From positions 62,001-126,000 of the forward strand of contig CAOKDX010000004.1 in the NCBI GenBank assembly GCA_948467395.1: a DNA stretch of 64,000 nucleotides. The letters run 5' to 3'. Below, one piece after another: positions 1 through 64,000 of the stretch. The stretch comes from an uncultured Clostridia bacterium. GTDB lineage: Bacteria > Bacillota > Clostridia > Lachnospirales > Lachnospiraceae. Position numbers and translations under genes: made by a program. How positions within the stretch are numbered: position 1 is the stretch's first letter; the number at the start of each line of letters is the position of its first letter. Under the pieces are notes generated by a model. That model ran no database searches, was not told where the DNA came from, and worked only from the letters and a program-made list of their open reading frames with translations.

Positions 1-2059
1 GCACCCAGAAGTTCATGGTCTCCGGCATGGAATATACGCCGTCGCCGATGGACCCGGTCAGGAAGAAGCCCGGTTCAAAGGGAGCTGCCGCCTCCTTGAA
101 ATCGCTAAACTTCGCCATATCTACCAGCGCTCCACGGATGCCGATCTCATACGGGATCGTGTAGTTGATACCAGTGGCAACGTCTGGTGCATTTCCCGCT
201 GAGTTCGCCAGCACCAGCTTATTCTGGTCGGGCATGACGCTGATGTCAACCTCAATGCCTGTCTTCGGCGTGAAGTCCTCATCGATCATTTTCTGCATAA
301 TCTGGATATACTGGCTGGAGCGGTTTACCCATACCTGAAGATGTTCCCGGTTGGTACTGCTGGCATTGTAATCCTGATTGGTAAAGGATGAAACAAAACG
401 TTTTACATTCATCCATGCGGAACTAAAGAAGCCCGGTTTGGACGGAAGCTCTGCGCCGTCCTGATAAATGTAAACACGGTCGATCGCCAGTCCGTTTGCG
501 ATCAGATTATCAATGGTTGTAGCCAGATGATGGTTGACCGAGCTCGTACTGGTAGAGAGCTCTGCAATACGGTACGGAATTTCATCCGGGCTGTCTGCCA
601 GGCTTCTCAGCTGCTGTGCCGCGATCAGCATGGATGACATAACCGCTACATTCTTATCGCTGTCACTCCACTTCACCGCGCTGGCTTCCAGCTGTGTCAG
701 TGCATCTGCATAACCGTTCAGCGTCTTTTCCAGATTCGGTATGTACCGGGAGAGCTTCAGGTCGCGGTACTTATCTGCATTCGTTCCGGCAACCTTGGTG
801 ATCTCCAGCGCCAGGTCATTGACGTCGGACATGATCCGGTCAAGCCCTTCCATAATATAACGGATATTATCCATACTGATCGTATAGGATACCGTATGGG
901 TTCCCGGCGTCAGATGAACGGTAAGATTATTGCCGTCTGCATCTGTCAGCGACTTAGTCTGGTAGTTTGTGGAATAGGACAGTCCATAGGAACGGAATGC
1001 ATCGCTGGGGATCTTTCCATCCACCTCCACATCCACAAATACCGGAAAATCGGTTTTCTCTGACTGACGATAATTCAATGCAAGGTTATAATTACCTTCC
1101 TTTTCTACTTCAAAGCTGTAGGAGACCTTCTGGCCTGCCTCACTAAAGGAATCGGAATCCAGTGTGTTCAGGACAGTATCATCTACCTCATAGGGATCCA
1201 GCGCCGTATCATATTCTACAACGCCATGGATGGAAGAGCTGTTGGTAGTGGAATACTTCTCACCCTGTACGGTGATCAGGGCATCCCCCTCCGCCTTCTC
1301 AGATCCGGAGTATGCCGGAACGGTCTCCGGCGCCCTGAGGGCCACCCTGCCAAACAGGAAATTCCCTTCCTTAATGGTAAACTTCAGAGTGTGTTTCCCC
1401 TTCTTTAATTCCAGTTTCAGCGGATCTGAATGACGATAGCTGGAATCCATGAGACTCTGTGTCTCCCATTTGATATCTTTGTCCGGGATCGCCACCACTT
1501 CGTTATTGTAGCGGTCATAGGACGGTTCTGCGCTAAGCTTCCATGTCGTCTCCAGTTCCATGTTGCGACATTCATAGAACGGATAGGCATCGTCAACCTG
1601 CATGCCGAGGGAAATAGGCAGGATCGATTCATCATAAGAGAGATAATCCATATCCAGGCAGTAAAGTCCATCCTCCGGAACATCTATCTCCGCCTGTGCC
1701 GTGTCACCCGTCGACAATTTCAAAACCTGTGCGGAGCCTTCATAGCCCTGCGTTTCATTTGTCAGTTTGTCCTTACTGTCACCAGCTGCTGCATCCTTCA
1801 TCTGAAAGTTCACAGCATCCCCCTTGTAATCAGGCAGTGAGTACTTCTTACTGATCACAGTATAGTTCGTGCTGATACGCTCACTTGAATAGTCTTCTCC
1901 GGCCTTGCCTGAAGCCTGTTCCGTAATGTCCTCAGGGTTGGTCTGATCCGTCACCGGGTCAGCCTTGGCACGCTGTCCCACACATGCGGCGATCAGCGAC
2001 GCAGCCAGCACTAATGCCGCTGTTTTCCTGACTTTTGTTGTGAAAATTTTGCGTCGCAT
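1..2059 (-). CDS. Extracellular solute-binding lipoprotein with large N-terminal domain (partial, 3' end off window)
   Basis: The frame is open from an ATG at 2057-2059 to the window edge (686 codons). AAGGAGGA lies just upstream. The N-terminus has a basic, hydrophobic signal with a lipobox-like IAAC (Cys26), so a surface lipoprotein is expected. The first ~400 residues are rich in beta strand and Gly/Ser/Thr and look like carbohydrate-binding modules. The later part (FTPKTGIEVDISVMPDQNKL, ANSAGNAPDVATG) matches family 1 solute-binding proteins of ABC sugar importers. Family 1 binding proteins are usually 400-550 residues, so this is a long, multi-domain version. Permease genes would be expected beyond the left edge. 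Sugar specificity cannot be told. Confidence 0.8.
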   Translation of the reverse strand, partial: MRRKIFTTKVRKTAALVLAASLIAACVGQRAKADPVTDQTNPEDITEQASGKAGEDYSSERISTNYTVISKKYSLPDYKGDAVNFQMKDAAAGDSKDKLTNETQGYEGSAQVLKLSTGDTAQAEIDVPEDGLYCLDMDYLSYDESILPISLGMQVDDAYPFYECRNMELETTWKLSAEPSYDRYNNEVVAIPDKDIKWETQSLMDSSYRHSDPLKLELKKGKHTLKFTIKEGNFLFGRVALRAPETVPAYSGSEKAEGDALITVQGEKYSTTNSSSIHGVVEYDTALDPYEVDDTVLNTLDSDSFSEAGQKVSYSFEVEKEGNYNLALNYRQSEKTDFPVFVDVEVDGKIPSDAFRSYGLSYSTNYQTKSLTDADGNNLTVHLTPGTHTVSYTISMDNIRYIMEGLDRIMSDVNDLALEITKVAGTNADKYRDLKLSRYIPNLEKTLNGYADALTQLEASAVKWSDSDKNVAVMSSMLIAAQQLRSLADSPDEIPYRIAELSTSTSSVNHHLATTIDNLIANGLAIDRVYIYQDGAELPSKPGFFSSAWMNVKRFVSSFTNQDYNASSTNREHLQVWVNRSSQYIQIMQKMIDEDFTPKTGIEVDISVMPDQNKLVLANSAGNAPDVATGINYTIPYEIGIRGALVDMAKFSDFKEAAAPFEPGFFLTGSIGDGVYSMPETMNFWV

Positions 2060-2122
2060 AACATCCTCCTTATCCTTTTTATTCGTCAATCATTCTAAAA
2101 ATAAAACACTACCGTATAGTTA

Positions 2123-2151
2123 ATAATACTATGATATAAGGTAAAAGTCAA
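2123..2151 (-). promoter_or_regulatory. Sigma-A promoter of the solute-binding protein gene
   Basis: On the minus strand TTGACT (2146-2151), a 17-bp spacer and TATTAT (2123-2128) lie about 64 bp upstream of the start codon. Confidence 0.7.
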
Positions 2152-2248
2152 GAGAGCGCACCGGGTTTATTGTTGTTTTTTGATAAAAAAACAGTGCCTT
2201 TTACACTTTTTTTCGTGTATTATGCACATTATCCCCCTTATACCACAC

Positions 2249-2288
2249 AAAGAGAACTTTCTTCTCACAGATCAAGAAAGTTCTCTTT
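2249..2288. terminator. Bidirectional intrinsic terminator
   Basis: A perfect 15-bp inverted repeat (AAAGAGAACTTTCTT, arms 2249-2263 and 2274-2288) with a 10-nt loop. It lies downstream of the minus-strand small membrane gene and insulates the solute-binding gene. Confidence 0.75.
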
Positions 2289-2320
2289 TATTTAGTCATT
2301 CTACCGGGCGGTACCGTCCA

Positions 2321-2533
2321 CTAGTTTTTATGAAATCTCTTATACAAAATATAGATCAGATACGCTGCGGAAGACAGCACGGTAAGTATAACAGAATACT
2401 CCAGCAGCGAGTCGAACGTCGGATTCCAGATACTGATCAACACCAGCGATGCAAACAGCAGCATCACCAGCCAGTACACGAAGGCCAATGCCGTTACCAC
2501 CACCCAGCCCACGGCATCCTTTACGATATCCAT
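2321..2533 (-). CDS. Small two-helix membrane protein, unknown function
   Basis: About 70 residues with two hydrophobic helices (AVGWVVVTALAFVYWLVMLL and a second around SVILTVLSSAAYLIYIL) and a basic C-terminal tail, so probably a small inner-membrane protein. The ATG at 2531-2533 (MDIVKD) has a GAAGAGAG site upstream. An in-frame TTG at 2579-2581 overlaps the stop of the GH43 gene and could give an 86-residue form coupled to it. I do not recognise the family. It follows the GH43 gene on the same strand and probably shares its transcript. Confidence 0.5.
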   Translation of the reverse strand: MDIVKDAVGWVVVTALAFVYWLVMLLFASLVLISIWNPTFDSLLEYSVILTVLSSAAYLIYILYKRFHKN

Positions 2534-2577
2534 CGTATGCTCTCTTCGCAGCGTCTGTTCGGACACTTCCCTCTCAA

Positions 2578-4221
2578 TCAATACTTAACACCCCACAAAC
2601 TCTCATTTTCTCCTACGGCGGAGAACGTCATTGTCTTTGTTCCAGCCTCGTCGTTCATCTCACACAGGACGCCGCTGTATTCCTTGCCGTCTATGATCAT
2701 GTGGATATAATAGGAGCCATCCTTCGCCTTCCACATACCCTGTATCTTCTCGCCGAAGAGATTTCCTCCCTCCGTCAGCACGATTTTTTCGGGCTCTGCA
2801 ATCACTGAACCTATCTTTGTTCCCTGATTGATCATATAATACTCGCCTACGACCCTGCTCTTTTCATATCCCTTCTCAGCCACAGTCTCCCCGTCCGTGG
2901 CATACGGCAGCATGCAGGGCCATCCCTCTTCATTCAGAAGATACTGGTGTACCCGTGGCTGATGCTGTTCTCCCCTGTTCTCGAACCTGGTATGGTTTAC
3001 GATATAGCGCTTGCCGTCCTTGGCAATAAAAGCAGAATTATGACCGGTTGCCATATATGCCTGGTCAAGGGAGGGAAGCCGATAATTTCCAGACAGCTTC
3101 AGTCCGAAATTGTTGTGGCTTCCAGCCCCCGGTTCCGGGTGTTCGCCCTTCATGTCCTCGTAATTTCCATCCGGTGTTTTGGAGCGGAATACCCGGATCT
3201 GATAGCCCTTCTTCTGCTCGAGGCCGCCGTAGGATACATACAGATAATAATAATCCGACTCCTTATCGTATAAAATATAAGGCGCCTCAATGGAAACATG
3301 CCCGCCTCCCAGCAGCTTCTTACCGAAATACGGATCCACATCGTTCTCCGGGTCTGCCTTTGGATGGATCACCTTTCCTGTGGACTCGTCAATCTCCAGC
3401 AGAAAGATGCCGCCGGACCAGGAACCGTATGTCATCCACATTCTTCCATCCTTATCCCAGAATATCGTAGGATCAAGGGCATTGGGATATCTCCTGTAAT
3501 CATAGCTGATACCTTCGTCCTGGGTATATGTCTTCATGGCGGTATCCTTATCCACTACCTCCTCGACATTGGTCTTATCCAGCGTGCTCTGGTTAAAACC
3601 GGAATAAATCAGATTCCCCTCGTACTTAAAGGGGCCCTCCGGTGAAGGCGATGTGGCATAGCAGATGGTAGAGGTATTGAAGTTAGAGGATGTGCAGAAA
3701 TACATATAATAAAGCTTCCTCTTCTCACTGTACTTCACATCCGGTGCCCAGATGCTTGTACCGGATGCCGGAATGACGCTTTCCGTACTGCCGGTAAAGG
3801 CCAGCGCCCCGTCCTTGCTGGAATAAATATCGCCAAAAATCGGATTATCCTCCGGGGCTCCCCGGTAAAGGTATTCCCATTTTCTCATATCCTTCGATTT
3901 GGCCGATGCCATATGGGAACCATAGATATAATAAGTACCGTCTGCTTCCAGGATCGAGGGATCATGGACTGCCTCGCCGCCCTCAATAAAGCTGGTCTTA
4001 ATATCATCCATGTTTACCTTGAAATCCGTTTTCAGCGCCGCCTTCTCACTCTCGGCGGACTTTTCCCTCTCCGCTATATCTTCCGGGGTCAATGCTCCGG
4101 ACTTTTCTTCCTTTACCGCTCCCCCGGATGCAGCAGGCTGGTTATTCTCTTTGCCGCATCCGGTAAACAGGACTGCCATAACGGTCAGCAGACTGACTGC
4201 TGTCTTTATTCTTTTCTTCAT
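2578..4221 (-). CDS. GH43 family arabinanase-like lipoprotein
   Basis: 547 residues. The start at 4219-4221 is set by AGGAGG and by a promoter ending just upstream; a longer frame to 4350 would begin upstream of that promoter. The signal peptide ends in a lipobox (FTGCGKE), so the enzyme is predicted to sit on the outer face of the membrane. The five-bladed propeller motifs of GH43 are visible: VHDPSI (catalytic base Asp), ALDPTIFWDKDG (pKa-modulating Asp) and SIEAPYILYD (catalytic acid Glu). A C-terminal ~100-residue beta domain follows the propeller, as in Abn2-type endo-1,5-alpha-L-arabinanases. Likely role: cutting arabinan side chains of pectin or hemicellulose. Exact substrate is inferred. 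Confidence 0.85.
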   Translation of the reverse strand: MKKRIKTAVSLLTVMAVLFTGCGKENNQPAASGGAVKEEKSGALTPEDIAEREKSAESEKAALKTDFKVNMDDIKTSFIEGGEAVHDPSILEADGTYYIYGSHMASAKSKDMRKWEYLYRGAPEDNPIFGDIYSSKDGALAFTGSTESVIPASGTSIWAPDVKYSEKRKLYYMYFCTSSNFNTSTICYATSPSPEGPFKYEGNLIYSGFNQSTLDKTNVEEVVDKDTAMKTYTQDEGISYDYRRYPNALDPTIFWDKDGRMWMTYGSWSGGIFLLEIDESTGKVIHPKADPENDVDPYFGKKLLGGGHVSIEAPYILYDKESDYYYLYVSYGGLEQKKGYQIRVFRSKTPDGNYEDMKGEHPEPGAGSHNNFGLKLSGNYRLPSLDQAYMATGHNSAFIAKDGKRYIVNHTRFENRGEQHQPRVHQYLLNEEGWPCMLPYATDGETVAEKGYEKSRVVGEYYMINQGTKIGSVIAEPEKIVLTEGGNLFGEKIQGMWKAKDGSYYIHMIIDGKEYSGVLCEMNDEAGTKTMTFSAVGENESLWGVKY

Positions 4222-4254
4222 GATCAACCTCCTGTAATTTTCAATTCTTATGCT

Positions 4255-4283
4255 ATTATACCAAAATGCCCGGAAAGAATCAA
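4255..4283 (-). promoter_or_regulatory. Sigma-A promoter of the GH43 gene
   Basis: TTGATT (4278-4283), 17-bp spacer, TATAAT (4255-4260) on the minus strand, 33 bp upstream of the GH43 start codon. Confidence 0.8.
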
Positions 4284-4469
4284 CGCTTTTCTTGTGCACT
4301 TTTACCACTTCATCCCGGGTGCGGAGCACCGCCTGCCGCTGCTTTATCATAATTTATCACAAAAATATGCAAAAAAGCATATCAAAATTATACCATATAT
4401 GTTATAATCCTTTTAGATTATACTGTTAAGAATAGATTTTATATATAAACTGTAAAGGGGAGAGAGCAT

Positions 4470-6449
4470 ATGGGAATGGCAGAATCCAATATAAATCCGG
4501 AAAACGGAATACATACCTCAGGGATTGAGCACGATTATCTCACCGGCCTTGCCAACCGCCGGGGTCTCTACGATTACTATGATTCCCTGACGGAGGACCG
4601 CATCGTCCATGCCATGTTCATTGATATCGACAACTTTAAGCGGGTCAATGATATATACGGGCACAGTATGGGGGATAAGCTGCTCATCGCCATCAGCCAC
4701 CTGATCCAGAATCATGCTCAGGGATTCTCTTCCCGTATCGGCGGCGATGAATATGTCGTTCTGCTGGACGGCGAGCTGGACACGGCGGAGGTGGAACATA
4801 CGGCCGCCCAGCTGATCAGCAATCTGGAGCACATCGATTTCCGCACGGATATCCTCTCTCTCGTCTCGCTGAGCATCGGCATTGTATTCTCCCAGACGGC
4901 ATCCCAGCCATTAGACGATATTCTGGCAAAATGCGACGCCGCCATGTATCAGTCAAAATATGACGGAAAGAATAAATATACGATATACAGCGCCGAGGAT
5001 AAGACCCTGGAGATCAACCGCAACATTGAGGCAGAGATGGAGGACGCCTTGAAAAACGGCGAATTCCAGGTATATCTGCAGCCCAAGGTAAACATGGTAT
5101 CCAGCAGGCTTTATGGCGCGGAGGGGCTGTCCCGGTGGGTTCATCCGGTAGACGGAATCCGGCCTCCCGCCTCCTATATTCCGCTTTTTGAGAAAAACGG
5201 CTTTATTACCCAGCTGGATATGTATATATACGAAGAGGTTTGCCGCCTGAAAGCCTCCTGGGCAGGCGAGATATACGAGCACATACCGGTCTCCGTCAAC
5301 ATGTCCCGCCTTCATCTGTACAACAAGCATTTTGTGGATGACCTGATGGATATCGCCACAAAATACAACATACCGCCCCAGGAGCTTGAACTTGAGATTA
5401 CAGAAAATACGTTTATCAAAGACAATGCAGAGCTGATCAAGGTCATTGACATCCTTCAGGCCCACGGCTTTATGGTTTCCATTGACGATTTCGGCTCCGG
5501 CTACTCGGCGCTGAACCTATTCAAGGACCTGTCCGTAAATACAGTTAAGATCGATAAGGAATTCCTGCATTCTTCCTCTGACACATTCCGGGGAAGAAAG
5601 GTGCTGCGAAATGTCATCGCCCTGTGCCGCGATCTGAAAATCGATGTAGTAACGGAGGGAATCGAGACCCAGGAACAGATCGACTTCATCACCAGGAGCG
5701 GCTGCCCCATCGGTCAGGGCTTTTATTATTCCAAACCAGTTCCCGCGGATGAATTTGCCGTCTTTGCAAAAGAGCATCTGGCGAATATACAGAACGATTT
5801 TACCTTCCGTTTCAACGGCAGCTTAAAATCAGAGGACGGCGGCATGGAGGGAAGAGTGTGCGGCGAGGGCATGCGGTATGAGGACGGCATCTTCTCGGAT
5901 TCAAAGGCCATCTTCTTCCCCGGCGGAAAGACAGAGACCAATCTCATCGAGCTGCCGCCTGAGACCATAGTGAACGACAGCTATACAATTTCCATGTGGC
6001 TCCGTCCGAAGGAGCTCCATCAATGGTCCTCCTCCCTGTATGTAAAATTTGAGACGGGATTTTTCAGCATCTGTCCCCTTGCCTGGGAGGGCCATTCGGA
6101 TTTCCGCATCCGGGATTCCCGTGAGATCAACGGCTGGTATGATGTGAATTCCTGCCAGCTCCAGAAGGAATACTGGTGGCATGTGATCATCTCCTACAAT
6201 GCCAATACGGAGATTGCCACCTTCTTTGTAAACGGTGATGTGCTGGCTATGATCAAGGAAGTACCAACAAACCGCTATGTCAAGAGGATCGTACTGGGCG
6301 GCGATGTATTCCAGCCCTCCTACATCGGTAATATGTGCGAGCTGGTAATATATAACGAAGCAAAGGATTATGATTTCATGCAGGAGCTCCATGAATCCTA
6401 TATCAATGATAAGCGATTCGTGGGAGGACCGCTGAAGAAGCTGCTGTAA
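4470..6449 (+). CDS. GGDEF-EAL cyclic-di-GMP protein with C-terminal LamG/concanavalin-like domain
   Basis: 659 residues, no signal peptide or membrane helix. Residues 20-170 form a diguanylate cyclase domain (DYLTGLANR at 23; GGDEY at 91-95; no RxxD inhibitory site before it). Residues 185-435 form an EAL phosphodiesterase domain that keeps the catalytic set in order: E of AEGL (218), N277 in SVNMS, E309 in EITEN, DDFGSG (339), K360 in KIDKEF, E396 in EGIET, and Q416 in GQGFYY. The EAL triplet itself reads EGL. Residues ~443-650 match LamG-type jelly rolls: SYTISMWLRPKE, YWWHVIISYN, ATFFVNGDV, a final helix. No sensory domain precedes GGDEF, so the LamG unit is the only candidate input. A cytoplasmic lectin-like fold fused to these enzymes is unusual. 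Start: ATG after AAAGGGGAGAG. Confidence 0.92.
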   Translation: MGMAESNINPENGIHTSGIEHDYLTGLANRRGLYDYYDSLTEDRIVHAMFIDIDNFKRVNDIYGHSMGDKLLIAISHLIQNHAQGFSSRIGGDEYVVLLDGELDTAEVEHTAAQLISNLEHIDFRTDILSLVSLSIGIVFSQTASQPLDDILAKCDAAMYQSKYDGKNKYTIYSAEDKTLEINRNIEAEMEDALKNGEFQVYLQPKVNMVSSRLYGAEGLSRWVHPVDGIRPPASYIPLFEKNGFITQLDMYIYEEVCRLKASWAGEIYEHIPVSVNMSRLHLYNKHFVDDLMDIATKYNIPPQELELEITENTFIKDNAELIKVIDILQAHGFMVSIDDFGSGYSALNLFKDLSVNTVKIDKEFLHSSSDTFRGRKVLRNVIALCRDLKIDVVTEGIETQEQIDFITRSGCPIGQGFYYSKPVPADEFAVFAKEHLANIQNDFTFRFNGSLKSEDGGMEGRVCGEGMRYEDGIFSDSKAIFFPGGKTETNLIELPPETIVNDSYTISMWLRPKELHQWSSSLYVKFETGFFSICPLAWEGHSDFRIRDSREINGWYDVNSCQLQKEYWWHVIISYNANTEIATFFVNGDVLAMIKEVPTNRYVKRIVLGGDVFQPSYIGNMCELVIYNEAKDYDFMQELHESYINDKRFVGGPLKKLL

Positions 6450-6454
6450 GGAAG

Positions 6455-7444
6455 CTATTTATTCAAATATCCCGGTCTTTTCAGACTTCCCTTTTTGAAA
6501 CTATATTCCGGCGTCTGGAGAGGATAGCGGATCTCGTCTTCATAGTACCACGGATCCCCGTCCTGTTCGTGCGCCGGATTTTTTAAGAGCTGGAACTGCT
6601 GTGCCGGCATAAATCCCTGCGCCAGAAGAAATGCCTTCTTCCCGGCGGCGTCCTCGCATACGTCCACCACCATAACAACATGGCCCGGGCTGCCGCCCTG
6701 AATAAAGATATCCCCTGCCCGGACACCAGTCAGCCGGATCTTCTTTGACTCCCGATCCAGAGACAGGGTACTGGAATAAGCGAATACCATCCGAAGATAT
6801 TTCTTAAAATTCTCATAGGAATCGTCATAGCTGCCGCCCGTCACCCAGGAGGTGCTCTGCGCCACCCGGATCCGGTAGCCCTCACGCCATTTCGTATAAT
6901 CCGCCTGGAATCCATCCGCAAACTGGAAGGATATCCTGTCGTACTGCCCGGTCTCCCAGAAATATTCCGCATACATCCGTATAACAGAATCCGCACACTG
7001 CTGGAGATCCTCTTTTTCGATGGGGAGCTTAAACACTGCTGCGTGGGCATCCTGATTCTGTTTATTCTTCCCGTTGTAGAGCTTCACCTTTGCCCCCGCC
7101 TTCTTCAGCTTATATCCCCGGAGAAAACTGCCAAAGCTGTTCTTTCCCACCTTCACTCTCTCATATCCCGCAGGCGGATTTACCCTGGCCTCCAGTGTCA
7201 TTCCCTGGTCATAAATAATTTCCCCGCCGGCGGCCCCGATCACGCCGCCAGACACGGTCCCTCCCACTATCGTACCGCCGGACACCGCTCCCGGCGAGGC
7301 ATTGGCGGCACCGCCGGACACCGCCACCTCCGTATCACTTCCCCAGGAGAAGGGGCGGCACAATACCAAAACAAAAGCAAGTACAACCGCTCCCAGCACG
7401 GTTGAAATGATGATCGCATCCTTTTCCGTCATTCTGTGTCTCAC
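6455..7444 (-). CDS. DUF4846 domain protein, membrane anchored
   Basis: 329 residues. GTG start at 7442-7444 with GAGGG six bases upstream; an inner ATG four codons on is the alternative. One N-terminal membrane helix (residues ~9-30), then a low-complexity Gly/Ser/Val/Ala linker (~40-75), then a globular domain with NSFGSFLRGYKLKKAG, CADSVIRMYAEYFWETGQYD, FADGFQADYTKWREGYR and GHVVMVVDVCED. This pattern is that of the DUF4846 family, whose biochemical role is not known. Predicted to face the cell exterior. It converges with the GGDEF-EAL gene, with 5 bp between the stops, so the two may interfere. Confidence 0.75.
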   Translation of the reverse strand: MRHRMTEKDAIIISTVLGAVVLAFVLVLCRPFSWGSDTEVAVSGGAANASPGAVSGGTIVGGTVSGGVIGAAGGEIIYDQGMTLEARVNPPAGYERVKVGKNSFGSFLRGYKLKKAGAKVKLYNGKNKQNQDAHAAVFKLPIEKEDLQQCADSVIRMYAEYFWETGQYDRISFQFADGFQADYTKWREGYRIRVAQSTSWVTGGSYDDSYENFKKYLRMVFAYSSTLSLDRESKKIRLTGVRAGDIFIQGGSPGHVVMVVDVCEDAAGKKAFLLAQGFMPAQQFQLLKNPAHEQDGDPWYYEDEIRYPLQTPEYSFKKGSLKRPGYLNK

Positions 7445-7470
7445 TCTCTTTCCCTCATTTCTTCTTATGC

Positions 7471-7995
7471 CTAATCATTCTCTATCGTAATCTGACAGCT
7501 CTTCATGGCCTTCAGCGCCGTTTTATGACTTTCCGGCGTGACGCCTGCACAGCAGGCGGCGTCCACCACAATCTCCGCCTCCGGCAAAAATGCCTTTACC
7601 AGAAGGGCGTTGGAGATCACACAGATATCGGTGCACAGTCCCACCAGCGTAATCTCCCCGATCTGTTCCCTGCGGTTCTCCTCCCGCAGAAGCTCTCCCA
7701 GTTCTACGGAACCAAAGGAGGGCTTGTCCACAATCCGATAAGCCGCTCCCTCCGGCAGCTCCCCACTGATCTCCCATCCCTTCGTTCCCCGGATACAGTG
7801 AGGGACGGGCAGCTTGTGTCCCTCCTGGGTCTGCCTGTAATCATCCCGATGGGTATCTCTCGTATAGATCACCCTGCCGGGATAGCCATCTATCTTTTCC
7901 CTCACCCTGGGTACGACCGCCGCCGCTTCTGCCGATCCCAGTGCCCCGTCTATAAAATCCCTCTGCATATCTACTACGATCAGAAAATTCTGCAT
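7471..7995 (-). CDS. Isochorismatase-family cysteine hydrolase
   Basis: 174 residues, cytoplasmic. The three expected active-site positions are visible: Asp9 in VVDMQRDFIDG, Lys in DKPSFGSVELGELL, and Cys in LVGLCTDICVISNA. TRDTHRDDY is in the place of a nicotinamidase metal-binding motif, with HCIRGTKGWE following, as in nicotinamidase-like members. It may hydrolyse nicotinamide or a related amide; subfamily is not certain. It ends 27 bp before the DUF4846 start on the same strand, so the two may share a transcript. It diverges from the thioesterase gene. Confidence 0.8.
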   Translation of the reverse strand: MQNFLIVVDMQRDFIDGALGSAEAAAVVPRVREKIDGYPGRVIYTRDTHRDDYRQTQEGHKLPVPHCIRGTKGWEISGELPEGAAYRIVDKPSFGSVELGELLREENRREQIGEITLVGLCTDICVISNALLVKAFLPEAEIVVDAACCAGVTPESHKTALKAMKSCQITIEND

Positions 7996-8078
7996 AATCT
8001 GTCCTCCCAGACTGGTTTTTCACATCTGGGTATAGTATACTATAAGGAGTGAAAAATATCAAATCAGAGGTGATTTTT

Positions 8079-8792
8079 ATGTATACCATTCATGACCGCG
8101 TCTCCTACAGCCGTATAGACCGGGAGGGGCTGCTGGGCATATCAAATGTTGTGGACTGCCTGCAGGACTGCTGTATGTTCCACTCGGAGGATGTGGGGCA
8201 CTCCGCCCTGGAACTGCTGAAAAAAGACCGGGCCTGGCTGGTGAGCTCCTGGCATGTCGTCTTCTGCCGCCGTCCGGCTCTGGGTGAAGCCATCACCATC
8301 CACACATGGCCTTATCAGTTTAAAGGGATATTTGGCAGCCGCAATTTCTTAATGGAAACTCCCGAAAAGGAAGTTCTCGCCTACGCCGATTCCCGTTGGT
8401 TCTATTTTGATTCCGCATCGGGCCGTCCGGCGCGCATTGACCCGGAAGAGATCGAGGTCTATCAGACCGAGCCGCCCTATGAGATGGAGCATGCCCCCCG
8501 TAAGGTGAGCTGCCCGGGGGGCATGGAGTTAAAGCAGGTGATCGAAGTGTCTCCAAATTATCTGGATACGAATGATCATGTCAATAACGGGCAGTATGTG
8601 CGGCTGGCGGTCAATGCACTCCCCATGGATTATCCGGTACGGGAACTCCGGGCGGAGTTCCGGCTGGCGGCGAAGCTGGGGAACACTCTGTATCTGCGCA
8701 CCGCCGCCACGGGGGATCGTTTCTATGTGACTTTGACGGACAGGGAGGGGGAGCCTTATTTTCTGTGTGAGTTCCTTTCACCCCTTCTGTAA
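8079..8792 (+). CDS. Acyl-ACP thioesterase
   Basis: 237 residues from ATG 8079 (AGAGGTGA seven bases upstream). The frame also opens at a GTG at 8049 but without a spaced ribosome site. Double hot-dog fold of the bacterial FatA/FatB-like family. First half: YSRIDREGLLGISNVVDCLQD and WLVSSWHVVF. Second half carries the catalytic motif LDTNDHVNNGQY (Asp, Asn, His). It releases fatty acids from acyl carrier protein in the cytoplasm, setting chain length. No fatty-acid genes are adjacent. Followed by a hairpin that serves the convergent gene. Confidence 0.85.
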   Translation: MYTIHDRVSYSRIDREGLLGISNVVDCLQDCCMFHSEDVGHSALELLKKDRAWLVSSWHVVFCRRPALGEAITIHTWPYQFKGIFGSRNFLMETPEKEVLAYADSRWFYFDSASGRPARIDPEEIEVYQTEPPYEMEHAPRKVSCPGGMELKQVIEVSPNYLDTNDHVNNGQYVRLAVNALPMDYPVRELRAEFRLAAKLGNTLYLRTAATGDRFYVTLTDREGEPYFLCEFLSPLL

Positions 8793-8841
8793 AAAAAGAG
8801 GGTAATCCCTCAAGCCGGGTTACGACTTTTGAGACACCCTC
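8791..8841 (-). terminator. Intrinsic terminator for the PepSY gene
   Basis: On the minus strand an imperfect hairpin (outer arms GAGGGT/ACCCTC, inner CTCAA/TTGAG) is followed by seven T. It lies between the convergent thioesterase and PepSY genes. Confidence 0.6.
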
Positions 8842-8853
8842 ATGTGAGAATAT

Positions 8854-9588
8854 TCAATCATCAAGCTCTTTCTCAAACTTTAGGATCTTCCCTGTCCTGG
8901 CGTTGATCTCTACTTCATACTCGTATCTGCCCTCAACCATATCCACCTCATAGACAGCCACGCCATCGTCCTTGTCAAACTCAACCTTTACTACAGTGGC
9001 CCCCGGCGCCTTGGACAGGGCAATGCTCTTTGCCTTCTCCACACCGATATAGCTGTTGTCAGATCCCCCTTTGCCAGTGACGGTAATCTCCCACTCATAC
9101 TCCAGCAGCTTACCTGTCTTACTGTTGTACACCAGTTCGTACTTTTTGCCGCCCTTCACCATTTTAATCTTATACTGAGCTATCCCGTCGTCAAATTTCA
9201 GCTTTATACTGCGGACGGATGCACCTTTCACCTGTTTCTTTGCCTTCTTGGTGATCGCCTTGCGGGACAGATTTTTCTTATTCTGGTTCGTAACCGCCGG
9301 ATGCACGGTCTCCCAGCCATACTCCAGAAGTTTTCCGTCTGACCCACGGTATTTCAGCTTATATTCCTTATTCCTCCGGACCAGCTCCACATCATATACC
9401 ATGGCGCCGTTTTCCATATCCGTATCCAGCTCTGTCACCGTTGCAGAAGGAACCTTTTTTAAGGCCAGCTTCTTTGCCGCCGAAAAGCTCCCGATCTTCT
9501 TCGCTCCGGCGGTGGCAGCCCCCTCCGTCACCGTTATGGCAGATAAAAGCACTGCTGCTGTCAATAATCTCAAAATCATTTTTCTCAT
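8854..9588 (-). CDS. Secreted protein with three PepSY repeats
   Basis: 244 residues from ATG 9586-9588 with GAGGGA upstream; frames further upstream overlap the kinase gene and are not needed. A signal peptide (MRKMILRLLTAAVLLSAITV) is followed by three ~65-residue PepSY units. Each has the pattern AKKxALxKxPxATVxxxExD...YxVexxxxxxEYxxxxxxxTGKxLxxExE. PepSY domains are thought to inhibit or modulate extracytoplasmic proteases or to bind envelope ligands. The gene follows a sensor kinase and response regulator on the same strand, a common arrangement in which the regulator controls PepSY expression. Lys-rich between repeats. Confidence 0.85.
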   Translation of the reverse strand: MRKMILRLLTAAVLLSAITVTEGAATAGAKKIGSFSAAKKLALKKVPSATVTELDTDMENGAMVYDVELVRRNKEYKLKYRGSDGKLLEYGWETVHPAVTNQNKKNLSRKAITKKAKKQVKGASVRSIKLKFDDGIAQYKIKMVKGGKKYELVYNSKTGKLLEYEWEITVTGKGGSDNSYIGVEKAKSIALSKAPGATVVKVEFDKDDGVAVYEVDMVEGRYEYEVEINARTGKILKFEKELDD

Positions 9589-9664
9589 GGCAAATCCCTC
9601 GCTTTCTTTTTTATGATCCCATCTTATCACAGAAACATTAAAATAAAATGAAAGAAAACAATTT

Positions 9665-11044
9665 TTAAAAAATAACAAGAAATTCACTGCCCCGCCCCTT
9701 CTCACTCTCCACAGATATGACGGCGCGATGCAGCCGTGCAATCTCCGCCGCCATGGACAATCCCAGGCCCAGGGAATGTTCCCGGGAGCCTCTGGCCGCA
9801 TCTGCCTGATAGAACCGGTGAAAGATTCTGTCCACCTCGTACTGTTCCATCCCGATTCCATTATCCCGGACACTGATACAGGCCTTATCCCCTCTGCGGA
9901 AAGCCTTTACCATTATATGCCCGTCCTCTCTCCCATAGCGGTAGGCATTGGAGATGAGATTCGTCAGCAGCCGCACCAGAAGCTCCGTATTCCCCCTTAT
10001 CGTAAGACCGGGCTCTGTCCAGCATTCCAGTGTGATCCCCTTCCGGCTGTTCAGCATCTGCTCCTCTGAGACCAGCTCCACCAGCTGGGAGAGATCGATC
10101 TCGTCCTCCTCCGGCAGTGTCTCCATCCGCTCCAGCCGGGAGTACTGAAGCATCCCGTTCACAAGCCGTTTCATATATCCTCCCTGCCGCCGGATCAGCC
10201 GGAGAGCGTCCCTGTATTCCTCCGGCGTCCTCTCCCGCTCCAATGTCAGCTCCGTCTGTGCCAGTATGGTAGAGACCGGCGTCCGCAGTTCATGGGATAC
10301 ATCGGAGGTAAACTGTTTCTGATGTTCAAAGGATCCCTCCAGCCGGTCCATCATATGATTGAAGGAATCAGCCAGCTGATGCAGATCATCCCTGCCCCTT
10401 TCCAGCTCAATCCGGCGGGACAGATCGGTTCCGTCATTGATGCCCTCCGCCGTCTCCGTCATCTTCCGGATGGGACGCAGAAATGTGCCGGCCAGAAGAT
10501 ATCCCCCTATAATGGCTGCCAGTACCAGCAGGGGCGCCACGAGAAGCGTCAGTTCCACCATCCGGCCAAGAATCGTCTCCGAGGCGTCCTCATTCACGAT
10601 TCCCTGCAGCACCAGCCCATCCAGGTCCGCCTCTGTAAGTCTTACCTGGCACACATAATATTTCTCATCTCCCGCCATCTGCGTCCAGATCCCCTCCCTG
10701 TCTTCAAAGGGAATCCCCACCGGGGATTTCCCATAGAGCACCCTGCCGTTCCCGTCCATCAGCACGGAATATACCCCTTTCCTCTCGGGAATAAAATCAT
10801 CGTCGATCTCAAGATAACCGTCCCCATACAGGATATAGTGATCTCCCGGCTCCACGTCATCGCTGTCGAAATCATCTGTGTACTCGATCTCATCCCTGTT
10901 TCCCTCCACCACAGTCCGCAGCGTCTCTTTTACATCGCTGTACAGGACATACCGGTTGATAATAAATATCATGGAAAACATAATGGCAAAGATCACTGTC
11001 ATCAATGCCGAAAACCATAGTGTAATCTTTGCCCTTATCGTCAC
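9665..11044 (-). CDS. Transmembrane sensor histidine kinase
   Basis: 459 residues using GTG at 11042-11044, which has GGAGG about 9 bases upstream and starts one base after the regulator stop; an upstream ATG at 11068 would overlap the regulator gene. Domains in order: TM1 (~10-32), extracellular sensor (~33-165) rich in Asp/Glu, TM2 (~167-190), HAMP, HisKA with the phospho-acceptor (FTSDVSHELRTPVS), and HATPase_c (NLISNAYRYG, VRDNGIGM, LGLGLSMA). Partner of the OmpR-type regulator just upstream. The PepSY gene follows. The acidic sensor region suggests cations or cationic peptides as signal, which is inference only. Confidence 0.93.
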   Translation of the reverse strand: MTIRAKITLWFSALMTVIFAIMFSMIFIINRYVLYSDVKETLRTVVEGNRDEIEYTDDFDSDDVEPGDHYILYGDGYLEIDDDFIPERKGVYSVLMDGNGRVLYGKSPVGIPFEDREGIWTQMAGDEKYYVCQVRLTEADLDGLVLQGIVNEDASETILGRMVELTLLVAPLLVLAAIIGGYLLAGTFLRPIRKMTETAEGINDGTDLSRRIELERGRDDLHQLADSFNHMMDRLEGSFEHQKQFTSDVSHELRTPVSTILAQTELTLERERTPEEYRDALRLIRRQGGYMKRLVNGMLQYSRLERMETLPEEDEIDLSQLVELVSEEQMLNSRKGITLECWTEPGLTIRGNTELLVRLLTNLISNAYRYGREDGHIMVKAFRRGDKACISVRDNGIGMEQYEVDRIFHRFYQADAARGSREHSLGLGLSMAAEIARLHRAVISVESEKGRGSEFLVIF

Positions 11045-11045
11045 T

Positions 11046-11720
11046 CTAATCTTCCTCCCGTATGACATATCCCCGCCCCCGGACAGTGCGGATCAGTTTT
11101 CTGTCAAAGCCCTCGTCAATCTTTTTGCGGAGATACCGGATATATACATCCACCACATTCGTACCGCCCTCGTAATCGTAATTGTAAATGCTGTTCTCAA
11201 TCTGCTCCCGGCTCACCACCTTATCCTTATTCCGCAGCAGATATTCCAAAAGGGAAAATTCTTTTGCCGAGAGGGAAATCTCCCTGCCCGCCCGCATCAC
11301 CCTATGGGCCGACACATCCATGGTCAGATCGTCCGCCTGATACACATTCATCACCACGGCGGCAGTCTTTCTGGTCATGGCGCGGATCCGGGCCATCAGT
11401 TCCTCAAAAGAAAAAGGCTTGATCACATAGTCACTGGCGCCGAGATCCAGCCCCCGGACCCTGTCCTCCACTGCATCCCGGGCAGTCAGGAAAAGCACCG
11501 GAGCCTTTCCGCCTCCGGCGCGGTATTTCTGCAGCACCTCGAATCCGCTCAGCACCGGCATCATCACATCCAGCACCGCCGCATCATATTCCATCTGCTC
11601 CATATAGTAGAGGGCATCCCCGCCATTGTAGCAGGCGTCCACAGAATACCCGTCATCCATCAGCTTCTGCTTTATGATATCACAGAGATCTTCTTCGTCT
11701 TCTGCCACCAGCACACGCAT
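11046..11720 (-). CDS. OmpR/PhoB-family response regulator
   Basis: 224 residues. Receiver domain with the acidic pocket (VAEDEED), phospho-acceptor Asp51 in LDVMMP, Thr/Lys switch residues (LFLTA, VIKPF). A winged-helix DNA-binding domain follows (SLSAKEFSLLEYLLRNKDKVVSREQIE, RGRGYVI). It acts with the kinase encoded immediately downstream. Starts 11 bp after the ABC ATPase stop, so transporter, regulator, kinase and PepSY gene may form one transcription unit. Confidence 0.95.
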   Translation of the reverse strand: MRVLVAEDEEDLCDIIKQKLMDDGYSVDACYNGGDALYYMEQMEYDAAVLDVMMPVLSGFEVLQKYRAGGGKAPVLFLTARDAVEDRVRGLDLGASDYVIKPFSFEELMARIRAMTRKTAAVVMNVYQADDLTMDVSAHRVMRAGREISLSAKEFSLLEYLLRNKDKVVSREQIENSIYNYDYEGGTNVVDVYIRYLRKKIDEGFDRKLIRTVRGRGYVIREED

Positions 11721-11731
11721 GAACCCACCTC

Positions 11732-12496
11732 TTACACCTGGAATTTCTTTAAGAAATTGCGGGTACGCTCATTTTTCGGATGATCGATGACCTCCTCCGG
11801 CGTCCCCTCCTCTACTACCATTCCCTCATCCATAAATAGTATACGGTCCGATACCGCTTTGGCGAAGTCAATCTCATGTGTCACGATAACCATGGTCATC
11901 TTCTCCGCTGCCAGCTGCTTCAATACCCGCAGGATCTCGGCGGTAATCTCCGGATCCAGTGCCGAGGTAGGCTCATCAAAGAAGAGCATCTTCGGTTTCA
12001 GCGCCAGCGCCCTGGCAATGGCCACACGCTGCTGCTGTCCTCCGGACAGCTCACAGGGATAGGCGTCCTCTTTCTCCTCCAGTCCCACCTTGGCAAGCAG
12101 TTCTCGAACCTCCCGGTATACCTCCTCCCGGTCCCGCTTCTGAATCGTAACCGGGGCATCCGATACATTCTTTATCACAGAGAAATGCGGAAAGAGATTG
12201 AAGTCCTGGAATACCAGTCCAAAATTGGACTGGGCTTTCTGCAGCTCCTTCCGGCCGGGGTATACGGCTTTGCCGGCAGCGTCACTGCTCACGATCTTCT
12301 CACTGCCATAGACGATCTCGCCGCCCTCCGCCCGCTCAAGAAAAGCAGCACAGCGGAGCAGCGTCGACTTGCCGGAACCGGATGGCCCCAGAATGGAGAC
12401 CACCTCTCCCTCCTCCACATGCAGGCTGATATCCTTCAGTACCTCTTTGCTGTCAAAGCTTTTCTTTAAATGTTGAATCGTCAGTACGCTCATCAT
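11732..12496 (-). CDS. Polar amino-acid ABC transporter ATPase
   Basis: 254 residues from ATG 12494-12496, chosen for GGAGGAGAGG just upstream. A second possibility is an ATG at 12515-12517 that overlaps the stop of the previous gene (TAATG). Walker A GPSGSGKST, Q-loop QDFNLFPH, signature LSGGQQQRVAIARAL, Walker B MLFFDEPTSALDPE and the switch His (VTHE) are all present. This is the GlnQ/HisP-type ATPase of polar amino-acid importers. It energises the fused binding-protein/permease encoded upstream. Confidence 0.95.
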   Translation of the reverse strand: MMSVLTIQHLKKSFDSKEVLKDISLHVEEGEVVSILGPSGSGKSTLLRCAAFLERAEGGEIVYGSEKIVSSDAAGKAVYPGRKELQKAQSNFGLVFQDFNLFPHFSVIKNVSDAPVTIQKRDREEVYREVRELLAKVGLEEKEDAYPCELSGGQQQRVAIARALALKPKMLFFDEPTSALDPEITAEILRVLKQLAAEKMTMVIVTHEIDFAKAVSDRILFMDEGMVVEEGTPEEVIDHPKNERTRNFLKKFQV

Positions 12497-12516
12497 ATTT
12501 CCTCTCCTCCTTCCCA

Positions 12517-14145
12517 TTATCGATAGTAAGCAAGCCTTTTCTCTATCTTTTCCATAACAAAGGCAACGACAAAATTAAATACATAATAGAAGATTCCGGC
12601 GATAAACAGCGGCATCAGCGATCTCTCTGCCGCCGAAATCTGTCTGGCAATGGTAAACATCTCAGTATAGGCGATGGCAAATGCCAGAGAGGTATCCTTT
12701 ACCAGCGTGATGACCTCATTGGTCACCGGCGGCAGCACCCGTTTCACCATCTGCGGGAAGAGAATGCGGAAAAACGTCTGGCCCCGGCTGTATCCCATCA
12801 CCGCCGCTGCCTCCTTCTGTCCTCTGGGAATGCTCTGGATGCCGGAGCGGTAGATCTCCGCAAAATATGCCGCATAGTTCAGTGAAAAGCCAATGATCAC
12901 GGCATAGAACCGGTACGAGTACGGCGTCGAAATACCGAATACATAATACGGCGCATAGAAGATAACGAAAAGCTGCAGCATCAGCGGCGTTCCCCTCATA
13001 ACGGAGATATAGATCCGCGCAATCCACTGCAGGATCCGAAAACGTGACATCCTCACCGCCATGACACCAAGCCCGAGAGGCATGGAAAACAGGATGGTCA
13101 GCAGGAAGATCCCCAGTGTGGCAAGCATTCCCCCGCCCAGCTTCTTTAAGATTCCGGTAAAGGTAAAGGATGTATTGTTATCCGCATCCTCTGTCCCGCT
13201 CTCTCCGTCCCCTGCCGGTGCGGCATCGGAGGGCGCCGGTGTGGACAGCGCGCTTGTATCCACTGTGGGAACGGCTCCCCCGTCGATGTATGTTTTGTCT
13301 TCCATGCTGAGACTGGCACTGTCCTCAAGTCCCCATTTCTTCACGATCGTATCAAAAGTCCCATCGTACAGCATCTCAAATAATGTTTTCTGAACCTGAT
13401 CCCGCAGCTCCTTGTTCCCCTGCTTAAACCCGATTCCATATTCCTCGGAGGAAATATGCTCCTCCAGCATAACCAGGGAATCTTCCTTTCCTTTTATCTG
13501 ATACGCCGCCACGCCGATATCCATTCCCACGGCATCCACCATGCCGCTCTCCAGATTCATAATGGCCGCGTTATAATCCCCCACCTGCTGCAATTCCTTC
13601 AGGTCTGCTGCCAGCGCCTTATTTTCATCTGTGGCGTCCTCACCGGTCAGGGCGGCCAGGGCAGATGAATCGCTCTGCACTACCAGTACCTTATCCTTCA
13701 GATCGGATAAGGCAGCGATCCCCGAATCCTTTTTTACTATGACAACCTGGGAATTATCGACATAAGGAGTAGACCAGGTGTAGTCCTTCTCCCTGCCATT
13801 CATGGTAAATCCATTCCATATACAGGAGATGGAGCCCGTATCCAGCTCCGAGTCCTTGGCATCCCAGGAGATGGGCCGCTTCACCAGCTTCCAGTTATTC
13901 CTCCTGCATACCTCCTCCGCCAGATCCAGATCGAAGCCCACATAGCTGCCGTCCTCATCCATATATCCATATGGCGGGAACTCGGCGTCAAAGCCTACGA
14001 TAAATTCCTGCTGGCCGGCGGCACTTACCGGCTCCGCTCCCGCCGGCATCAAAACCGCGGTGCACAAAAAGAGAAGCCCGGCCAGCAGCGCAGACAGACC
14101 TGCCGCCAGGATTCTCCTCCCCTGTTTCCTCTTGTTCATTTTCAT
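12517..14145 (-). CDS. Fused substrate-binding protein / amino-acid ABC permease
   Basis: 542 residues from ATG 14143-14145 (GGAGG five bases upstream). The promoter at 14254-14282 places transcription start near 14247, ruling out a much longer N-terminus. Signal peptide, then an SBP_bac_3 domain (FIVGFDAEFPPYGYMDEDGS, GFDLDLAEEVCRR, ~60-300), a Ser/Asp/Ala-rich linker, then a HisM/GlnP-type permease domain (~345-542) with the EAA loop (EIYRSGIQSIPRGQKEAAAV). Fusion of receptor and pore occurs in GlnP-type transporters, so a dimer would display two receptor domains. Substrate is a polar amino acid, identity unknown. Confidence 0.92.
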   Translation of the reverse strand: MKMNKRKQGRRILAAGLSALLAGLLFLCTAVLMPAGAEPVSAAGQQEFIVGFDAEFPPYGYMDEDGSYVGFDLDLAEEVCRRNNWKLVKRPISWDAKDSELDTGSISCIWNGFTMNGREKDYTWSTPYVDNSQVVIVKKDSGIAALSDLKDKVLVVQSDSSALAALTGEDATDENKALAADLKELQQVGDYNAAIMNLESGMVDAVGMDIGVAAYQIKGKEDSLVMLEEHISSEEYGIGFKQGNKELRDQVQKTLFEMLYDGTFDTIVKKWGLEDSASLSMEDKTYIDGGAVPTVDTSALSTPAPSDAAPAGDGESGTEDADNNTSFTFTGILKKLGGGMLATLGIFLLTILFSMPLGLGVMAVRMSRFRILQWIARIYISVMRGTPLMLQLFVIFYAPYYVFGISTPYSYRFYAVIIGFSLNYAAYFAEIYRSGIQSIPRGQKEAAAVMGYSRGQTFFRILFPQMVKRVLPPVTNEVITLVKDTSLAFAIAYTEMFTIARQISAAERSLMPLFIAGIFYYVFNFVVAFVMEKIEKRLAYYR

Positions 14146-14253
14146 CTTTTCCTCCATTTGCATTTCACGAAGTCCTGACGGGGGAACCCCCGCAAACCTC
14201 TGAATTTTCTCTGTGGCCCGGCAGCTTCCTTTCTCCGCCGGCATCACGTATTC

Positions 14254-14282
14254 ATTATCTATCCTGGGGAGTAAATTGTCAA
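14254..14282 (-). promoter_or_regulatory. Sigma-A promoter of the amino-acid transporter
   Basis: TTGACA (14277-14282), 17-bp spacer, GATAAT (14254-14259) on the minus strand. The -35 box directly abuts the stop codon of the PII-like gene. Confidence 0.8.
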
Positions 14283-14283
14283 C

Positions 14284-14970
14284 TTATTTCTCTTCCTCCT
14301 CCAGCAGCCGCAGCCCCGCCGTACTAGTCACCGGCAGGGAAAAAATAATGCCCCCCGCCGGGCTGTCGGCCCCGGCCTGTTCCATAATGGCACGCATAAT
14401 CTCATTCTTCTGCCTCGTCCTCACAACGATAAATATCATTTCCTTTTCCTCTGCCAGGGAAATCCCCAGAAATCTTCTGGCATGCTCCGCCCCGGTTCCC
14501 TTTGCATGGATCACAGTCCCTCCCGGCGCATGAGCGCTGCGGGCAGCGTCCATAATGGTCTCAATGTGCCCGGCGTTGGCAATGGTGATCAGAAGTTCAA
14601 AATCCGTGTCCTTCAATGAGCTCTCCTCCTCAATCATAACATTCTGTCCGGCAGTAAGGTAGTTCAGTGCCTTCTTGCCGCCGATGCTGCTGAGCGGTAT
14701 CAGAAAGGCGATCCCCCGGCCGGGGATATCAATATTCATTCGATGATAGAGTTCCTTTCTCAGCCTCTTCCATGTATCCCATGTGACAAAGGCAAAGTAA
14801 GCCGCCTTCTCCGACGCCTCCATTCCCAGATAATCCAGTATGGCGCTGTTGGCCGTCCCATCCCCCAGCACAGTCAGCGTGATATGGATATCATTCTGCC
14901 GGAAAAACGCAAGGAACCTGTCCCGCATACCCCGGTTCGTAATAATCCCCATCATGTAGAGTTCATTCAT
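14284..14970 (-). CDS. Tandem PII-like protein
   Basis: 228 residues from ATG 14968-14970 (GGGGAGG upstream). The chain is two PII-like ferredoxin-fold units in tandem. The first (~1-110) ends in GRGIAFLIPLSSIGG; the second (~113-228) repeats the plan and ends in AGGIIFSLPVTSTAGL. PII proteins normally trimerise from single units of ~110 residues and report nitrogen or energy state. A tandem version would make a pseudo-oligomer. It starts 18 bp after the DUF1538 stop on the same strand, so it probably regulates that membrane protein. Ligand not known. Confidence 0.75.
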   Translation of the reverse strand: MNELYMMGIITNRGMRDRFLAFFRQNDIHITLTVLGDGTANSAILDYLGMEASEKAAYFAFVTWDTWKRLRKELYHRMNIDIPGRGIAFLIPLSSIGGKKALNYLTAGQNVMIEEESSLKDTDFELLITIANAGHIETIMDAARSAHAPGGTVIHAKGTGAEHARRFLGISLAEEKEMIFIVVRTRQKNEIMRAIMEQAGADSPAGGIIFSLPVTSTAGLRLLEEEEK

Positions 14971-14987
14971 AGGAACCTCCCCTCCCG

Positions 14988-16520
14988 TCACAATTCAATA
15001 ATATCATCCTCACCCCATATATCCAGATAAGATTCTTCCATGCTCTCCGTTCTCCCGGCGCGGACTGATTTCACCTGATACACAGCTCCCAGAATCTGGA
15101 TGGCGATCAGGGGCGTCATTGCCACCATTGCCACTACGCCAAAGGCGTCCCGGACAATATTCCCCCCTGCCGCCTGACAGGCTCCCATGGCAAAGGGCAG
15201 AAGAAATGCGGCTGTCATGGGACCAGAGGCCACGCCGCCGGAGTCGAAAGCGATGGCGGTAAATATCTTCGGCACGAAGAAGGACAGGCAGAGTGCCAGT
15301 ATATATCCGGGCAGAATAAACCACAGAATGGAGACCCCCGTCAGCACCCGCACCATGGCCAGACCGATCGAGACCGCCACCCCCAGGGACAGGCTGATCC
15401 CCATGGCGCGGCCGGATATGGCCCCCGATGTGATCTCCTCCACCTGCTCCATCAATACATAGATGGCCGGCTCCGCCTTTACGATAAAATAACCGATCAC
15501 CATGCCAATGGGCACCAGGACAAACCGATAGGGCAGTCCCGCGATGACCTCACCCAGATAATTCCCCGCCGGCATAAAGCCCACATTTACCCCGGTGAGA
15601 AACAGTACCAGCCCGATATAGGTATAAAGGATACCGATGAGGATCCGGAGCAGCTTCTTTTTCTTCAGTCTGAGGGAAACAATCTGAAACAGGGCAAAGA
15701 AAACCGTAATGGGCAGAAGGGATATGGCGATCTCCTCTATGTACTTCGGAAAACCGGCGGAGAAGCTGCGCCACAATTCCACGGAATCCCGGATCTGTGG
15801 TATCTGCGCCGGAACATAGCCGGTGTCGCCGGGATGATACCACAGTCCCAGAAGAATCACCGCCGCCACCGGGCCGATGGAACACAGCGCCACAAGTCCG
15901 AAGCTGTCTTCCTCTGCATGGCGGTCGCTCCTGACGGCGGCAAAGCCGATGCCCAGCGCCATAATAAAGGGCACTGTCATGGGGCCGGTGGTGACTCCGC
16001 CGGAGTCAAAGGCCACCGTAAGAAAATCTTCCGGGATAAAGAACGTGAGTATGAATATCATCAGATAGAACAGGATCAGAAGCAGGGAAAGCGCCTTTGA
16101 CAGCAGCATCCTCAGCACAGCCACCACAAGAAAGAGCCCGACGCCGCCGGCAACTGCCAATATCAGTATGTGATTGGGAATGGAGGGAACCTGCTCCGCC
16201 AGCACCTGCAGATCCGGCTCCGACACCGTGATCACAAACCCAAGAACAAAGCAGAGAAGAAGAACCACCGCCACATGACTGGCATTGGCCATCTTCGTCC
16301 CAATCTTCTCTCCCATGGGCGTCATGGACAGTTCCGCACCCAGGGTAAAAAACATCATGCCGGCCACAAGAAGCACCGCTCCAAGCAAAAACAGGAGCAG
16401 GATGCCCGGTGGGACCGGCGCGATCGTAAAACTCAGCAGCAGCACGATGCCGATAATAGGCAGCACCGCCTTCCATGCCTCTTTTAATTTTTCTGTGAGC
16501 CTTGTGGGATATAAATTCAA
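14988..16520 (-). CDS. DUF1538 membrane protein with internal duplication
   Basis: 510 residues, TTG start at 16518-16520 with AAGGAG seven bases upstream. About 12 membrane helices in two homologous halves; each half carries the same signature, AFDSGGVTTGPMTVPF in the first and AFDSGGVASGPMTAAF in the second. This inverted- or direct-repeat plan resembles secondary transporters or channels. DUF1538 has no settled biochemical role. The next gene encodes a tandem PII-like protein, and PII proteins often gate membrane transporters, so a regulated transporter is the best inference. Confidence 0.85.
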   Translation of the reverse strand: MNLYPTRLTEKLKEAWKAVLPIIGIVLLLSFTIAPVPPGILLLFLLGAVLLVAGMMFFTLGAELSMTPMGEKIGTKMANASHVAVVLLLCFVLGFVITVSEPDLQVLAEQVPSIPNHILILAVAGGVGLFLVVAVLRMLLSKALSLLLILFYLMIFILTFFIPEDFLTVAFDSGGVTTGPMTVPFIMALGIGFAAVRSDRHAEEDSFGLVALCSIGPVAAVILLGLWYHPGDTGYVPAQIPQIRDSVELWRSFSAGFPKYIEEIAISLLPITVFFALFQIVSLRLKKKKLLRILIGILYTYIGLVLFLTGVNVGFMPAGNYLGEVIAGLPYRFVLVPIGMVIGYFIVKAEPAIYVLMEQVEEITSGAISGRAMGISLSLGVAVSIGLAMVRVLTGVSILWFILPGYILALCLSFFVPKIFTAIAFDSGGVASGPMTAAFLLPFAMGACQAAGGNIVRDAFGVVAMVAMTPLIAIQILGAVYQVKSVRAGRTESMEESYLDIWGEDDIIEL

Positions 16521-16649
16521 ATCTGCACTCCTTCTACAGCCGGATGTTCTGTAACCTTTTCCAACAGTTTACAGGATTTCCGGCAGGAATACAAGAGTTT
16601 TTACAGTCCCGGCCCGGGATTTCCCGCCGGCTGCCGCTGCACGGCACTT

Positions 16650-17387
16650 CTACAGCAGAATATTTACCGGCTTATGTGCCGCCGGCATGGATTCCTGCCA
16701 GCCAGTATCCCCATCCGGCTCTCTTTCCCGGCCGCGGTCCTCCCTGCTGTCATCCTCGTCTGCAGCCTGCTCCGTCTCCCGGCCTGTCTCTCCGGACTCT
16801 CTTATCACCCTGCCGGCCTCTGCCAGAGTCGATAGCTGTGATCCCTCTGCGGACTGTGCCTTTGCCTGCAGGTCCGCCAGCCGGGCTTCCTTATCCTCCG
16901 TAGACGCCCCGCTGTTTCTGTCCATCCGGATCTCTGACTGCAGGACCCGGGCCTGCCCTTCCATCTCAACCGCCACACTGCCCTGTGTGTCCGCCAGCTT
17001 CATAGACGTATCCGCCGAGATCATTGCCTGCATGCCCGCCTGGGACAAGCCCTGGGTTCCCCTCTGATTCTTCGGTGCCTTCCGTCCGCCGCCCAGCATA
17101 TCATCCATAGACGTCCCCTGGGCCTGCTGCTCCTTTCTCCTGTCGATCTGGTGCTGACGGAGCTGCTGATTCAGTGAGGCGATCTCTTTCTGAATCTCCT
17201 GCCTCTTCTTCATCTTTTCCTCCAGGCTCATGGCATCGTTGGAAGAAAGCTCCTGCAGCTTCTTCTGGGCATTCCCGATCTGAGCCTGGATATTCCGGCT
17301 GACAGGATCTGACTGCCTGCTGTTCATTCCAGCTCCGGCCTGTACCATGCTGCCTCCCCGTCCTGTCCCTGCGCTGTCGATCATCAT
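16650..17387 (-). CDS. FlxA-like protein
   Basis: 245 residues, hydrophilic, no signal or membrane helix. Residues ~30-85 hold the FlxA-like coiled-coil core (QIGNAQKKLQELSSND, EEKMKKRQEIQKEIASLNQQ), followed by a Gln-rich patch, a middle helix region and an acidic Asp/Glu/Arg tail. FlxA was named for its link to flagellar gene expression in E. coli, but its role is unclear and no flagellar gene is near here. GGAGGGG precedes the ATG. It lies downstream of a two-component pair on the same strand but is separated by a hairpin. Confidence 0.75.
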   Translation of the reverse strand: MMIDSAGTGRGGSMVQAGAGMNSRQSDPVSRNIQAQIGNAQKKLQELSSNDAMSLEEKMKKRQEIQKEIASLNQQLRQHQIDRRKEQQAQGTSMDDMLGGGRKAPKNQRGTQGLSQAGMQAMISADTSMKLADTQGSVAVEMEGQARVLQSEIRMDRNSGASTEDKEARLADLQAKAQSAEGSQLSTLAEAGRVIRESGETGRETEQAADEDDSREDRGREREPDGDTGWQESMPAAHKPVNILL

Positions 17388-17460
17388 ATCCTTCCCCTCC
17401 TTTCCTTAACGGTTTCCCCACCCCTATCTTCTTCATCGGGAGATCGGTTTCCCGTCTAAA

Positions 17461-17480
17461 GCGGTTTGACGTGAAACCGC
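17461..17480. terminator. Hairpin terminator between kinase and FlxA-like gene
   Basis: GCGGTTT (17461-17467) pairs with AAACCGC (17474-17480). Five T follow on the plus strand and three on the minus strand, so termination of the kinase transcript is likely partial. Confidence 0.5.
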
Positions 17481-17534
17481 CTTTTTCTGCTGTGAACCCA
17501 CGCTCCGCATCAGGCGGGACCACCGCCGCCGGAT

Positions 17535-18914
17535 CTATTCCAGCATCAGCATAACACTGAGCCGGAACTCACCGCCGGAGGCATCTACATCAATATCACC
17601 AAAATACCTGCCACTGACCTTGCGGATATTGATCAGACCGTACCCATGGCCCTCCGCCCGTTCCTTTGCCGTGGCGGGCAGCCCTGTCTCCACATCCCAC
17701 TGCAGATTTCCTTCAAAGCTGTTTCTCACCTCAATCATAAAGGCATTTCTTCTCCGGTAGGAGCGGATGGCGATATAGGGCTCCTCTGTGCCCTGTCCCG
17801 GAATCGGGACATTTTCCAACGCATTCTGAAGGGCGTTGTGAAGGATCACGCTGACATCAAAGGCGTTGAGAGCAGAATCCCCCGGATAGTGAAACGCGGA
17901 TTCAAACCGGATCCCCCTCTTTTCCGATTCCGTCTTTATTCCCTGCAGTATTACATCCGTAACGGGATTTCCGCTTCCAATCTCTCCCACCATGGCCGAC
18001 AGCCCTGATTTCAGTTCCCTGCCATAGTGCTCCGCCTCTTCCCTTCTGTCTGTCTGGTAAAGACTCTCCAGTGTCAGGATATGGTTCGTCATATCGTGCC
18101 GGATCCCCCGTATATCCTGATAGAGCTCCTCCACCTGTGCGATGTGGCCGCGGATGCTGTCCAGCTGGGCCGCCAGCAGTTCATTCCGCAGTCTCTCATC
18201 CTGCCCCGCACGGATCCGCTCATACAGAACAACGGATCCGGCCATGGCAGCCACCGCCGCCAGACAATAGAGCAGTGTCAGAACATCATAGAACTCTGGC
18301 ATCTCCCCAGTGGACCGGATATAGAAACTGCGGTAATACCACATGACCATATACCCCACAACTCCCACAAAAGCGGGGGACGACATCACAAGCAGTTCCC
18401 TCACTGCCATATCGGAATATTTATTGGCATAGGCGCGGCTTATAGACCAGACGGCCGCCCCGGTGAACAGAGTGCCCGCCGCCACATAAAACAGACACAT
18501 CACCGCATACAGCGGCAGCCACAGATCCGGGCGGGCCAGCATAAACCGGGTCTCCTCAGCCAGATGATACAGCTTATCGTATAAGATCTCCGCCGCAGCC
18601 CAGGTAAGCCACCGCAGGGAGAAAAACACCGCCGCGAGAAAAACCTTCTGCCCGTACCTCCTCCGGTCTGACTGGCAGAATACGGCCAGGGCGGCCAGAA
18701 TGCCCATGCCATATGCCGGAAACCGGCTGAAGGTCCGGGGCAGTATGTATAACACCAGCATAACAGCGGAATACGTCCCCCCGGCAGCCAGCGCCCCCCT
18801 TATATTTTCCGAAAAGGGTCGGAAAAAACGGTACAGAACATAGCCCGCCGCCAGCATTTCCGCCGCCACAGCAGCGTGCGATACCACCTCCACCCATACT
18901 CCGCCCTGTTCCAT
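17535..18914 (-). CDS. AgrC/CitA-type (GHKL) membrane sensor kinase
   Basis: 459 residues. Six or seven N-terminal membrane helices (~10-235), then a coiled stretch, a phospho-acceptor box (IRGIRHDMTNHILTLESL) and a GHKL ATPase domain (LHNALQNALENVP as N-box, GHGYGLINIRKV as G-box). The multi-helix sensor without an extracellular domain is typical of peptide-sensing AgrC-like kinases. The stop-to-start spacing with the LytTR regulator is zero, so the pair is one operon. No AgrB/AgrD-like peptide genes are visible nearby. Confidence 0.9.
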   Translation of the reverse strand: MEQGGVWVEVVSHAAVAAEMLAAGYVLYRFFRPFSENIRGALAAGGTYSAVMLVLYILPRTFSRFPAYGMGILAALAVFCQSDRRRYGQKVFLAAVFFSLRWLTWAAAEILYDKLYHLAEETRFMLARPDLWLPLYAVMCLFYVAAGTLFTGAAVWSISRAYANKYSDMAVRELLVMSSPAFVGVVGYMVMWYYRSFYIRSTGEMPEFYDVLTLLYCLAAVAAMAGSVVLYERIRAGQDERLRNELLAAQLDSIRGHIAQVEELYQDIRGIRHDMTNHILTLESLYQTDRREEAEHYGRELKSGLSAMVGEIGSGNPVTDVILQGIKTESEKRGIRFESAFHYPGDSALNAFDVSVILHNALQNALENVPIPGQGTEEPYIAIRSYRRRNAFMIEVRNSFEGNLQWDVETGLPATAKERAEGHGYGLINIRKVSGRYFGDIDVDASGGEFRLSVMLMLE

Positions 18915-19640
18915 CTATTCTCTCCCCCTTCTCTGATTATAGCGCAGATAGCTTTTGACAAACGAACGATAATTCTGCTTTGCCATAAGTGCCTGCCCCC
19001 TTTCGAGCCAGACCGTTCCGGCATCGTATTTGCGGACAAACCGGAAATTGATCAGAAAAGAGCGGTGCGGGCGGAAGAAATCACTGCCCGCCCTCTCCTC
19101 CAGCTCCTTCATCCTGCCATAGTATTCAATATCGGCATCCATCGTATGGACGATCACCTTGCGGTCGTACACCTCCGCATATATAATATCCCGGATTGGA
19201 ACGCTGATGTGCCTGCCCCCCGATTTTACCATAAGTACCGGGGGCCCGCCCCGGTCCGGCCGGGCGGACAGAGCCGTCCTCTCATCCCATTCCCTTCCTG
19301 CCCTCTCCAGCACTTCGTACAATTTTTCGTCGGAAAAGGGCTTCACCAGATAATGAAAGGCGCCCACGTCAAAAGCCTGGAACACATAGTCCTCCATCGC
19401 AGTGACAAAGATAATGATCATATTCTGTTCTGCCTGCCGGAGCTGCCGCGCCGCCTCCATTCCGTCCATACCCGGCATCCGGATATCCAGAAACAGAATA
19501 TCCGGGTGGATCCTTTCTCCCAGGACCTGTTCCCCATTCTCATATTGTTTTATCACGGCGTCCGGATACCGGCGCCGTATCCGGTCCGCCATCTGTCTCC
19601 GTATCTCCTGCTGGTCATCGCAAATTCCGATCCGCACCAT
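18915..19640 (-). CDS. LytTR-family response regulator
   Basis: 241 residues. Receiver domain with ICDDQQEIR, phospho-acceptor Asp in LFLDIRMPGMDG, and VTAMEDYVFQAFDVGAFHYLVKPF. The C-terminal LytTR DNA-binding domain includes GRHISVPIRDIIYAEVYDRKV and FFRPHRSFLINFRFVRKYD. Members bind direct repeats upstream of target promoters; a pair of 9-bp direct repeats sits just upstream of this gene (19670-19687). Acts with the sensor kinase that follows. Confidence 0.95.
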   Translation of the reverse strand: MVRIGICDDQQEIRRQMADRIRRRYPDAVIKQYENGEQVLGERIHPDILFLDIRMPGMDGMEAARQLRQAEQNMIIIFVTAMEDYVFQAFDVGAFHYLVKPFSDEKLYEVLERAGREWDERTALSARPDRGGPPVLMVKSGGRHISVPIRDIIYAEVYDRKVIVHTMDADIEYYGRMKELEERAGSDFFRPHRSFLINFRFVRKYDAGTVWLERGQALMAKQNYRSFVKSYLRYNQRRGRE

Positions 19641-19669
19641 ATCACCCCCTTAGCATCCGCTCTTTATTA

Positions 19670-19687
19670 TATCGGGTATATCGGGTA
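19670..19687. repeat. Tandem 9-bp direct repeat in divergent promoter region
   Basis: Two contiguous copies of TATCGGGTA (19670-19678, 19679-19687) between the divergent LytTR regulator and solute-binding lipoprotein genes. The repeats overlap a minus-strand TATAAT-like box, so they could be an autoregulatory site. Confidence 0.5.
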
Positions 19688-19701
19688 ATTTGCATAAATA
19701 A

Positions 19702-19730
19702 TTGATTTCTTCTGGAATTTTCTGTATAAT
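19702..19730 (+). promoter_or_regulatory. Sigma-A promoter of the binding-protein / HD-GYP operon
   Basis: TTGATT (19702-19707), 17-bp spacer, TATAAT (19725-19730), 40 bp before the start codon. Confidence 0.8.
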
Positions 19731-19770
19731 TATACTGTATAGAATGAATGTTATAAGTGAGGTGGACAAA

Positions 19771-21000
19771 ATGTCAAAACGTTTCCCTATTGTTCTATTC
19801 ATGACATTCCTTCTGGCAATGGTATGCAGCGGCTGCAGCAAGGAGCAGCCTAAGGTCAGTCTTTCCATCTGGACTTCTGCCGGAGAACAGGAAGTAATGA
19901 AAGAAATGATTGAAGCATTTAAAGAAAAATATTCGGACGAGGCACAATTCGTTATCACCATCAGCGAAGAGGACGAAAAGACCTGCCGGGATACGGTTCT
20001 CACCGATCCTGCCGGGGCCGCTGATATCTACACCTTTGCCTCGGACCAGTTTGATGATCTGCAGAGAGAACAGGCGCTTCTTCCGGTGACAGATCATACC
20101 GAACAGATTATCACAGAAAATGGCGGGAAAGATTCCGCCGCGATACAGTCCTCCTCGAAGGACGGCACCCTCTATGCCTACCCCATGGTGGCCAGCAACG
20201 GCTATTTTATGTATTACAATTCATCCTATTTTACAGAGAAGGATGTCGCATCCTTTGACGATATGCTGGATATCGCCGCCAAAAACGGCAAGAAGGTCGC
20301 CATGGATTTCACCAGCGGCTGGTATATCTACTCATTCTTTAAGGGCGCCGGGCTGGACGTGGAGATGAACAGCGACGGGATTACCAATTCCTGCAACTGG
20401 AATGATAAAACAGGAAAATACACGGGAAAGGATGTGGCAGAGGCCATGCTGTCCATTGCCAGGCATCCCGGATTTATCAATTGCACTGACGAAGATTTTA
20501 TTAAGGGAGTAAAGGACGGAACGATTATTGCAGGAGTAAACGGTGCCTGGAATGCCAGTGCTATTGAGGAGGCATATAAGGAGAATTATAATGCCGCCAA
20601 GCTGCCTGCCTACACCCTGGCTGGCAGGCAGGTGCAGATGCACAGCTTTGCCGGATACAAGCTGCTGGGGATCAACGCCCATACAAAGCAGCCGGAATGG
20701 GCCATGCGTCTGGCGGCCTGGCTTACCAATGAAGAAAACCAGTCCGTACGGTTCCGCATGAGAGGCGAGGGGCCATCCAACAGCAGGGCCGCCGCATCGA
20801 AGGAGGTGCAGGCCGCTCCGGCCATCAAAGCCCTGAGTGAGCAGGCGGCATACAGCCATCTCCAGCATGTGGCAGAAACCTTTTGGACACCCACCTTCAA
20901 GTTTGGCACCACCATCGCCGGGGGCAACCGGGATGGAGCCGATCTGCAGAAACTATTGGATACTCTGACGGAGGAAATCACGTCTGAGCCGAAAAAATGA
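19771..21000 (+). CDS. Orphan extracellular solute-binding lipoprotein (family 1)
   Basis: 409 residues from ATG 19771 (GAGGTGG upstream, downstream of a good promoter). Signal peptide with lipobox MVCSGC, so anchored on the outer face. Family 1 features: LSIWTSAGEQEVMKEMIEAF at the mature N-terminus, AADIYTFASDQFDDL, YAYPMVASNGYFMYYNSSYF, and WAMRLAAWLTNEENQ near the end. These bind maltose-type oligosaccharides. No permease or ATPase gene is near. Its stop overlaps the start of a membrane HD-GYP gene by four bases (ATGA), so the two are translationally coupled; it more likely acts as a sensor than as an importer subunit. Confidence 0.88.
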   Translation: MSKRFPIVLFMTFLLAMVCSGCSKEQPKVSLSIWTSAGEQEVMKEMIEAFKEKYSDEAQFVITISEEDEKTCRDTVLTDPAGAADIYTFASDQFDDLQREQALLPVTDHTEQIITENGGKDSAAIQSSSKDGTLYAYPMVASNGYFMYYNSSYFTEKDVASFDDMLDIAAKNGKKVAMDFTSGWYIYSFFKGAGLDVEMNSDGITNSCNWNDKTGKYTGKDVAEAMLSIARHPGFINCTDEDFIKGVKDGTIIAGVNGAWNASAIEEAYKENYNAAKLPAYTLAGRQVQMHSFAGYKLLGINAHTKQPEWAMRLAAWLTNEENQSVRFRMRGEGPSNSRAAASKEVQAAPAIKALSEQAAYSHLQHVAETFWTPTFKFGTTIAGGNRDGADLQKLLDTLTEEITSEPKK

Positions 21001-22379
21001 GGTTACAAGGTATGGGGATCAAAAAAATTATAAGCAGGACGGGAAGCATTCCCTTCAAAGTTTTTATTATGGTATTATCGGCGGGCATCATTGGTATTGC
21101 CGGTGTACTTATTCTGAAAAATAATATTGACAAGCTGTCCCAGAGCTACCAGGAGATTATAGAGGAACACAACGTAAACCGGGCTTATATGGAACAGATC
21201 AGCCAGATCCTGTACCAGCACCGCTCCATCGTGGCCATACACGTCGCATCAAAGGTGGAGAAGGACTATGAAAAATATGAAGAGGATGAGAAGCAGCTGC
21301 GGGAGAAGCTGGAAGACCTTCTCACCCGGTTCCGCAGCCGGATGACGGGAGACCAGCGGGAACAGATGTATCACCGGGTCTATTCAGATTATTACAGCTA
21401 TCTGCAGAATGTGAACGTCACGCTGCAGCTGAGCCGGGAGGGCAGTACGGAGACAGCGATCTTCTATCTCACCGGGCAGATGAGTGATTTCCTGGAAAGC
21501 GTCAACGACAACCTGGCCGGGCTGGAACAGCTGACAATGGAGGAGATGGAGCTGGCCAAGGACAGGATGAATTCCTATATCCGCTTCTCCCGCCTCAGCA
21601 CCACGGTCTGCATTATAATGATCTCTGTCACCATGCTGATCTGTCTTATCTACTGCGTCACCATCACCAGCCATCTGGACCGGTACAAGGTCAATCTGGA
21701 ACAGGAGATCGAGCAGAAAAATTTATCCATCACTCAGCACAACGAGAAAATGATGTTATTACAGGATAATATAATTACAGGAATGGCAAATCTCATCGAG
21801 AGCAGGGACGGGGATACCGGGGAGCATATCAAGCGAACGAGCTTTTATGTCAATCTGCTGGCCTGTGCACTGAGGGAGCACGGTCTGTACACCGATATTC
21901 TCACTGACAGCTACATCGAACTGCTGACCAAGGCGGCGCCGATGCACGACATCGGCAAGATCGTTGTTCCGGACAGCATCCTGCAAAAACCCGGCAGGCT
22001 GACACCGGAGGAATTCGAAGCCATCAAGCAGCATTCTGCGGAAGGCGGCCGGATCGTCCGGGAAGTACTGGGTTCCATTGAAGAAAAGGACTATGTGGAG
22101 ATCGCCGCGGATATGGCGGCACACCACCACGAAAAATGGGATGGCAGCGGCTATACGGCGGGACTGTCAGAAGAGGGCATTCCCCTGTCCGCCCGCATTA
22201 TGGCGGTGGCGGACGTATTTGACGCCCTGGTGTCCAAACGCTGCTACAAGTCCGCCATGCCGCTGGAAGAGGCCTTTGCAGAGCTCAAGCGCTCTGCCGG
22301 CACTCATTTTGATCCCCAGCTCATAGCGGTCTTTCTCGGACTGCGAAATGAAATTACTGAATATCTGGAATCCCATTAA
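20997..22379 (+). CDS. Membrane-bound HD-GYP phosphodiesterase-like receptor
   Basis: 460 residues. ATG 20997 overlaps the previous stop; ATG 21012 (MGIKKI) is an alternative. TM1 ~17-40, extracellular helical domain ~41-199 of chemoreceptor four-helix type, TM2 ~200-222, coiled coil ~225-260, HD-GYP domain ~260-455. Motifs: HDIGK (317-321) and HHHEKWDGSGYT (376-387), where GYP is GYT. HD-GYP domains hydrolyse cyclic-di-GMP. The build parallels receptors that read a periplasmic binding protein. The coupled upstream gene encodes exactly such a protein, so ligand-bound lipoprotein probably controls the cytoplasmic enzyme. Confidence 0.9.
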   Translation: MRLQGMGIKKIISRTGSIPFKVFIMVLSAGIIGIAGVLILKNNIDKLSQSYQEIIEEHNVNRAYMEQISQILYQHRSIVAIHVASKVEKDYEKYEEDEKQLREKLEDLLTRFRSRMTGDQREQMYHRVYSDYYSYLQNVNVTLQLSREGSTETAIFYLTGQMSDFLESVNDNLAGLEQLTMEEMELAKDRMNSYIRFSRLSTTVCIIMISVTMLICLIYCVTITSHLDRYKVNLEQEIEQKNLSITQHNEKMMLLQDNIITGMANLIESRDGDTGEHIKRTSFYVNLLACALREHGLYTDILTDSYIELLTKAAPMHDIGKIVVPDSILQKPGRLTPEEFEAIKQHSAEGGRIVREVLGSIEEKDYVEIAADMAAHHHEKWDGSGYTAGLSEEGIPLSARIMAVADVFDALVSKRCYKSAMPLEEAFAELKRSAGTHFDPQLIAVFLGLRNEITEYLESH

Positions 22380-22415
22380 GGGATACAGATATTCCATCCA
22401 CTATATCCTACTCCC

Positions 22416-22925
22416 TTAAATTTGTTTCACCGGAACCCACAGCTCACAGAACAGGCCGCTCTCACCTTTTTCAAAATATATTTCATAATCGGTATCCTCT
22501 GTCTGCATATAACCGGTCTGCGGAACAAATTCCCTAAAAAACCGGCTCCAGGTCTCACCCAGGCAATCGCCGTCCGGTCCAAAGCATTGAAACACGGCAT
22601 AATCAGCAGGTTCTGTTTCCCATATGGAATAGCCGCTGTCGATAAAATCCTGCAGTTTTGCAGTGTCAGTATCCCCATCAATTATGACACCGATTCCATA
22701 ATTAAAATGAGTTTTACTGTCCCTGACAGGACTGCACAGACCGTACAAATCTCTTTTCCCTTCTACACGGAGCTGCTTCATCGGCTCAATTAGATTTTTC
22801 TCCGAACATTCTTCCCAGAAATCCGGGATGCTATGGTTATTGTCGTCATTGACGATCTCATTCGGAAAAGATTGTACCACTGCAGCAAACCGCTGTCCTT
22901 CTTTGTGTTCAATTCTGTAATCCAT
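22416..22925 (-). CDS. GyrI-like (AraC effector-binding) small-molecule-binding protein
   Basis: 169 residues from ATG 22923-22925 (GGAAGGTGG upstream). The fold pattern of the GyrI-like/AraC effector-binding family is visible: MDYRIEHKEGQRFAAVVQ at the start, DLYGLCSPV, YSIWETEPADYAVFQCFGP, and YEIYFEKGE...CELWVPVK at the end. There is no HTH domain, so it is a stand-alone binder of drugs, nucleotides or hydrophobic ligands. It lies convergent with the HD-GYP gene. Confidence 0.8.
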   Translation of the reverse strand: MDYRIEHKEGQRFAAVVQSFPNEIVNDDNNHSIPDFWEECSEKNLIEPMKQLRVEGKRDLYGLCSPVRDSKTHFNYGIGVIIDGDTDTAKLQDFIDSGYSIWETEPADYAVFQCFGPDGDCLGETWSRFFREFVPQTGYMQTEDTDYEIYFEKGESGLFCELWVPVKQI

Positions 22926-23004
22926 AACACTACCACCTTCCAATATAATTTTTATTACAAGGGGATTAAACAAATGAAGTTTGGATACCTATGTCAACAT
23001 AGAA

Positions 23005-23027
23005 AAGCCGGATTTTCACTCCGGCTT
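23005..23027 (-). terminator. Intrinsic terminator overlapping the GH2 stop codon
   Basis: AAGCCGGA/TCCGGCTT hairpin with a 7-nt loop that contains the TGA stop (23016-23018), followed by TTTTC on the minus strand. Confidence 0.75.
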
Positions 23028-25286
23028 ATCAATCTGGATCAGCTGCGCATTGAGGCTTTCGGCAAACCCCTCCGGCATCATGCTCCCCGCCATTTTCACC
23101 ATGGCCTCCGGCGTCATGGATTTCATCATGTCCCACATACCCACACCCGGCGCCAGTTCAAAATTTGTCGCCAGTTTCACCGCCTTCGCCGTAACCTCCA
23201 TGGCCTCCGGCGACCTGGCGAGCTCCTCCAGTTTACACCGGATATTATATTTCCCTTCTGGAAATTCCATCGGCGCCTTCAGGTCGAGATCTCCCATCAG
23301 GCTGAACCAGTTCGCTACTCCTTCCGCCCTCTCATTCACCTCAGGAAGGACATAGATATCCGGTTCCTTCTCCACTCTCTCGATGGTCATGCTGTCCCGG
23401 CATTCCCCCGCTGCCGCGGTTATCCGGTTAAATCCCGGCTTCAATGCCACAGGGAACACAAAAACCTTGTCCGCACTCTGCACCCCTTCCAGTTCTCCAT
23501 TCAGGAAAAGGGATACTTCCGGCTGATTGGAGTACACCCGGATCTCTGTCGTATCACCTGCCCTCTGGGCGTAGCGCCGTCCGCACAGATGAACCATTGG
23601 CTCACGGTTCCAGTACGCCTTATAAATATAATAGCTGTCTTTTTTCGTCCTCCTGTCCATTGTGACTAGTCCCTTATTATTCCTGCCGGAGACGCCTCCC
23701 TCATTTCTCGCCGCACAGCCAAAGTCAAACATATTCCACACGTGGCTGGACCAGATCCAGGGGCGGTCGCTTAGGACCTTCGCCATGTGTTCATGGTACA
23801 GGGCCTGATACTCCTCGCTGTAGTCCTTACAGGCCGGGTCGGGACCGTGATAGGTGATGATCCCCTCACATCCGTACTCCGACAGGCCAAGGCAGATATC
23901 CGGATGCACCTGGTGAAAGTGATCCAGCCATGGTCCGTTATCCTCCATCTTCTGACCATACCATCCGAAATAATGATTGTAGCTCTCCACATCCGTAATG
24001 CCGTGAAGCGGGCTGTCCAGCGGCGTCATGGAGACATGGGCGATGGTAGTAAGACGAGTCGGATCCAGCTCCTTGCAAAGGGCGTTCAGTTCCCTGTGAT
24101 TTTCCACCAGCTTCTCCGATATGCCGCCAATAAGTATTTCATTGGAAATTCCCCAGAAACAGATGCTGGCGTGATTCCTATTCTGGATTACCAGTTCCTT
24201 TAACTGCGAAATACAATTCTCATGGGCCGCAGGATCCTGGTTCATAACGCTGATAAAGGGTATCTCTGCCCATACAATGAAACCGAGCTCATCGCAGGCA
24301 TCATAGAAATCCTGGGAATGCTGGTAATGTGCCAGCCGGATCGTGTTGGCACCCAGTTCCTTAATGATCCTGGCGTCCTCATAGTGATCCTCCTTCGTCA
24401 GGGCATTTCCTTTATACAGCATATCCTGATGACGGCTGACGCCTCGAAGGGGCGTGGGCACTCCGTTCAGTATAAAGCCTTTCTCCGGATCGCAGGAAAA
24501 ACTCCTGACGCCAATCCGCGCTGTCACCTCGTCATACGCCTCGTTGCGTCTCTGCAATACCGCAGATACGGTATACAGATAGGGATGATCGCAGTCCCAT
24601 CGTGTTACCTCCGGCACCGAAATCGTTACCGCCGCAGCGTCGGCCGGGCGAACAGCTCCCGCCACTTCTTCCCCCTCCGCATTGCAGATCCGGTATATAA
24701 CCGTGAAGTTCTCGTCTCCGCCCCGGATTTCTGATTCCATCGCAAACTCCGCCCCGCCCCGGCCATCCGGGACGGCCATAACACTCAGGCCGCTGGTCCC
24801 CCAGTGCTCCAGTTCAAAATGCGCATGGGGCACGCTGATGAGATTTACCCCGCGGTAGAGGCCGCCATAAAACGTAAAATCGGCAGACTGGGGATAGACA
24901 CTGCTCTTATTTTCGTTGCTGCAGGCAATGACAAGAAGATTCTCACCGTGTTTTCTGCACTCATCCGTAATATCTACACGGAAGGCGGAATACCCTCCCT
25001 CATGGTAGCCCACGCCCTTTCCATTGACATAGACGCTTGCCTGCTGTCCTGCCGCCGGAATATCAAGAAATACACGCCCGCCGGCGAGGGGCTGCGACGG
25101 CGTCTCAAATGTTCTGGCATACCAATAACAGCCCCGGTCATATTTACCATTTCCATCGTGTCCATCTATGGCATTCCATGTGTGCGGCAGCTCCACAGAA
25201 TCCCAGTCCTCCGGGAATGACTGCGGAAGTCCGGCATCCCTCTGTATAAATTTCCAGTTTTTGTTTAGATTTATTATTTTCCTCAT
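23016..25286 (-). CDS. GH2 family glycosidase (beta-galactosidase/glucuronidase type)
   Basis: 756 residues, no signal peptide, so cytoplasmic. Sugar-binding jelly roll (1-~175, ELPHTWNAIDG, DRGCYWYARTF, YHEGGYSAFRVDIT), Ig-like domain (~180-270), then a TIM barrel with RGVSRHQDM, the acid/base Glu in FWGISNEI and the nucleophile Glu in LGLSEYGCEG. A C-terminal ~120 residues (after FLNGELEGVQ...) has repeated Met/Ala/Pro-rich helices not typical of GH2. Substrate could be a beta-galactoside or other plant oligosaccharide; subfamily not assignable by eye. GGAGGG precedes the ATG. Confidence 0.88.
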   Translation of the reverse strand: MRKIINLNKNWKFIQRDAGLPQSFPEDWDSVELPHTWNAIDGHDGNGKYDRGCYWYARTFETPSQPLAGGRVFLDIPAAGQQASVYVNGKGVGYHEGGYSAFRVDITDECRKHGENLLVIACSNENKSSVYPQSADFTFYGGLYRGVNLISVPHAHFELEHWGTSGLSVMAVPDGRGGAEFAMESEIRGGDENFTVIYRICNAEGEEVAGAVRPADAAAVTISVPEVTRWDCDHPYLYTVSAVLQRRNEAYDEVTARIGVRSFSCDPEKGFILNGVPTPLRGVSRHQDMLYKGNALTKEDHYEDARIIKELGANTIRLAHYQHSQDFYDACDELGFIVWAEIPFISVMNQDPAAHENCISQLKELVIQNRNHASICFWGISNEILIGGISEKLVENHRELNALCKELDPTRLTTIAHVSMTPLDSPLHGITDVESYNHYFGWYGQKMEDNGPWLDHFHQVHPDICLGLSEYGCEGIITYHGPDPACKDYSEEYQALYHEHMAKVLSDRPWIWSSHVWNMFDFGCAARNEGGVSGRNNKGLVTMDRRTKKDSYYIYKAYWNREPMVHLCGRRYAQRAGDTTEIRVYSNQPEVSLFLNGELEGVQSADKVFVFPVALKPGFNRITAAAGECRDSMTIERVEKEPDIYVLPEVNERAEGVANWFSLMGDLDLKAPMEFPEGKYNIRCKLEELARSPEAMEVTAKAVKLATNFELAPGVGMWDMMKSMTPEAMVKMAGSMMPEGFAESLNAQLIQIDKPE

Positions 25287-25377
25287 GATCCCTCCTGTGA
25301 AACCTCTGTTTCTATCCCGTTCTTTTCCTATTTTTTCATATTCTGATGGTTTTTATTCACAAGGATTTCTGAAGAAA

Positions 25378-25416
25378 AAAATGGATCCAGAAAACTATCG
25401 TTCTCTGAATCCATTT
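25378..25416 (-). terminator. Intrinsic terminator of the secreted LamG gene
   Basis: On the minus strand a 17-bp imperfect stem (arms 25400-25416 and 25378-25394, GATA-type loop) is followed by TTTTTT. Confidence 0.8.
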
Positions 25417-25434
25417 ATCATTACTGTACTGAAA

Positions 25435-26343
25435 TTATTTTACAAGACCTTTGTTCTTGTACAGCTGTTTAACCTGCTTAGCTGTCAGGGCTTTCTTCCA
25501 GATTGTTACATCATCATAGAGAGCTCTTACAGGTACGTCCCATCCGTTGATACCCAGGAAGAACTTAGTCTTGCTGGAGATTGTCTTCTTCGGAACGGCA
25601 CCGTTACCATACAGCTTACCATTGATGTATGTAGCTCCGTTATAACCCTTGCAGTAGCCTTCGCCGCCTTTTTCGCCATACTCTGTGATCTTTTTCTTGC
25701 TGTGGTCTACAACAAGTGTAACATGTACCCAGCTCTTGGAGTCAAAAGCAGTACCATAGGTCCACTTAGCTTCTCCTGTCGCTTCGTCTACACCATTCTT
25801 GCAGTACCAGGGCCACTCATCGCTCTTGCCCTGTACGCAGCGTGACCAGATAACCGGTGTACCGCCGATCTCAGCGATATCACTTCTCTTTGTAATGGAC
25901 ATCCATTTTGCACTTACATCTTTCAGATCGGTAGCAGCGAAGAATACCGGGCTGAAATCGCCGATACCATTCGGAATCTGTACCCAGAAAGATACGGTCC
26001 AGGAACCAGAACCAACATTCACGCCTTTCAGCTGAACGCCGTATGTTCTGTCAAGGAACAATGCCTTGCCGTTTTTGCCCTTCTTGTACTGTACTTTTTT
26101 CTTGCTCTTAGTCGGCATAACGCCGCCCTTAGCTTTCTTTGTAGCAGCCTCCGTGGGCTTGAATGTCTCGGCACTGTCGCCTTTGCGGGCTACTGCCACT
26201 ACATTTTTGTTTGCTTTGTTCATGTTAAATGTGTAAGCTGCCTTCGGCACCTTTACTTTCTTTGCGGATGCAGCAGGTGCAGACACAACAGAACCTACTA
26301 CTAATGCTGTAGCAAGAGCGCCACATAAAAATCTTTTCATCAT
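25435..26343 (-). CDS. Secreted LamG/concanavalin-like protein
   Basis: 302 residues. Signal peptide (MMKRFLCGALATALVVGSVV, SAPAASA cleavage), a Lys-rich mature N-terminus, then one LamG domain (~75-300): GSWTVSFWVQIPNGIG, KSWVHVTLVVDHSKKKITEYG, TYINGKLYGNG, FFLGINGWDVPVRALYDDV, and a final helix KALTAKQVKQLYKNK. There is no catalytic domain, so a carbohydrate- or surface-binding role is likely. AAAGGAGGAATAA precedes the start. Its gene lies upstream of the GH2 gene on the same strand but has its own terminator. Confidence 0.85.
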   Translation of the reverse strand: MMKRFLCGALATALVVGSVVSAPAASAKKVKVPKAAYTFNMNKANKNVVAVARKGDSAETFKPTEAATKKAKGGVMPTKSKKKVQYKKGKNGKALFLDRTYGVQLKGVNVGSGSWTVSFWVQIPNGIGDFSPVFFAATDLKDVSAKWMSITKRSDIAEIGGTPVIWSRCVQGKSDEWPWYCKNGVDEATGEAKWTYGTAFDSKSWVHVTLVVDHSKKKITEYGEKGGEGYCKGYNGATYINGKLYGNGAVPKKTISSKTKFFLGINGWDVPVRALYDDVTIWKKALTAKQVKQLYKNKGLVK

Positions 26344-26387
26344 TATTTTATTCCTCCTTTTTAGTTTTATAAAAGATTTGTGAGTTC

Positions 26388-26416
26388 ATTTTAGCATCTG
26401 TCCTATCTTTTGTCAA
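26388..26416 (-). promoter_or_regulatory. Sigma-A promoter of the secreted LamG gene
   Basis: TTGACA (26411-26416), 17-bp spacer, TAAAAT (26388-26393) on the minus strand. Confidence 0.8.
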
Positions 26417-26522
26417 TACTGTCAAATAAAATTGTGTAGCAATTGTGTTTTATTGTAAACTTTTAACATAAGTCTGCCGCTTTTGTGACATATTTACGTA
26501 GCTCCGGCTGCCCGGCATCCCA

Positions 26523-28193
26523 TTATTTACCTTTTGAGACCACGGGCTGCCGCCGCTCTTTCCGGTATTCCGAAACATCGGTCTCCAGAATAATCTTCCG
26601 GATCGGAAGGATACTCCCCGGCGACACGGAGAGCTCATCGATTCCCATGGCAAGAAAATCCCGTGTCAGCTCCAGGTCAGCTCCCAGTTCCCCGCAGATG
26701 CCCGCCCATATACCCGCCTTATGGGCATTTTCCGCCACCATCCGGATCATTTCCAGTACTGCCGGGTGATGGCTGTCATAGAAATCATCCAGCTTCGGGT
26801 TCTGCCGGTCAATGGCCAGGGTGTACTGGGTCAGGTCATTGGTCCCAATGCTGAAGAAGTCCACTTCCTTCGCCAATTCCCCACTGATCATCACAGCCGC
26901 TGGCGTCTCGATCATAACCCCCTGCAGGGGACTGCCGTACCCGATACCCTGTTCCGTCAGCTCTTCCTTTACCTGTTCCACGATCTCCCGGATCTTATGG
27001 ATCTCCCACAGACTGGTGATCATCGGATACATAATGGCAATATTGCCATAGGCGCTGGCCCGCAGCAGCGCACGCAGCTGCGTCTTAAAGATCTCCGGGC
27101 GGGTGAGGCAGATCCGGATCGCCCGGCAGCCCAGCGCCGGATTCTCTTCCTCTTCCATGTCAAAATAATCACACTTTTTGTCCGCACCGATATCCAGCGT
27201 GCGGATGATCACTCTCTTTCCCGCCATTGTCTCCGCCACTTTCCGGTAAATCTGGAACTGTTCCTCCTCGCCGGGAAAATCCTCCGATTCCAGATAGATA
27301 AATTCACTCCGGAACAGCCCAATCCCACCGGCGTCATTCTGCAGCACTGTGGCGAGATCGCGTATGTTGCCGATATTGGCATACAGCATTACCTTCTGTC
27401 CGTCCAATGTAACATTTTCCCTGCCCTTCAGGCTCAAAAGAAGCTCCTTCTGCTCCTCCTCCTGGTGTTTCCGTCCGCTCATCCGGGCCATGGTATCCTC
27501 ATCTGGTTCCACATAGATGCAGCCCCCAGCTCCGTCCACCACTGCCATCTTGCCGTCAATGGACTCATCCATGGGAATATCGGTGCCGATCAGTGCCGGA
27601 ATCCCCATGGTCCGTGCCAGAATTGCCGTATGTGAATTCACGGAGCCGTGTACCGTGACAAAGGACAGCACCTTATCCTTATCCATCTGAACCGTTTCCG
27701 AAGGCGCCAGGTCGTCCGCCAGTATGATCACCGGCTCCTCCGACTGGATTCCGCCGGCAGCACCGCCGTTCAGCACGGTGATGAGACGCTCCGAGATGTC
27801 CTTCACATCTGCCGCCCGTCCCCGCATGTAATCATCATCCATGGATGCAAACATCTGTGAAAAATTATCACCTGTCACGGCCACCGCGTACTCAGCGTTT
27901 ACTTCCTGTGTCTCGATAATGCTCTCCACGGATTCCACAAAATCATCGTCCTCCAGCATCATCTGGTGCACCTCGAATACCGCTGCATTTTCTTCTCCGA
28001 CTTCATTCAGCGCCTTGTCGTATAACTCCTTTAACTGCTCCATGGCAGTCCCGGAGGCCCTCCGGTATCTGTCCTTCTCACTCTGTATATCCGTGATCCT
28101 CGTCCTCCTGACCTGCTGTTCACCCTTCTGATAAACATAGATCCTGCCGATGGCGATTCCGCCGAATACACTTTTCCCATTAAAAACCTGCAT
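26523..28193 (-). CDS. ptsI: PTS enzyme I (PEP-protein phosphotransferase)
   Basis: 556 residues from ATG 28191-28193 (GAGGGG upstream). EI moves phosphate from phosphoenolpyruvate to HPr in the cytoplasm. The phospho-His (about residue 188) is in GSVNSHTAILARTMGIPAL. The PEP-binding barrel shows GIGLFRSEFIYL, RVIIRTLDIGADK, MYPMITSLWEI, SIGTNDLTQYTLAIDR and the active Cys in GICGELGAD. It is the last gene of a sugar PTS operon, which is unusual because EI and HPr are normally a separate housekeeping pair. Confidence 0.95.
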   Translation of the reverse strand: MQVFNGKSVFGGIAIGRIYVYQKGEQQVRRTRITDIQSEKDRYRRASGTAMEQLKELYDKALNEVGEENAAVFEVHQMMLEDDDFVESVESIIETQEVNAEYAVAVTGDNFSQMFASMDDDYMRGRAADVKDISERLITVLNGGAAGGIQSEEPVIILADDLAPSETVQMDKDKVLSFVTVHGSVNSHTAILARTMGIPALIGTDIPMDESIDGKMAVVDGAGGCIYVEPDEDTMARMSGRKHQEEEQKELLLSLKGRENVTLDGQKVMLYANIGNIRDLATVLQNDAGGIGLFRSEFIYLESEDFPGEEEQFQIYRKVAETMAGKRVIIRTLDIGADKKCDYFDMEEEENPALGCRAIRICLTRPEIFKTQLRALLRASAYGNIAIMYPMITSLWEIHKIREIVEQVKEELTEQGIGYGSPLQGVMIETPAAVMISGELAKEVDFFSIGTNDLTQYTLAIDRQNPKLDDFYDSHHPAVLEMIRMVAENAHKAGIWAGICGELGADLELTRDFLAMGIDELSVSPGSILPIRKIILETDVSEYRKERRQPVVSKGK

Positions 28194-28255
28194 ACATTTT
28201 CCCCTCCGTCCGCGCATCTGCGCTGCTCCTGGCGGGTCCGTAAAACGACCCGGAT

Positions 28256-28513
28256 CTACAGATTCTCCTGCATAAATTTACTGATGGCTTCACACGCCGC
28301 CTCTTCGTCCTCGCCGTCAAAGGTAATGGTCACCTCATTGCCGTTTTTCACACCCAGTCCCATCACCGCGAAAATCTTCTTACAGTCCCCGCTCTTTACG
28401 TCCTTTGTCATCTTGATGGCACAGGAAAAATTCTTGGCCGCCTTGATCAGCTCTCCCGCGGGACGAGCATGGATTCCCTCCGGATCTGTAATTACATAAG
28501 TAAACTCTTTCAT
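28256..28513 (-). CDS. ptsH: HPr phosphocarrier lacking the regulatory Ser46
   Basis: 85 residues, TAAGGAGG upstream. Active-site His15 lies in GIHARPAG. In Gram-positive HPr, residue 46 is the serine phosphorylated by HPr kinase; here position 46 is Lys (CKKIFAVMGLG), so that control cannot operate on this copy. The general fold (85-88 residues) is kept. Encoded 27 bp downstream of the kinase gene and 62 bp upstream of the EI gene. It may be dedicated to the EIICBA encoded in the same operon. Confidence 0.93.
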   Translation of the reverse strand: MKEFTYVITDPEGIHARPAGELIKAAKNFSCAIKMTKDVKSGDCKKIFAVMGLGVKNGNEVTITFDGEDEEAACEAISKFMQENL

Positions 28514-28540
28514 AATGATTACCTCCTTAAATTTATTATA

Positions 28541-29458
28541 TTATAATTTTATTACCTCACATCGTTTCATTACTTCCTCCGCTTCCGCCCTGGTGGCGAG
28601 GTTTTCCGAAAATGCACTGGCGCTTCCGGTGGAAACCCCCATACGGAAGGCATATTCATAATCGCCCCTGGTGATCCAGCCGGTGATAAAGCCCGCCACC
28701 ATGGAATCGCCTGCGCCCACAGAATTCTTAAGCTCTCCTTCCGGCGCCTCCGCCATATAGACCTCTCCCGTCCCGCTGACAAGAACAGCCCCCTGACCGC
28801 CCATGGAGACCAGTACATTGACCGCTCCCCTCTCCTGCAGTTTTTTTGCATAGGGCACTACCTGTTCCCTGGTGGTTATGCTGACGTCAAAAAGCTCACC
28901 CAGCTCATGGTTATTTGGCTTGATCAGAAATGGATGGTACGGCAGCACGTTCATCAGAAGATCCCCAGTGGCGTCCACCACAGCCATGATCTTCTTTGTC
29001 TCCATTCGTTTCAGTATGATCCGGTATATATCATCCGGCATGGATTTGGGGATGCTGCCCGCCAGTACAAGGACGTCCCCCTCCGACAGCTGCTCCAGCT
29101 GTGCCATCAGCTCCTCCATTTTATCCGGGGAAATTTCCGGTCCCATGCCATTGATCTCTGTCCCGTCAATGTTTTTCATCTTGACATTGATCCGGGAAAT
29201 CCCAGTGGGAATCCGTATGAAGTCCGCCTGTATGCCGTATTCCTTCAGATTCCGTATAATCTCTTCCCCCGTAAATCCTGCCACAAACCCCAGGGCCGTA
29301 TTGTCAAGCCCCAGCTGTCTCAGTACGATGGATACATTGATCCCCTTCCCGCCAGGGAGCATCAGCTCCGTGGCGGTTCGGTTCGTCATCCCCAGTTTAA
29401 AATCTTCAACCGAGACTATATAATCCAGCGAAGGATTAAAAGTCACTGTGTAGATCAT
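28541..29458 (-). CDS. PfkB-family 1-phosphofructokinase / tagatose-6-phosphate kinase
   Basis: 305 residues. Ribokinase-fold motifs: MIYTVTFNPSLDYIV and LPGGKGINVSIVL at the N-terminus; the second signature SVGAGDSMVAGFITG holds the catalytic Asp. These fit the FruK/LacC branch that phosphorylates fructose-1-phosphate or tagatose-6-phosphate to the bisphosphate. No fructose EII is present; the paired transporter is of mannitol type and a hexitol-phosphate-type dehydrogenase is in the operon, so tagatose-6-P or another ketose phosphate is as likely as fructose-1-P. Confidence 0.88.
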   Translation of the reverse strand: MIYTVTFNPSLDYIVSVEDFKLGMTNRTATELMLPGGKGINVSIVLRQLGLDNTALGFVAGFTGEEIIRNLKEYGIQADFIRIPTGISRINVKMKNIDGTEINGMGPEISPDKMEELMAQLEQLSEGDVLVLAGSIPKSMPDDIYRIILKRMETKKIMAVVDATGDLLMNVLPYHPFLIKPNNHELGELFDVSITTREQVVPYAKKLQERGAVNVLVSMGGQGAVLVSGTGEVYMAEAPEGELKNSVGAGDSMVAGFITGWITRGDYEYAFRMGVSTGSASAFSENLATRAEAEEVMKRCEVIKL

Positions 29459-29475
29459 AACCCGCTCCTTTCCGA

Positions 29476-31359
29476 CTACGAAAGTCTATCTAAAACCCAG
29501 TTTACATCTGCCGTCGTTTTCAGTTCCCCAAGAACCTCTTCGTCCTCCAGCATCTCACAGATCTTCGCCAGCAGATCCAGATGCTCGTCTCCGATTCCGG
29601 CAATGCCGAATACAAGCTGTGCCTTCTCATCGCCGAAATCGACCCCCTCAGGATATTGAAGGAGAACAATGCCGGTTTTCTTAACCGTTCCTTTCGCCTG
29701 TGTGGTGCCGTGGGGAATCGCCACTCCCATACCCATATACGTCGTGACGATCTTCTCCCGCTCCTGCATGGCATCCACATAAGAAGCATCCACATAGCCC
29801 AGCTCGGCCAGCAGCTCACCCGCCGCCTGGATTGCCTCCTCCTTCGTTACCGGCGGCTGATTCAGGCGGATGCCCCCCGCAGTGATCACATCCCGTCCGG
29901 CGCCGCCGGATCCGTCCTGTGAGGCGTCCTGGCGGGCACTGCCCTCCGCCATGGGCTCCGGCGTCTCCGCCCTGCTGAGTTTCTCATAGAGCTCATCGAG
30001 ATTTGGATCACTGAGGAAATTGCCAATGGTGATAATCTTTGCCTGCGGCGCGGATTTCTCCGCCCGTTCCGCCAGCGTCACCTGCACCACTGCGATATCG
30101 CAGTCCCCGGGAATATTATCCACGGAGGTGTTTGACACGGTAATATCCGGCCGGATCCCCTGGATCCGTTTTCTAAATTTCGTCGCCCCCATGGCTGAGG
30201 AGCCCATCCCAGCATCGCAGGCGAAAATAATCTTTTTAATAACAGAGCCCTTTATGTCAGATGGGATACCCTGTCCCACCGGGGCAGAAATCCCCTTTGC
30301 CTCGGCCTTTCTGGCCGCCACCTTATTCTGGGCGTCCTCCAGGCTCTTACTTCCCGCCATCTTCACAATAGGAGCGGCAATGACGAAAGAAATAGCCGCA
30401 GCCAGCACTACCCCCACGATCACCTTCCACATATCCGGCCCCGGTGTCATCATCAGGTAGGCGATAATGGAACCCGGCGAGGCAGGTCCCCGCAGTCCGC
30501 AGTCCATCAGGTTAAACCAGAAGATCGCCGCCATGTTGCCGATGATAGGAGCGATGATCACCGCCGGATTCATCAGTATATATGGGAAATAGATCTCATG
30601 GATCCCGCCGAAGAGATGGATGATCACAGCGCCTGGCGCCGACTGCCTTGTGCCCTTGTCCCGGCAGCAGAACATGTATGCCAGCAGTACCCCGAGACCC
30701 GGACCCGGGTTGGCCTCCAGCATATACATAATGGATTTCCCGAGTTCCTCCGCCTGTCCGGTGGCGATGGGGGTAAACACCCCGTGGTTGATGGCATTGT
30801 TCAGGAACAATACCTTCGCCGGCTCGATAAATATAGAAACCAGTGGCAGAAGTCCGTGATTGACAAGGACATTGACCCCGGCCGTCAGCACAGTCAGGAT
30901 TCCGCTCATCAGCGGCCCAATGGCAATGTAACTCAGCAGTGCCAGAACCAGACCGAAGATGCCCACCGAGAAGTTATTGATCAGCATCTCAAAGCCCGCC
31001 GGCATATGTCCTTCCATCCGCTCATCGAATTTCTTGATGCAGAACCCGCTGAGGGGGCCTACCAGCATGGCCGCCATCAGCATAGTAATCTCGGTATTGC
31101 TCATAATGGCGCCGATCACGGCGATAGCTGCTACCACGCGGCCCCTGTCGCCCCCCACCATTTTGCCGCCGGTGGCGGCAATAAGTACTGGAATCAGATA
31201 CGTCAGCATAGGCGATACCATAGAACTGAAATTCTTATTCGGAATCCATCCGGTATCGATAAACAGTGCCGCCAGAAATCCAAATGCGATCAGGGCACCG
31301 ATATTCGGCATAACCATAGCCGATAGGAATTTACCAAATTGTTGTATTTTATTTTTCAC
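29476..31359 (-). CDS. PTS mannitol-type EIICBA
   Basis: 627 residues from GTG 31357-31359 with AGGAGG seven bases upstream. Domain order: membrane EIIC (~1-335, with GGIHEIYFPYIL at 251), EIIB with phospho-Cys381 (FACDAGMGSSAM), an Ala/Ser/Gly-rich linker, then EIIA with phospho-His550 (GVAIPHGTT). This is the full MtlA layout. It imports and phosphorylates a hexitol or related polyol. No mannitol-1-phosphate 5-dehydrogenase (MtlD) is in the operon; a zinc dehydrogenase and PfkB kinase are there instead, so the substrate may not be mannitol. Confidence 0.92.
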   Translation of the reverse strand: MKNKIQQFGKFLSAMVMPNIGALIAFGFLAALFIDTGWIPNKNFSSMVSPMLTYLIPVLIAATGGKMVGGDRGRVVAAIAVIGAIMSNTEITMLMAAMLVGPLSGFCIKKFDERMEGHMPAGFEMLINNFSVGIFGLVLALLSYIAIGPLMSGILTVLTAGVNVLVNHGLLPLVSIFIEPAKVLFLNNAINHGVFTPIATGQAEELGKSIMYMLEANPGPGLGVLLAYMFCCRDKGTRQSAPGAVIIHLFGGIHEIYFPYILMNPAVIIAPIIGNMAAIFWFNLMDCGLRGPASPGSIIAYLMMTPGPDMWKVIVGVVLAAAISFVIAAPIVKMAGSKSLEDAQNKVAARKAEAKGISAPVGQGIPSDIKGSVIKKIIFACDAGMGSSAMGATKFRKRIQGIRPDITVSNTSVDNIPGDCDIAVVQVTLAERAEKSAPQAKIITIGNFLSDPNLDELYEKLSRAETPEPMAEGSARQDASQDGSGGAGRDVITAGGIRLNQPPVTKEEAIQAAGELLAELGYVDASYVDAMQEREKIVTTYMGMGVAIPHGTTQAKGTVKKTGIVLLQYPEGVDFGDEKAQLVFGIAGIGDEHLDLLAKICEMLEDEEVLGELKTTADVNWVLDRLS

Positions 31360-31430
31360 AATACGACCTCCTTTTATACAGCTTCTCACTGTCCGATCCA
31401 AAGGAAGCCACGACAGAAAACAGAATTGTC

Positions 31431-32192
31431 TCAGAGCACCGTCACCTTGTGATCCCGGCATTCCCTTTGGAAATCCGGAGGCAGCTGGCCGTCCGACACA
31501 AGGATGTCGATATCATCCAGTCCACAGATGGAATAGGTCCCCTTCCGGTCCAGCTTGGAGGAATCCATCAGCACGATGACCTCATCTGACTGCCGTATGG
31601 CTGTGCGTTTGAGGATGGCCTCTTCCTGATTCCCACAGGTAAACCCAGTCCGATGTTCAAAGTTCATCACACCAAGGAAGGTCTGGTGGAAATTCACCAT
31701 CTCCAGCTCCTTTACAACCGATGTGCCATATACGCTGACGCTGTAACGATTGAGCTTTCCCCCCGGTATCAGAACCGTCGGCTCCGACAGCCCCGCCAGC
31801 TCCGTTGCACAGCTGAGCCCCGTCGTATAGATCAGGTTTGACTGATCGGGAAACAGGCGGGCCAGCATCGTCGTGGTACTGCCAGAATCAAGAAACACCG
31901 CCGTATCCGGCTTGATCAGCCCGGCTGCCTTCTCCGCGATCTCTTCCTTCTCCTCCTGATTCCGGATGGATCGGTTGTTCAGATAATCGTCCGTCCCAAT
32001 GACAAGCTGGACCGATTTCGCGCCGCCATGGATCCGAACAATCTTTTTTTCCTGATCCAGAGCCTTAAGATCGGTCCGGAGGGTCATCTCCGACACATTA
32101 GGAAAATTCTCTTTGATCTGTATAAAACGCACATAACCCAGCCGGTTGACCAGTTCCACAATCTGTTTTCTGCGTGTATCCATTGAATCCAT
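31431..32192 (-). CDS. DeoR-family transcriptional regulator
   Basis: 253 residues. N-terminal HTH (IVELVNRLGYVRFIQIKENF, SEMTLRTDLKALDQEKKIVRIHGGA) and C-terminal sugar-phosphate-binding domain (DTAVFLDSGSTTTMLARLF, VLIPGGKLNRYSVSVYG, LMDSSKLDRKGTY). Encoded second in the PTS operon. It is the natural candidate to bind the two palindromes around the operon promoter (33615-33625 and 33647-33663), with a phosphorylated operon intermediate as inducer. Confidence 0.93.
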   Translation of the reverse strand: MDSMDTRRKQIVELVNRLGYVRFIQIKENFPNVSEMTLRTDLKALDQEKKIVRIHGGAKSVQLVIGTDDYLNNRSIRNQEEKEEIAEKAAGLIKPDTAVFLDSGSTTTMLARLFPDQSNLIYTTGLSCATELAGLSEPTVLIPGGKLNRYSVSVYGTSVVKELEMVNFHQTFLGVMNFEHRTGFTCGNQEEAILKRTAIRQSDEVIVLMDSSKLDRKGTYSICGLDDIDILVSDGQLPPDFQRECRDHKVTVL

Positions 32193-32240
32193 ATGTTCTC
32201 CCTCCCGCCAAAATCCATAAAAGGGAGAATTTCAGCGTTT

Positions 32241-33509
32241 CTACTTTTCAACAAAATTTTCCAGCAGATACTCCTCTGCCTCCGGACACCACAACCCCTT
32301 ATGGGCCTCCACGATATCCGCCAGCGCTTCGTAACGGTGATCCTTCCGCTCCTCTCCCGCCTTCCTCAGTTCATCCAGCGCAGTGAGCGGCATGGACAGA
32401 TGGGTGTAGATCAGCTTTTTCCCGCCCGGAATCTTCGGCAGGTTCAGTGTCGTCTCGGCAGCAGCATCCAGTCCTCCGATATGCGTCACCATAACAGCCG
32501 GATCGATCCGTTTGGCTGCCGTCAGCTCCAGGGATTCGATCATATCCGCCGTATTTCCCCCGGTGGTTCCCATGACGTGGGTGGAATTATAGTGAACGTC
32601 ATAAAAATTCATGGATGCGCTAAACTTATTGTCTGTCGGTCCCGCAAAGAAGTTCAGGCACCCATCCCTTCCAAGGATATCGCCGGACTGCTTTACCACT
32701 GCTGCCACTGGCGCATAGCAGAGCACATCGTCATACCCTGTTCCGCCGGAGATGGAGAGGAGCTCTGCCACCGGATCCTCATACTCTCCCGTGTTCACGA
32801 AATGAAGCGAGATACCCTCTTTTTCATATTCTGCCGGCGGGAACAGCTCCTCCGCCCGGTCCAGGCGTTCCTGGTTCAGGTCTGTCACTACCACCAGGGA
32901 GGGCCTCACGTCGCGGTGCAGGGCATAGGTCAGCGCCCCCAGTCCCATAGGGCCGGCCCCGGCCATGATAGCAAGCTTTCCATTCTCCTTAATCCCCATC
33001 TGGTGCTCATACACCCCCATCCGGGTGTGGTATGCGGCATTAAAGGCCCCGATGCTGCAGGACATCGGTTCTGCCAGGGAAGCTTCATAGTAAGCCCGGC
33101 CTTTGTACTCCAGCAGGCAGCCAAGCTCCATAACCTCTGCCGGAATGATGCAATAAGTCGTATCTCCGCCAAAGAACTCATAGGAATACCCCGGACTCCA
33201 CATGGTTCCCTTATAATTCAGCGCAGGCTGAAGGGTAAACTTCATACCCGGAGCGAAGGTATCCTGATGGTTCTTCCCCACCTTCACGATATCGCCGGCA
33301 AATTCATGTCCCATAATGGCTGGATGCTCTGCCACATCGTCGTGAACCCTCTTGTGCTCCGTACCCAGAATGGCACATTTGTAGGTGGACATGCAGATGC
33401 TGTCAGAAACTACCTTTACCAGAATCTCATCCTCTGTGATCTCCGGAAGCTCAAACTCCTCCAGTCTCAGATCATTTGCTGCGTGCAGCCTTACTCCTTT
33501 TGCTCTCAT
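32241..33509 (-). CDS. Zinc-type alcohol dehydrogenase, L-sorbose-1-phosphate-reductase-like
   Basis: 422 residues, AAAGGAG upstream. Medium-chain dehydrogenase plan: SDSICMSTYKCAILGTEHKR and HPAIMGHEFAGDIVKVG in the catalytic domain, AEPMSCSIGAF, then a Rossmann motif (AIMAGAGPMGLGALTYAL). Length and the SMNFYDVHYNSTHVMGTTGGN segment recall L-sorbose-1-phosphate reductases. It likely interconverts a hexitol phosphate and a ketose phosphate with NAD(P). First gene of the PTS operon, directly behind its promoter. Confidence 0.82.
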   Translation of the reverse strand: MRAKGVRLHAANDLRLEEFELPEITEDEILVKVVSDSICMSTYKCAILGTEHKRVHDDVAEHPAIMGHEFAGDIVKVGKNHQDTFAPGMKFTLQPALNYKGTMWSPGYSYEFFGGDTTYCIIPAEVMELGCLLEYKGRAYYEASLAEPMSCSIGAFNAAYHTRMGVYEHQMGIKENGKLAIMAGAGPMGLGALTYALHRDVRPSLVVVTDLNQERLDRAEELFPPAEYEKEGISLHFVNTGEYEDPVAELLSISGGTGYDDVLCYAPVAAVVKQSGDILGRDGCLNFFAGPTDNKFSASMNFYDVHYNSTHVMGTTGGNTADMIESLELTAAKRIDPAVMVTHIGGLDAAAETTLNLPKIPGGKKLIYTHLSMPLTALDELRKAGEERKDHRYEALADIVEAHKGLWCPEAEEYLLENFVEK

Positions 33510-33614
33510 AAAAATACTCCTTTCTTAATTTTAATACTGCCGTCTCTCTTTTGCAACAACAATATGGCAAGCCTTGTCTCTTTTTGTCAATTCAAAAGAT
33601 ATATTGTTGTTTCA

Positions 33615-33625
33615 ATAACTGTTAT
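33615..33625. promoter_or_regulatory. Candidate operator O2 at the PTS operon start site
   Basis: Palindrome ATAACTGTTAT, sharing the AAC-N-GTT core with the upstream site. It overlaps the predicted transcription start (~33623). Confidence 0.55.
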
Positions 33626-33629
33626 CCTT

Positions 33630-33658
33630 ATTATATCCACTATTTCAACAGTTGTCAA
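33630..33658 (-). promoter_or_regulatory. Consensus sigma-A promoter of the PTS operon
   Basis: Perfect TTGACA (33653-33658), 17-bp spacer and perfect TATAAT (33630-33635) on the minus strand. Such a strong promoter needs repression, in line with the two operators. The leader to the first start codon is about 114 nt. Confidence 0.9.
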
Positions 33659-33663
33659 CTGTT
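33647..33663. promoter_or_regulatory. Candidate operator O1 over the -35 box
   Basis: Perfect palindrome AACAGTTGTCAACTGTT (8+1+8) covering the -35 box. Its centre is 35 bp from O2. A further 11-bp inverted repeat (33555-33565 with 33601-33611) lies in the leader. Confidence 0.65.
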
Positions 33664-33774
33664 ATTTCAAAGATTTTCCACTTTTAAACCAATATTTATT
33701 TTGTTCCGGATAGAAATCTTTATTCTCCTGTTTTGAAAGGAAACGGCAGGCTGGACCAAGAGCTGTTCCTCCAC

Positions 33775-33803
33775 TTTACAAAACCTTTTTTATGGGATAT
33801 ACT
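33775..33803 (+). promoter_or_regulatory. Sigma-A promoter of the lipoprotein gene
   Basis: TTTACA (33775-33780), 17-bp spacer, TATACT (33798-33803). Confidence 0.75.
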
Positions 33804-33836
33804 GATACCGGAAAATTTTTAAAAAGGAGAATCGAA

Positions 33837-34598
33837 ATGAAAGATCAATTAGAGAATTTGTCCGCATCCAGCCCCGCAGAACGAAGAACCGCCTACGGGA
33901 TCCGGTGGTTCACTGCCCTGCTGCTCCTTGCCCTGACAGCGGTAAGCCTGTCCGCCTGCTCCTCTTCAAAGGAAGACGCAGTCTCCGGCCCCGCCGTCCA
34001 GCTGGACACCCAGGCAGAATATGTTAAAGCATATCTGGACGCCCTCTGCCAGGAAGACTATGAAGCCTATGCCAAAGCCTGCAGCATCCCGGTCAGTGAA
34101 GTGAAGGAAGATGGTCCGGAATATATTAAGAGCATTATCGAAAATGAATTTACCTATATCCCGTCGGATGCCATGGTGACAGCCTTCGCCGGGACACTGC
34201 AGAAATTATTTGCCAAATGCAGCTATACGGTAAAGCCCTCCACACAAAATGACGACGGCTCTTATTCCGTTCCCGTATCCATCCGGAAATTTAATGTATT
34301 TAAAACTGCCCTGGAAAAGGCGGATAAGGATTATAATGAATGGAAAAAAGGACAGTCCGGCGATATGGACGCGGACGTCATGACTGACAAATTCTTTGAA
34401 TTTATCACCAAGTACTGTGAAGAAGAAATGAAATCCCCCCAGTATGCCGGTGAGGAGACCGTCACGGTGACTCTCACGGTATCCGACGAGGATGAGGGAG
34501 TATACTCCTATGGTGAGGATGATATCGACCTTCTCCTCTACGGACTGATGGACCTGTCTGCCTGGGATGATCTGGTGGCAGAGGAGGAGGAAGAGTAA
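33837..34598 (+). CDS. Lipoprotein of unknown function
   Basis: 253 residues from ATG 33837 (AAAGGAG upstream, right after the promoter). N-terminal cytoplasmic stretch of ~25 residues, hydrophobic signal, lipobox VSLSAC. The mature part is acidic with YVKAYLDALCQEDYEAYAKAC near the start and a beta-rich middle, and ends in a run of Glu. This fits the many Firmicute lipoproteins with an NTF2-like or DUF5105-like domain; I cannot assign a family with confidence. Monocistronic. Confidence 0.75.
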   Translation: MKDQLENLSASSPAERRTAYGIRWFTALLLLALTAVSLSACSSSKEDAVSGPAVQLDTQAEYVKAYLDALCQEDYEAYAKACSIPVSEVKEDGPEYIKSIIENEFTYIPSDAMVTAFAGTLQKLFAKCSYTVKPSTQNDDGSYSVPVSIRKFNVFKTALEKADKDYNEWKKGQSGDMDADVMTDKFFEFITKYCEEEMKSPQYAGEETVTVTLTVSDEDEGVYSYGEDDIDLLLYGLMDLSAWDDLVAEEEEE

Positions 34599-34603
34599 AT
34601 AAC

Positions 34604-34690
34604 CAATCAAGTAAGAGGAATTTCTCTTAATCGAGAAATTCCGACCTCTCAAACCACCGTGCATACCATTCACGGCGGTTCAATCAGCTT
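34604..34690 (-). mobile_element. Group II intron 3'-end remnant (domains V-VI)
   Basis: The minus strand reads as a domain V helix (CCGCCGTG...CACGGTGG) followed by a domain VI helix (GGAATTTCTC / GAGAAATTCC with a TTAA loop) and ends CTTACTTGATT. The same plan closes the larger intron fragment near 62.35 kb (CTACTCGATT). No reverse transcriptase remains here. Confidence 0.7.
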
Positions 34691-34726
34691 AACAATATCG
34701 GGATACCGAAAATTTCACGCAACTAT

Positions 34727-34757
34727 AAAAGCGGGGCTTTCCGAAGTCCCCGCTTTT
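34727..34757. terminator. Bidirectional intrinsic terminator
   Basis: AAAAGCGGGG (34727-34736) pairs perfectly with CCCCGCTTTT (34748-34757), with T-rich tails on both strands. The remaining stretch to 35020 is AT-rich and shows no gene; it should hold the promoter of the AraC-ClpP pair, but I see no convincing boxes. Confidence 0.75.
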
Positions 34758-35020
34758 GTTTATCCCCTTGACCGCAATGAAGCGGCAATTGCGGTAGTAA
34801 AAACCTTCCTGGAATTCAAAAAGTGTTGATATATGGAATAGGTTTTTCACATTGTTTAATATCTATAAATTTGCCCATTCTTCTCTATGCCCTATAAATC
34901 TTTTCATAAATCCTGCACAGCAGTATTTACATGCGTGAGTACAGCCGACAAATCAGGGCAATTTCTATTAAGATAATTTTAGAAAGTTATGTTATATTAA
35001 ATTGGAAAGGAGGGGCAAGA

Positions 35021-35437
35021 ATGAACAATAATTCGGTTACAGAAAAGGTAGTAGACTATATAGAAGCACACATTAATGAAGATCTGCCGCTTGATAAAAT
35101 AGCAAATGCATTAAATTACTCAAAATTTTATATGTCCAGAATTTTTACGGAAGATACAAAATGTACGGTTTATAAATACATAAAAGGACGTAGATTGACT
35201 TTGGCAGCTCAAAAGCTTGTGGAAACAGAGCAGCCCATTGTTGAAATTGCTTATGAAGCACATTATGACTCTCAGCAAGCGTTCACATTAGCCTTTAAAC
35301 AATTATATGAATGTACGCCAAATATTTATCGAAAGAATGGTGTGTTCTATCCGAAACAATCAAAGATCTGCATGATGAGTTCATTGAATGGATACTCATT
35401 TATGTGTTTTATAGCAGGAGGTAAATTTGCAGCATGA
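35021..35437 (+). CDS. Short AraC-family regulator coupled to ClpP
   Basis: 138 residues from ATG 35021 (GGAAAGGAGG upstream). It consists almost only of the AraC DNA-binding domain: first HTH ([21 protein letters not shown]) and second HTH ([29 protein letters not shown]), plus a ~30-residue Cys/Met/Ser tail. No effector domain, so MarA/SoxS-like. AT-rich codon use differs from the neighbours, a sign of transfer. Its stop overlaps the clpP start by four bases (ATGA), so both are made together. Confidence 0.88.
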
Positions 35438-36024
35438 GTACGATTCCTTATGTGATTGAACATACAAGCCGGGGAGAGCGTAGTTATGATATTTTTTCAA
35501 GACTGTTGTCCGACAGAATTGTTTTTTTAGGAGAAGAGGTAAGTGATGTTTCAGCAAGTTTGATTATTTCACAAATGCTATTTTTAGAATCACAAGACCC
35601 AGGTAAGGACATCCAGTTATATATTAATAGCCCAGGCGGTTCTGTTTCGGCGGGTTTTGCTATTTATGACACAATGCAATATGTCAAATGTGATGTTTCG
35701 ACAATATGTATCGGTCTTGCTGCCAGTTTTGGAGCATTTTTATTGGCGGGTGGTGCAAAAGGAAAGCGTCTCGCTTTGCCTAATGCAGAAGTTATGATAC
35801 ATCAGCCTGCCGTTCATGGAAATGGGATTCAAGGGCAGGCAGCCGATATAAAAATTACATCTGACCACATACAAAAAAGCAAAAAGCGATTGAATACCAT
35901 ATTATCCCAAAATACAGGTAAAAGTATTGATGAGGTTGCTATTGCGACGGAACGCGATAATTATATGACGGCAAGAGAAGCAATCGATTTTGGCCTGATT
36001 GATAAAATTATAGATAAACATTAA
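35434..36024 (+). CDS. Second-type ClpP protease subunit
   Basis: 196 residues. The Ser-His-Asp triad is intact: Ser98 in [11 protein letters not shown], His123 in MIHQPAVHG, Asp175 in [26 protein letters not shown] is standard ClpP. It lacks a long propeptide. No Clp ATPase gene is nearby, so it must use a chromosomal ClpX/ClpC or act on its own. AT-rich like its coupled AraC-type partner, and flanked by a group II intron remnant. A decayed 3' fragment of a close relative is at 61682-61821. Probably an accessory clpP carried by mobile DNA. Confidence 0.93.
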
Positions 36025-36060
36025 TTGCTGTAGAATTCAAATAGATGGTTTTCTGCAAAT

Positions 36061-36104
36061 AAAAAATGCCATGCAATGGAACAACTTATTGCATGGCATT
36101 TTTT
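36061..36104. terminator. Strong bidirectional terminator between clpP and LysR gene
   Basis: Perfect 17-bp stem (36061-36077 with 36088-36104) bounded by A6 and T6. Confidence 0.9.
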
Positions 36105-36119
36105 ATTTTTCCATGGATT

Positions 36120-36998
36120 TTATTCCTTCTGGCGGAACTGCTCCAGCACATGGTTATAGAAAGTCCGGACCGCCGGCGCCAGATTATCTGGATTCAATGC
36201 CGCGATCCCCACGATCCGGTATGCCTCTTGCTCCAGTGGATAGCAGTCAACCTCATAGGGAATATCCTTCATCACCATCTGCGGCATGAGACAGATGCCA
36301 AACCCGTTGGCCACCATGGCGATCGTGGACAGATCATCCACCACATGATAATCGGATTTGACATTTAGATTATTTTCCTTCATGAATTTCTGGATATCGG
36401 CGTCGGTACTCTCTCTCTGTGTCACAAATTTCTGATTTCTCAGTTCCTGGATCCCCACAGTCCCACGCCCGGCACCTATCTCCATCCCCTTCGGCACGAC
36501 GCATATCAGCGGATCCTTATACAACGGCTGGATGGGCAGATCCGCCGCGCTGGACACAGACAGGAATCCAATATCCACAATGCCGTTTTTGATCCAGTAT
36601 ACGACGTCGTCGTAGGTTCCCTGAAAGAGTTCCATCGTAATGGCCGGATATTTTTCCTGAAAGGAGTGCATCAGGTGCGGCATCCAGTTCGTACAGACAC
36701 TGGAAAAACAGCCGATCCGGATGCGTCCCTGCTTCAGCCCGTTAAATTCCGCGATTACCTGCTGCAGGCTCTCGTCACTGTTGAGAACCCCATTTACATA
36801 AGGAAGAAGACGCTCCCCATAACTGGTGAGCGTCACACCGCTTTTACTCCGGTTTAATATGGCAAAACCAAGCTCTGTCTCCATGGCCGATACCGCGTGG
36901 CTGACAGCAGAAGGCGTCAGTCCAAGTATCTCCGCCGCCCTGCGGAAACTCCCCTGGTCGGCCACCGTCTTAAACACCTGATAATTTAATAATGTCAT
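36120..36998 (-). CDS. LysR-family regulator
   Basis: 292 residues. N-terminal winged HTH (LNYQVFKTVADQGSFRRAAEILGLTPSAVSHAVSAMETELG) and a two-lobed effector domain (GRIRIGCFSSVCTNWMPHLM, GIVDIGFLSVSS). Starts 7 bp after porB on the same strand, so it is likely co-transcribed with the oxidoreductase and may control it or a related redox/carbon gene. Confidence 0.93.
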   Translation of the reverse strand: MTLLNYQVFKTVADQGSFRRAAEILGLTPSAVSHAVSAMETELGFAILNRSKSGVTLTSYGERLLPYVNGVLNSDESLQQVIAEFNGLKQGRIRIGCFSSVCTNWMPHLMHSFQEKYPAITMELFQGTYDDVVYWIKNGIVDIGFLSVSSAADLPIQPLYKDPLICVVPKGMEIGAGRGTVGIQELRNQKFVTQRESTDADIQKFMKENNLNVKSDYHVVDDLSTIAMVANGFGICLMPQMVMKDIPYEVDCYPLEQEAYRIVGIAALNPDNLAPAVRTFYNHVLEQFRQKE

Positions 36999-37004
36999 TG
37001 CCTG

Positions 37005-37946
37005 TTACCTCGCCGTTTTGTATAGAAGCTCCTCCCATCTCCGGTCCACTTCCTCCTGAAACTGCTGGATCAGGTGCTCGTTCCCCTTCTTAAACAGATG
37101 TTTAAATCTCCCCTGCTCCCGCAGGAAATCTTCGATGGGAAGCTTTTTCTTCGGCTCATAGGACAGCTTCCATCTGCCGTGATCCACCTCAAAAAGCGGC
37201 CAGTAGCAGGTCTCCACAGCCAGCCGGCATATTTTCATAATGTCCGCCGCCTCATACCGCCAGCCCCGGGGACACGGCGTCATTATGTTCAGGAAACTGG
37301 CCCCCTCCGTATAAATGGCTCTCTCCGCTTTCTGGTGAATATCTTTAAAATCCGTTGTAAAGGTAGTCTGCGCCACATAGGCCACATCGTGATCCGCTAT
37401 AATACTGGCAAGATCCTTCCGGTTCTGCAGCTTTCCGTCCGATGCCTTCCCCACTGGGGTCGTCGTGGTGTCTGCATACATCGGAGTGGCAGAGGAACGC
37501 TGGATACCAGTATTCATATAGGCGCCGTTGTCATAGCACACATAGACCATGTCATGCCCCCGCTCCATAGCCCCGGACAGGGACTGAAAGCCGATATCAT
37601 AGGTGCCGCCGTCCCCTCCAAAGGTAATGAACTTAAAGTTCACATCCGCTGGAAGCTTACCCCTTTTCTTCAGAACCCTATAGGCAGTCTCGACGCCGCT
37701 GAGGGTGGCGCCGGCATTCTCGAAGGCGTTGTGGATATAACTGTCCTCCCATGCCGTATAAGGGTACATAAAGGAGGAGACCTCCAGACATCCCGTGGCG
37801 TTTCCGATGACGGCATGATCCTCCTCATGCAGGGCGCGCAGAACGGCCCGGACTGCAATGGTAGCGCCGCAGCCAGCGCACATCCGGTGTCCGGGAGCCA
37901 GCCTCTCCGGTTTGTCCATCATGGTTTTCAAATTATAATCACTCAT
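37005..37946 (-). CDS. porB: 2-oxoacid (pyruvate):ferredoxin oxidoreductase, beta subunit
   Basis: 313 residues, GGAGG upstream. Thiamine-diphosphate subunit: iron-sulfur ligands in HRMCAGCGA, TPP motif FGGDGGTYDIGFQSLSGAMERG with YDNGAYMNTGIQRS. Together with alpha, gamma and delta subunits it oxidises a 2-oxoacid to acyl-CoA and CO2, passing electrons to ferredoxin in the cytoplasm. Last of the four subunit genes. Confidence 0.93.
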   Translation of the reverse strand: MSDYNLKTMMDKPERLAPGHRMCAGCGATIAVRAVLRALHEEDHAVIGNATGCLEVSSFMYPYTAWEDSYIHNAFENAGATLSGVETAYRVLKKRGKLPADVNFKFITFGGDGGTYDIGFQSLSGAMERGHDMVYVCYDNGAYMNTGIQRSSATPMYADTTTTPVGKASDGKLQNRKDLASIIADHDVAYVAQTTFTTDFKDIHQKAERAIYTEGASFLNIMTPCPRGWRYEAADIMKICRLAVETCYWPLFEVDHGRWKLSYEPKKKLPIEDFLREQGRFKHLFKKGNEHLIQQFQEEVDRRWEELLYKTAR

Positions 37947-37966
37947 CTTGTCCTATCCTCCAACCG

Positions 37967-39148
37967 TTACTTTCTAAGGCGTATGTACTGATACTGCTCG
38001 ACGCTCGTCCCCTTTTCGATCATATCCTCCAGTTCTCCAAATATCCCCATAACGTCCCGGATCGTAAAGTCGCGCCCGGCAAGCCCGTAGATATAGTTGA
38101 CTGTCTCAATCATTACCTTACTCTTAAAAAGTGCTGCCGATACCTCGCTGCCCAGCGGGCCGCCATTGCCGTTATAGCTCTCGCAGCGGTCCATCACAGC
38201 GACAGCCCTGCAGTTCTTCAGGGCCTGTGCGATCTCATCCGCCGGAAACGGGCGGAATACTCTCAATTTCAGCACCCCGGCCTTTCTGCCCCTCTCCCGC
38301 AGTTCGTCCACGGCCTGTTTTGCCGTCCCCGCCGCCGATCCCATGATCAGCATGATATAATCGGCGTCCTCTGTCCGGTATTCCTCGAAGAGATCAAATC
38401 CCCTCCCGGTGAGTTCCCGGTACTTCTCCGCCACCTCCAGGATGACCTGTTTCGAGTTCTCCATGGCGATCTCCTGATTTTTCTTTGCCTCCATGGCATA
38501 ATTTGACACCGAATAGGGGCCCACCGCAACCGGCTTGCCCGGGTTCAGGAGAAATTCCTCCGGTTCATACTCCCCGACGAATTCTCTTACCCGCTCATCC
38601 TCCAGAAGTTCGATATTTTCCACCGCATGGCTTGTGATAAAGCCGTCCTGGCAGATCATCACCGGCAGATGTACCCTGGGATCCTCGGCAATGGGATATG
38701 CCTGGATAAAATTATCATAAGCCTCCTGGTTATTCTCCGCGTAGATCTGGATCCATCCGGTATCCCTGGCCCCCATGCCGTCGGAGTGGTCGCAGTTGAT
38801 ATTGATGGGGCCGGACAGGGTTCGGTTCACCAGAGCCATAACCAGCGGAAGCCGGTTTGACGCCGCAAGGAGCAGCTCCTCCCACATCAGGGCAAGCCCC
38901 GCAGAGGATGTGGCGGTGAGGCTTCTGGCACCGGCCGCCTCCGCACCGATGGCGGCGCTCATGGATGAGTGCTCACTCTCCACCGGAATAAATTCCGTAT
39001 CCATCTCCCCATTGGCAATAAACGTGGACACCATCTGTGGAATCTCTGTAGAGGGAGTGATGGGGAAAGCCGGCATCACATCGGGATTGATCTGGCGGAT
39101 GGCACAGGATACCGCCTCGTTGCCTGACATACGTTCTTTGATCGCCAT
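37967..39148 (-). CDS. porA: 2-oxoacid (pyruvate):ferredoxin oxidoreductase, alpha subunit
   Basis: 393 residues. Typical alpha-subunit opening (SGNEAVSCAIRQINPDVMPAFPITPSTEIP), SEHSSMSAAIGAEAAGARSLTATSSAGLALM, and VMDRCESYNGNGGPLGSEV near the end. Its ATG overlaps the delta stop (TAATG), with GGAGGGGAAAG upstream. Pyruvate is the likely substrate from the pattern of the four-subunit family; a branched-chain form cannot be excluded. Confidence 0.92.
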   Translation of the reverse strand: MAIKERMSGNEAVSCAIRQINPDVMPAFPITPSTEIPQMVSTFIANGEMDTEFIPVESEHSSMSAAIGAEAAGARSLTATSSAGLALMWEELLLAASNRLPLVMALVNRTLSGPININCDHSDGMGARDTGWIQIYAENNQEAYDNFIQAYPIAEDPRVHLPVMICQDGFITSHAVENIELLEDERVREFVGEYEPEEFLLNPGKPVAVGPYSVSNYAMEAKKNQEIAMENSKQVILEVAEKYRELTGRGFDLFEEYRTEDADYIMLIMGSAAGTAKQAVDELRERGRKAGVLKLRVFRPFPADEIAQALKNCRAVAVMDRCESYNGNGGPLGSEVSAALFKSKVMIETVNYIYGLAGRDFTIRDVMGIFGELEDMIEKGTSVEQYQYIRLRK

Positions 39149-39453
39149 TATTCTTTCCCCTCCTTCATTGCTATCGCATCAAAGGGACATACGCTGGCAC
39201 AGATGCCGCAGCCCTTACAGTGATCATAGTCAAATTCCAGACGTTTTCCATCCTGGACCGGAATGCTCGAATCCGGGCAGACCGGCGCACAGAGCAGGCA
39301 CTGCCTGCATTTATCGGCATCCAGTACCGGCGTGCTTGTCCTCCACTCGCCGGTGTGAAACAGGCGGGAAGAACCGCCGTCAAATATCATCAGCCCCTCT
39401 GTCAGCTCCTGATGGGGGGTTTTCTCATTTATCCTCGTTACATCTGTTCTCAT
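39148..39453 (-). CDS. porD: 2-oxoacid (pyruvate):ferredoxin oxidoreductase, delta (ferredoxin) subunit
   Basis: 101 residues from ATG 39451-39453 (GGAGG five bases upstream; an ATG at 39465 lies before the ribosome site). Two [4Fe-4S] motifs: CRQCLLCAPVCPD and CKGCGICASVCPF. It carries electrons from the TPP centre to external ferredoxin. Confidence 0.92.
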   Translation of the reverse strand: MRTDVTRINEKTPHQELTEGLMIFDGGSSRLFHTGEWRTSTPVLDADKCRQCLLCAPVCPDSSIPVQDGKRLEFDYDHCKGCGICASVCPFDAIAMKEGKE

Positions 39454-39477
39454 CTTAACCTCCATGGATGCAGGCTG

Positions 39478-40089
39478 TTATGCGGACTTCCTTCTTCCCT
39501 GATGTTTATGGATGGCAGCCGCCACCTCATCATAGGCCGTCTCCAACGCCTTCATATTGCCCTCGATTACTTCCGGTTTCTTTGCAAATTTGTGCTCATA
39601 GGAAGCTCTCATCTCAGAAATCAAATCCTCTCTCGGCATCACGCCGCTGACAGCTGCGATAGCCGCCAGCATGGGAGTATTGGGGAAGTTCTTTCCCAGT
39701 GTCTCCACAGATATCCTCCTGGCGTCGATGGTGTACACCGAACCCTTGTATCCGTTCAGGTGTTTCATGATCTCGTCTTTCTTCTTGGCCGTATTGATAA
39801 TAATGGCACCTGTCTCCTTTAGCCCCGCCGTCACATTGACAGAGTCCAGCAGCGTCTCATCTACCACTACCACATAATCCGGATGATATATATTGGAATG
39901 AACCCGAATCTTATCAGAACTGATCCTGTTGTATGCGGTGATCGGAGCCCCCATGCGCTCCGGTCCATACTCAGGAAAACCCTGAACATACTGTCCCGTC
40001 TTAAATGCCACATCCGCCAGTAACAGAGCGGCTGTCTTCGCTCCCTGTCCGCCCCGGCCATGCCATCTGATCTCAATTCCGTTCTTCAT
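39478..40089 (-). CDS. porC: 2-oxoacid (pyruvate):ferredoxin oxidoreductase, gamma subunit
   Basis: 203 residues. Gamma-subunit pattern: IEIRWHGRGGQGAKTAALLLADVAF, GFPEYGPERMGAPITAYNRIS, NVTAGLKETGAIIINT. First gene of the gamma-delta-alpha-beta operon, with its own promoter at 40161-40188. AATGAGGTAAATT precedes the start. Confidence 0.93.
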   Translation of the reverse strand: MKNGIEIRWHGRGGQGAKTAALLLADVAFKTGQYVQGFPEYGPERMGAPITAYNRISSDKIRVHSNIYHPDYVVVVDETLLDSVNVTAGLKETGAIIINTAKKKDEIMKHLNGYKGSVYTIDARRISVETLGKNFPNTPMLAAIAAVSGVMPREDLISEMRASYEHKFAKKPEVIEGNMKALETAYDEVAAAIHKHQGRRKSA

Positions 40090-40160
40090 AATTTACCTCA
40101 TTTCTGCGCTGCCTTTCGCGCTCTTTCCAACTACTTTACTATAAAATATCAGCAATATTT

Positions 40161-40188
40161 ATTATATCGCAGAGACATAAAATGTAAA
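40161..40188 (-). promoter_or_regulatory. Sigma-A promoter of porCDAB
   Basis: TTTACA (40183-40188), 16-bp spacer, TATAAT (40161-40166) on the minus strand. Confidence 0.75.
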
Positions 40189-40283
40189 GCGAAAAAGAAT
40201 ATATCAATTCATTTTAGGGATGAATAATTTTCATCTGATATGTTTTTACAGTCACGGCAGCACCTGTAATTTCAAAATAGTAG

Positions 40284-40312
40284 TTGGAAATCTGGCAGAA
40301 ATGCGGTATACT
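40284..40312 (+). promoter_or_regulatory. Sigma-A promoter of the second HD-GYP gene
   Basis: TTGGAA (40284-40289), 17-bp spacer, TATACT (40307-40312). Confidence 0.65.
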
Positions 40313-40364
40313 GAGAGTAGTTATGGTTTACTTGTAGAACGGAACCGTCAGGGGGAAGTGTATT

Positions 40365-41468
40365 GTGATAAAACGATATTTTGTGCGTACCAGCGCACTG
40401 AAAGAGGGCATGCGGATCGACCAGAATATTAAAGACCGTCTGGACCGCACGCTGGTTGCCAGAGGTACGATTCTGGATGACTATGTCATTGAGGGAATCC
40501 GGAAACGCGGCATCCACGGAGTATACATAAGTGAGGGAGCGGAAGACCTCGAACCAGTAAAGAAGGAGGAGAAGCTCTCTCCTGTCGTGCGTCATAATAT
40601 TGAGAAAAACAGAACGGAGGATCCCGTAAAGGTTAGGCTTTCGGAAAGCGTCAAAAAAAGAGTTTCCGAGGGAATCCAGTATCTCTACAACAATTCCGAA
40701 TCCAAGGAGTTTTCGGATGCCTCCAACCGCATCACCACGGATCTTATGAAGGCCATCGACGACAACGATGCCCTGGCTGTCGATATCAGCACCTTAAAGA
40801 CCAGCGATGAATATACATTCAAACACAGTGTCGATGTCGCTACCATGTCCATGATCATCGCGAAGAAGCTAGGTATGTCTTCTTCGGATGTATACAACAT
40901 TGGCGTCGCCGGCCTGCTTCACGACATGGGGAAGTCAAAGATTCCCCTTGAGATCCTGAACAAACCCGCCCGGCTCAATGATGAGGAGTTCGCCATTATG
41001 AAATCCCACTCGGAGCTGGGTTATCGTATCCTGAAGGAGAAGGAGGAATTTTCAGCACAGATTTCCCTTGCCGTCCTTCAGCACCATGAGAAGATGAATG
41101 GTACGGGATATCCCATGGGCTGCAAAAGTGACCGGATCATCAATTATGCCAAGATCCTGTCCGTCTGTGACGTTTATGACGCCCTGGTGACAGAACGTCC
41201 GTATAAAAAACCATTTTCCCAGCGAAACGCCATCGAGATGATCATGTCCATGACAGAAGAGCTGGACATCACGGCTATGCGGGCCTTTCTCGCCACGGTG
41301 ATCCTATATCCGGTGGACTCCACCGTTCAGCTCAGCAACGGAGAAAAAGCCCGGGTCGTGGAGAACATAGAAAACTCCGTTCTGCGTCCTACCGTCGTCG
41401 GGCTTAAAAGCGGTATCGTCTATAATCTGTCAGAAGACCTCTCCTGTGCAAACATCATTATCCTGTGA
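40365..41468 (+). CDS. Cytoplasmic HD-GYP domain phosphodiesterase
   Basis: 367 residues, GTG start with AGGGGGAAG upstream. N-terminal ~60 residues resemble the regulatory beta domain often preceding HD-GYP (ALKEGMRIDQNIKD, VARGTILDDYVIEGIRKRGI). The HD-GYP domain spans ~140-310: HDMGK at 186 and the complete HHEKMNGTGYP at 240-250. A C-terminal beta domain (NGEKARVVENIENSVLRPTVV) follows. No membrane segment. Predicted to hydrolyse cyclic-di-GMP. Its stop codon lies in the first copy of a 19-bp triplicate repeat. Confidence 0.92.
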   Translation: MIKRYFVRTSALKEGMRIDQNIKDRLDRTLVARGTILDDYVIEGIRKRGIHGVYISEGAEDLEPVKKEEKLSPVVRHNIEKNRTEDPVKVRLSESVKKRVSEGIQYLYNNSESKEFSDASNRITTDLMKAIDDNDALAVDISTLKTSDEYTFKHSVDVATMSMIIAKKLGMSSSDVYNIGVAGLLHDMGKSKIPLEILNKPARLNDEEFAIMKSHSELGYRILKEKEEFSAQISLAVLQHHEKMNGTGYPMGCKSDRIINYAKILSVCDVYDALVTERPYKKPFSQRNAIEMIMSMTEELDITAMRAFLATVILYPVDSTVQLSNGEKARVVENIENSVLRPTVVGLKSGIVYNLSEDLSCANIIIL

Positions 41469-41520
41469 CATCAGTCAATCACTGTGACATCAGTCAATCA
41501 CTGTGACATCAGTCAATCAC
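41464..41520. repeat. Three tandem copies of a 19-bp unit at convergent gene ends
   Basis: The unit TGTGACATCAGTCAATCAC occurs at 41464-41482, 41483-41501 and 41502-41520, with TGTGAC again at 41521. The HD-GYP stop is in copy 1 and the cyclophilin stop in copy 3. Each unit holds short self-complementary arms (GTGA/TCAC, TGAC/GTCA). Confidence 0.95.
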
Positions 41521-42222
41521 TGTGACTTTCTCAATCACCGGCTGGTTTTCCGGCACCACGGTGCCGTTGCTGTCCTCTACCTTTGTATCGGCACAAATCT
41601 TATCCACCACCTTCATTCCTTTGGTGACTTTTCCAAATGCCGCATACTGTCCATCCAGATAATCCGCATCCTGATGCATGATAAAGAACTGTGAGCTGGC
41701 ACTGTCGGGATCATTGGAACGCGCCATAGAGATCGTACCCCGGACATGCTTGATGTTGTTCTCGACTCCATTGCCGGAGAACTCTCCCTTAATGTTCTCA
41801 TCCGCTCCCCCTGTGCCGTTTCCAAGGGGATCTCCACCCTGGATCATAAAGCTGGAGATCACGCGGTGGAATGTGAGGCCGTCATAAAATCCCTCTCCCG
41901 CCAGCTTGATAAAATTCGTCACGGTAATGGGCGCTTTGTCTGCGTCCAGCTTAACGGTAATGGTTCCGTAGTCCTTCACCTTGATCTTCACCCGGTGTTT
42001 GCCGCTGAGATTCTCTCCCTTCCCGATCACAGAGGCCAGCTCTTCACTGAGGCCGCTTCCGCTGGCCGCCTTGTCTGCCGCAGGCGTCTGTGTCGCCTGG
42101 TCTCCATTCTGGCCGCTCTGGGTTCCCTGTGTCGTCTGGGGCTGGTCCTTCTTACTGCCGCAGGCCGTAACGCCTATTACCACAACCGCCATCATCATAA
42201 TAACTGCTATTATCCGCTTCAT
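41509..42222 (-). CDS. Cyclophilin-type peptidyl-prolyl isomerase, lipoprotein
   Basis: 237 residues from ATG 42220-42222 (AAGGAG upstream). Signal peptide with lipobox GVTACGSKK, a Gln/Thr-rich linker, then the cyclophilin domain: FIKLAGEGFYDGLTFHRVISSFMIQGGDP, GTISMARSNDPDSASSQFFIM, YAAFGKVTKGMKVVD. Arg and Phe/Gln active-site residues (FHRV, FMIQGGDP) are present. It assists folding of secreted proteins outside the membrane. C-terminal codons and stop lie in the 19-bp repeat. Confidence 0.93.
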   Translation of the reverse strand: MKRIIAVIMMMAVVVIGVTACGSKKDQPQTTQGTQSGQNGDQATQTPAADKAASGSGLSEELASVIGKGENLSGKHRVKIKVKDYGTITVKLDADKAPITVTNFIKLAGEGFYDGLTFHRVISSFMIQGGDPLGNGTGGADENIKGEFSGNGVENNIKHVRGTISMARSNDPDSASSQFFIMHQDADYLDGQYAAFGKVTKGMKVVDKICADTKVEDSNGTVVPENQPVIEKVTVID

Positions 42223-42251
42223 ACTGCCAATCTCCTTTTCCTTTCTTTTCC

Positions 42252-42854
42252 TCAATATAATACTTTCTTTATCGCTGCCAGCAATTCGTCATAGTTCTCA
42301 TAGGCAGCGTATTCCGGATTGTCCGCCTTAATCTTATCCGTACTCCTGAACAGGAAACCCGCTTTGCTGGCCCTGATCATGCCCAGATCATTATAGCTGT
42401 CGCCGCTGGCTATGGTGTCATAGCCGATGGACTGCAGTGCCTTTACCGTAACGTACTTGGAATCGGCCGTCCGCATCCGGTATCCTGTAATTGCCCCGTC
42501 CTCTGCCACCTCCAGGGTATTGCAGAAGATGGTGGGCCAGCCCAGCTTCTCCATCAGCGGTTTCGCAAACTGGGTAAATGTATCGCTGATGATGATCACC
42601 TGGGCCAGGGACCGAAGCTCATCCAGAAAATCCTTTGCGCCGGGAATCGGATCGATTCCTGCAATAGTCTCCTGAATCTCCCGTAAGCCAAGACCATGCT
42701 CCCGCAGGATATTAAGACGCCAGTTCATCAGCTTATCATAATCCGGCTCATCCCTGGTAGTCCTTTTCAGCTCCGGGATGCCGCTGGCCTCGGCAAAGGC
42801 AATCCAGATCTCCGGCACCAGAACTCCCTCCAAATCCAAACAAACAATGTCCAT
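42252..42854 (-). CDS. thrH: ThrH-type phosphoserine phosphatase / homoserine phosphotransferase
   Basis: 200 residues. HAD-fold phosphatase: nucleophile Asp in CLDLEGVLVPEIW, motif II in VIIISDTF, motif III Lys (LMEKLG), motif IV ASGDSYNDLGMI. The DLEGVLVPEIW opening is that of ThrH, which removes phosphate from phosphoserine and can transfer it to homoserine. Its own promoter lies at 42896-42924. The cyclophilin gene follows 29 bp downstream and may be co-transcribed. Confidence 0.85.
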   Translation of the reverse strand: MDIVCLDLEGVLVPEIWIAFAEASGIPELKRTTRDEPDYDKLMNWRLNILREHGLGLREIQETIAGIDPIPGAKDFLDELRSLAQVIIISDTFTQFAKPLMEKLGWPTIFCNTLEVAEDGAITGYRMRTADSKYVTVKALQSIGYDTIASGDSYNDLGMIRASKAGFLFRSTDKIKADNPEYAAYENYDELLAAIKKVLY

Positions 42855-42895
42855 ACTATCCTCCCGAAATATCTTAATGTAAAATTACTTTTGAC

Positions 42896-42924
42896 ATTAT
42901 AGCATAACTTTCCTGAATTCTCAA
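42896..42924 (-). promoter_or_regulatory. Sigma-A promoter of thrH
   Basis: TTGAGA (42919-42924), 17-bp spacer, TATAAT (42896-42901) on the minus strand. Confidence 0.8.
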
Positions 42925-42940
42925 TATTTTTCTGACGGCG

Positions 42941-42961
42941 GCAAAGCCTCTGCGGCTTTGC
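42941..42961. other. Hairpin downstream of feoB
   Basis: GCAAAGCC / GGCTTTGC with a 5-nt loop, seven bases after the feoB stop. No T run follows, so it may stabilise the 3' end or need a partner for termination. Confidence 0.45.
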
Positions 42962-42967
42962 AATCGC

Positions 42968-45328
42968 TTAACATCCCATTGCCAGCCCCGCCAGCCTTAC
43001 CAGGAGGGCACAGAGCCATGCGATGCCGCACTGCAGAAGAACGATGCCTGCCGCCCACCTGCCCCCCAGCTCCCTGCGGATCGACGCCACCGCAGCGATG
43101 CAGGGCGTATACAGAAGGCAGAAAACCAGCAGCGGCAATGCCTCCGCCGGAGAGACTACAGCCATCAGGGCCCCTGTGGATCCAAACAGTACAGTCAGGG
43201 TCGACACAACGCTCTCCTTGGCGATGAAGCCGGAGATCAGTGCCGTAGAGATCCGCCAGTCTCCGAACCCCAGCGGGGCAAAAACCGGCGAGATAAAGCC
43301 GGCGGCAATTGCCAGTATGCTGTCCTGGGAATCTGCCACCCGGTTCAGCCTCAGATCAAAGCTCTGAAGGAACCAGATCACGATGGACGCCAGGAAGATT
43401 ATGGTAAATGCCCTCTGCAGAAAGTCCCTGGCTTTGTCCCACAGCAGCCGCGCCACATTTTTCACACCGGGCAGGCGGTAATTGGGGAGTTCCATCACAA
43501 AGGGCACTGCCTCCCCACGGAACGCCGTATTCTTGGCCACGAGAGCGGCGAGGATCCCCACTGCGATTCCGGTAAAATACAGCAGAATCATGATCAGTCC
43601 CGCCTGTCCCGGAAAGAAGGCCGCCGTAAAGAAGGCATAGATCGGAAGCTTCGCCGTACAGCTCATAAAAGGGATGAGCATGATCGTCATCTTCCGGTCC
43701 CTGGCCGACGGCAGCGTCCGGCTCGCCATCACCCCCGGCACCGAACATCCAAAGCCAATCAGCATCGGCACAATACTTCTGCCCGACAGCCCGATCTTTC
43801 GCAGCAGCTTATCCATGACAAAGGCAACCCGGGCCATATACCCGGTATCCTCCAGCAGCGACAGAAAGAAAAATAATGTCACAATCACCGGAAGAAAGCT
43901 CAGCACGCTCCCCACACCGCTGAAGATCCCATCTATAATCAGGGAATGCAGGACGTCGTTGACATTCCATGCCGTCAGGCCGCGGTCCAGAACCCCGGTG
44001 ATCCATCCTATCAGTATCTCCAGAAACTCCTGCATCCATGCGCCGAACACATTGAAGGTCAGCCAGAAGACCAGCGCCATAATGGCTGCAAAGGACGGAA
44101 TGGCCGTATATTTCCCCGTCAGAACCCGGTCGATCCTGCGGCTGCGCTCCCTCTCCCTGCTCTCTCCCGGCTTTACCACACACTGATCCACCAGTTTACT
44201 GATAAAGGCAAATCTCATGTCCGCCACGGCGGCCGCCCTATCCAGCCCCCTCTCCTGTTCCATCTGACAGATTATGTGCTCCACCATTTCCTGTTCATTC
44301 TGCATCAGCTGAAGAGAGTCCCGGATCCAGCTGTCCCCCTCCACAAGCTTGGTTGCGGCAAACCGCAGAGGGATCTGTGCATTTTCCGCATGATCCTTTA
44401 TGAGATGCATGATCCCGTGCAGGCACCGGTGCACGGCTCCGCCATTCTCATTTTCATCGCAGAAATCCAGCCGGCCGGGCCGCTCCTGATATTTCGCCAC
44501 ATGCATGGCATGGCTGATCAGCTCCTCAATCCCCTCATTCTTCGCCGCCGAGATGGGAACCACCGGAATCCCCAGCATCTCCTCCATCTCATTAATGTGG
44601 ATGGAACCGCCGTTCCCACGTACTTCATCCATCATGTTCAAGGCCAGTACCATCGGCACATCCAGTTCCATCAGCTGCATGGTCAGATACAGATTTCTCT
44701 CAATATTGGTGGCGTCCACAATATTGATGATGCCCTCGGGCCGCTCCTCCAAAATAAACTGCCGCGATACAATCTCCTCGCTGGTATACGGTGAGAGGGA
44801 ATAAATGCCCGGCAGATCCGTTACCTGCGCCCTGTCCTCCCCCTTTATCCTTCCGCTCTTGCGGTCCACCGTCACCCCGGGGAAATTCCCCACATGCTGG
44901 TTCGCCCCGGTGAGGCTGTTGAACAGCGTAGTTTTTCCACAGTTCTGGTTGCCGGCAAGGGCAAAGGAAATCGTCTGCCCCTCTGGCAGGGGGTGTTCAT
45001 CTGCCCTCACATGATATCTTCCCCCCTCCCCGAAGCCGGGATGCTCTGTCTTCTTCTTTTTCTGGGTTCCTGCCGCCCGCTGGGGAACCTCCTGCGCCGA
45101 CAGCTCCAGCAGGCTGACACCGATCTGAGCGGCGTCCTCCAGCCGCAGAGTCAGTTCATACCCGTGGATGCGCAGTTCCATCGGATCCCCCATGGGAGCA
45201 TATTTGATCAGGGTGACCTCAGAGCCGGGAATCACTCCCATATCGAGAAAATGCTGCCGCAGCTCGCCTTCCCCGCCAACCGTATCAATGACAGCAGATT
45301 GGCCGGGTTGCAAATCCTTTAATGTCAT
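42968..45328 (-). CDS. feoB: FeoA-FeoB fusion, ferrous iron transporter
   Basis: 786 residues, AGGAGG upstream. Residues ~1-75 are an FeoA SH3-like domain (LKDLQPGQSAVID, LDMGVIPGSEVTLIK). A linker leads to the FeoB G domain (P-loop GNQNCGKTTLFNSLTG, GVTVDRKSG, DLPGIYSLSPYTSEE, LNMMDEV) and then two Gate domains with the iron-path Cys motifs (MLIGFGCSVPGVMA, PFMSCTAKLPIY). It imports Fe(II) across the membrane. FeoA is normally a separate small protein. GH120 gene upstream on the same strand, 12 bp away. Confidence 0.95.
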   Translation of the reverse strand: MTLKDLQPGQSAVIDTVGGEGELRQHFLDMGVIPGSEVTLIKYAPMGDPMELRIHGYELTLRLEDAAQIGVSLLELSAQEVPQRAAGTQKKKKTEHPGFGEGGRYHVRADEHPLPEGQTISFALAGNQNCGKTTLFNSLTGANQHVGNFPGVTVDRKSGRIKGEDRAQVTDLPGIYSLSPYTSEEIVSRQFILEERPEGIINIVDATNIERNLYLTMQLMELDVPMVLALNMMDEVRGNGGSIHINEMEEMLGIPVVPISAAKNEGIEELISHAMHVAKYQERPGRLDFCDENENGGAVHRCLHGIMHLIKDHAENAQIPLRFAATKLVEGDSWIRDSLQLMQNEQEMVEHIICQMEQERGLDRAAAVADMRFAFISKLVDQCVVKPGESRERERSRRIDRVLTGKYTAIPSFAAIMALVFWLTFNVFGAWMQEFLEILIGWITGVLDRGLTAWNVNDVLHSLIIDGIFSGVGSVLSFLPVIVTLFFFLSLLEDTGYMARVAFVMDKLLRKIGLSGRSIVPMLIGFGCSVPGVMASRTLPSARDRKMTIMLIPFMSCTAKLPIYAFFTAAFFPGQAGLIMILLYFTGIAVGILAALVAKNTAFRGEAVPFVMELPNYRLPGVKNVARLLWDKARDFLQRAFTIIFLASIVIWFLQSFDLRLNRVADSQDSILAIAAGFISPVFAPLGFGDWRISTALISGFIAKESVVSTLTVLFGSTGALMAVVSPAEALPLLVFCLLYTPCIAAVASIRRELGGRWAAGIVLLQCGIAWLCALLVRLAGLAMGC

Positions 45329-45340
45329 CTTGCCTTCCTC

Positions 45341-47272
45341 CTAGTTCAGCCGGATCCGGTTCCTGCCGGGCACCAGATCCTGAAGCGGTCCGGGTACAGG
45401 GGCCGACGGCATCTCTCTGCCGGTGAGATCCCTGGTAATCATCACCGACGTACCGTCCGGGTTCTCATATGCCGCCTCTGTGATCCTGGGCCTGCCAAGG
45501 CACTTTGTCATAATATATTCCGTGGGCAGGCTAAATGCGCCTTCTCCAAGCTCCGCCTCCAGATACAGGGAATCCCCCTCCTCTGCGAGCCTGATAAAGT
45601 CTCCCGCTCCACCGCACCAGGCATGCGGCTCACCCGTACAGCCCACAGCCCCCTGCAGATACACATTGTTATCGATGTAAGCGGGCTGCCGGATGCTCTC
45701 ATAGGTCTCAATATCTGCCGCTCCCGCCTCCCAGTAGCACTGTATATATTCCTCCATGGACGCCGGGGCTCCCTCATAGATATCCGTCCCATAATGCCTT
45801 CCCTCTTCGCCGCCTCCCACAAAGATATTCTGATACCACCGGTCGTCCAGTCCATAGGTGGGGACGGTGCCAAGAACCTTCGTGGAATGTGGAAAATGAT
45901 AGGGGGTGGAACGGTTAAGTACCGGATACTGCACGATAAATCCCATTACAAGGTTATGAGCATAAGCCCCGCCCTGCGCCGCATTTACTATACTGTATTC
46001 GGAGGCAAATATATTGTTGTCCACAAGATATGGCCCATGTGTCACCTCTATCATAAAATCCCGGTTATTGTGATGATACAGGCTGCGGCTCACCCGGGTT
46101 CCCTGGGCCTGCCAGTCCAGCCAGGTGCCCAGGCTGCAGTGATGGATATGGTTGTCATAAAGCTGTACATCAATGGCCGCATGAAGCTTGATTCCGGCAA
46201 TCTCATGACCGTAGAACTCATGCTTCGTACCGATATGATGGATCTCGTTGCCATAGATCTCACTGAATACACAGCCCAGATGCCCTACAATCCCGGTCTG
46301 TCCGCAGTTATAGATCACATTGTCCCTAATGAGATGTGAACCCGTCTGCTCCCTGCTCCAGCCGATATCCGCCGCCCGGAACACCGCCTCCATCTGATAC
46401 TGGTATCCCGGTTTCCTGTGATACTTTGTAAACTCGTTATCTCCGGTGGATCCCTCTTTTCCCAGGCTGATGGCAGAGCATTTGGAGTCGTGCAGAATAT
46501 TATTCTCAATCACCCAGCCCTTCGCCCAGTTCGGCCCCAGCATCCCCGTCTGATATGCCGTAGGCGGCGCCCAGTCCGTGGCTGCCTGGGCCATCTCAAA
46601 CCCGCTTACAGTAATATAGTGCAGGCCTCTTTTGTCCGGAAAGAAACAACAGGGCCTGACATTGATCTCCACCACTTCCTCGTTGGGATCCAGACCACCG
46701 AAGTTCGCATATATTGTCGTAGTCTCTGCCCCGGCTTCACAATACCACTGCCGCAGGGAATCCTCTGCATTCCAGATCTTCTCCCGCCGCATCTCCCACG
46801 TCTCATAGGGGCTGTATTCCCGCCTCACCGGACGTCGCACTGCCTCCAGATCCGGTGCCTCAAAGAGCGATGTCCCATTGATATAGACATCCCCCGTATG
46901 AACCCCCCTGTCCCTGGGGTCCACAAGCCAGTCCCCGGAAATCTCCCGGGCATAGGGATTATAACTTCCAAAAAAGGAATTCTCTATCACGGCCTTCCAC
47001 ACCTGGTCCCCTTCCGGCACCCATGTGCGGATCCGTTCGGATCCCTTGATCACCACCCTCTCGCCGTCCGCAGCCCGGTATACGATCCGGCAGCCATCAT
47101 CCAGTCCTCCGTTCTGCGGCCGTACCCACTCCCTGTACTCGCCGCCGTGAACGATCACCGTATCTCCGGCCGAGGCGGTATCGGCTGCTCTCTGAATGGT
47201 CAGAAAAGGCTGACTCTCGTCTCCGCATCCTCGGTCAGTGCCGTTCTTGGCAACATGATATATATTTCCCAT
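45341..47272 (-). CDS. GH120-type beta-xylosidase (right-handed beta-helix)
   Basis: 643 residues from ATG 47270-47272 (GGAGGG upstream). No signal peptide, so cytoplasmic. The opening (IYHVAKNGTDRGCGDESQPF, GDTVIVHGGEYREW) and length match the GH120 xylosidases typified by Thermoanaerobacterium XylC, as I recall them. The two catalytic acids can be placed: nucleophile Asp in GTWLDWQAQG and acid/base Glu in DFMIEVTHGP, 23 residues apart as in that family. Role: release of xylose from xylo-oligosaccharides brought into the cell. Adjacent feoB is probably coincidental. Confidence 0.82.
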   Translation of the reverse strand: MGNIYHVAKNGTDRGCGDESQPFLTIQRAADTASAGDTVIVHGGEYREWVRPQNGGLDDGCRIVYRAADGERVVIKGSERIRTWVPEGDQVWKAVIENSFFGSYNPYAREISGDWLVDPRDRGVHTGDVYINGTSLFEAPDLEAVRRPVRREYSPYETWEMRREKIWNAEDSLRQWYCEAGAETTTIYANFGGLDPNEEVVEINVRPCCFFPDKRGLHYITVSGFEMAQAATDWAPPTAYQTGMLGPNWAKGWVIENNILHDSKCSAISLGKEGSTGDNEFTKYHRKPGYQYQMEAVFRAADIGWSREQTGSHLIRDNVIYNCGQTGIVGHLGCVFSEIYGNEIHHIGTKHEFYGHEIAGIKLHAAIDVQLYDNHIHHCSLGTWLDWQAQGTRVSRSLYHHNNRDFMIEVTHGPYLVDNNIFASEYSIVNAAQGGAYAHNLVMGFIVQYPVLNRSTPYHFPHSTKVLGTVPTYGLDDRWYQNIFVGGGEEGRHYGTDIYEGAPASMEEYIQCYWEAGAADIETYESIRQPAYIDNNVYLQGAVGCTGEPHAWCGGAGDFIRLAEEGDSLYLEAELGEGAFSLPTEYIMTKCLGRPRITEAAYENPDGTSVMITRDLTGREMPSAPVPGPLQDLVPGRNRIRLN

Positions 47273-47361
47273 CCGAATCCCTCCATTCCTCATAAATGCT
47301 ATGCTTATGTTATCATGGATTTGGATTTTCAACAACTATTATATTTGCTGCCGTCTTAGCT

Positions 47362-48087
47362 TTACCCGGTGATTTCCCTGAAAATAAATTTTGCAAATTC
47401 CTTCTGCCCCTTCTCATTCAGATGGGTTCCGTCCTGATAAAACCAGTCGGCATGCTTTTGCGCCAGCCCATCCCAGTCAATCTCCCGGAGATTATCGTTT
47501 TTATCCGCCAGCCTGCGGATCCATTTATTTACATCCTCTTGCCACTCCACGTCCCTGCCGTGGGCATTTACCCAGTAAATCCTGCGCTCCTGTCCCAGGT
47601 AGTCAATCAGCTCCTGTCCGGTGGCCTCGGTAAAATTTCCGTTTACCCCCAGGGAGATGATCACCGTGTCCCCCAGTTTTCCCTTCTTGTTTAGTTTCTC
47701 TGCCACCTCCAGCGCCTGACAAACCTGTCTGGAGATCTTTGCATCAATCACCGCCCCCTTGTATCGCTTTCGAAACTCAGGCGCCGCCCCCAGAAATACC
47801 GAATCGCCAATCACCGTGAGCTCCGTTTCCTTCTCCCCGCTCTCTCCTGCCCTCCCCGGCTCTTCGGCCGGTGAAGCACTGCCGGCGGCAGCGGAAGCAC
47901 CCGTTCCTGTCTCAGTTTCCTCCGTCTGCCGCAATATCTCTTCATTCCTCTCCAGCTGTTCCTTTAACTGATTCCGGTCAGATTTTGGCGCCATAACAAT
48001 ACCGGCGCCCCCAATCAACGTGCAGGCAAGCGCCAGCACCGCCGCCATTATCTTCTTCGTTCCCGCTCTTTTGTCCCCTCTGTCCAT
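47362..48087 (-). CDS. SGNH-type esterase/acetyltransferase partner, membrane anchored
   Basis: 241 residues from ATG 48085-48087 (AGGAGGAGAAT upstream). One N-terminal membrane helix, a coiled Glu/Gln region, a Ser/Ala/Glu linker, then an extracellular SGNH domain: ELTVIGDSVFLGA (Ser), IISLGVNGNFT (Asn), and the Asp/His pair in WFYQDGTHLNEKGQ. It lies directly after a membrane acyltransferase gene. The pair looks like OatA (peptidoglycan or glycan O-acetyltransferase) split into two proteins. Confidence 0.85.
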   Translation of the reverse strand: MDRGDKRAGTKKIMAAVLALACTLIGGAGIVMAPKSDRNQLKEQLERNEEILRQTEETETGTGASAAAGSASPAEEPGRAGESGEKETELTVIGDSVFLGAAPEFRKRYKGAVIDAKISRQVCQALEVAEKLNKKGKLGDTVIISLGVNGNFTEATGQELIDYLGQERRIYWVNAHGRDVEWQEDVNKWIRRLADKNDNLREIDWDGLAQKHADWFYQDGTHLNEKGQKEFAKFIFREITG

Positions 48088-48107
48088 TTTTATTCTCCTC
48101 CTGTTTT

Positions 48108-49079
48108 CTATCTGACGGCGCCCAGCGCCAGTATGATAATGGGATAATGCCACAGATATATTCGATAACTGTTCTTCCCCAGCCAGGAGATGAATGACCG
48201 GTCCAGACTGTCCCCCATTACAGCCCCCATGTTTTCCACCACCGCTGTCATACAGGCAAAAAATATCGTGATCCAGAACATCCCGCCCCGATACACATAG
48301 TCTGACCGGCCCTCCACTGTGACAAACAGGACGCACAGAACCAAGACAAATCCAGCAGACAGAAAGAGAGCGTTTTCCTTCTTCCTGACAGCAGACGACA
48401 ACAGGGGATACTGTTCCCGCAGCGCCCCTAGAAACATACCAGTGAAAAGTGGAAACGCCATGGTATCCGTGCCATAATAAACCCGGGAGGGGTCCCCTCC
48501 CGGCGTATACAGAAAGTACATCCTGCCCGCAGAGATCAGGGCGAGGATAAGAAAAAGAAAACACATTTTCCTCTCCCCCATCACCTCACAGCCCTTCCGG
48601 TAGAGGAAAAAGAGCGCCGGCCATAAGAGATAAAACTGGATCTCCACCGCCAGAAACCACAGATGGGTAAAAGGGGAGCCTCCCGATAATTTGGTAAAAT
48701 AAGAAGTATCCTGCTGTATCTTCCACCAGTTCTCACAACCGAGAAATATACTGCCAATCTCACCCCGGATCCCCGCCATCTGATCCATGCGAAACAGGGT
48801 CATCCACGCGCACACTGCCATTACCATAATATACAGGGACGGCATAAGCTTCACCGCTCTCTTTTTATAATACTCCCCTATCCGAAACCTTCCTCTCCGC
48901 ACCCGGTCCGACGTAGTTACAAACATAAAATAACCGGAAAGCACAAAAAATAGTGGAACTCCCAGAAACCCACCCGGAAAGACAGAGGGAAACAGATGGA
49001 ACAGCACAATCCCCACAATTCCTATTCCCCTGAGGGAATCCAGCCCCTTTTTCTTTCCCGCCACAGATACAGCCTGCAT
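48108..49079 (-). CDS. Membrane O-acyltransferase (acyltransferase family 3)
   Basis: 323 residues from ATG 49077-49079 (AGGAGG upstream). Ten membrane helices. Family signatures: LDSLRGIGIVGIVLFHLFP, PLFFVLSGYFM, RRAVKLMPSLY-like segment and HLWFLAVEIQFYLLWP. It would pass acetyl groups across the membrane to the SGNH partner encoded 20 bp downstream. Target is likely a cell-wall or capsule glycan (inference). Confidence 0.88.
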   Translation of the reverse strand: MQAVSVAGKKKGLDSLRGIGIVGIVLFHLFPSVFPGGFLGVPLFFVLSGYFMFVTTSDRVRRGRFRIGEYYKKRAVKLMPSLYIMVMAVCAWMTLFRMDQMAGIRGEIGSIFLGCENWWKIQQDTSYFTKLSGGSPFTHLWFLAVEIQFYLLWPALFFLYRKGCEVMGERKMCFLFLILALISAGRMYFLYTPGGDPSRVYYGTDTMAFPLFTGMFLGALREQYPLLSSAVRKKENALFLSAGFVLVLCVLFVTVEGRSDYVYRGGMFWITIFFACMTAVVENMGAVMGDSLDRSFISWLGKNSYRIYLWHYPIIILALGAVR

Positions 49080-49100
49080 ATCGTCTCCTCCTTTTTGTAT

Positions 49101-49115
49101 GTTTACTATGTAAAC
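49101..49115. promoter_or_regulatory. Candidate operator of the acyltransferase operon
   Basis: Perfect palindrome GTTTACTATGTAAAC immediately downstream of the -10 box at the predicted transcription start; a repressor bound here would block initiation. Confidence 0.55.
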
Positions 49116-49118
49116 CTT

Positions 49119-49147
49119 ATTATAGAGGATGAAGTCTATTTTGTCAA
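49119..49147 (-). promoter_or_regulatory. Consensus sigma-A promoter of the acyltransferase operon
   Basis: TTGACA (49142-49147), 17-bp spacer, TATAAT (49119-49124) on the minus strand. Confidence 0.88.
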
Positions 49148-49162
49148 CCAATAAATAAAAAA

Positions 49163-49201
49163 AGTCCGGCGAAGGCAGGCAGTACTTCCCTTCACCGGAT
49201 T
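49163..49201 (-). terminator. Intrinsic terminator of the citrate synthase gene
   Basis: Thirteen-bp stem with one mismatch (49163-49175 with 49189-49201) followed by TTTTTTT on the minus strand. Confidence 0.85.
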
Positions 49202-49211
49202 GCTCTTTTTC

Positions 49212-50540
49212 TTATTCTCTCTCTTCCATAACACTCTTATATGCCGGCCGTATGATCTTATTCATACAGATCAGCTCCTCCAACCGGTGCGCACTCCATC
49301 CCACAATGCGCGCCACTGCAAACATGGCTGTATACAGTTCCTTCGGGATCCCCAGCATTTCATATACGAAGCCGCTATAGAAATCAATATTGGGACTGAC
49401 TCCCTTATAGATCCTCCTTTTCTCACAGATCAGTTCAATGGCGATATCCTCTACGTTCTGATACAGCACCATATCCGCCTCTCTCCCCTTGGCCACCGAG
49501 AGACGTTTCACATATTCCTTAAAGATACGCTCCCGGGGATCTGACAGGGAATAAACGGCATGTCCCATGCCATAGATCAGGCCGGCGCCATCGAAAGCCT
49601 GTTTCTCCAAAATCCGGGACAGATAATCCCGCAGCTTCTCCTTATCGCTGTAATCTGTCACATGCGCCTTAATATCACTCATCATTTCGGAAACCTTAAT
49701 ATTGGCGCCGCCGTGCTTCGGTCCCTTCAGTGAAGACATGGCCGCAGCAATGGTGGAATAGGTGTCAGAGCCGGAAGACGTCACCACCCTGGTTGTAAAC
49801 GTAGAATTATTGCCGCCCCCATGCTCCATATGGAGGATCAGCGCCGTATCCAGCACTTTCGCTTCAATGTCCGAATATTTCTGGTCCGGCCGGAGCATCA
49901 GCAAAAGATTCTCGGCTGTGGAGAGATCCGGATCCGGATTGTGGATAAACATGCTGCCGCCCTTCTCATAGTGATTATAGGCATGGTAGGCATATACCGC
50001 CAGAAGGGGGAATTCACTCACCAGCTGGATACTCTGGCGAAGGGAATTGGCTATGCTGGTATCCTTCGCCCTGGGATCATAGGCGGCCAGCGTCAGGATA
50101 CTTCTTGTTATCGTATTCATAATATCCTCTGTCGGCGCCTTCATTATGACATCTCTGGTAAAATTCGTCGGCAGGCGGCGGCATTGGCCAATCCATCCAG
50201 AAAATTCCCTCTCCGCCTCTTCTGACGGCATCTCTCCCATCAAAAGCAGATATGCCACCCTCTCAAAGCCCATTTTCTCTCTTCCGATAGCACGGATGAG
50301 GCTCTGTACCGGATACCCCCTGTACCATAGTTCTCCCTCACAGGGGACCTGCTTTCCTGCCTCCTCCCGGGATCCTATGATCTTTGAAATATTCGTAAGC
50401 CCCGTCAGAACTCCCTTACCGTTCTGATCGCGCAGGCCAAGATTTACATTATAGTCATCATAAAGTGCAGGATCGATGTAGTCATTTTTCAGACAAATCT
50501 TCTCCTGAACGCCCGAATAATCCATTAACTGTTGTCTCAT
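49212..50540 (-). CDS. gltA: Citrate synthase
   Basis: 442 residues from ATG 50538-50540 (GGAGGG upstream). Catalytic features: HGGGNNSTFTTRVV, His in GMGHAVYSLSDPR, Asp in GVSPNIDFYSGFVYEM, and the C-terminal VARIVGWSAHRLEE. Condenses acetyl-CoA with oxaloacetate; in such anaerobes it feeds glutamate synthesis. No aconitase or isocitrate dehydrogenase genes are next to it. Monocistronic. Confidence 0.93.
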   Translation of the reverse strand: MRQQLMDYSGVQEKICLKNDYIDPALYDDYNVNLGLRDQNGKGVLTGLTNISKIIGSREEAGKQVPCEGELWYRGYPVQSLIRAIGREKMGFERVAYLLLMGEMPSEEAEREFSGWIGQCRRLPTNFTRDVIMKAPTEDIMNTITRSILTLAAYDPRAKDTSIANSLRQSIQLVSEFPLLAVYAYHAYNHYEKGGSMFIHNPDPDLSTAENLLLMLRPDQKYSDIEAKVLDTALILHMEHGGGNNSTFTTRVVTSSGSDTYSTIAAAMSSLKGPKHGGANIKVSEMMSDIKAHVTDYSDKEKLRDYLSRILEKQAFDGAGLIYGMGHAVYSLSDPRERIFKEYVKRLSVAKGREADMVLYQNVEDIAIELICEKRRIYKGVSPNIDFYSGFVYEMLGIPKELYTAMFAVARIVGWSAHRLEELICMNKIIRPAYKSVMEERE

Positions 50541-50562
50541 CTTGCAGCCCTCCTTTCTTTTC

Positions 50563-50591
50563 ATCATAACATAAAAACCGGTGTACCGCAA
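50563..50591 (-). promoter_or_regulatory. Sigma-A promoter of citrate synthase
   Basis: TTGCGG (50586-50591), 17-bp spacer, TATGAT (50563-50568) on the minus strand. Confidence 0.65.
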
Positions 50592-50634
50592 GGAAGGGGG
50601 AATGTCAGGCCGCCAATAGAAATTAAAATAGAGG

Positions 50635-51143
50635 TTATAGCTTCAGGCTGTATTGTATAAGATTATAAGGATGACCATCTTTCCTGTCTATTTTCGCTGC
50701 CGAAGAAATCATCGAAAAGCCGATTGACTGTGCCAATAGATTCGACACAATGTTTTCATCCCTTGTTGAATAAATAAACTCTTCTGCACCAAATTGTTCC
50801 CTGCAATATTGGATCAATCCCCGAAGAATCTCCTTGCCAAAACCCTTTCTCACATAATTCGGCCCCAAACATATCCCCGTTTCCTGATATAGGCAAGGCC
50901 CGAGTTTCTCTACGCCGGCAAACCCGATCGCCTTACCACTAGACTTTTCATAAACCAAATACGTGTCATGCTCTTTCTGGAACACAATTGCTTTCTCCAT
51001 TCTTATTTTTGCGTCCTCTTCATTTGTAGATATATTCCAGGCCATATATCTCGCACTTTCTTGCTGTGACCAAACATTGTAATACATTTCTTTCCAATCC
51101 AAAATTTTGCTTTATCAAGAATAAGTCTCGCCGTCTCAATCAT
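50635..51143 (-). pseudogene. GNAT acetyltransferase with one frameshift
   Basis: The natural N-terminus (MIETARLILDKA from ATG 51141-51143) is in one frame, and the rest (DWKEMYYNVWSQ through CREQFGAEEFIYSTRDENIVS to ...IQYSLKL) is in another. The change falls at the AAAATTTT tract (51101-51108); one extra A would restore a ~169-residue protein. Acetyl-CoA-binding region GICLGPNYVRKGFGKEIL is intact. An ATG at 51102 could still give a truncated product of 155 residues. AT-rich, unlike its left neighbour. May be a sequencing error. Confidence 0.75.
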
Positions 51144-51159
51144 TATCCATACCCCTGCC

Positions 51160-51447
51160 CTATCCCTCAAACCATTTTTTCCAGGTTTTCTTGTCTCTTC
51201 CAATGGTGATATAAATGTCCTCTCCGTCCTTGTACCGTATAATATAAGTCCGGGGACGGGTATTTTCACAAATATAATGATACGCTGATTCCTCACTCTC
51301 CCGCAGCCCATCTACGAACTGCCGGACCTTCTTATTCCCGGTATTTTTTGCTGCCGCCAGGCTCTGTAAGTCATCTATATCTTCTTTTAATTTGATCTTA
51401 TAGAATTCAATGCCTATCCGGTTCAGATATAGCTCTGCCGCCGTCAG
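51160..51447 (-). CDS. Small hypothetical protein with CTG start or lost start
   Basis: Open frame of about 95 residues with no ATG/GTG/TTG at its head: LTAAELYLNRIGIEFYKIK, then a helical Asp/Leu/Lys segment, GNKKVRQFVDGLRE, a beta-like YIIRYKDGEDIYITIGRD and a WKKWFEG end. The first CTG (51445-51447) overlaps the stop of the membrane-protein gene as CTGA, in the place of a usual ATGA coupling. Either the start codon has mutated or CTG is used. An alternative is fusion to the previous gene by slippage at a run of seven A (51456-51462). Family not recognised. Confidence 0.45.
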   Translation of the reverse strand: MTAAELYLNRIGIEFYKIKLKEDIDDLQSLAAAKNTGNKKVRQFVDGLRESEESAYHYICENTRPRTYIIRYKDGEDIYITIGRDKKTWKKWFEG

Positions 51448-52569
51448 CCTCGCACTTTTTTTCTATAATAAATTGTCAACCAATCCGGTTTTATATAATT
51501 GTATAGCTTATTGGAATATTCTATATACTGATCCCTTCCATCTATAACGCTGATCAAAGAAAAAGCAAAAGAACAATACATAACCAGTATCCAACCTCCC
51601 AACACATTATAAAATATTAAAATAATTACACAAAAAAATAACAAGCTGCAAATCCATGCCCCAAGTACTCCCAAATTCCTAAACCATTTTTTTATTCGGA
51701 ATAACTTAATTTTATCTATAAAAACCGGAGCCCAGCTTATCCCACATGGAATCAGAAGTAACAGTCCCAGCCAGATCAAAGTCTCATTTTTCTCAGAAGG
51801 ATAATGAATCTTGATACTTACCAGAACACCAATAATCCCTGTCAGAGCCAGTACGATAGAAACTAAAATATAATAATCAGATTTTACTTCACTTTTAGAC
51901 CTCTCCCACTCAAATTTAAGCAGGAAACCTATGTAGTCTATTAATTTCTCTTTGTATTCCTCAAAGTTCTCCAGGTTTCGGCCTTTGATGCATTCCTCTT
52001 CCATACGAAATATAATATCCCAGATATGTTCATCCTTGAATATATCCATTTTCTCCCTCACATCGGGATTATTTCTATAATTCCCATAACTGTTTATATT
52101 GACCTTAAGTTCTGTCAGTGGAACCTGAATTGTGGTAATATCTGCTCTGGCAATCTCCACCGCGATTCTTTTCAGACACTCTCTCCAGTCAGCTCAATGG
52201 CGCCCATTTAAACCCGTTTCTATAACTGCTATTTTGTGAATGCGTGCGTTAGTTTCAATCGCCGTAGCCACCGCTACGACTCATTCAACTGCCTTCGCAT
52301 TCGCAAAATAACCGTTCTGAAATCTTCGACCGTGGATGGTGGATTTTGGCGAAATACAAGGCTGGAGGACGCAGTCTTGCTGGCGCAAGACAAGGACGAA
52401 AAACACAGTAGTTCGCCAAAATACGCTTTCCACGGCGGATTCAAATGGGCGCCATTGAGCTAACCCGTTCCCCAGTGATATAATTTAATTTATTTGATTT
52501 ATTTTGTAAGATTAAATTGATAAATGCCACAACAACTGCCGATGACAGCAGGATCTTTATCATATCCAT
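51444..52569 (-). pseudogene. Membrane protein gene interrupted by a 271-bp element
   Basis: The 5' part (52462-52569) starts at ATG 52567-52569 with GGGAGGAAG upstream and encodes a membrane helix, then QNKSNKLNYITGERV. The 3' part (51444-52190) resumes with DWRECLKRIAVEIARADITT and runs to KLYNYIKPDWLTIYYRKKVRG with four more membrane helices. Removing exactly 52191-52461 joins them in frame (ITGERV|DWRECL), a pattern like the KLNYITxERxxWRxxL proteins of Firmicutes, ~285 residues in total. A GTG at 52160 might yield a truncated form. Function unknown. Confidence 0.8.
52191..52461. mobile_element. 271-bp folded inverted-repeat (MITE-like) element
   Basis: Perfect 19-bp terminal inverted repeats (AGCTCAATGGCGCCCATTT at 52191-52209; complement at 52443-52461). 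Inside are two long arms. Arm 1: 52230-52244 with 52296-52310, inner hairpin CGTAGC/GCTACG (52263-52278). Arm 2: 52330-52336 with 52429-52435 and ATTTTGGCGAA/TTCGCCAAAAT (52343-52353, 52412-52422), tipped by GTCTTGC/GCAAGAC (52374-52391). No protein-coding frame of note. It splits a membrane-protein gene and leaves no visible target duplication. Confidence 0.85.
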
Positions 52570-52690
52570 ATATCTTCCTCCCGTAGTTATATTTTAATTG
52601 ATATTTCATGGGTTTGTATAGTATAATTTACATATATTTTCATTTTTCACGATTTATTAGCAGGTACGCCCTGCAGAAAAGAGGTAACGT

Positions 52691-52876
52691 ATGGAAAGAA
52701 AGCTTCAAATAGTAGTAGAGAACTGCCCGCAAAACCACAAATGCCCCGCGGTAAACGTCTGCCCGGCCGGCGCATTAAGCCAGACGGATTTCCAGGCGCC
52801 TGTGATAGACTATGACAAATGTATCACCTGCGGCAAATGTTCCAATTTCTGTCCTAAAAAGGCATTGGTATTGTGA
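52691..52876 (+). CDS. Small 4Fe-4S ferredoxin-like protein
   Basis: 61 residues, AAGAGGTAACGT before the ATG. The second motif is canonical (CITCGKCSNFCPKKAL). The first is irregular: Cys spaced as C-x5-C-x5-C-P (CPQNHKCPAVNVCP), so the protein may hold one standard cluster and one unusual or absent cluster. Likely a soluble electron carrier or scaffold. Stands alone, convergent with the MFS gene. Confidence 0.8.
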   Translation: MERKLQIVVENCPQNHKCPAVNVCPAGALSQTDFQAPVIDYDKCITCGKCSNFCPKKALVL

Positions 52877-52921
52877 CAGCCAAAGGTATTTTTGCGTTTC
52901 ACTCCTATCCTTCTATGGCAT

Positions 52922-54166
52922 TCAGTCAGCAAATACTTTGAAAATTTTCCTGGCATAACCAGCGATCATCAGGGAAATAACGCCAGAGAACAGAACGACG
53001 GCGAATTCATGCCCCGCACTGATCTCAAACAGAACGCCGTACAGCGCATTTCCCAGGGGCTGCGCGCACATGGTCACAGTCAGGATCACAGCAATTACCT
53101 TGCCTATCATGTTTTTCGGCGTCTCTGTCTGGACAAAAGACAGCATCTGGACAGAAAATATTGTTGAAAATACCATTATGAAAAAACAGCAGACCACCAG
53201 CACGAGATAACATATCATCCCGGAGGATGTCAGCAGCAGGACAGCACTGACGGGAAAGACACACAGGGCACAGGCAATCACCAGATTTCCCGCCCTCCGG
53301 ATCGAGAGCCGGCCGGCGAAAACTCCGGCGCAGATACCGCCTGTGAGCCCGCCTGCCGCCAGTGCCCCCTCAGCAAAACCGCACAGCCTGTTAGCCTGAT
53401 CCGCCCCAAAATCCAATACCTCTGTCACCAGATACGGCAGCGCAACAATGATCATCGCAGACAGAAAGAGGTTGATGCCGCACACCTCCAGGACTACCTT
53501 GGCGATAACCGGTTTCTCTTTCCAGATAAAACGGATGCTCCCGGCAAAATCATCCCTGGCTGTCTTCCATATACTTCCCTTGGCATCCTGTTTCCGAAAT
53601 GGTATATGAATAAAAATCTCCATAACTGCCGACGCGGTAAAGCACGCTGTACAGATCCATAATACAGGCTTCAGGCCATATGCGCTGTATAAAATGCCGC
53701 CTAGGACAGGACCCATCAGGGAGGCAAAGGAACTAATCGTATTGATTACGGAGTTTGCCGCCATATACTGCTCCTGGCAGACCAGAACAGGGATGCTTGC
53801 CTGCACAGACGGCTGATAAGCTCCCGCAATGCCGTACAGGAGCATCATGGTAACAGTCAGCAGCAGGACAAGGCTGCCTCCTTCCATCAGCAGCGAAAAT
53901 AGCAGGATCACCAATGCCGTAAAGAAATCCAGGACTACCATTACATTTCTTTTATTCACCCTGTCTGCAATTATGCCGCCCACAGGAGAAAGCAGGATGG
54001 CGGGTAGAAAGGCGCAGGCCGTTACCGTCCCAAAGAGGGCCGATGAACCAGTCAGATTCAGCAGATACAGCGGCAAGGCAAATCTCACTGCGGCATTCCC
54101 AAATAAAGAGATAATCTGTCCGATCACTACCAATGTAAAATCTTTTGAAAATAATTTGTGTTCCAT
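52922..54166 (-). CDS. MFS efflux transporter
   Basis: 414 residues from ATG 54164-54166 (AAAAGGAG upstream, 87 bp after its promoter). Twelve membrane helices; motif A between helices 2 and 3 (GGIIADRVNKRNVM) and the SLFGNAAVRFALPLYLLNLTGS opening fit the DHA/MefA-like drug exporters of Firmicutes. Predicted to export small molecules by proton exchange; substrate unknown. Confidence 0.88.
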   Translation of the reverse strand: MEHKLFSKDFTLVVIGQIISLFGNAAVRFALPLYLLNLTGSSALFGTVTACAFLPAILLSPVGGIIADRVNKRNVMVVLDFFTALVILLFSLLMEGGSLVLLLTVTMMLLYGIAGAYQPSVQASIPVLVCQEQYMAANSVINTISSFASLMGPVLGGILYSAYGLKPVLWICTACFTASAVMEIFIHIPFRKQDAKGSIWKTARDDFAGSIRFIWKEKPVIAKVVLEVCGINLFLSAMIIVALPYLVTEVLDFGADQANRLCGFAEGALAAGGLTGGICAGVFAGRLSIRRAGNLVIACALCVFPVSAVLLLTSSGMICYLVLVVCCFFIMVFSTIFSVQMLSFVQTETPKNMIGKVIAVILTVTMCAQPLGNALYGVLFEISAGHEFAVVLFSGVISLMIAGYARKIFKVFAD

Positions 54167-54252
54167 AGGTTTCTCCTTTTCGTGCCGCACGGCAGTATGT
54201 ATTATTTTTTTCAATATTTCTGCCCATCCTTCCGGGCAGATCACTATTCATC

Positions 54253-54281
54253 ATCCTATCGTATGCACGCAGCCCTGTCAA
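54253..54281 (-). promoter_or_regulatory. Sigma-A promoter of the MFS gene
   Basis: TTGACA (54276-54281), 17-bp spacer, TAGGAT (54253-54258) on the minus strand. The rest of the gap to 54469 shows nothing I can name. Confidence 0.75.
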
Positions 54282-54469
54282 GTTAATACGCTATTTCATT
54301 GTGACCAGATACGCTTCCTTATTTAAAATACGGCCGGCGATCCCTCTGCAGAGACTTCCATATTTCCCTCTTTTCTGTGAACAAGCCACGAACTTTATAA
54401 GGGGAAGAGAGATCCTTTATGCCCCCTTCACCTTATATCTACAGATTTTTTTCGTTATATTAAAGTTTA

Positions 54470-56626
54470 TCACAAAAAAACTGATTTTCCCATTCTTCCG
54501 CCCAGCCTGCTCAGCAATTCATTGCTGATACTGCCGGAGGCACAGGCCACGGCCGGAGCCGGAATGACATTATCCCCCTGGCCGCCTATCAGGGTGACGA
54601 TATCTCCCACCGCAGCATCCCCGGCATCTGTCACATCCAAAGCCAGCTGATCCATACAGATGCGGCCGATAATGGGAACCCGGTGCTCCCCCACCGCCAC
54701 GCAGCCCTGGCCGCAGGACAGATTTCTTGGAAAGCCGTCGGCGTATCCCACCGGAACAATGGCGATGCGGCTGTCCCGCTGCGCCGTAAATGCCCTTCCA
54801 TAACCTACTGTCTCTCCCTTTCTCACCGAACGGATCAGCACCACCTTGCTTTTCAGTGAGAGCACCGGCCGCAGATCCAGTTTCAGAAGCGTATTATCCC
54901 GGGGTGAGCTCAGGACGCCGTACAGTGCGATGCCCGCCCTTACATAATCGCATCTGAGATCCGGATAGTTCAGCAGCCCATAGCTGCTCTGAATATGGAT
55001 TTTAGGCAGACGGATCCCCTCCGCCTGAAGCGCTTCCAGCAGATCATAAAAACGATGGATCTGCTCCCTGGTAAATGCCGTGTCTTCCGGAGTGAACCGG
55101 TCGGCACAGCACAGATGGGTAAAGAGTCCGCACACATGAATGTATTTCATGGCAAATATCTTCTTTACCTGATCACACTCCGCCGCCGGTATTCCCAGCC
55201 GGTGCATACCCGTATCAATCTTAATGTGAGCCTTCACGTCTATCCCCTGCCCCTCCAGGGCCGCTGCATAGTGTGAATCTAAGATAGTCTGTGTCAGATT
55301 GTATTTTTTCAGTTCCGCCGCACGGCCGGGCTCCGTATATCCAAGGATCAGTATCTCCCCCCGGATGCCATATTTCCTCAGCCGGATCCCCTCATCAATG
55401 ACAGCGACGGCAAATGCCTTCACCCCGATCCGGTCCAGATGAACTGCGATTTCAAAGGCGCCATGCCCGTAAGCCTCCGCCTTCACCACGGCCATCAGCC
55501 GGCACTGCGGCGGCATCGCCTTCTGAAGAGCTCTGGCGTTGTGCTCCAGATTATCCAGATCAATCTCAATATAAGCCCGGTCCCGTCCATTGGGGCGCTC
55601 AGCGCCGGAAGGTCTCCGGCGCTCCCAGAGAATCATTGCCGCCATGCCGGTCCCAACAGACAGCAGGCATACTGCCAGATAGTGCAGGATACGGTTCTCC
55701 ACCAAAAGCCCCTGCAGGCGAACTGCCTTTGCCACCAGGCGCAGCACCACGATCATCATGGGATGGATCAGATAGACCAGCAGGGACAGGGGTTTCAGAT
55801 ACCGCGGGCGTCTGCCCCGGAAATACAAAATGAAGCGGAACAGACAGTACACACACGGCACAAGGAAAAGATACATACTGTCATGGCGTTGTACATGATA
55901 TAATCTAAGAAACAGCGCCTCCCCAAGCATTAGGGCAAAGCTGACGCAAAATCCCCAGAGAACATTTTCCCGGCCAGCACGGCGGCTGTGCCCGCCCCGC
56001 ATTCCCCTGTCAGCCAAAAAACCTCCCAGGACAAAGAAGATGGGGGCAAAGAACAGTCCGTTTCTTGTGTGGTCAAAGAGATGGAACAGAAAGCGGTACA
56101 TCCCACTGACAACAGGGATCCTCTCCGCCAGACCGTAATAGCTGTCGCCAAAGAGTCCTATCAGATAGAGTAAGAAAGCCGCCGCCAGGGCTTTCCTGTA
56201 ATCCAGCCTCCGGACCAGATACCAGGCGGCGGCCGCACCCATGGCAGAGGCCGGGAGATACCACAGATGGTACATGGTTCCATCGAATATAATATCCCTT
56301 ACCAGCTGCGGGGCAGGATTCTCCATATCAAAATATCCATTGTAGAGATTCAGCGGCAGATAGAAAAAAATTGCCGCTCCGTAAACCAGCATGGTACGCT
56401 TCACAAAATGAATCAGCTTTGCCGTATCCCTGCCATACCGCGAGATGAGAAAATACCCCGATGTCATAAAGAAAAATGGCACTGCCCAACGGGCAGCCAC
56501 CCGCGTCAGTATATAATCCCCGGTACTGCTGACAGAGGAAAGGGGGGATGTATGAATGGCGATAATGAATAGTGCTGCCACAATCCGGAAATATTCTATT
56601 CCTGTGTATCCCTTCTCCCGCTCCAT
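54470..56626 (-). CDS. vanT: VanT-type membrane serine/alanine racemase
   Basis: 718 residues. N-terminal ~340 residues: acyltransferase-3-like membrane domain with ten helices (GIEYFRIVAALFIIAIHTSPL, WAVPFFFMTSGYFLI). C-terminal ~370 residues: alanine-racemase-type PLP domain with the PLP Lys in LMAVVKAEAYGHGA, HIKIDTGMHRLGI, and the catalytic Tyr region ETVGYGRAF; GRICMDQLALDV near the end. In VanC/E/G glycopeptide resistance, VanT makes D-Ser outside or at the membrane for D-Ala-D-Ser precursors. ATG shares a base with the vanXY stop. Intact. Confidence 0.92.
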   Translation of the reverse strand: MEREKGYTGIEYFRIVAALFIIAIHTSPLSSVSSTGDYILTRVAARWAVPFFFMTSGYFLISRYGRDTAKLIHFVKRTMLVYGAAIFFYLPLNLYNGYFDMENPAPQLVRDIIFDGTMYHLWYLPASAMGAAAAWYLVRRLDYRKALAAAFLLYLIGLFGDSYYGLAERIPVVSGMYRFLFHLFDHTRNGLFFAPIFFVLGGFLADRGMRGGHSRRAGRENVLWGFCVSFALMLGEALFLRLYHVQRHDSMYLFLVPCVYCLFRFILYFRGRRPRYLKPLSLLVYLIHPMMIVVLRLVAKAVRLQGLLVENRILHYLAVCLLSVGTGMAAMILWERRRPSGAERPNGRDRAYIEIDLDNLEHNARALQKAMPPQCRLMAVVKAEAYGHGAFEIAVHLDRIGVKAFAVAVIDEGIRLRKYGIRGEILILGYTEPGRAAELKKYNLTQTILDSHYAAALEGQGIDVKAHIKIDTGMHRLGIPAAECDQVKKIFAMKYIHVCGLFTHLCCADRFTPEDTAFTREQIHRFYDLLEALQAEGIRLPKIHIQSSYGLLNYPDLRCDYVRAGIALYGVLSSPRDNTLLKLDLRPVLSLKSKVVLIRSVRKGETVGYGRAFTAQRDSRIAIVPVGYADGFPRNLSCGQGCVAVGEHRVPIIGRICMDQLALDVTDAGDAAVGDIVTLIGGQGDNVIPAPAVACASGSISNELLSRLGGRMGKSVFL

Positions 56627-57384
56627 TACAATCTCCTCCAGACTGTGATAATAAATCCATCCTCATTATTGCCGGAAATCTGATATACCGCATCCGGCGG
56701 CAGCACAACCTCCGTGCAGTCCCCGCCGGCAGGCACATAATACACCTCTGTCTCCGCCCTGTTATCCTGCCGCCACACCAGTCTCCGGTTCTTCTGGCAC
56801 CCCTTCAGAAAAAGTATATATTCCTCCAGGGAAAATCCAAATTCCGCCATAATCTTAGAATGCGGATATCCCACATACCGGAAATGCCAGGGCTCATGGG
56901 AGATTCCCGTAATCTTCTCCTTATCTCCGGCATACCGCTGAATGAAACCGTACTCCGGCGCCGCCCTCCGGAATCCTTCGCAGATGCCCGCATAGGGAAA
57001 GTCCGGGCGGATAAAATCAATGACCTCTTTGTTCAGCCCCAGGTCGATGGCGAGTCCCGTCTGATGCTCACTGTGATCCGGCAGCGCCACATATTTCCGA
57101 GTAAATTCCTCTCCGTTCTCCTGCATCGATTGACGGAAAATCGCCGCCTGTTCCTCTGTTGACCGGTATCCGCTCACCGGGACGATGGAATTGCCCGCCG
57201 AGATCTTCCGCAGGATCATCTGCAGGACATTGGCCGCACACCGCTGGATAAGCACATCCGGAAATCTTACATCCACGGCTGCCAGCCCCCTGTCATCCGC
57301 CTCCCGCAGCGAATGGTCCGCATTTACCAGAATCAGCGCCCCGCGGTAGACAGCCGCCCCTTCCAGTGTGATCATCTGTTCCAT
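56626..57384 (-). CDS. vanXY: VanXY-type D,D-peptidase
   Basis: 252 residues. Zinc peptidase of the VanX/VanY family: SGYRSTEEQ, the zinc/catalytic motif SEHQTGLAIDLG, and HEPWHFRYVG holding the catalytic Glu and third zinc His. A single protein of this type removes D-Ala from both the dipeptide and the pentapeptide, so normal precursors are cleared. A ~60-residue C-terminal extension (LVWRQDNRAETEVYYVPAGG) is present. It follows the ligase by 28 bp and couples to vanT. All catalytic residues are intact. Confidence 0.9.
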   Translation of the reverse strand: MEQMITLEGAAVYRGALILVNADHSLREADDRGLAAVDVRFPDVLIQRCAANVLQMILRKISAGNSIVPVSGYRSTEEQAAIFRQSMQENGEEFTRKYVALPDHSEHQTGLAIDLGLNKEVIDFIRPDFPYAGICEGFRRAAPEYGFIQRYAGDKEKITGISHEPWHFRYVGYPHSKIMAEFGFSLEEYILFLKGCQKNRRLVWRQDNRAETEVYYVPAGGDCTEVVLPPDAVYQISGNNEDGFIITVWRRL

Positions 57385-57412
57385 ATCAGATCCCTCCCTC
57401 TCATATACGCCC

Positions 57413-58454
57413 TCAGCAATATTGCTCTAACAGCTTTTCCAGCATCTCCCCAAAAGACAGCCCGATTCCCTTCATCATGGCAGGATAACGGCTGTGTACA
57501 GTGAAACCGGGAATCGTATTCACTTCATTGAATACAATCCCGCCGGTGGGCGTATAAAACATATCCACCCGGGCAAAGCCCGAACACCCCAGAGCTCTAT
57601 AGATGGCCACCGCCGTTTTCTGGATCCGCTTCTCCGTCCAGTCATCCACTCTTGCCGGCATATGGATCTTCGAGGTCTTCATCGTATACTTCTCTGTATA
57701 ATCAAAGAACCCCTCGGACAGCTCGATCTCATCCACCCTTCCCAGGATGAGTTTCCGGTCTCCCATAATGGCACAGCCCACCTCAAAACCCTCCACCGCC
57801 TCTTCCAGTATCACCTGGTCGTCATACTGAAGGGCCAGGGCGATGGCCGGCTCCAGCTCAGATCTGGACCGGACCTTCGTTATCCCAAGGGATGAACCGG
57901 ACCGGTTTGGCAAAGAGGGGATAGGAAAGCTGTGCCGCCGCCTCTCGCAGGGCATTTCCCATCTCCTCCCGGCGGAAGGCCACGGACTTTGGTACTGCGA
58001 TTCCCGCCTGGCACACGATCTGATGCGCCCGCTCCTTATCCATACAGAGGGCTGAGGACAGCGTGCCGCATCCCACAACCGGTATGCCCGCCAGCTGAAA
58101 TAATCCCTGCAGCGTGCCATCCTCTCCATTTCTTCCATGCAGTACCGGGAACACCAGATCCACCGGAATCACCTGACACATCTGCCCCGACAGCTCCAGC
58201 AGCCCTCTCATGGATGGATTCTGGGACACTGCGACGGGACACAGCTCCTCCCTGTCCTTCCACCAGCTGTCCTCCGGAATCCTGCCATAGTCCCCCGTGT
58301 AGTAATACCACTCACCCTCCCTTGTGATGCCGACCGGAATCACATCAAAGACATTATCATCCACGTGCTGCAATACGGCGGAAACCGACTGAAGAGATAC
58401 CTCATATTCACTGGAATTGCCGCCGAAAATAATGGCTAACTTCTTTTTAGACAT
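57413..58454 (-). pseudogene. vanG: VanG-type D-Ala-D-Ser ligase, frameshifted
   Basis: ATG 58452-58454 (GGAGAAGGG upstream) begins a standard ligase (KLAIIFGGNSSEYEVSLQS, FPVLHGRNGEDGTLQGLFQ). The frame changes at the repeat ACCGGACCGG (57896-57905): frame one reads PLFAKPVR then goes wrong, while another frame continues SGSSLGITKVRS through EVNTIPGFTVHSRYP to the stop at 57413. One more copy of the 5-bp unit CCGGT would restore KPVRSGSSLG. The EVNTIPGFT-HSRYP signature and neighbouring vanXY/vanT point to a D-Ser-type ligase. Full length would be about 348 residues. Confidence 0.88.
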
Positions 58455-58491
58455 TGCACCCTTCTCCTTTTCCTCTATATCCAAAGCAAAA

Positions 58492-58531
58492 ACTCCCGCT
58501 CTAGTACGTTTATTGTACCAGTAACGGGAGT
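58492..58531 (-). terminator. Strong hairpin with T run just before vanG: attenuator-like
   Basis: On the minus strand ACTCCCG...CGGGAGT (with inner GTAC/GTAC pairing) followed by TTTTTG, ending 38 nt before the ligase start. The only promoter-like boxes lie just upstream, so transcripts must pass this hairpin. Confidence 0.75.
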
Positions 58532-58552
58532 GATATTCTTTCCTTTGCCCTT

Positions 58553-58580
58553 ACTATATTCTCTAATTTTTCTCTTTAAA
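58553..58580 (-). promoter_or_regulatory. Possible promoter of vanG-vanXY-vanT
   Basis: TTTAAA (58575-58580), 16-bp spacer, TATAGT (58553-58558) on the minus strand. Weak -35, consistent with an activated promoter. Confidence 0.4.
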
Positions 58581-58694
58581 TTCTTACAATTTTCCTACGG
58601 CCATCCGCTCAGGGACAGATTCCAGGCATGGCAGGATAATCCATGTTGTTGTACGGCGGTGGATGCCCGTGTTACCCTGCACTGCTCTTATACG

Positions 58695-58722
58695 AAAAAA
58701 GCGCCGGCTGAAAATGCGGCGC
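58695..58722 (-). terminator. Terminator of the tRNA-Glu gene
   Basis: GCGCCG/CGGCGC hairpin (58701-58706 with 58717-58722) followed by TTTTTT on the minus strand. Confidence 0.8.
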
Positions 58723-58761
58723 TCCAGTCTGTCCTGTACAGACATAAACATATATTCTAAA

Positions 58762-58833
58762 TAGTCCGTAGGGGAATCGAACCCCTGTTTCTGCCGTGAG
58801 AGGGCAGCGTCTTAGCCGCTTGACCAACGGACC
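58762..58833 (-). tRNA. tRNA-Glu (anticodon CTC)
   Basis: Cloverleaf on the minus strand: acceptor GGTCCGT/ACGGACT, D arm with GGTCAAGCGG, anticodon loop CTCTCAC on a five-bp stem (CTGCC/GGCAG), T arm CAGGGGTTCGATTCCCCT. CCA is not encoded. It sits between the vanR remnant and vanG. Confidence 0.95.
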
Positions 58834-58908
58834 ATCAACAATAGCTATTGTACTACAGCCCCTGAAAAAAAGCAAGTCTTTTTTTGACTTTTTTCTGAAC
58901 TTTTTTTG

Positions 58909-59478
58909 TCAAACAATAGGGGGATTCTCCGGGACCGCAGGCACCACCACCCCCTGGTGCTCACATAGATACCACAGCACCGAAAATTCTGTCGGGGTCA
59001 GGGACAGCTCCTCTCCATACAGCTGACAGCGGTGTTCCTCCCTGTTGATCACAAGGCCGCGGATATCATATTCAGGAATCTCTTCCGCCTGCCGGGATCC
59101 GGAATTATTGTAGCGCATATAGCGCCGCAGCTAGGTTTTGACCCGGGCCGCCACCTCCAGTGGATTGAAAGGTTTTGTAATATAATCGTCCGCCCCGATG
59201 GTCAGACCCATGATCTTGTCCATATCTTCTGCCTTTGCAGTGAGCATAATAATGGGAAAATAATATTTCTCCCGGATCCTCTGACAGATGCGGAATCCGT
59301 CAATATCTGGCAGCATAATATCCAGCACTGCCAGGTCCAGATGTGTTTCCTCAATACATTTCAATGCGTCTGTACCGTTATAGAATTTATACACCGTATA
59401 GCCGTCATTGTTCAGATATAATTCAATCAGGTCGGCTATCTCTCTCTCGTCATCCACCACCAGTATACTCTCAGGCAT
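58909..59478 (-). pseudogene. vanR: vanR-type response regulator, nonsense codon and truncated C-terminus
   Basis: ATG 59476-59478 (GGAGGAGAC upstream). Intact receiver domain: ILVVDDEREIADLIELYL, phospho-Asp in LAVLDIMLPDIDG, IIMLTAKAED, YITKPFNPLEVAARVKT. TAG at 59131-59133 stands where VanR proteins have Gln (VKT-Q-LRRY), and the same frame continues LRRYMRYNN...LSLTPTEFSVLWYLCEHQG. After that the winged helix is replaced by VVVPAVPENPPIV and a stop at 58909. Two separate lesions mean it is dead as a DNA-binding regulator. No vanS follows; the tRNA-Glu gene lies 75 bp on. Confidence 0.88.
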
Positions 59479-59501
59479 CTGTCTCCTCCCCTTCCCTGAC
59501 A

Positions 59502-59810
59502 TTAACGGGCCGTCTCATAATCCATGCACATGCGGATCTCTGTATAGGGGCGCACATAAGTATCCGCCGCCTTCACATGCTCGGGATGCCTCTGATATCC
59601 GGCCAGCGCCTCCCCATCTGCCAGTGTGCTGTCCAGCATTACATCAGCATTGGAGGATGCCATGGGATCTGTCCGGACAGTGATCTCCAAAAGCCCGGGA
59701 ATCCTGCCGCCCAGAGACTCCAGATGCACTTTTATATCCTTCTTTACCGATTCCCTTTCCTCTGGCGAGAGTGTTTCTTTTAATTTCCATAAAATAATAT
59801 GTTTTACCAT
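59502..59810 (-). CDS. Dabb-family (stress-responsive alpha/beta barrel) protein
   Basis: 102 residues. Dimeric ferredoxin-like fold signature: MVKHIILWKLKE at the N-terminus, LGGRIPGLLEITVRTD, and AGYQRHPEHVKAADTYVRPY with the conserved HPxH motif. Function in bacteria is poorly known. It ends 24 bp before the vanR remnant start on the same strand and has its own promoter. Confidence 0.88.
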   Translation of the reverse strand: MVKHIILWKLKETLSPEERESVKKDIKVHLESLGGRIPGLLEITVRTDPMASSNADVMLDSTLADGEALAGYQRHPEHVKAADTYVRPYTEIRMCMDYETAR

Positions 59811-59839
59811 GATCCTCTTCCTTTCTGTCCTTTTCCGTT

Positions 59840-59869
59840 ATTGTAACGAAAACCCCGTTGATTTGTCAA
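59840..59869 (-). promoter_or_regulatory. Sigma-A promoter of the Dabb gene
   Basis: TTGACA (59864-59869), 18-bp spacer, TACAAT (59840-59845) on the minus strand. Confidence 0.7.
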
Positions 59870-59936
59870 GAAGAGACAGATGCCGGGATTGGGTTTTCAG
59901 ACACGCCCCAGCGCCCAGTGAACGGTACGGTACACT

Positions 59937-59962
59937 AGCTCAATATCGCCATTGAGTTAGCT
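59937..59962. repeat. Possible remnant of the 271-bp inverted-repeat element
   Basis: AGCTCAAT, three bases, then GCCATTGAG and TTAGCT: the outer ends of the element at 52191-52461 brought together with the inside lost. Short, so chance is possible. Confidence 0.35.
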
Positions 59963-60039
59963 CGAGGAATTGGCAAAACGGACGCGGATATGCTAAAATA
60001 GCTTTGGTTATAAATAATTTAGGAGTTCAGGTAAAAGCC

Positions 60040-61014
60040 ATGCTAAAAAACGGAGAAAACAGAAAACTATTTTTTCAAAAGAAAAGTACCCTGATCCTGT
60101 GTGCGCTGATCAGCACCGCCCTGTGGGGAAGCGCCTTTCCCTGCGTCAAGACGGGATATCGGTTATGGCAAATCGCGCCAGAGGATGCAGCCAGTCAGAT
60201 GATTTTCGCGGGAGGACGGTTTATCCTTGCCGGTCTTATGACCTTACTCGCAGCGCATTTTTTAGAAAAGGGCGATATCCGGATGGGGCTCCGGCAGAGA
60301 TGCCTGCCAAAGATCCTGCTTCTTGGCGTAATCCAGACAGCGCTTCAATATGTTTTTTATTATATTTCCATGGCCCATGTCACCGGCGTGAAGGGCGCTA
60401 TCCTAAACGGATCCTCTGCCTTTGTCTGCGTTCTGATGGCGCGGATCTATTATAAAGACCGCGAGAAGCTGTCCGGCGGCCGGATTCCCGGCTGTCTTCT
60501 CGGTCTGGCCGGTGTGGTGATTGTAAATCTGGGAAAGGGATCTCTGGGCGAGGGATGGTCTCTGCTGGGAGAGGGGTTTATGATCCTGTCCGTACTGACG
60601 TCCGCCCTCGGCTCCCTGATGAGCAAAGAAATAGCAAGAGAAATCAAACCCATCACACTCTGCGGCGGCCAGCTTCTGTCCGGAGGGATCCTCCTTGCCG
60701 CCGCCGGGGCTGTGACAGGAGGGCGGCTTGACGGGAGCAGTATAGAATACAGCGGAATACTGTTATTATTTTATATGGCCTTTCTCTCCGCCGCCGCATT
60801 CTCACTATGGACCATACTCCTCACCTATCACGATATGGGAAAGGTGACGGTATTTAATTTTATGATCCCTGTCTTTGGCACGATATTGTCCGCTGTCTTT
60901 CTGGGAGATAATCTGTGGAATCCTTACATCCTTACCTCCCTGCCCCTCGTATGCGCCGGAATCTGGCTGGTAAACAGAGAACCGGGCCAGAAGAAAAATA
61001 GAAGCAAAACATGA
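60040..61014 (+). CDS. EamA-type DMT exporter
   Basis: 324 residues from ATG 60040; a TTG at 60004 is a possible earlier start, and AGGAG sits 14 bases before the ATG, so the start is uncertain. Ten membrane helices in two EamA repeats: ISTALWGSAFPCVKTGYRL and GVKGAILNGSSAFVCVLMARIYYKDRE; GVVIVNLGKG; SAAAFSLWTILLTYHDMGKVTVFNFMIPVFG. Typical exporter of amino acids or other metabolites. Monocistronic. Confidence 0.88.
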   Translation: MLKNGENRKLFFQKKSTLILCALISTALWGSAFPCVKTGYRLWQIAPEDAASQMIFAGGRFILAGLMTLLAAHFLEKGDIRMGLRQRCLPKILLLGVIQTALQYVFYYISMAHVTGVKGAILNGSSAFVCVLMARIYYKDREKLSGGRIPGCLLGLAGVVIVNLGKGSLGEGWSLLGEGFMILSVLTSALGSLMSKEIAREIKPITLCGGQLLSGGILLAAAGAVTGGRLDGSSIEYSGILLLFYMAFLSAAAFSLWTILLTYHDMGKVTVFNFMIPVFGTILSAVFLGDNLWNPYILTSLPLVCAGIWLVNREPGQKKNRSKT

Positions 61015-61104
61015 CATACGGTGTCAGTATTTATGCGCTATACTTAGCTTAACGATACGAACACATTGAAAATAAAGAGGAACTACGAAAGGAGAATACG
61101 ACCT

Positions 61105-61635
61105 ATGGCAAAACCAACATCTAAATCCGAACTGCTGAATGCGGCAGCGGCGGGCTATGAACAACTGACGGAGCTGATCTCATCCCTTACAGAGAAAGAA
61201 TTATCCACGCCTTTTTCCTTTGATGAGAAAAAGAAAGAAGCCCACTGGAAAAGGGATAAAAATCTCCGTGACGTCCTGGTGCATCTCTATGAATGGCACC
61301 AATTGCTTCTTGTCTGGATCCCTGCAAATCTGGGCGGTGAAACCAGGCCCTTCCTTCCCCCACCCTATAACTGGAGAACCTACGGGGATATGAATATGAA
61401 GTTTTGGGAGAAGCATCAGAATACACCGCTGGCGGAGGCTAAATCCATGCTGGAGCAGTCACACAGAGAGGTGATGGCACTGGCAGATACTTTCTCGGAG
61501 GATGAGCTGTTCCAGAAAGGTGTTTTCAAATGGGTGGGCACAAGCAGCCTAGCATCCTACTTTAACTCCAACCTGGCAAGCCACTACAACTGGGCGGTGA
61601 AGAAACTTAAAGCCCACAGAAAGAACTGCAAATAG
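61105..61635 (+). CDS. ClbS/DfsB family four-helix protein
   Basis: 176 residues from ATG 61105 (AAAGGAG upstream). Pattern of the ClbS/DfsB family: KSELLNAAAAGYEQLTELISSL, KNLRDVLVHLYEWHQLLLVWI, PPPYNWRTYGDMNMKFWEKHQ, SLASYFNSNLASHYNWAVKKLK. ClbS protects colibactin makers from their own genotoxin; most members have no known substrate. Cytoplasmic. A GC-rich hairpin (61651-61681, TGCCGGA/TCCGGCA) follows the stop without a T run. Confidence 0.85.
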   Translation: MAKPTSKSELLNAAAAGYEQLTELISSLTEKELSTPFSFDEKKKEAHWKRDKNLRDVLVHLYEWHQLLLVWIPANLGGETRPFLPPPYNWRTYGDMNMKFWEKHQNTPLAEAKSMLEQSHREVMALADTFSEDELFQKGVFKWVGTSSLASYFNSNLASHYNWAVKKLKAHRKNCK

Positions 61636-61681
61636 CTTTTCCTGCCTTTCTGCCGGACAGCTTTGTTCAAAGCATCCGGCA

Positions 61682-61821
61682 CTACGGGCGCGCCTTATCA
61701 ATAATTCTAGCAATCCGGCCAAAATCTATTGCTTCCCTTGCCGTCATATAATTATCACGTTCCGTTGCAAGAGCAACCTCATCCATACTTTTACCTGTAT
61801 TTTCTGATAAAATGGAATTTA
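61682..61821 (-). pseudogene. 3' fragment of a second clpP
   Basis: The minus strand encodes LNSILSENTGKSMDEVALAT then [20 protein letters not shown] and a short divergent end, closely matching residues 153-194 of the ClpP at 35434-36024. The N-terminal three quarters with Ser and His are absent. It starts abruptly at the end of the NUDIX gene. Confidence 0.85.
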
Positions 61822-62259
61822 GTTCTCAGATGATAGCCGACAGTTCAGTTCATAAAGTGCCGTTTTATTAGAATCCCATGTCAAAAGTGACATAGCATCG
61901 CGGTAACCCAACCATTCGCAGTCAAGGTGTTCATCGGATAGTTTTATATCAGAAATACATTCAAATGCAAAATGATACTCCGGCAGAACAAAAGTGTCCT
62001 TTCTCCAATGCTTTCGATAGCGTTCTGAAATAACATTTGCGGGGATATATGCCATTGAGACCAGCTTGGTTATGTTCTCCACTTTTATCCCTGTTTCTTC
62101 TGATATTTCTCGTATTGCAGATTCTACTGGCGTTTCATCATCTTCACCACCACCTGCTACAAATTGCCATTGATCTATGTCTGCACGGTGAAGAACGCAG
62201 AACTGTAAATCTGGATTTTGTCTATAAGGAATTGCCAATATCTGAAACGGTGCCCTCAT
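61819..62259 (-). CDS. NUDIX hydrolase
   Basis: 146 residues. NUDIX box: GGGEDDETPVESAIREISEETGI (Gly, then REISEETG with metal-binding Glu). Opening FQILAIPYRQNPDLQFCVLHR resembles dihydroneopterin-triphosphate or nucleotide pyrophosphatases. AT-rich. Its last codons overlap the boundary with the clpP fragment, so the natural C-terminus may have been changed by the rearrangement. Confidence 0.85.
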   Translation of the reverse strand: MRAPFQILAIPYRQNPDLQFCVLHRADIDQWQFVAGGGEDDETPVESAIREISEETGIKVENITKLVSMAYIPANVISERYRKHWRKDTFVLPEYHFAFECISDIKLSDEHLDCEWLGYRDAMSLLTWDSNKTALYELNCRLSSEN

Positions 62260-62347
62260 GCTAATTTGCCTCCATAAATTCCGGTTTGTCTCTTACAATA
62301 ACACTAACAGTATACCACGCCATTAAATGTAATTCCACATCTTATTT

Positions 62348-63248
62348 AATCGAGTAGGAGGCGGTGATTAACCGCCGTCCTCTCACACCACCGTGCGTAC
62401 CGTTCGGTACACGGCGGTTTCAACAGTTGACGTGCACAGACTGATAGGCTGTGGCTAAGTCATAAAAGCCACTGTTTATCAGTCTTTCTTTTGTTAATGC
62501 TCTGTTGACCGCTCCCATTCCCGATACATACCAGTATTTCCTGCGGCTGTTTGCCGCCTGGTGTGCAAAATATTCGGGTATCCCTAGTTTCATCAGGTTT
62601 CTTTTCTTGGTTTTGGGTAACTTCCACTGTTTCCATATACACATGCGGATTCTGTGGTACAGCCATGAGTTGAGGTCATCTATCTTGTTCTTCATATCTG
62701 CTATTCCGTAGTAATTCAGCCATCCACGCATGTACCTCTCTATTTTCTTTAATGAAGGACGTATGCTCTGACAAGACCTTCGGGAACTAAGCTCTTTCAG
62801 TTTTGACTTCATCTTCTTCCATGACTTTCCATGAACTCGGACATAAACGCCCTTTCCGTTCTTTCCCAATGTAAAGCCAAGGAACTTAAAATTTCGGATT
62901 GCAAACACGCTCACCACACGACTTTTCTTTTGGTTCACTTTCAGTTTCAGCGTTCCTTCCAGATACTTCGTGCTTGATTCCAGCAGTCTCTTTGCAGCTC
63001 TGTCGCTTTTGGCTAACAATACGATATCATCTGCATAACGTACAAAAGCCACTCCTCGTTTCTCGTACTCCTGGTCGAACTCATTCAGATAGACATTCGC
63101 CAGCAGCGGTGAAATATTTCCTCCCTGTGGCGAACCTTCTTCTGTTTCCATGACTACTCCATTTTCCATCACACCGCTCTTTAAGTACCTCTTAACCCAC
63201 TGGATTACCCTTTCATCCTTCACGTTTCTGCGCAGGATATTTAAGACC
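62348..63248 (-). mobile_element. Group II intron, 5'-truncated
   Basis: The 3' end (domain V and VI, 62348-62425) is well formed: CCGCCGTG...CACGGTGG, then GGCGGTTAATCACCGCC with the branch A, ending CTACTCGATT. The intron protein frame is cut at about 63248, where an integrase tail in the opposite direction begins. All of the 5' ribozyme domains are missing. Confidence 0.85.
62420..63223 (-). pseudogene. ltrA: Group II intron reverse transcriptase/maturase, N-terminally truncated
   Basis: The frame holds the later reverse-transcriptase blocks and the maturase domain: GSPQGGNISPLLANVYLNEFD, catalytic FVRYADDIVLLAKS, KFLGFTLGKN, then RGWLNYYGIADMK and WRQ-like RIRMCIWKQWKLPKTKKRNL. In-frame sequence continues a few codons past the ATG at 63223 (ILRRNV) to the junction near 63248. 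Blocks 0-3 of the RT are missing, so it cannot act alone. No endonuclease domain is seen. Confidence 0.88.
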
Positions 63249-63410
63249 TATACGAGCAACCTGTTATCAAACGGGGCAGTCCCGAAAGATGTGCAGGAAC
63301 TTCTGGGGCACTCTGATGTAAGCACTACAATGAATGTTTATGCCCATGCCACCAGAGAGGCGAAACGAACTTCCGCAAGGCTTTTGGATAAGGTGGTGGG
63401 CGGCAATTAA
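63246..63410 (+). pseudogene. C-terminal fragment of a tyrosine integrase
   Basis: The frame encodes TYTSNLLSNGAVPKDVQELL, GHSDVSTTMNVYAHATREAK and RTSARLLDKVVGGN: the last helix pair of a Tn916/phage-type tyrosine recombinase, with GHxD and the catalytic Tyr in VYAHAT. The N-terminal ~85% is gone at the junction with the intron fragment. Confidence 0.88.
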
Positions 63411-63414
63411 AAAA

Positions 63415-63456
63415 CTTTCCCTTGTTTTGGTCTTATGAGGGCAAAAACAAGGGAAA
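63415..63456. terminator. Intrinsic terminator after the integrase fragment
   Basis: Stem TTTCCCTTGTTTT / AAAACAAGGGAAA (63416-63428, 63444-63456). The following stretch to 63729 is AT-rich and shows no gene; it should hold the promoter of the next gene. Confidence 0.7.
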
Positions 63457-63729
63457 ATGGTTGATTTGATGATGTAATGGGGTTGATGGATTGTGTAAAA
63501 TGGGGATTTTGATGGGGAATGTTAGTTTAATATAAATTGCCCTAACTCAAGGGCAGGTTCACTTTTCTGATATGCATAAATAATGGGCGAAACCCTATAG
63601 GGAGAAAACGCAAATATACAATATTACAGAATTGATATTTTCCAGCACCCACACTTGTGCCTCCTCATAGCAGTGTGTATAATTGTATCTAAATAAACCA
63701 ACAAATTACTATTTGAGGAGGAAAATGTA

Positions 63730-64000
63730 ATGGATATTTCTTTTAAAGCTGAAGATACAAAGTTCAACTACAGAGTTTGCGCTATGATAATATCAGATGG
63801 TGAAATCCTAGCTATGCACGATGAACGTTCACCATACTTCTATTTGCCGGGTGGGCGAGTTAAAATGGGTGAAACGGCCGAGCACGCTATTGTGAGAGAA
63901 ATTGAGGAAGAATTGGAAATTACACCTAGAATTATTCGTCCGCTCTGGCTCAATCAGGCATTTTTTAAGGAAGATGTAGATGGTCTAAAATATCACGAAT
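63730..64000 (+). CDS. NUDIX hydrolase (partial, runs off window)
   Basis: ATG 63730 with GAGGAGG upstream; 90 codons to the edge. FNYRVCAMIISDGEILAMHD, then the NUDIX box GGRVKMGETAEHAIVREIEEEL with the REIEEEL metal site. A different subfamily from the NUDIX at 61819 (this one has the YLPGGRVKMGE pattern). AT-rich. Confidence 0.88.
   Translation, partial: MDISFKAEDTKFNYRVCAMIISDGEILAMHDERSPYFYLPGGRVKMGETAEHAIVREIEEELEITPRIIRPLWLNQAFFKEDVDGLKYHE

What the first reader, a model, noticed from the sequence alone, without database searches (positions are those of the whole stretch)
4470..6449. GGDEF-EAL enzyme fused to a LamG/lectin-like domain
The sequence shows full GGDEF and EAL domains followed by a ~200-residue LamG-type jelly roll, with no signal peptide or membrane helix and no sensory domain ahead. 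LamG domains are usually extracellular glycan or protein binders. Here the lectin-like unit appears to be the only input to a cytoplasmic cyclic-di-GMP enzyme and could read an intracellular sugar, glycogen-like polymer or nucleotide-sugar. A GH43 gene lies next door and a secreted LamG protein 19 kb away.
Basis: partly seen in the sequence, partly recalled or inferred. Interest (0 to 1): 0.78.

Follow-up and report, generated by a model that had tools for sequence, protein, structure and literature searches.

The report
Arabinan-lectin domain on c-di-GMP enzyme
A bacterium carries a cytoplasmic enzyme for the signal molecule cyclic-di-GMP whose only other part resembles the sugar-grip of a plant-arabinan-digesting enzyme, and the gene sits beside such an enzyme, so it may let the cell tune its lifestyle to the plant sugar it is eating.

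Summary
In detail: 4470-6449 (+) encodes 659 aa with GGDEF (E 1e-28), EAL (7e-64) and C-terminal Laminin_G_3 (1e-12), no signal peptide or clear membrane helix. It belongs to a family whose LamG domains form one clade (49 rows, 100/95), found in 16 of 397 genomes sampled from the host family. The nearest solved relative of the LamG domain is Domain4 of arabinanase AbnA (E 9e-17), a published arabinan-binding module (PMC9110388). The neighbouring GH43 gene is AbnA-like with a lipoprotein-like start; an arabinan-type locus lies just upstream of the window. A listed GH43 is within 2.5 kb of 7 of 19 LamG-bearing EAL genes but 1 of 125 others. Two members, in two genera, fuse GGDEF-EAL-LamG to GH43. 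GH43_C occurs in 16 of 16 genomes with the family, 52 of 381 without. Best reading: a cytoplasmic carbohydrate-binding module coupling arabino-oligosaccharide supply to c-di-GMP turnover. Ligand and output direction are untested, and no fold model could be made. The papers searched do not describe it.

The parts
4470..6449 (+). GGDEF-EAL-LamG protein, 659 aa
4527..4976 (+). GGDEF domain (residues 20-169; GGDEY signature; Asn60, Asp61, Asp93, Glu94 present)
   Evidence: Pfam PF00990 E 1.4e-28; motif table
5034..5738 (+). EAL domain (residues 189-423; EGL signature; Glu218, Asn277, Glu312, Asp339, Asp340, Lys360, Glu396, Gln416 present)
   Evidence: Pfam PF00563 E 6.8e-64; motif table
5805..6404 (+). 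LamG/ConA-like domain homologous to AbnA Domain4, about residues 446-645 (Pfam core 490-631)
   Evidence: PF13385 E 1.4e-12; family profile against 5hon E 8.8e-17 over nearly the whole domain
2578..4350 (-). divergent GH43 + GH43_C AbnA-like arabinanase; likely true start near 4221, with a lipobox-like LFTGCG
   Evidence: start inferred from the sequence and its homologues
2..2089 (-). part of a large protein cut by the window edge; its homologue L057:1307-4330 carries a sugar solute-binding domain
6455..7444 (-). DUF4846 gene, convergent neighbour, kept in four relatives; no demonstrated part in the system

Best explanation
It is a cytoplasmic c-di-GMP turnover enzyme whose C-terminal domain is a carbohydrate-binding module of the AbnA Domain4 kind. 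Proposed working: surface arabinanase (the AbnA-like gene next door) and other enzymes of the locus cut plant arabinan; ABC transporters import arabino-oligosaccharides; while these persist in the cytoplasm the LamG domain binds them and, through the short EAL-LamG linker, changes EAL and/or GGDEF activity, so that c-di-GMP tracks arabinan supply. In two relatives a GH43 is fused behind the lectin domain, so one chain would bind, signal and destroy its own ligand. Shown: architecture, homology, genomic linkage, fusions, co-occurrence. Inferred: ligand, its presence in the cytoplasm, allosteric coupling. Unknown: whether c-di-GMP rises or falls.
For: A profile of 18 family LamG domains finds AbnA Domain4 first (E 8.8e-17; first hit other than AbnA 8.4e-5). 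Domain4 binds arabinopentaose in an aromatic-rich concave cleft and, alone, sugar-beet arabinan with Kd 7.7 uM (PMC9110388, passages). AbnA Trp758, Tyr759, Asp760 align with Trp556 (48/49 Trp), Tyr557 (35/49 Tyr), Asp558 (49/49). Neighbour GH43 best matches AbnA domains 1-2 (E 1.1e-90). A listed GH43 within 2.5 kb: 7/19 LamG EAL genes against 1/125 other EAL genes of the same 15 genomes, Fisher 1.7e-6. The linkage differs in layout: divergent (window and others), convergent (L045, L052), co-directional (L050), fused (L053, L133). Other immediate neighbours include GH53, GH127 and a protein with an arabinofuranosidase C-terminal domain. GH43_C: 16/16 genomes with the family against 52/381 without, P 1.1e-13; GH10 xylanase control 7/16 against 63/381, P 0.012. 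The 20 kb of contig before the window hold four GH43 genes (two with AbfB, one with GH43_C), an arabinofuranosidase-type gene, a solute-binding protein and a permease (9 ORFs scanned).
Against: No structure model and no binding data. Family invariants Arg546 and Trp519 differ from AbnA (Trp, His), and Asp612/Gln615/Ser617 align with Asn/Asp/Pro, so the ligand may differ. AbnA Domain4 groups with secreted LamG domains, not as sister of the family. 12 of 19 LamG EAL genes have no listed GH43 within 2.5 kb, and many neighbours belong to families with no glycan role. The binding-protein homologue near the GH43 (L057) best matches Lin1841 (E 3.1e-17), which says nothing for arabinose chains. Genomes with the family are also modestly enriched in GH10, so part of the signal is a general plant-fibre lifestyle; the GH43_C count includes the linked genes themselves. 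Fisher tests ignore relatedness; direct GH43 linkage (11 of 49 rows) needs at least 6 changes on the tree.
Confidence: 0.5

Rival explanations
1. Same sensor idea but another glycan: the domain reads galactan, xylan or other pectin/hemicellulose oligosaccharides, perhaps differing between members.
For: Immediate neighbours also include GH3 (4 of 97 scanned), GH53 (2; the L083 one best matches an arabinogalactan galactanase), GH43 with GH43_C2 (beta-xylosidase type, L078) and GH1 (1). Family-specific residues differ from AbnA. The nearby solute-binding homologue matches Lin1841, not an arabinose-chain binder as far as I recall.
Against: GH43_C tracks the family far more closely than GH10 does; the nearest solved relative and both fusions are arabinanase-like.
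Confidence: 0.25
2. The LamG domain is a protein-protein or localisation module (for example docking to a cytoplasmic arabinanase or a transporter), not a glycan sensor.
For: Fusion to GH43 in L053 and L133; polar invariants such as Arg546, Asp558, Asp612 and Ser617 could form an interface.
Against: Several aromatic positions of AbnA Domain4 are kept or conservatively changed; many members have no listed GH43 nearby.
Confidence: 0.17
3. The domain is a structurally tolerated appendage without regulatory role.
For: Some members have degenerate GGDEF or EAL; one copy is broken by stops (L044) and one by a frame break (L093).
Against: LamG residues stay invariant even where GGDEF or EAL has decayed: Arg546, Asp558, Asp612 in 49 of 49; the family is one well-supported clade.
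Confidence: 0.06

Closest known systems
GGDEF-EAL hybrid c-di-GMP enzymes (NCBIfam neighbours DibA, DosP)
   Same: GGDEF-EAL tandem; the best NCBIfam matches cover only this part
   Different: No match near an equivalog cut-off (DibA 278.6 bits against 980, DosP 275.8 against 857); the extra domain is a C-terminal lectin domain
AbnA Domain4, arabinan-binding module (PDB 5hon, 5ho0; PMC9110388)
   Same: Homologous over nearly the whole domain, E 8.8e-17; shared aromatic and Asp positions
   Different: AbnA is extracellular and Domain4 serves hydrolysis; here the domain is cytoplasmic and attached to EAL; several family-specific residues
Secreted GH43-LamG proteins (e.g. L025)
   Same: GH43, GH43_C and Laminin_G_3 in one chain
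   Different: L025 has S-layer domains; no GGDEF or EAL homologue in the 27 such loci tested, about 1.5 kb each side
c-di-GMP binding to glycogen-debranching GlgX in Streptomyces (PMC9530166, start of abstract in a listing only)
   Same: Links c-di-GMP to a glycan enzyme inside the cell
   Different: There c-di-GMP binds the glycosidase; here a glycan-binding module sits on the c-di-GMP enzyme

Membership tests
GGDEF-EAL hybrid c-di-GMP enzyme | GGDEF and EAL domains above curated cut-offs | tested here: met
   100.1 and 215.9 bits against 23.8 and 31.3
GGDEF-EAL hybrid c-di-GMP enzyme | Catalytic residues present (GG[DE]E; EAL-domain E, N, E, D, D, K, E, Q) | tested here: met
   GGDEY; E218 N277 E312 D339 D340 K360 E396 Q416 (residue roles recalled)
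GGDEF-EAL hybrid c-di-GMP enzyme | Synthesis or hydrolysis of c-di-GMP | not testable with these tools
   needs enzymology
Laminin_G_3 / ConA-like jelly roll | Curated profile match | tested here: met
   48.5 bits against 27.6
Laminin_G_3 / ConA-like jelly roll | Jelly-roll fold in a model | not tested
   structure prediction switched off
AbnA Domain4-type arabinan-binding module | Full-domain homology, nearest solved relative | tested here: met
   5hon residues 6-205, E 8.8e-17
AbnA Domain4-type arabinan-binding module | Aromatic cleft residues | tested here: inconclusive
   Trp556/Tyr557/Asp558 and Trp539 match, Phe531 and Phe614 replace Trp; Arg546, Trp519, Asp612 differ; which residues touch sugar was not read from coordinates
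AbnA Domain4-type arabinan-binding module | Same clade as AbnA Domain4 | tested here: inconclusive
   the family is its own clade; AbnA Domain4 sits with secreted LamG rows; deep branches weak and end branches long
AbnA Domain4-type arabinan-binding module | Binding to arabinan | not testable with these tools
   needs a binding assay
GH43 AbnA-like arabinanase (neighbour gene) | GH43 plus GH43_C, nearest solved relatives arabinanases | tested here: met

The most novel reading that the evidence does not exclude
A plant-polysaccharide-binding module known from outside the cell has been moved inside as the sensor of a second-messenger enzyme, and in some lineages a ligand-degrading arabinanase is fused behind it, making a self-timing device: c-di-GMP output lasts only as long as imported arabino-oligosaccharide does.
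Probability: 0.35. Interest if true: 0.78.

Novelty: new variant of a known kind. Interest (0 to 1): 0.62.

Why it matters
The inputs of many GGDEF/EAL proteins are unknown (general knowledge). Here homology, neighbours, fusions and co-occurrence name a specific, testable ligand class, arabino-oligosaccharides, and would link plant-fibre breakdown in Lachnospiraceae directly to the c-di-GMP switch between attached and motile life. It would also be a carbohydrate-binding module used for signalling in the cytoplasm rather than for hydrolysis outside.

Tried and rejected
Chance or artefact: rejected; the same order recurs in many loci. Fusion L053 as an assembly error: unlikely after a second fusion, L133, was found in another genus with 60% identity in the GH43 part (shown by BLAST, not by Pfam; its contig ends before the ORF does). 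Of 6 other genomes of G041's genus, 4 matched only the GH43 part and 2 nothing, so the fusion is rare.

Family outside Lachnospiraceae: in 295 order-level and 291 class-level genomes (sets that include the own genome and some same-family ones) 26 and 39 had a LamG match, none but the window's own above 69.1 bits. The 22 loci returned for them, and 5 weak ones, hold no GGDEF/EAL homologue within about 1.5 kb; the remaining weak matches were not looked at. One member, L092, is titled Clostridia bacterium SZUA-610.

A c-di-GMP riboswitch as a nearby output: none at gathering threshold in 84 kb of window plus L119, only a tRNA. PMC5457731 (GGDEF protein with reported alpha-glucosidase activity; passages read) is a HAMP-GGDEF protein, not a precedent. 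A promoter-like site on the minus strand near 4255-4283 would fit the GH43 start near 4221, but 3 sites were found against 1.3 expected.

Limits of counts: the adjacency test used a GH43 list cut by the tool at its best matches; I left out G337's rows because G337 was not in the EAL search, which gave 143; G279:C131 could not enter because its EAL part is missing. Neighbour Pfam scans used 97 of 99 neighbours (the two of L047, near-identical to L046, were left out), and the tool showed 25 of 75 and 25 of 56 matching families, so rarer ones went unseen.

Full report
What is there. The ORF at 4470-6449 (+) is as described: 659 aa, GGDEF 20-169, EAL 189-423, Laminin_G_3 490-631, each above Pfam's cut-off. 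No 19-residue stretch exceeds a mean hydropathy of 1.5 and the N-terminus is hydrophilic. The frame exactly opposite is broken by stops, and the listed minus-strand ORFs inside it are at most 170 aa. The GGDEF signature reads GGDEY and the EAL signature EGL; the other catalytic positions tabulated are present (their roles are recalled from general knowledge of these families).

It is a family. A search of 397 genomes sampled from the host family found matches to the C-terminal domain in 23; 16 of these genomes, with 21 places, score 110 bits or more, and the other 7 genomes 39.5 bits or less. Of the 20 high-scoring places outside the window's genome, 18 give one uninterrupted ORF containing EAL and LamG; the exceptions are a copy with in-frame stops (L044) and one cut by a contig end (L048). 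Pfam found EAL and Laminin_G_3 in 9 of the 9 given to it and GGDEF in 8 of 9. In the window's own genus 12 of 39 genomes matched. A scan of the named genome collection gave 39 loci, 37 with a strong match and 2 weak ones (L094, L095); most titles name Lachnospiraceae, a few name other or unspecified Clostridia, Eubacteriaceae or an unnamed bacterium. After removing repeats of the same contig 51 loci remained, some from near-identical species. On a tree of 69 LamG domains the 49 family rows form one clade (100/95); outside rows have long branches, so the deeper order is unsure.

What varies and what does not. N-terminal parts differ: a membrane-spanning stretch in L049 and long extra regions in L047, L055 and L056; the short ORF L086 begins with a hydrophobic stretch that I did not follow up. 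Among 50 ORFs over 400 aa the EAL set is strongly altered in L045, L050, L052, L053, L054, L080 (2109-4082), L083 and L084, and changed at one acidic or lysine position in L055, L067, L068 and L071; the aligned GGDEF signature is altered in L049, L051, L056 (whose other GGDEF domain keeps it), L080 (2109-4082) and the shortened L086. The LamG domain keeps Arg546, Asp558, Asp612, Trp510, Trp519, Phe531 and Trp569 in 49 of 49 and Trp556 in 48 of 49 (L093, cut by a frame break, is not among the 49). The lectin domain is thus the constant part while the catalytic output differs between members.

What the lectin domain is. A profile of 18 family domains against the sequences of solved structures finds Domain4 of the Geobacillus arabinanase AbnA first (5hon, E 8.8e-17); the first hit other than AbnA is a pentraxin-like protein at 8.4e-5. 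PMC9110388 (outline and passages seen) reports arabinopentaose bound in the concave, aromatic-rich cleft of Domain4, arabinan binding by isolated Domain4 (sugar-beet arabinan, Kd 7.7 uM), and proposes that it belongs to a new, uncharacterised family of carbohydrate-binding modules. AbnA's Trp758-Tyr759-Asp760 align with Trp556-Tyr557-Asp558 here; other positions differ, for example Arg546 against Trp and Trp519 against His. I had no coordinates, so which residues touch sugar was not checked.

Where it sits. The gene is divergent from a GH43 + GH43_C gene whose best solved match is AbnA domains 1-2 (E 1.1e-90) and whose N-terminus looks like a lipoprotein signal. In the 20 kb of contig just before the window, 9 ORFs given to Pfam include two GH43+AbfB proteins, a GH43+GH43_C+Big_2 protein, a protein with an alpha-L-arabinofuranosidase C-terminal domain and no obvious signal, another GH43, a solute-binding protein and a permease. 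Together these look like an arabinan-type utilisation locus (inference). The solute-binding homologue next to the GH43 (L057) best matches Lin1841 (E 3.1e-17), which does not support arabinose-chain uptake in particular. Elsewhere, of 97 immediate neighbours scanned, 12 are GH43, 4 GH3, 2 GH53 and one each GH127, arabinofuranosidase-type and GH1, among the families shown. Many others belong to families with no evident glycan role.

Controls. In 15 genomes a listed GH43 lies within 2.5 kb of 7 of 19 LamG-bearing EAL genes and of 1 of 125 other EAL genes (Fisher P 1.7e-6); at 6 kb the figures are 8/19 and 7/125, P 7.6e-5. GH43_C occurs in all 16 genomes with the family and in 52 of the other 381 (P 1.1e-13); the linked GH43_C genes themselves are part of that count. 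The GH10 xylanase control occurs in 7 of 16 and 63 of 381 at E 0.001 (P 0.012), so the family marks plant-fibre users in general but arabinanase-type genes far more strongly; the window's own genome has no GH10 match. These tests treat genomes as independent. On the tree, direct GH43 linkage (11 of 49 rows) needs at least 6 changes, and its layout is divergent, convergent, co-directional or fused, which argues against mere inheritance of one arrangement.

Fusions. L053 (G041) reads GGDEF-EAL-LamG-GH43-GH43_C in one 1093-aa ORF. L133 (G953, the window's genus) matches the same parts in the same order in 1076 aa up to its contig end, with 60% identity to L053 in the GH43 part. Both keep a GGDEF signature; L053's EAL set is degenerate and L133's looks so by eye. 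The related GH43 neighbours in L048 and L052 show no signal peptide by eye, unlike the window-type neighbours, whose starts look like lipoprotein signals in 11 of 11, so a cytoplasmic arabinanase beside the cytoplasmic lectin is plausible. The nearest solved relative of the L053 GH43 part is YxiA (E 1.3e-48), followed by other GH43 arabinanases.

How it most likely works. Arabinan is cut outside, oligosaccharides are imported (inferred from the locus and from known arabinan pathways), the LamG domain binds them in the cytoplasm, and EAL and/or GGDEF output changes. The direction is unknown: the window protein keeps both catalytic sets, others keep one. In the fusions the ligand would be consumed by the same chain. 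No c-di-GMP riboswitch was found nearby to show an output.

Literature. Eight searches (GGDEF+EAL+LamG; GGDEF with lectin domain or carbohydrate-binding; diguanylate cyclase+GGDEF+Laminin_G_3; with Lachnospiraceae; with arabinan; with carbohydrate-binding module and sensor domain; with concanavalin A-like; with glycoside hydrolase domain and fused) listed no paper that by title, abstract start or term counts describes this architecture. Of the papers found I opened only PMC5457731 and, PMC9110388, both in passages. One search listed 12 of 962 papers, ranked with more matching terms first, none holding the LamG term. The library holds open-licence papers only, and domain databases may list the architecture without comment, so 'undescribed' is limited to these searches.

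Noticed in passing
window 6455-7444 (-): DUF4846 gene convergent with the GGDEF-EAL-LamG gene; homologues sit next to the family member in L057, L058, L063 and L136. Function unknown.
   Followed up: partly
L080 2109-4082 and 7218-8741: Two family members in one locus, beside an arabinofuranosidase-type gene: one with altered EAL and SGDEF, one shorter without an aligned GGDEF signature but with the EAL set present; possibly a divided pair.
   Followed up: no
L044 (G096:C22) and L093: Broken copies: in-frame stops in L044's LamG part and a frame break in L093.
   Followed up: no
window 25435-26343 (-): 302-aa protein with a signal-peptide-like start and LamG-like look, not reported by the family profile.
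   Followed up: partly
L050 5851-10394: Co-directional trio GH43, GGDEF-EAL-LamG, GH43 with gaps of 12 and 28 bp, a likely operon.
   Followed up: no
L081 8739-11186 and L085 5608-8025: The gene directly downstream of the family member is, in L085, another GGDEF/EAL protein; the L081 gene clusters with it.
   Followed up: no
L119 12750-15158 (-): DUF5696 protein (E 9.7e-173) inside the arabinan-type locus, function unknown.
   Followed up: no
L086 1924-3534: Family member with a shortened GGDEF part and a hydrophobic stretch near residue 5; may be cut, broken or membrane-bound.
   Followed up: no
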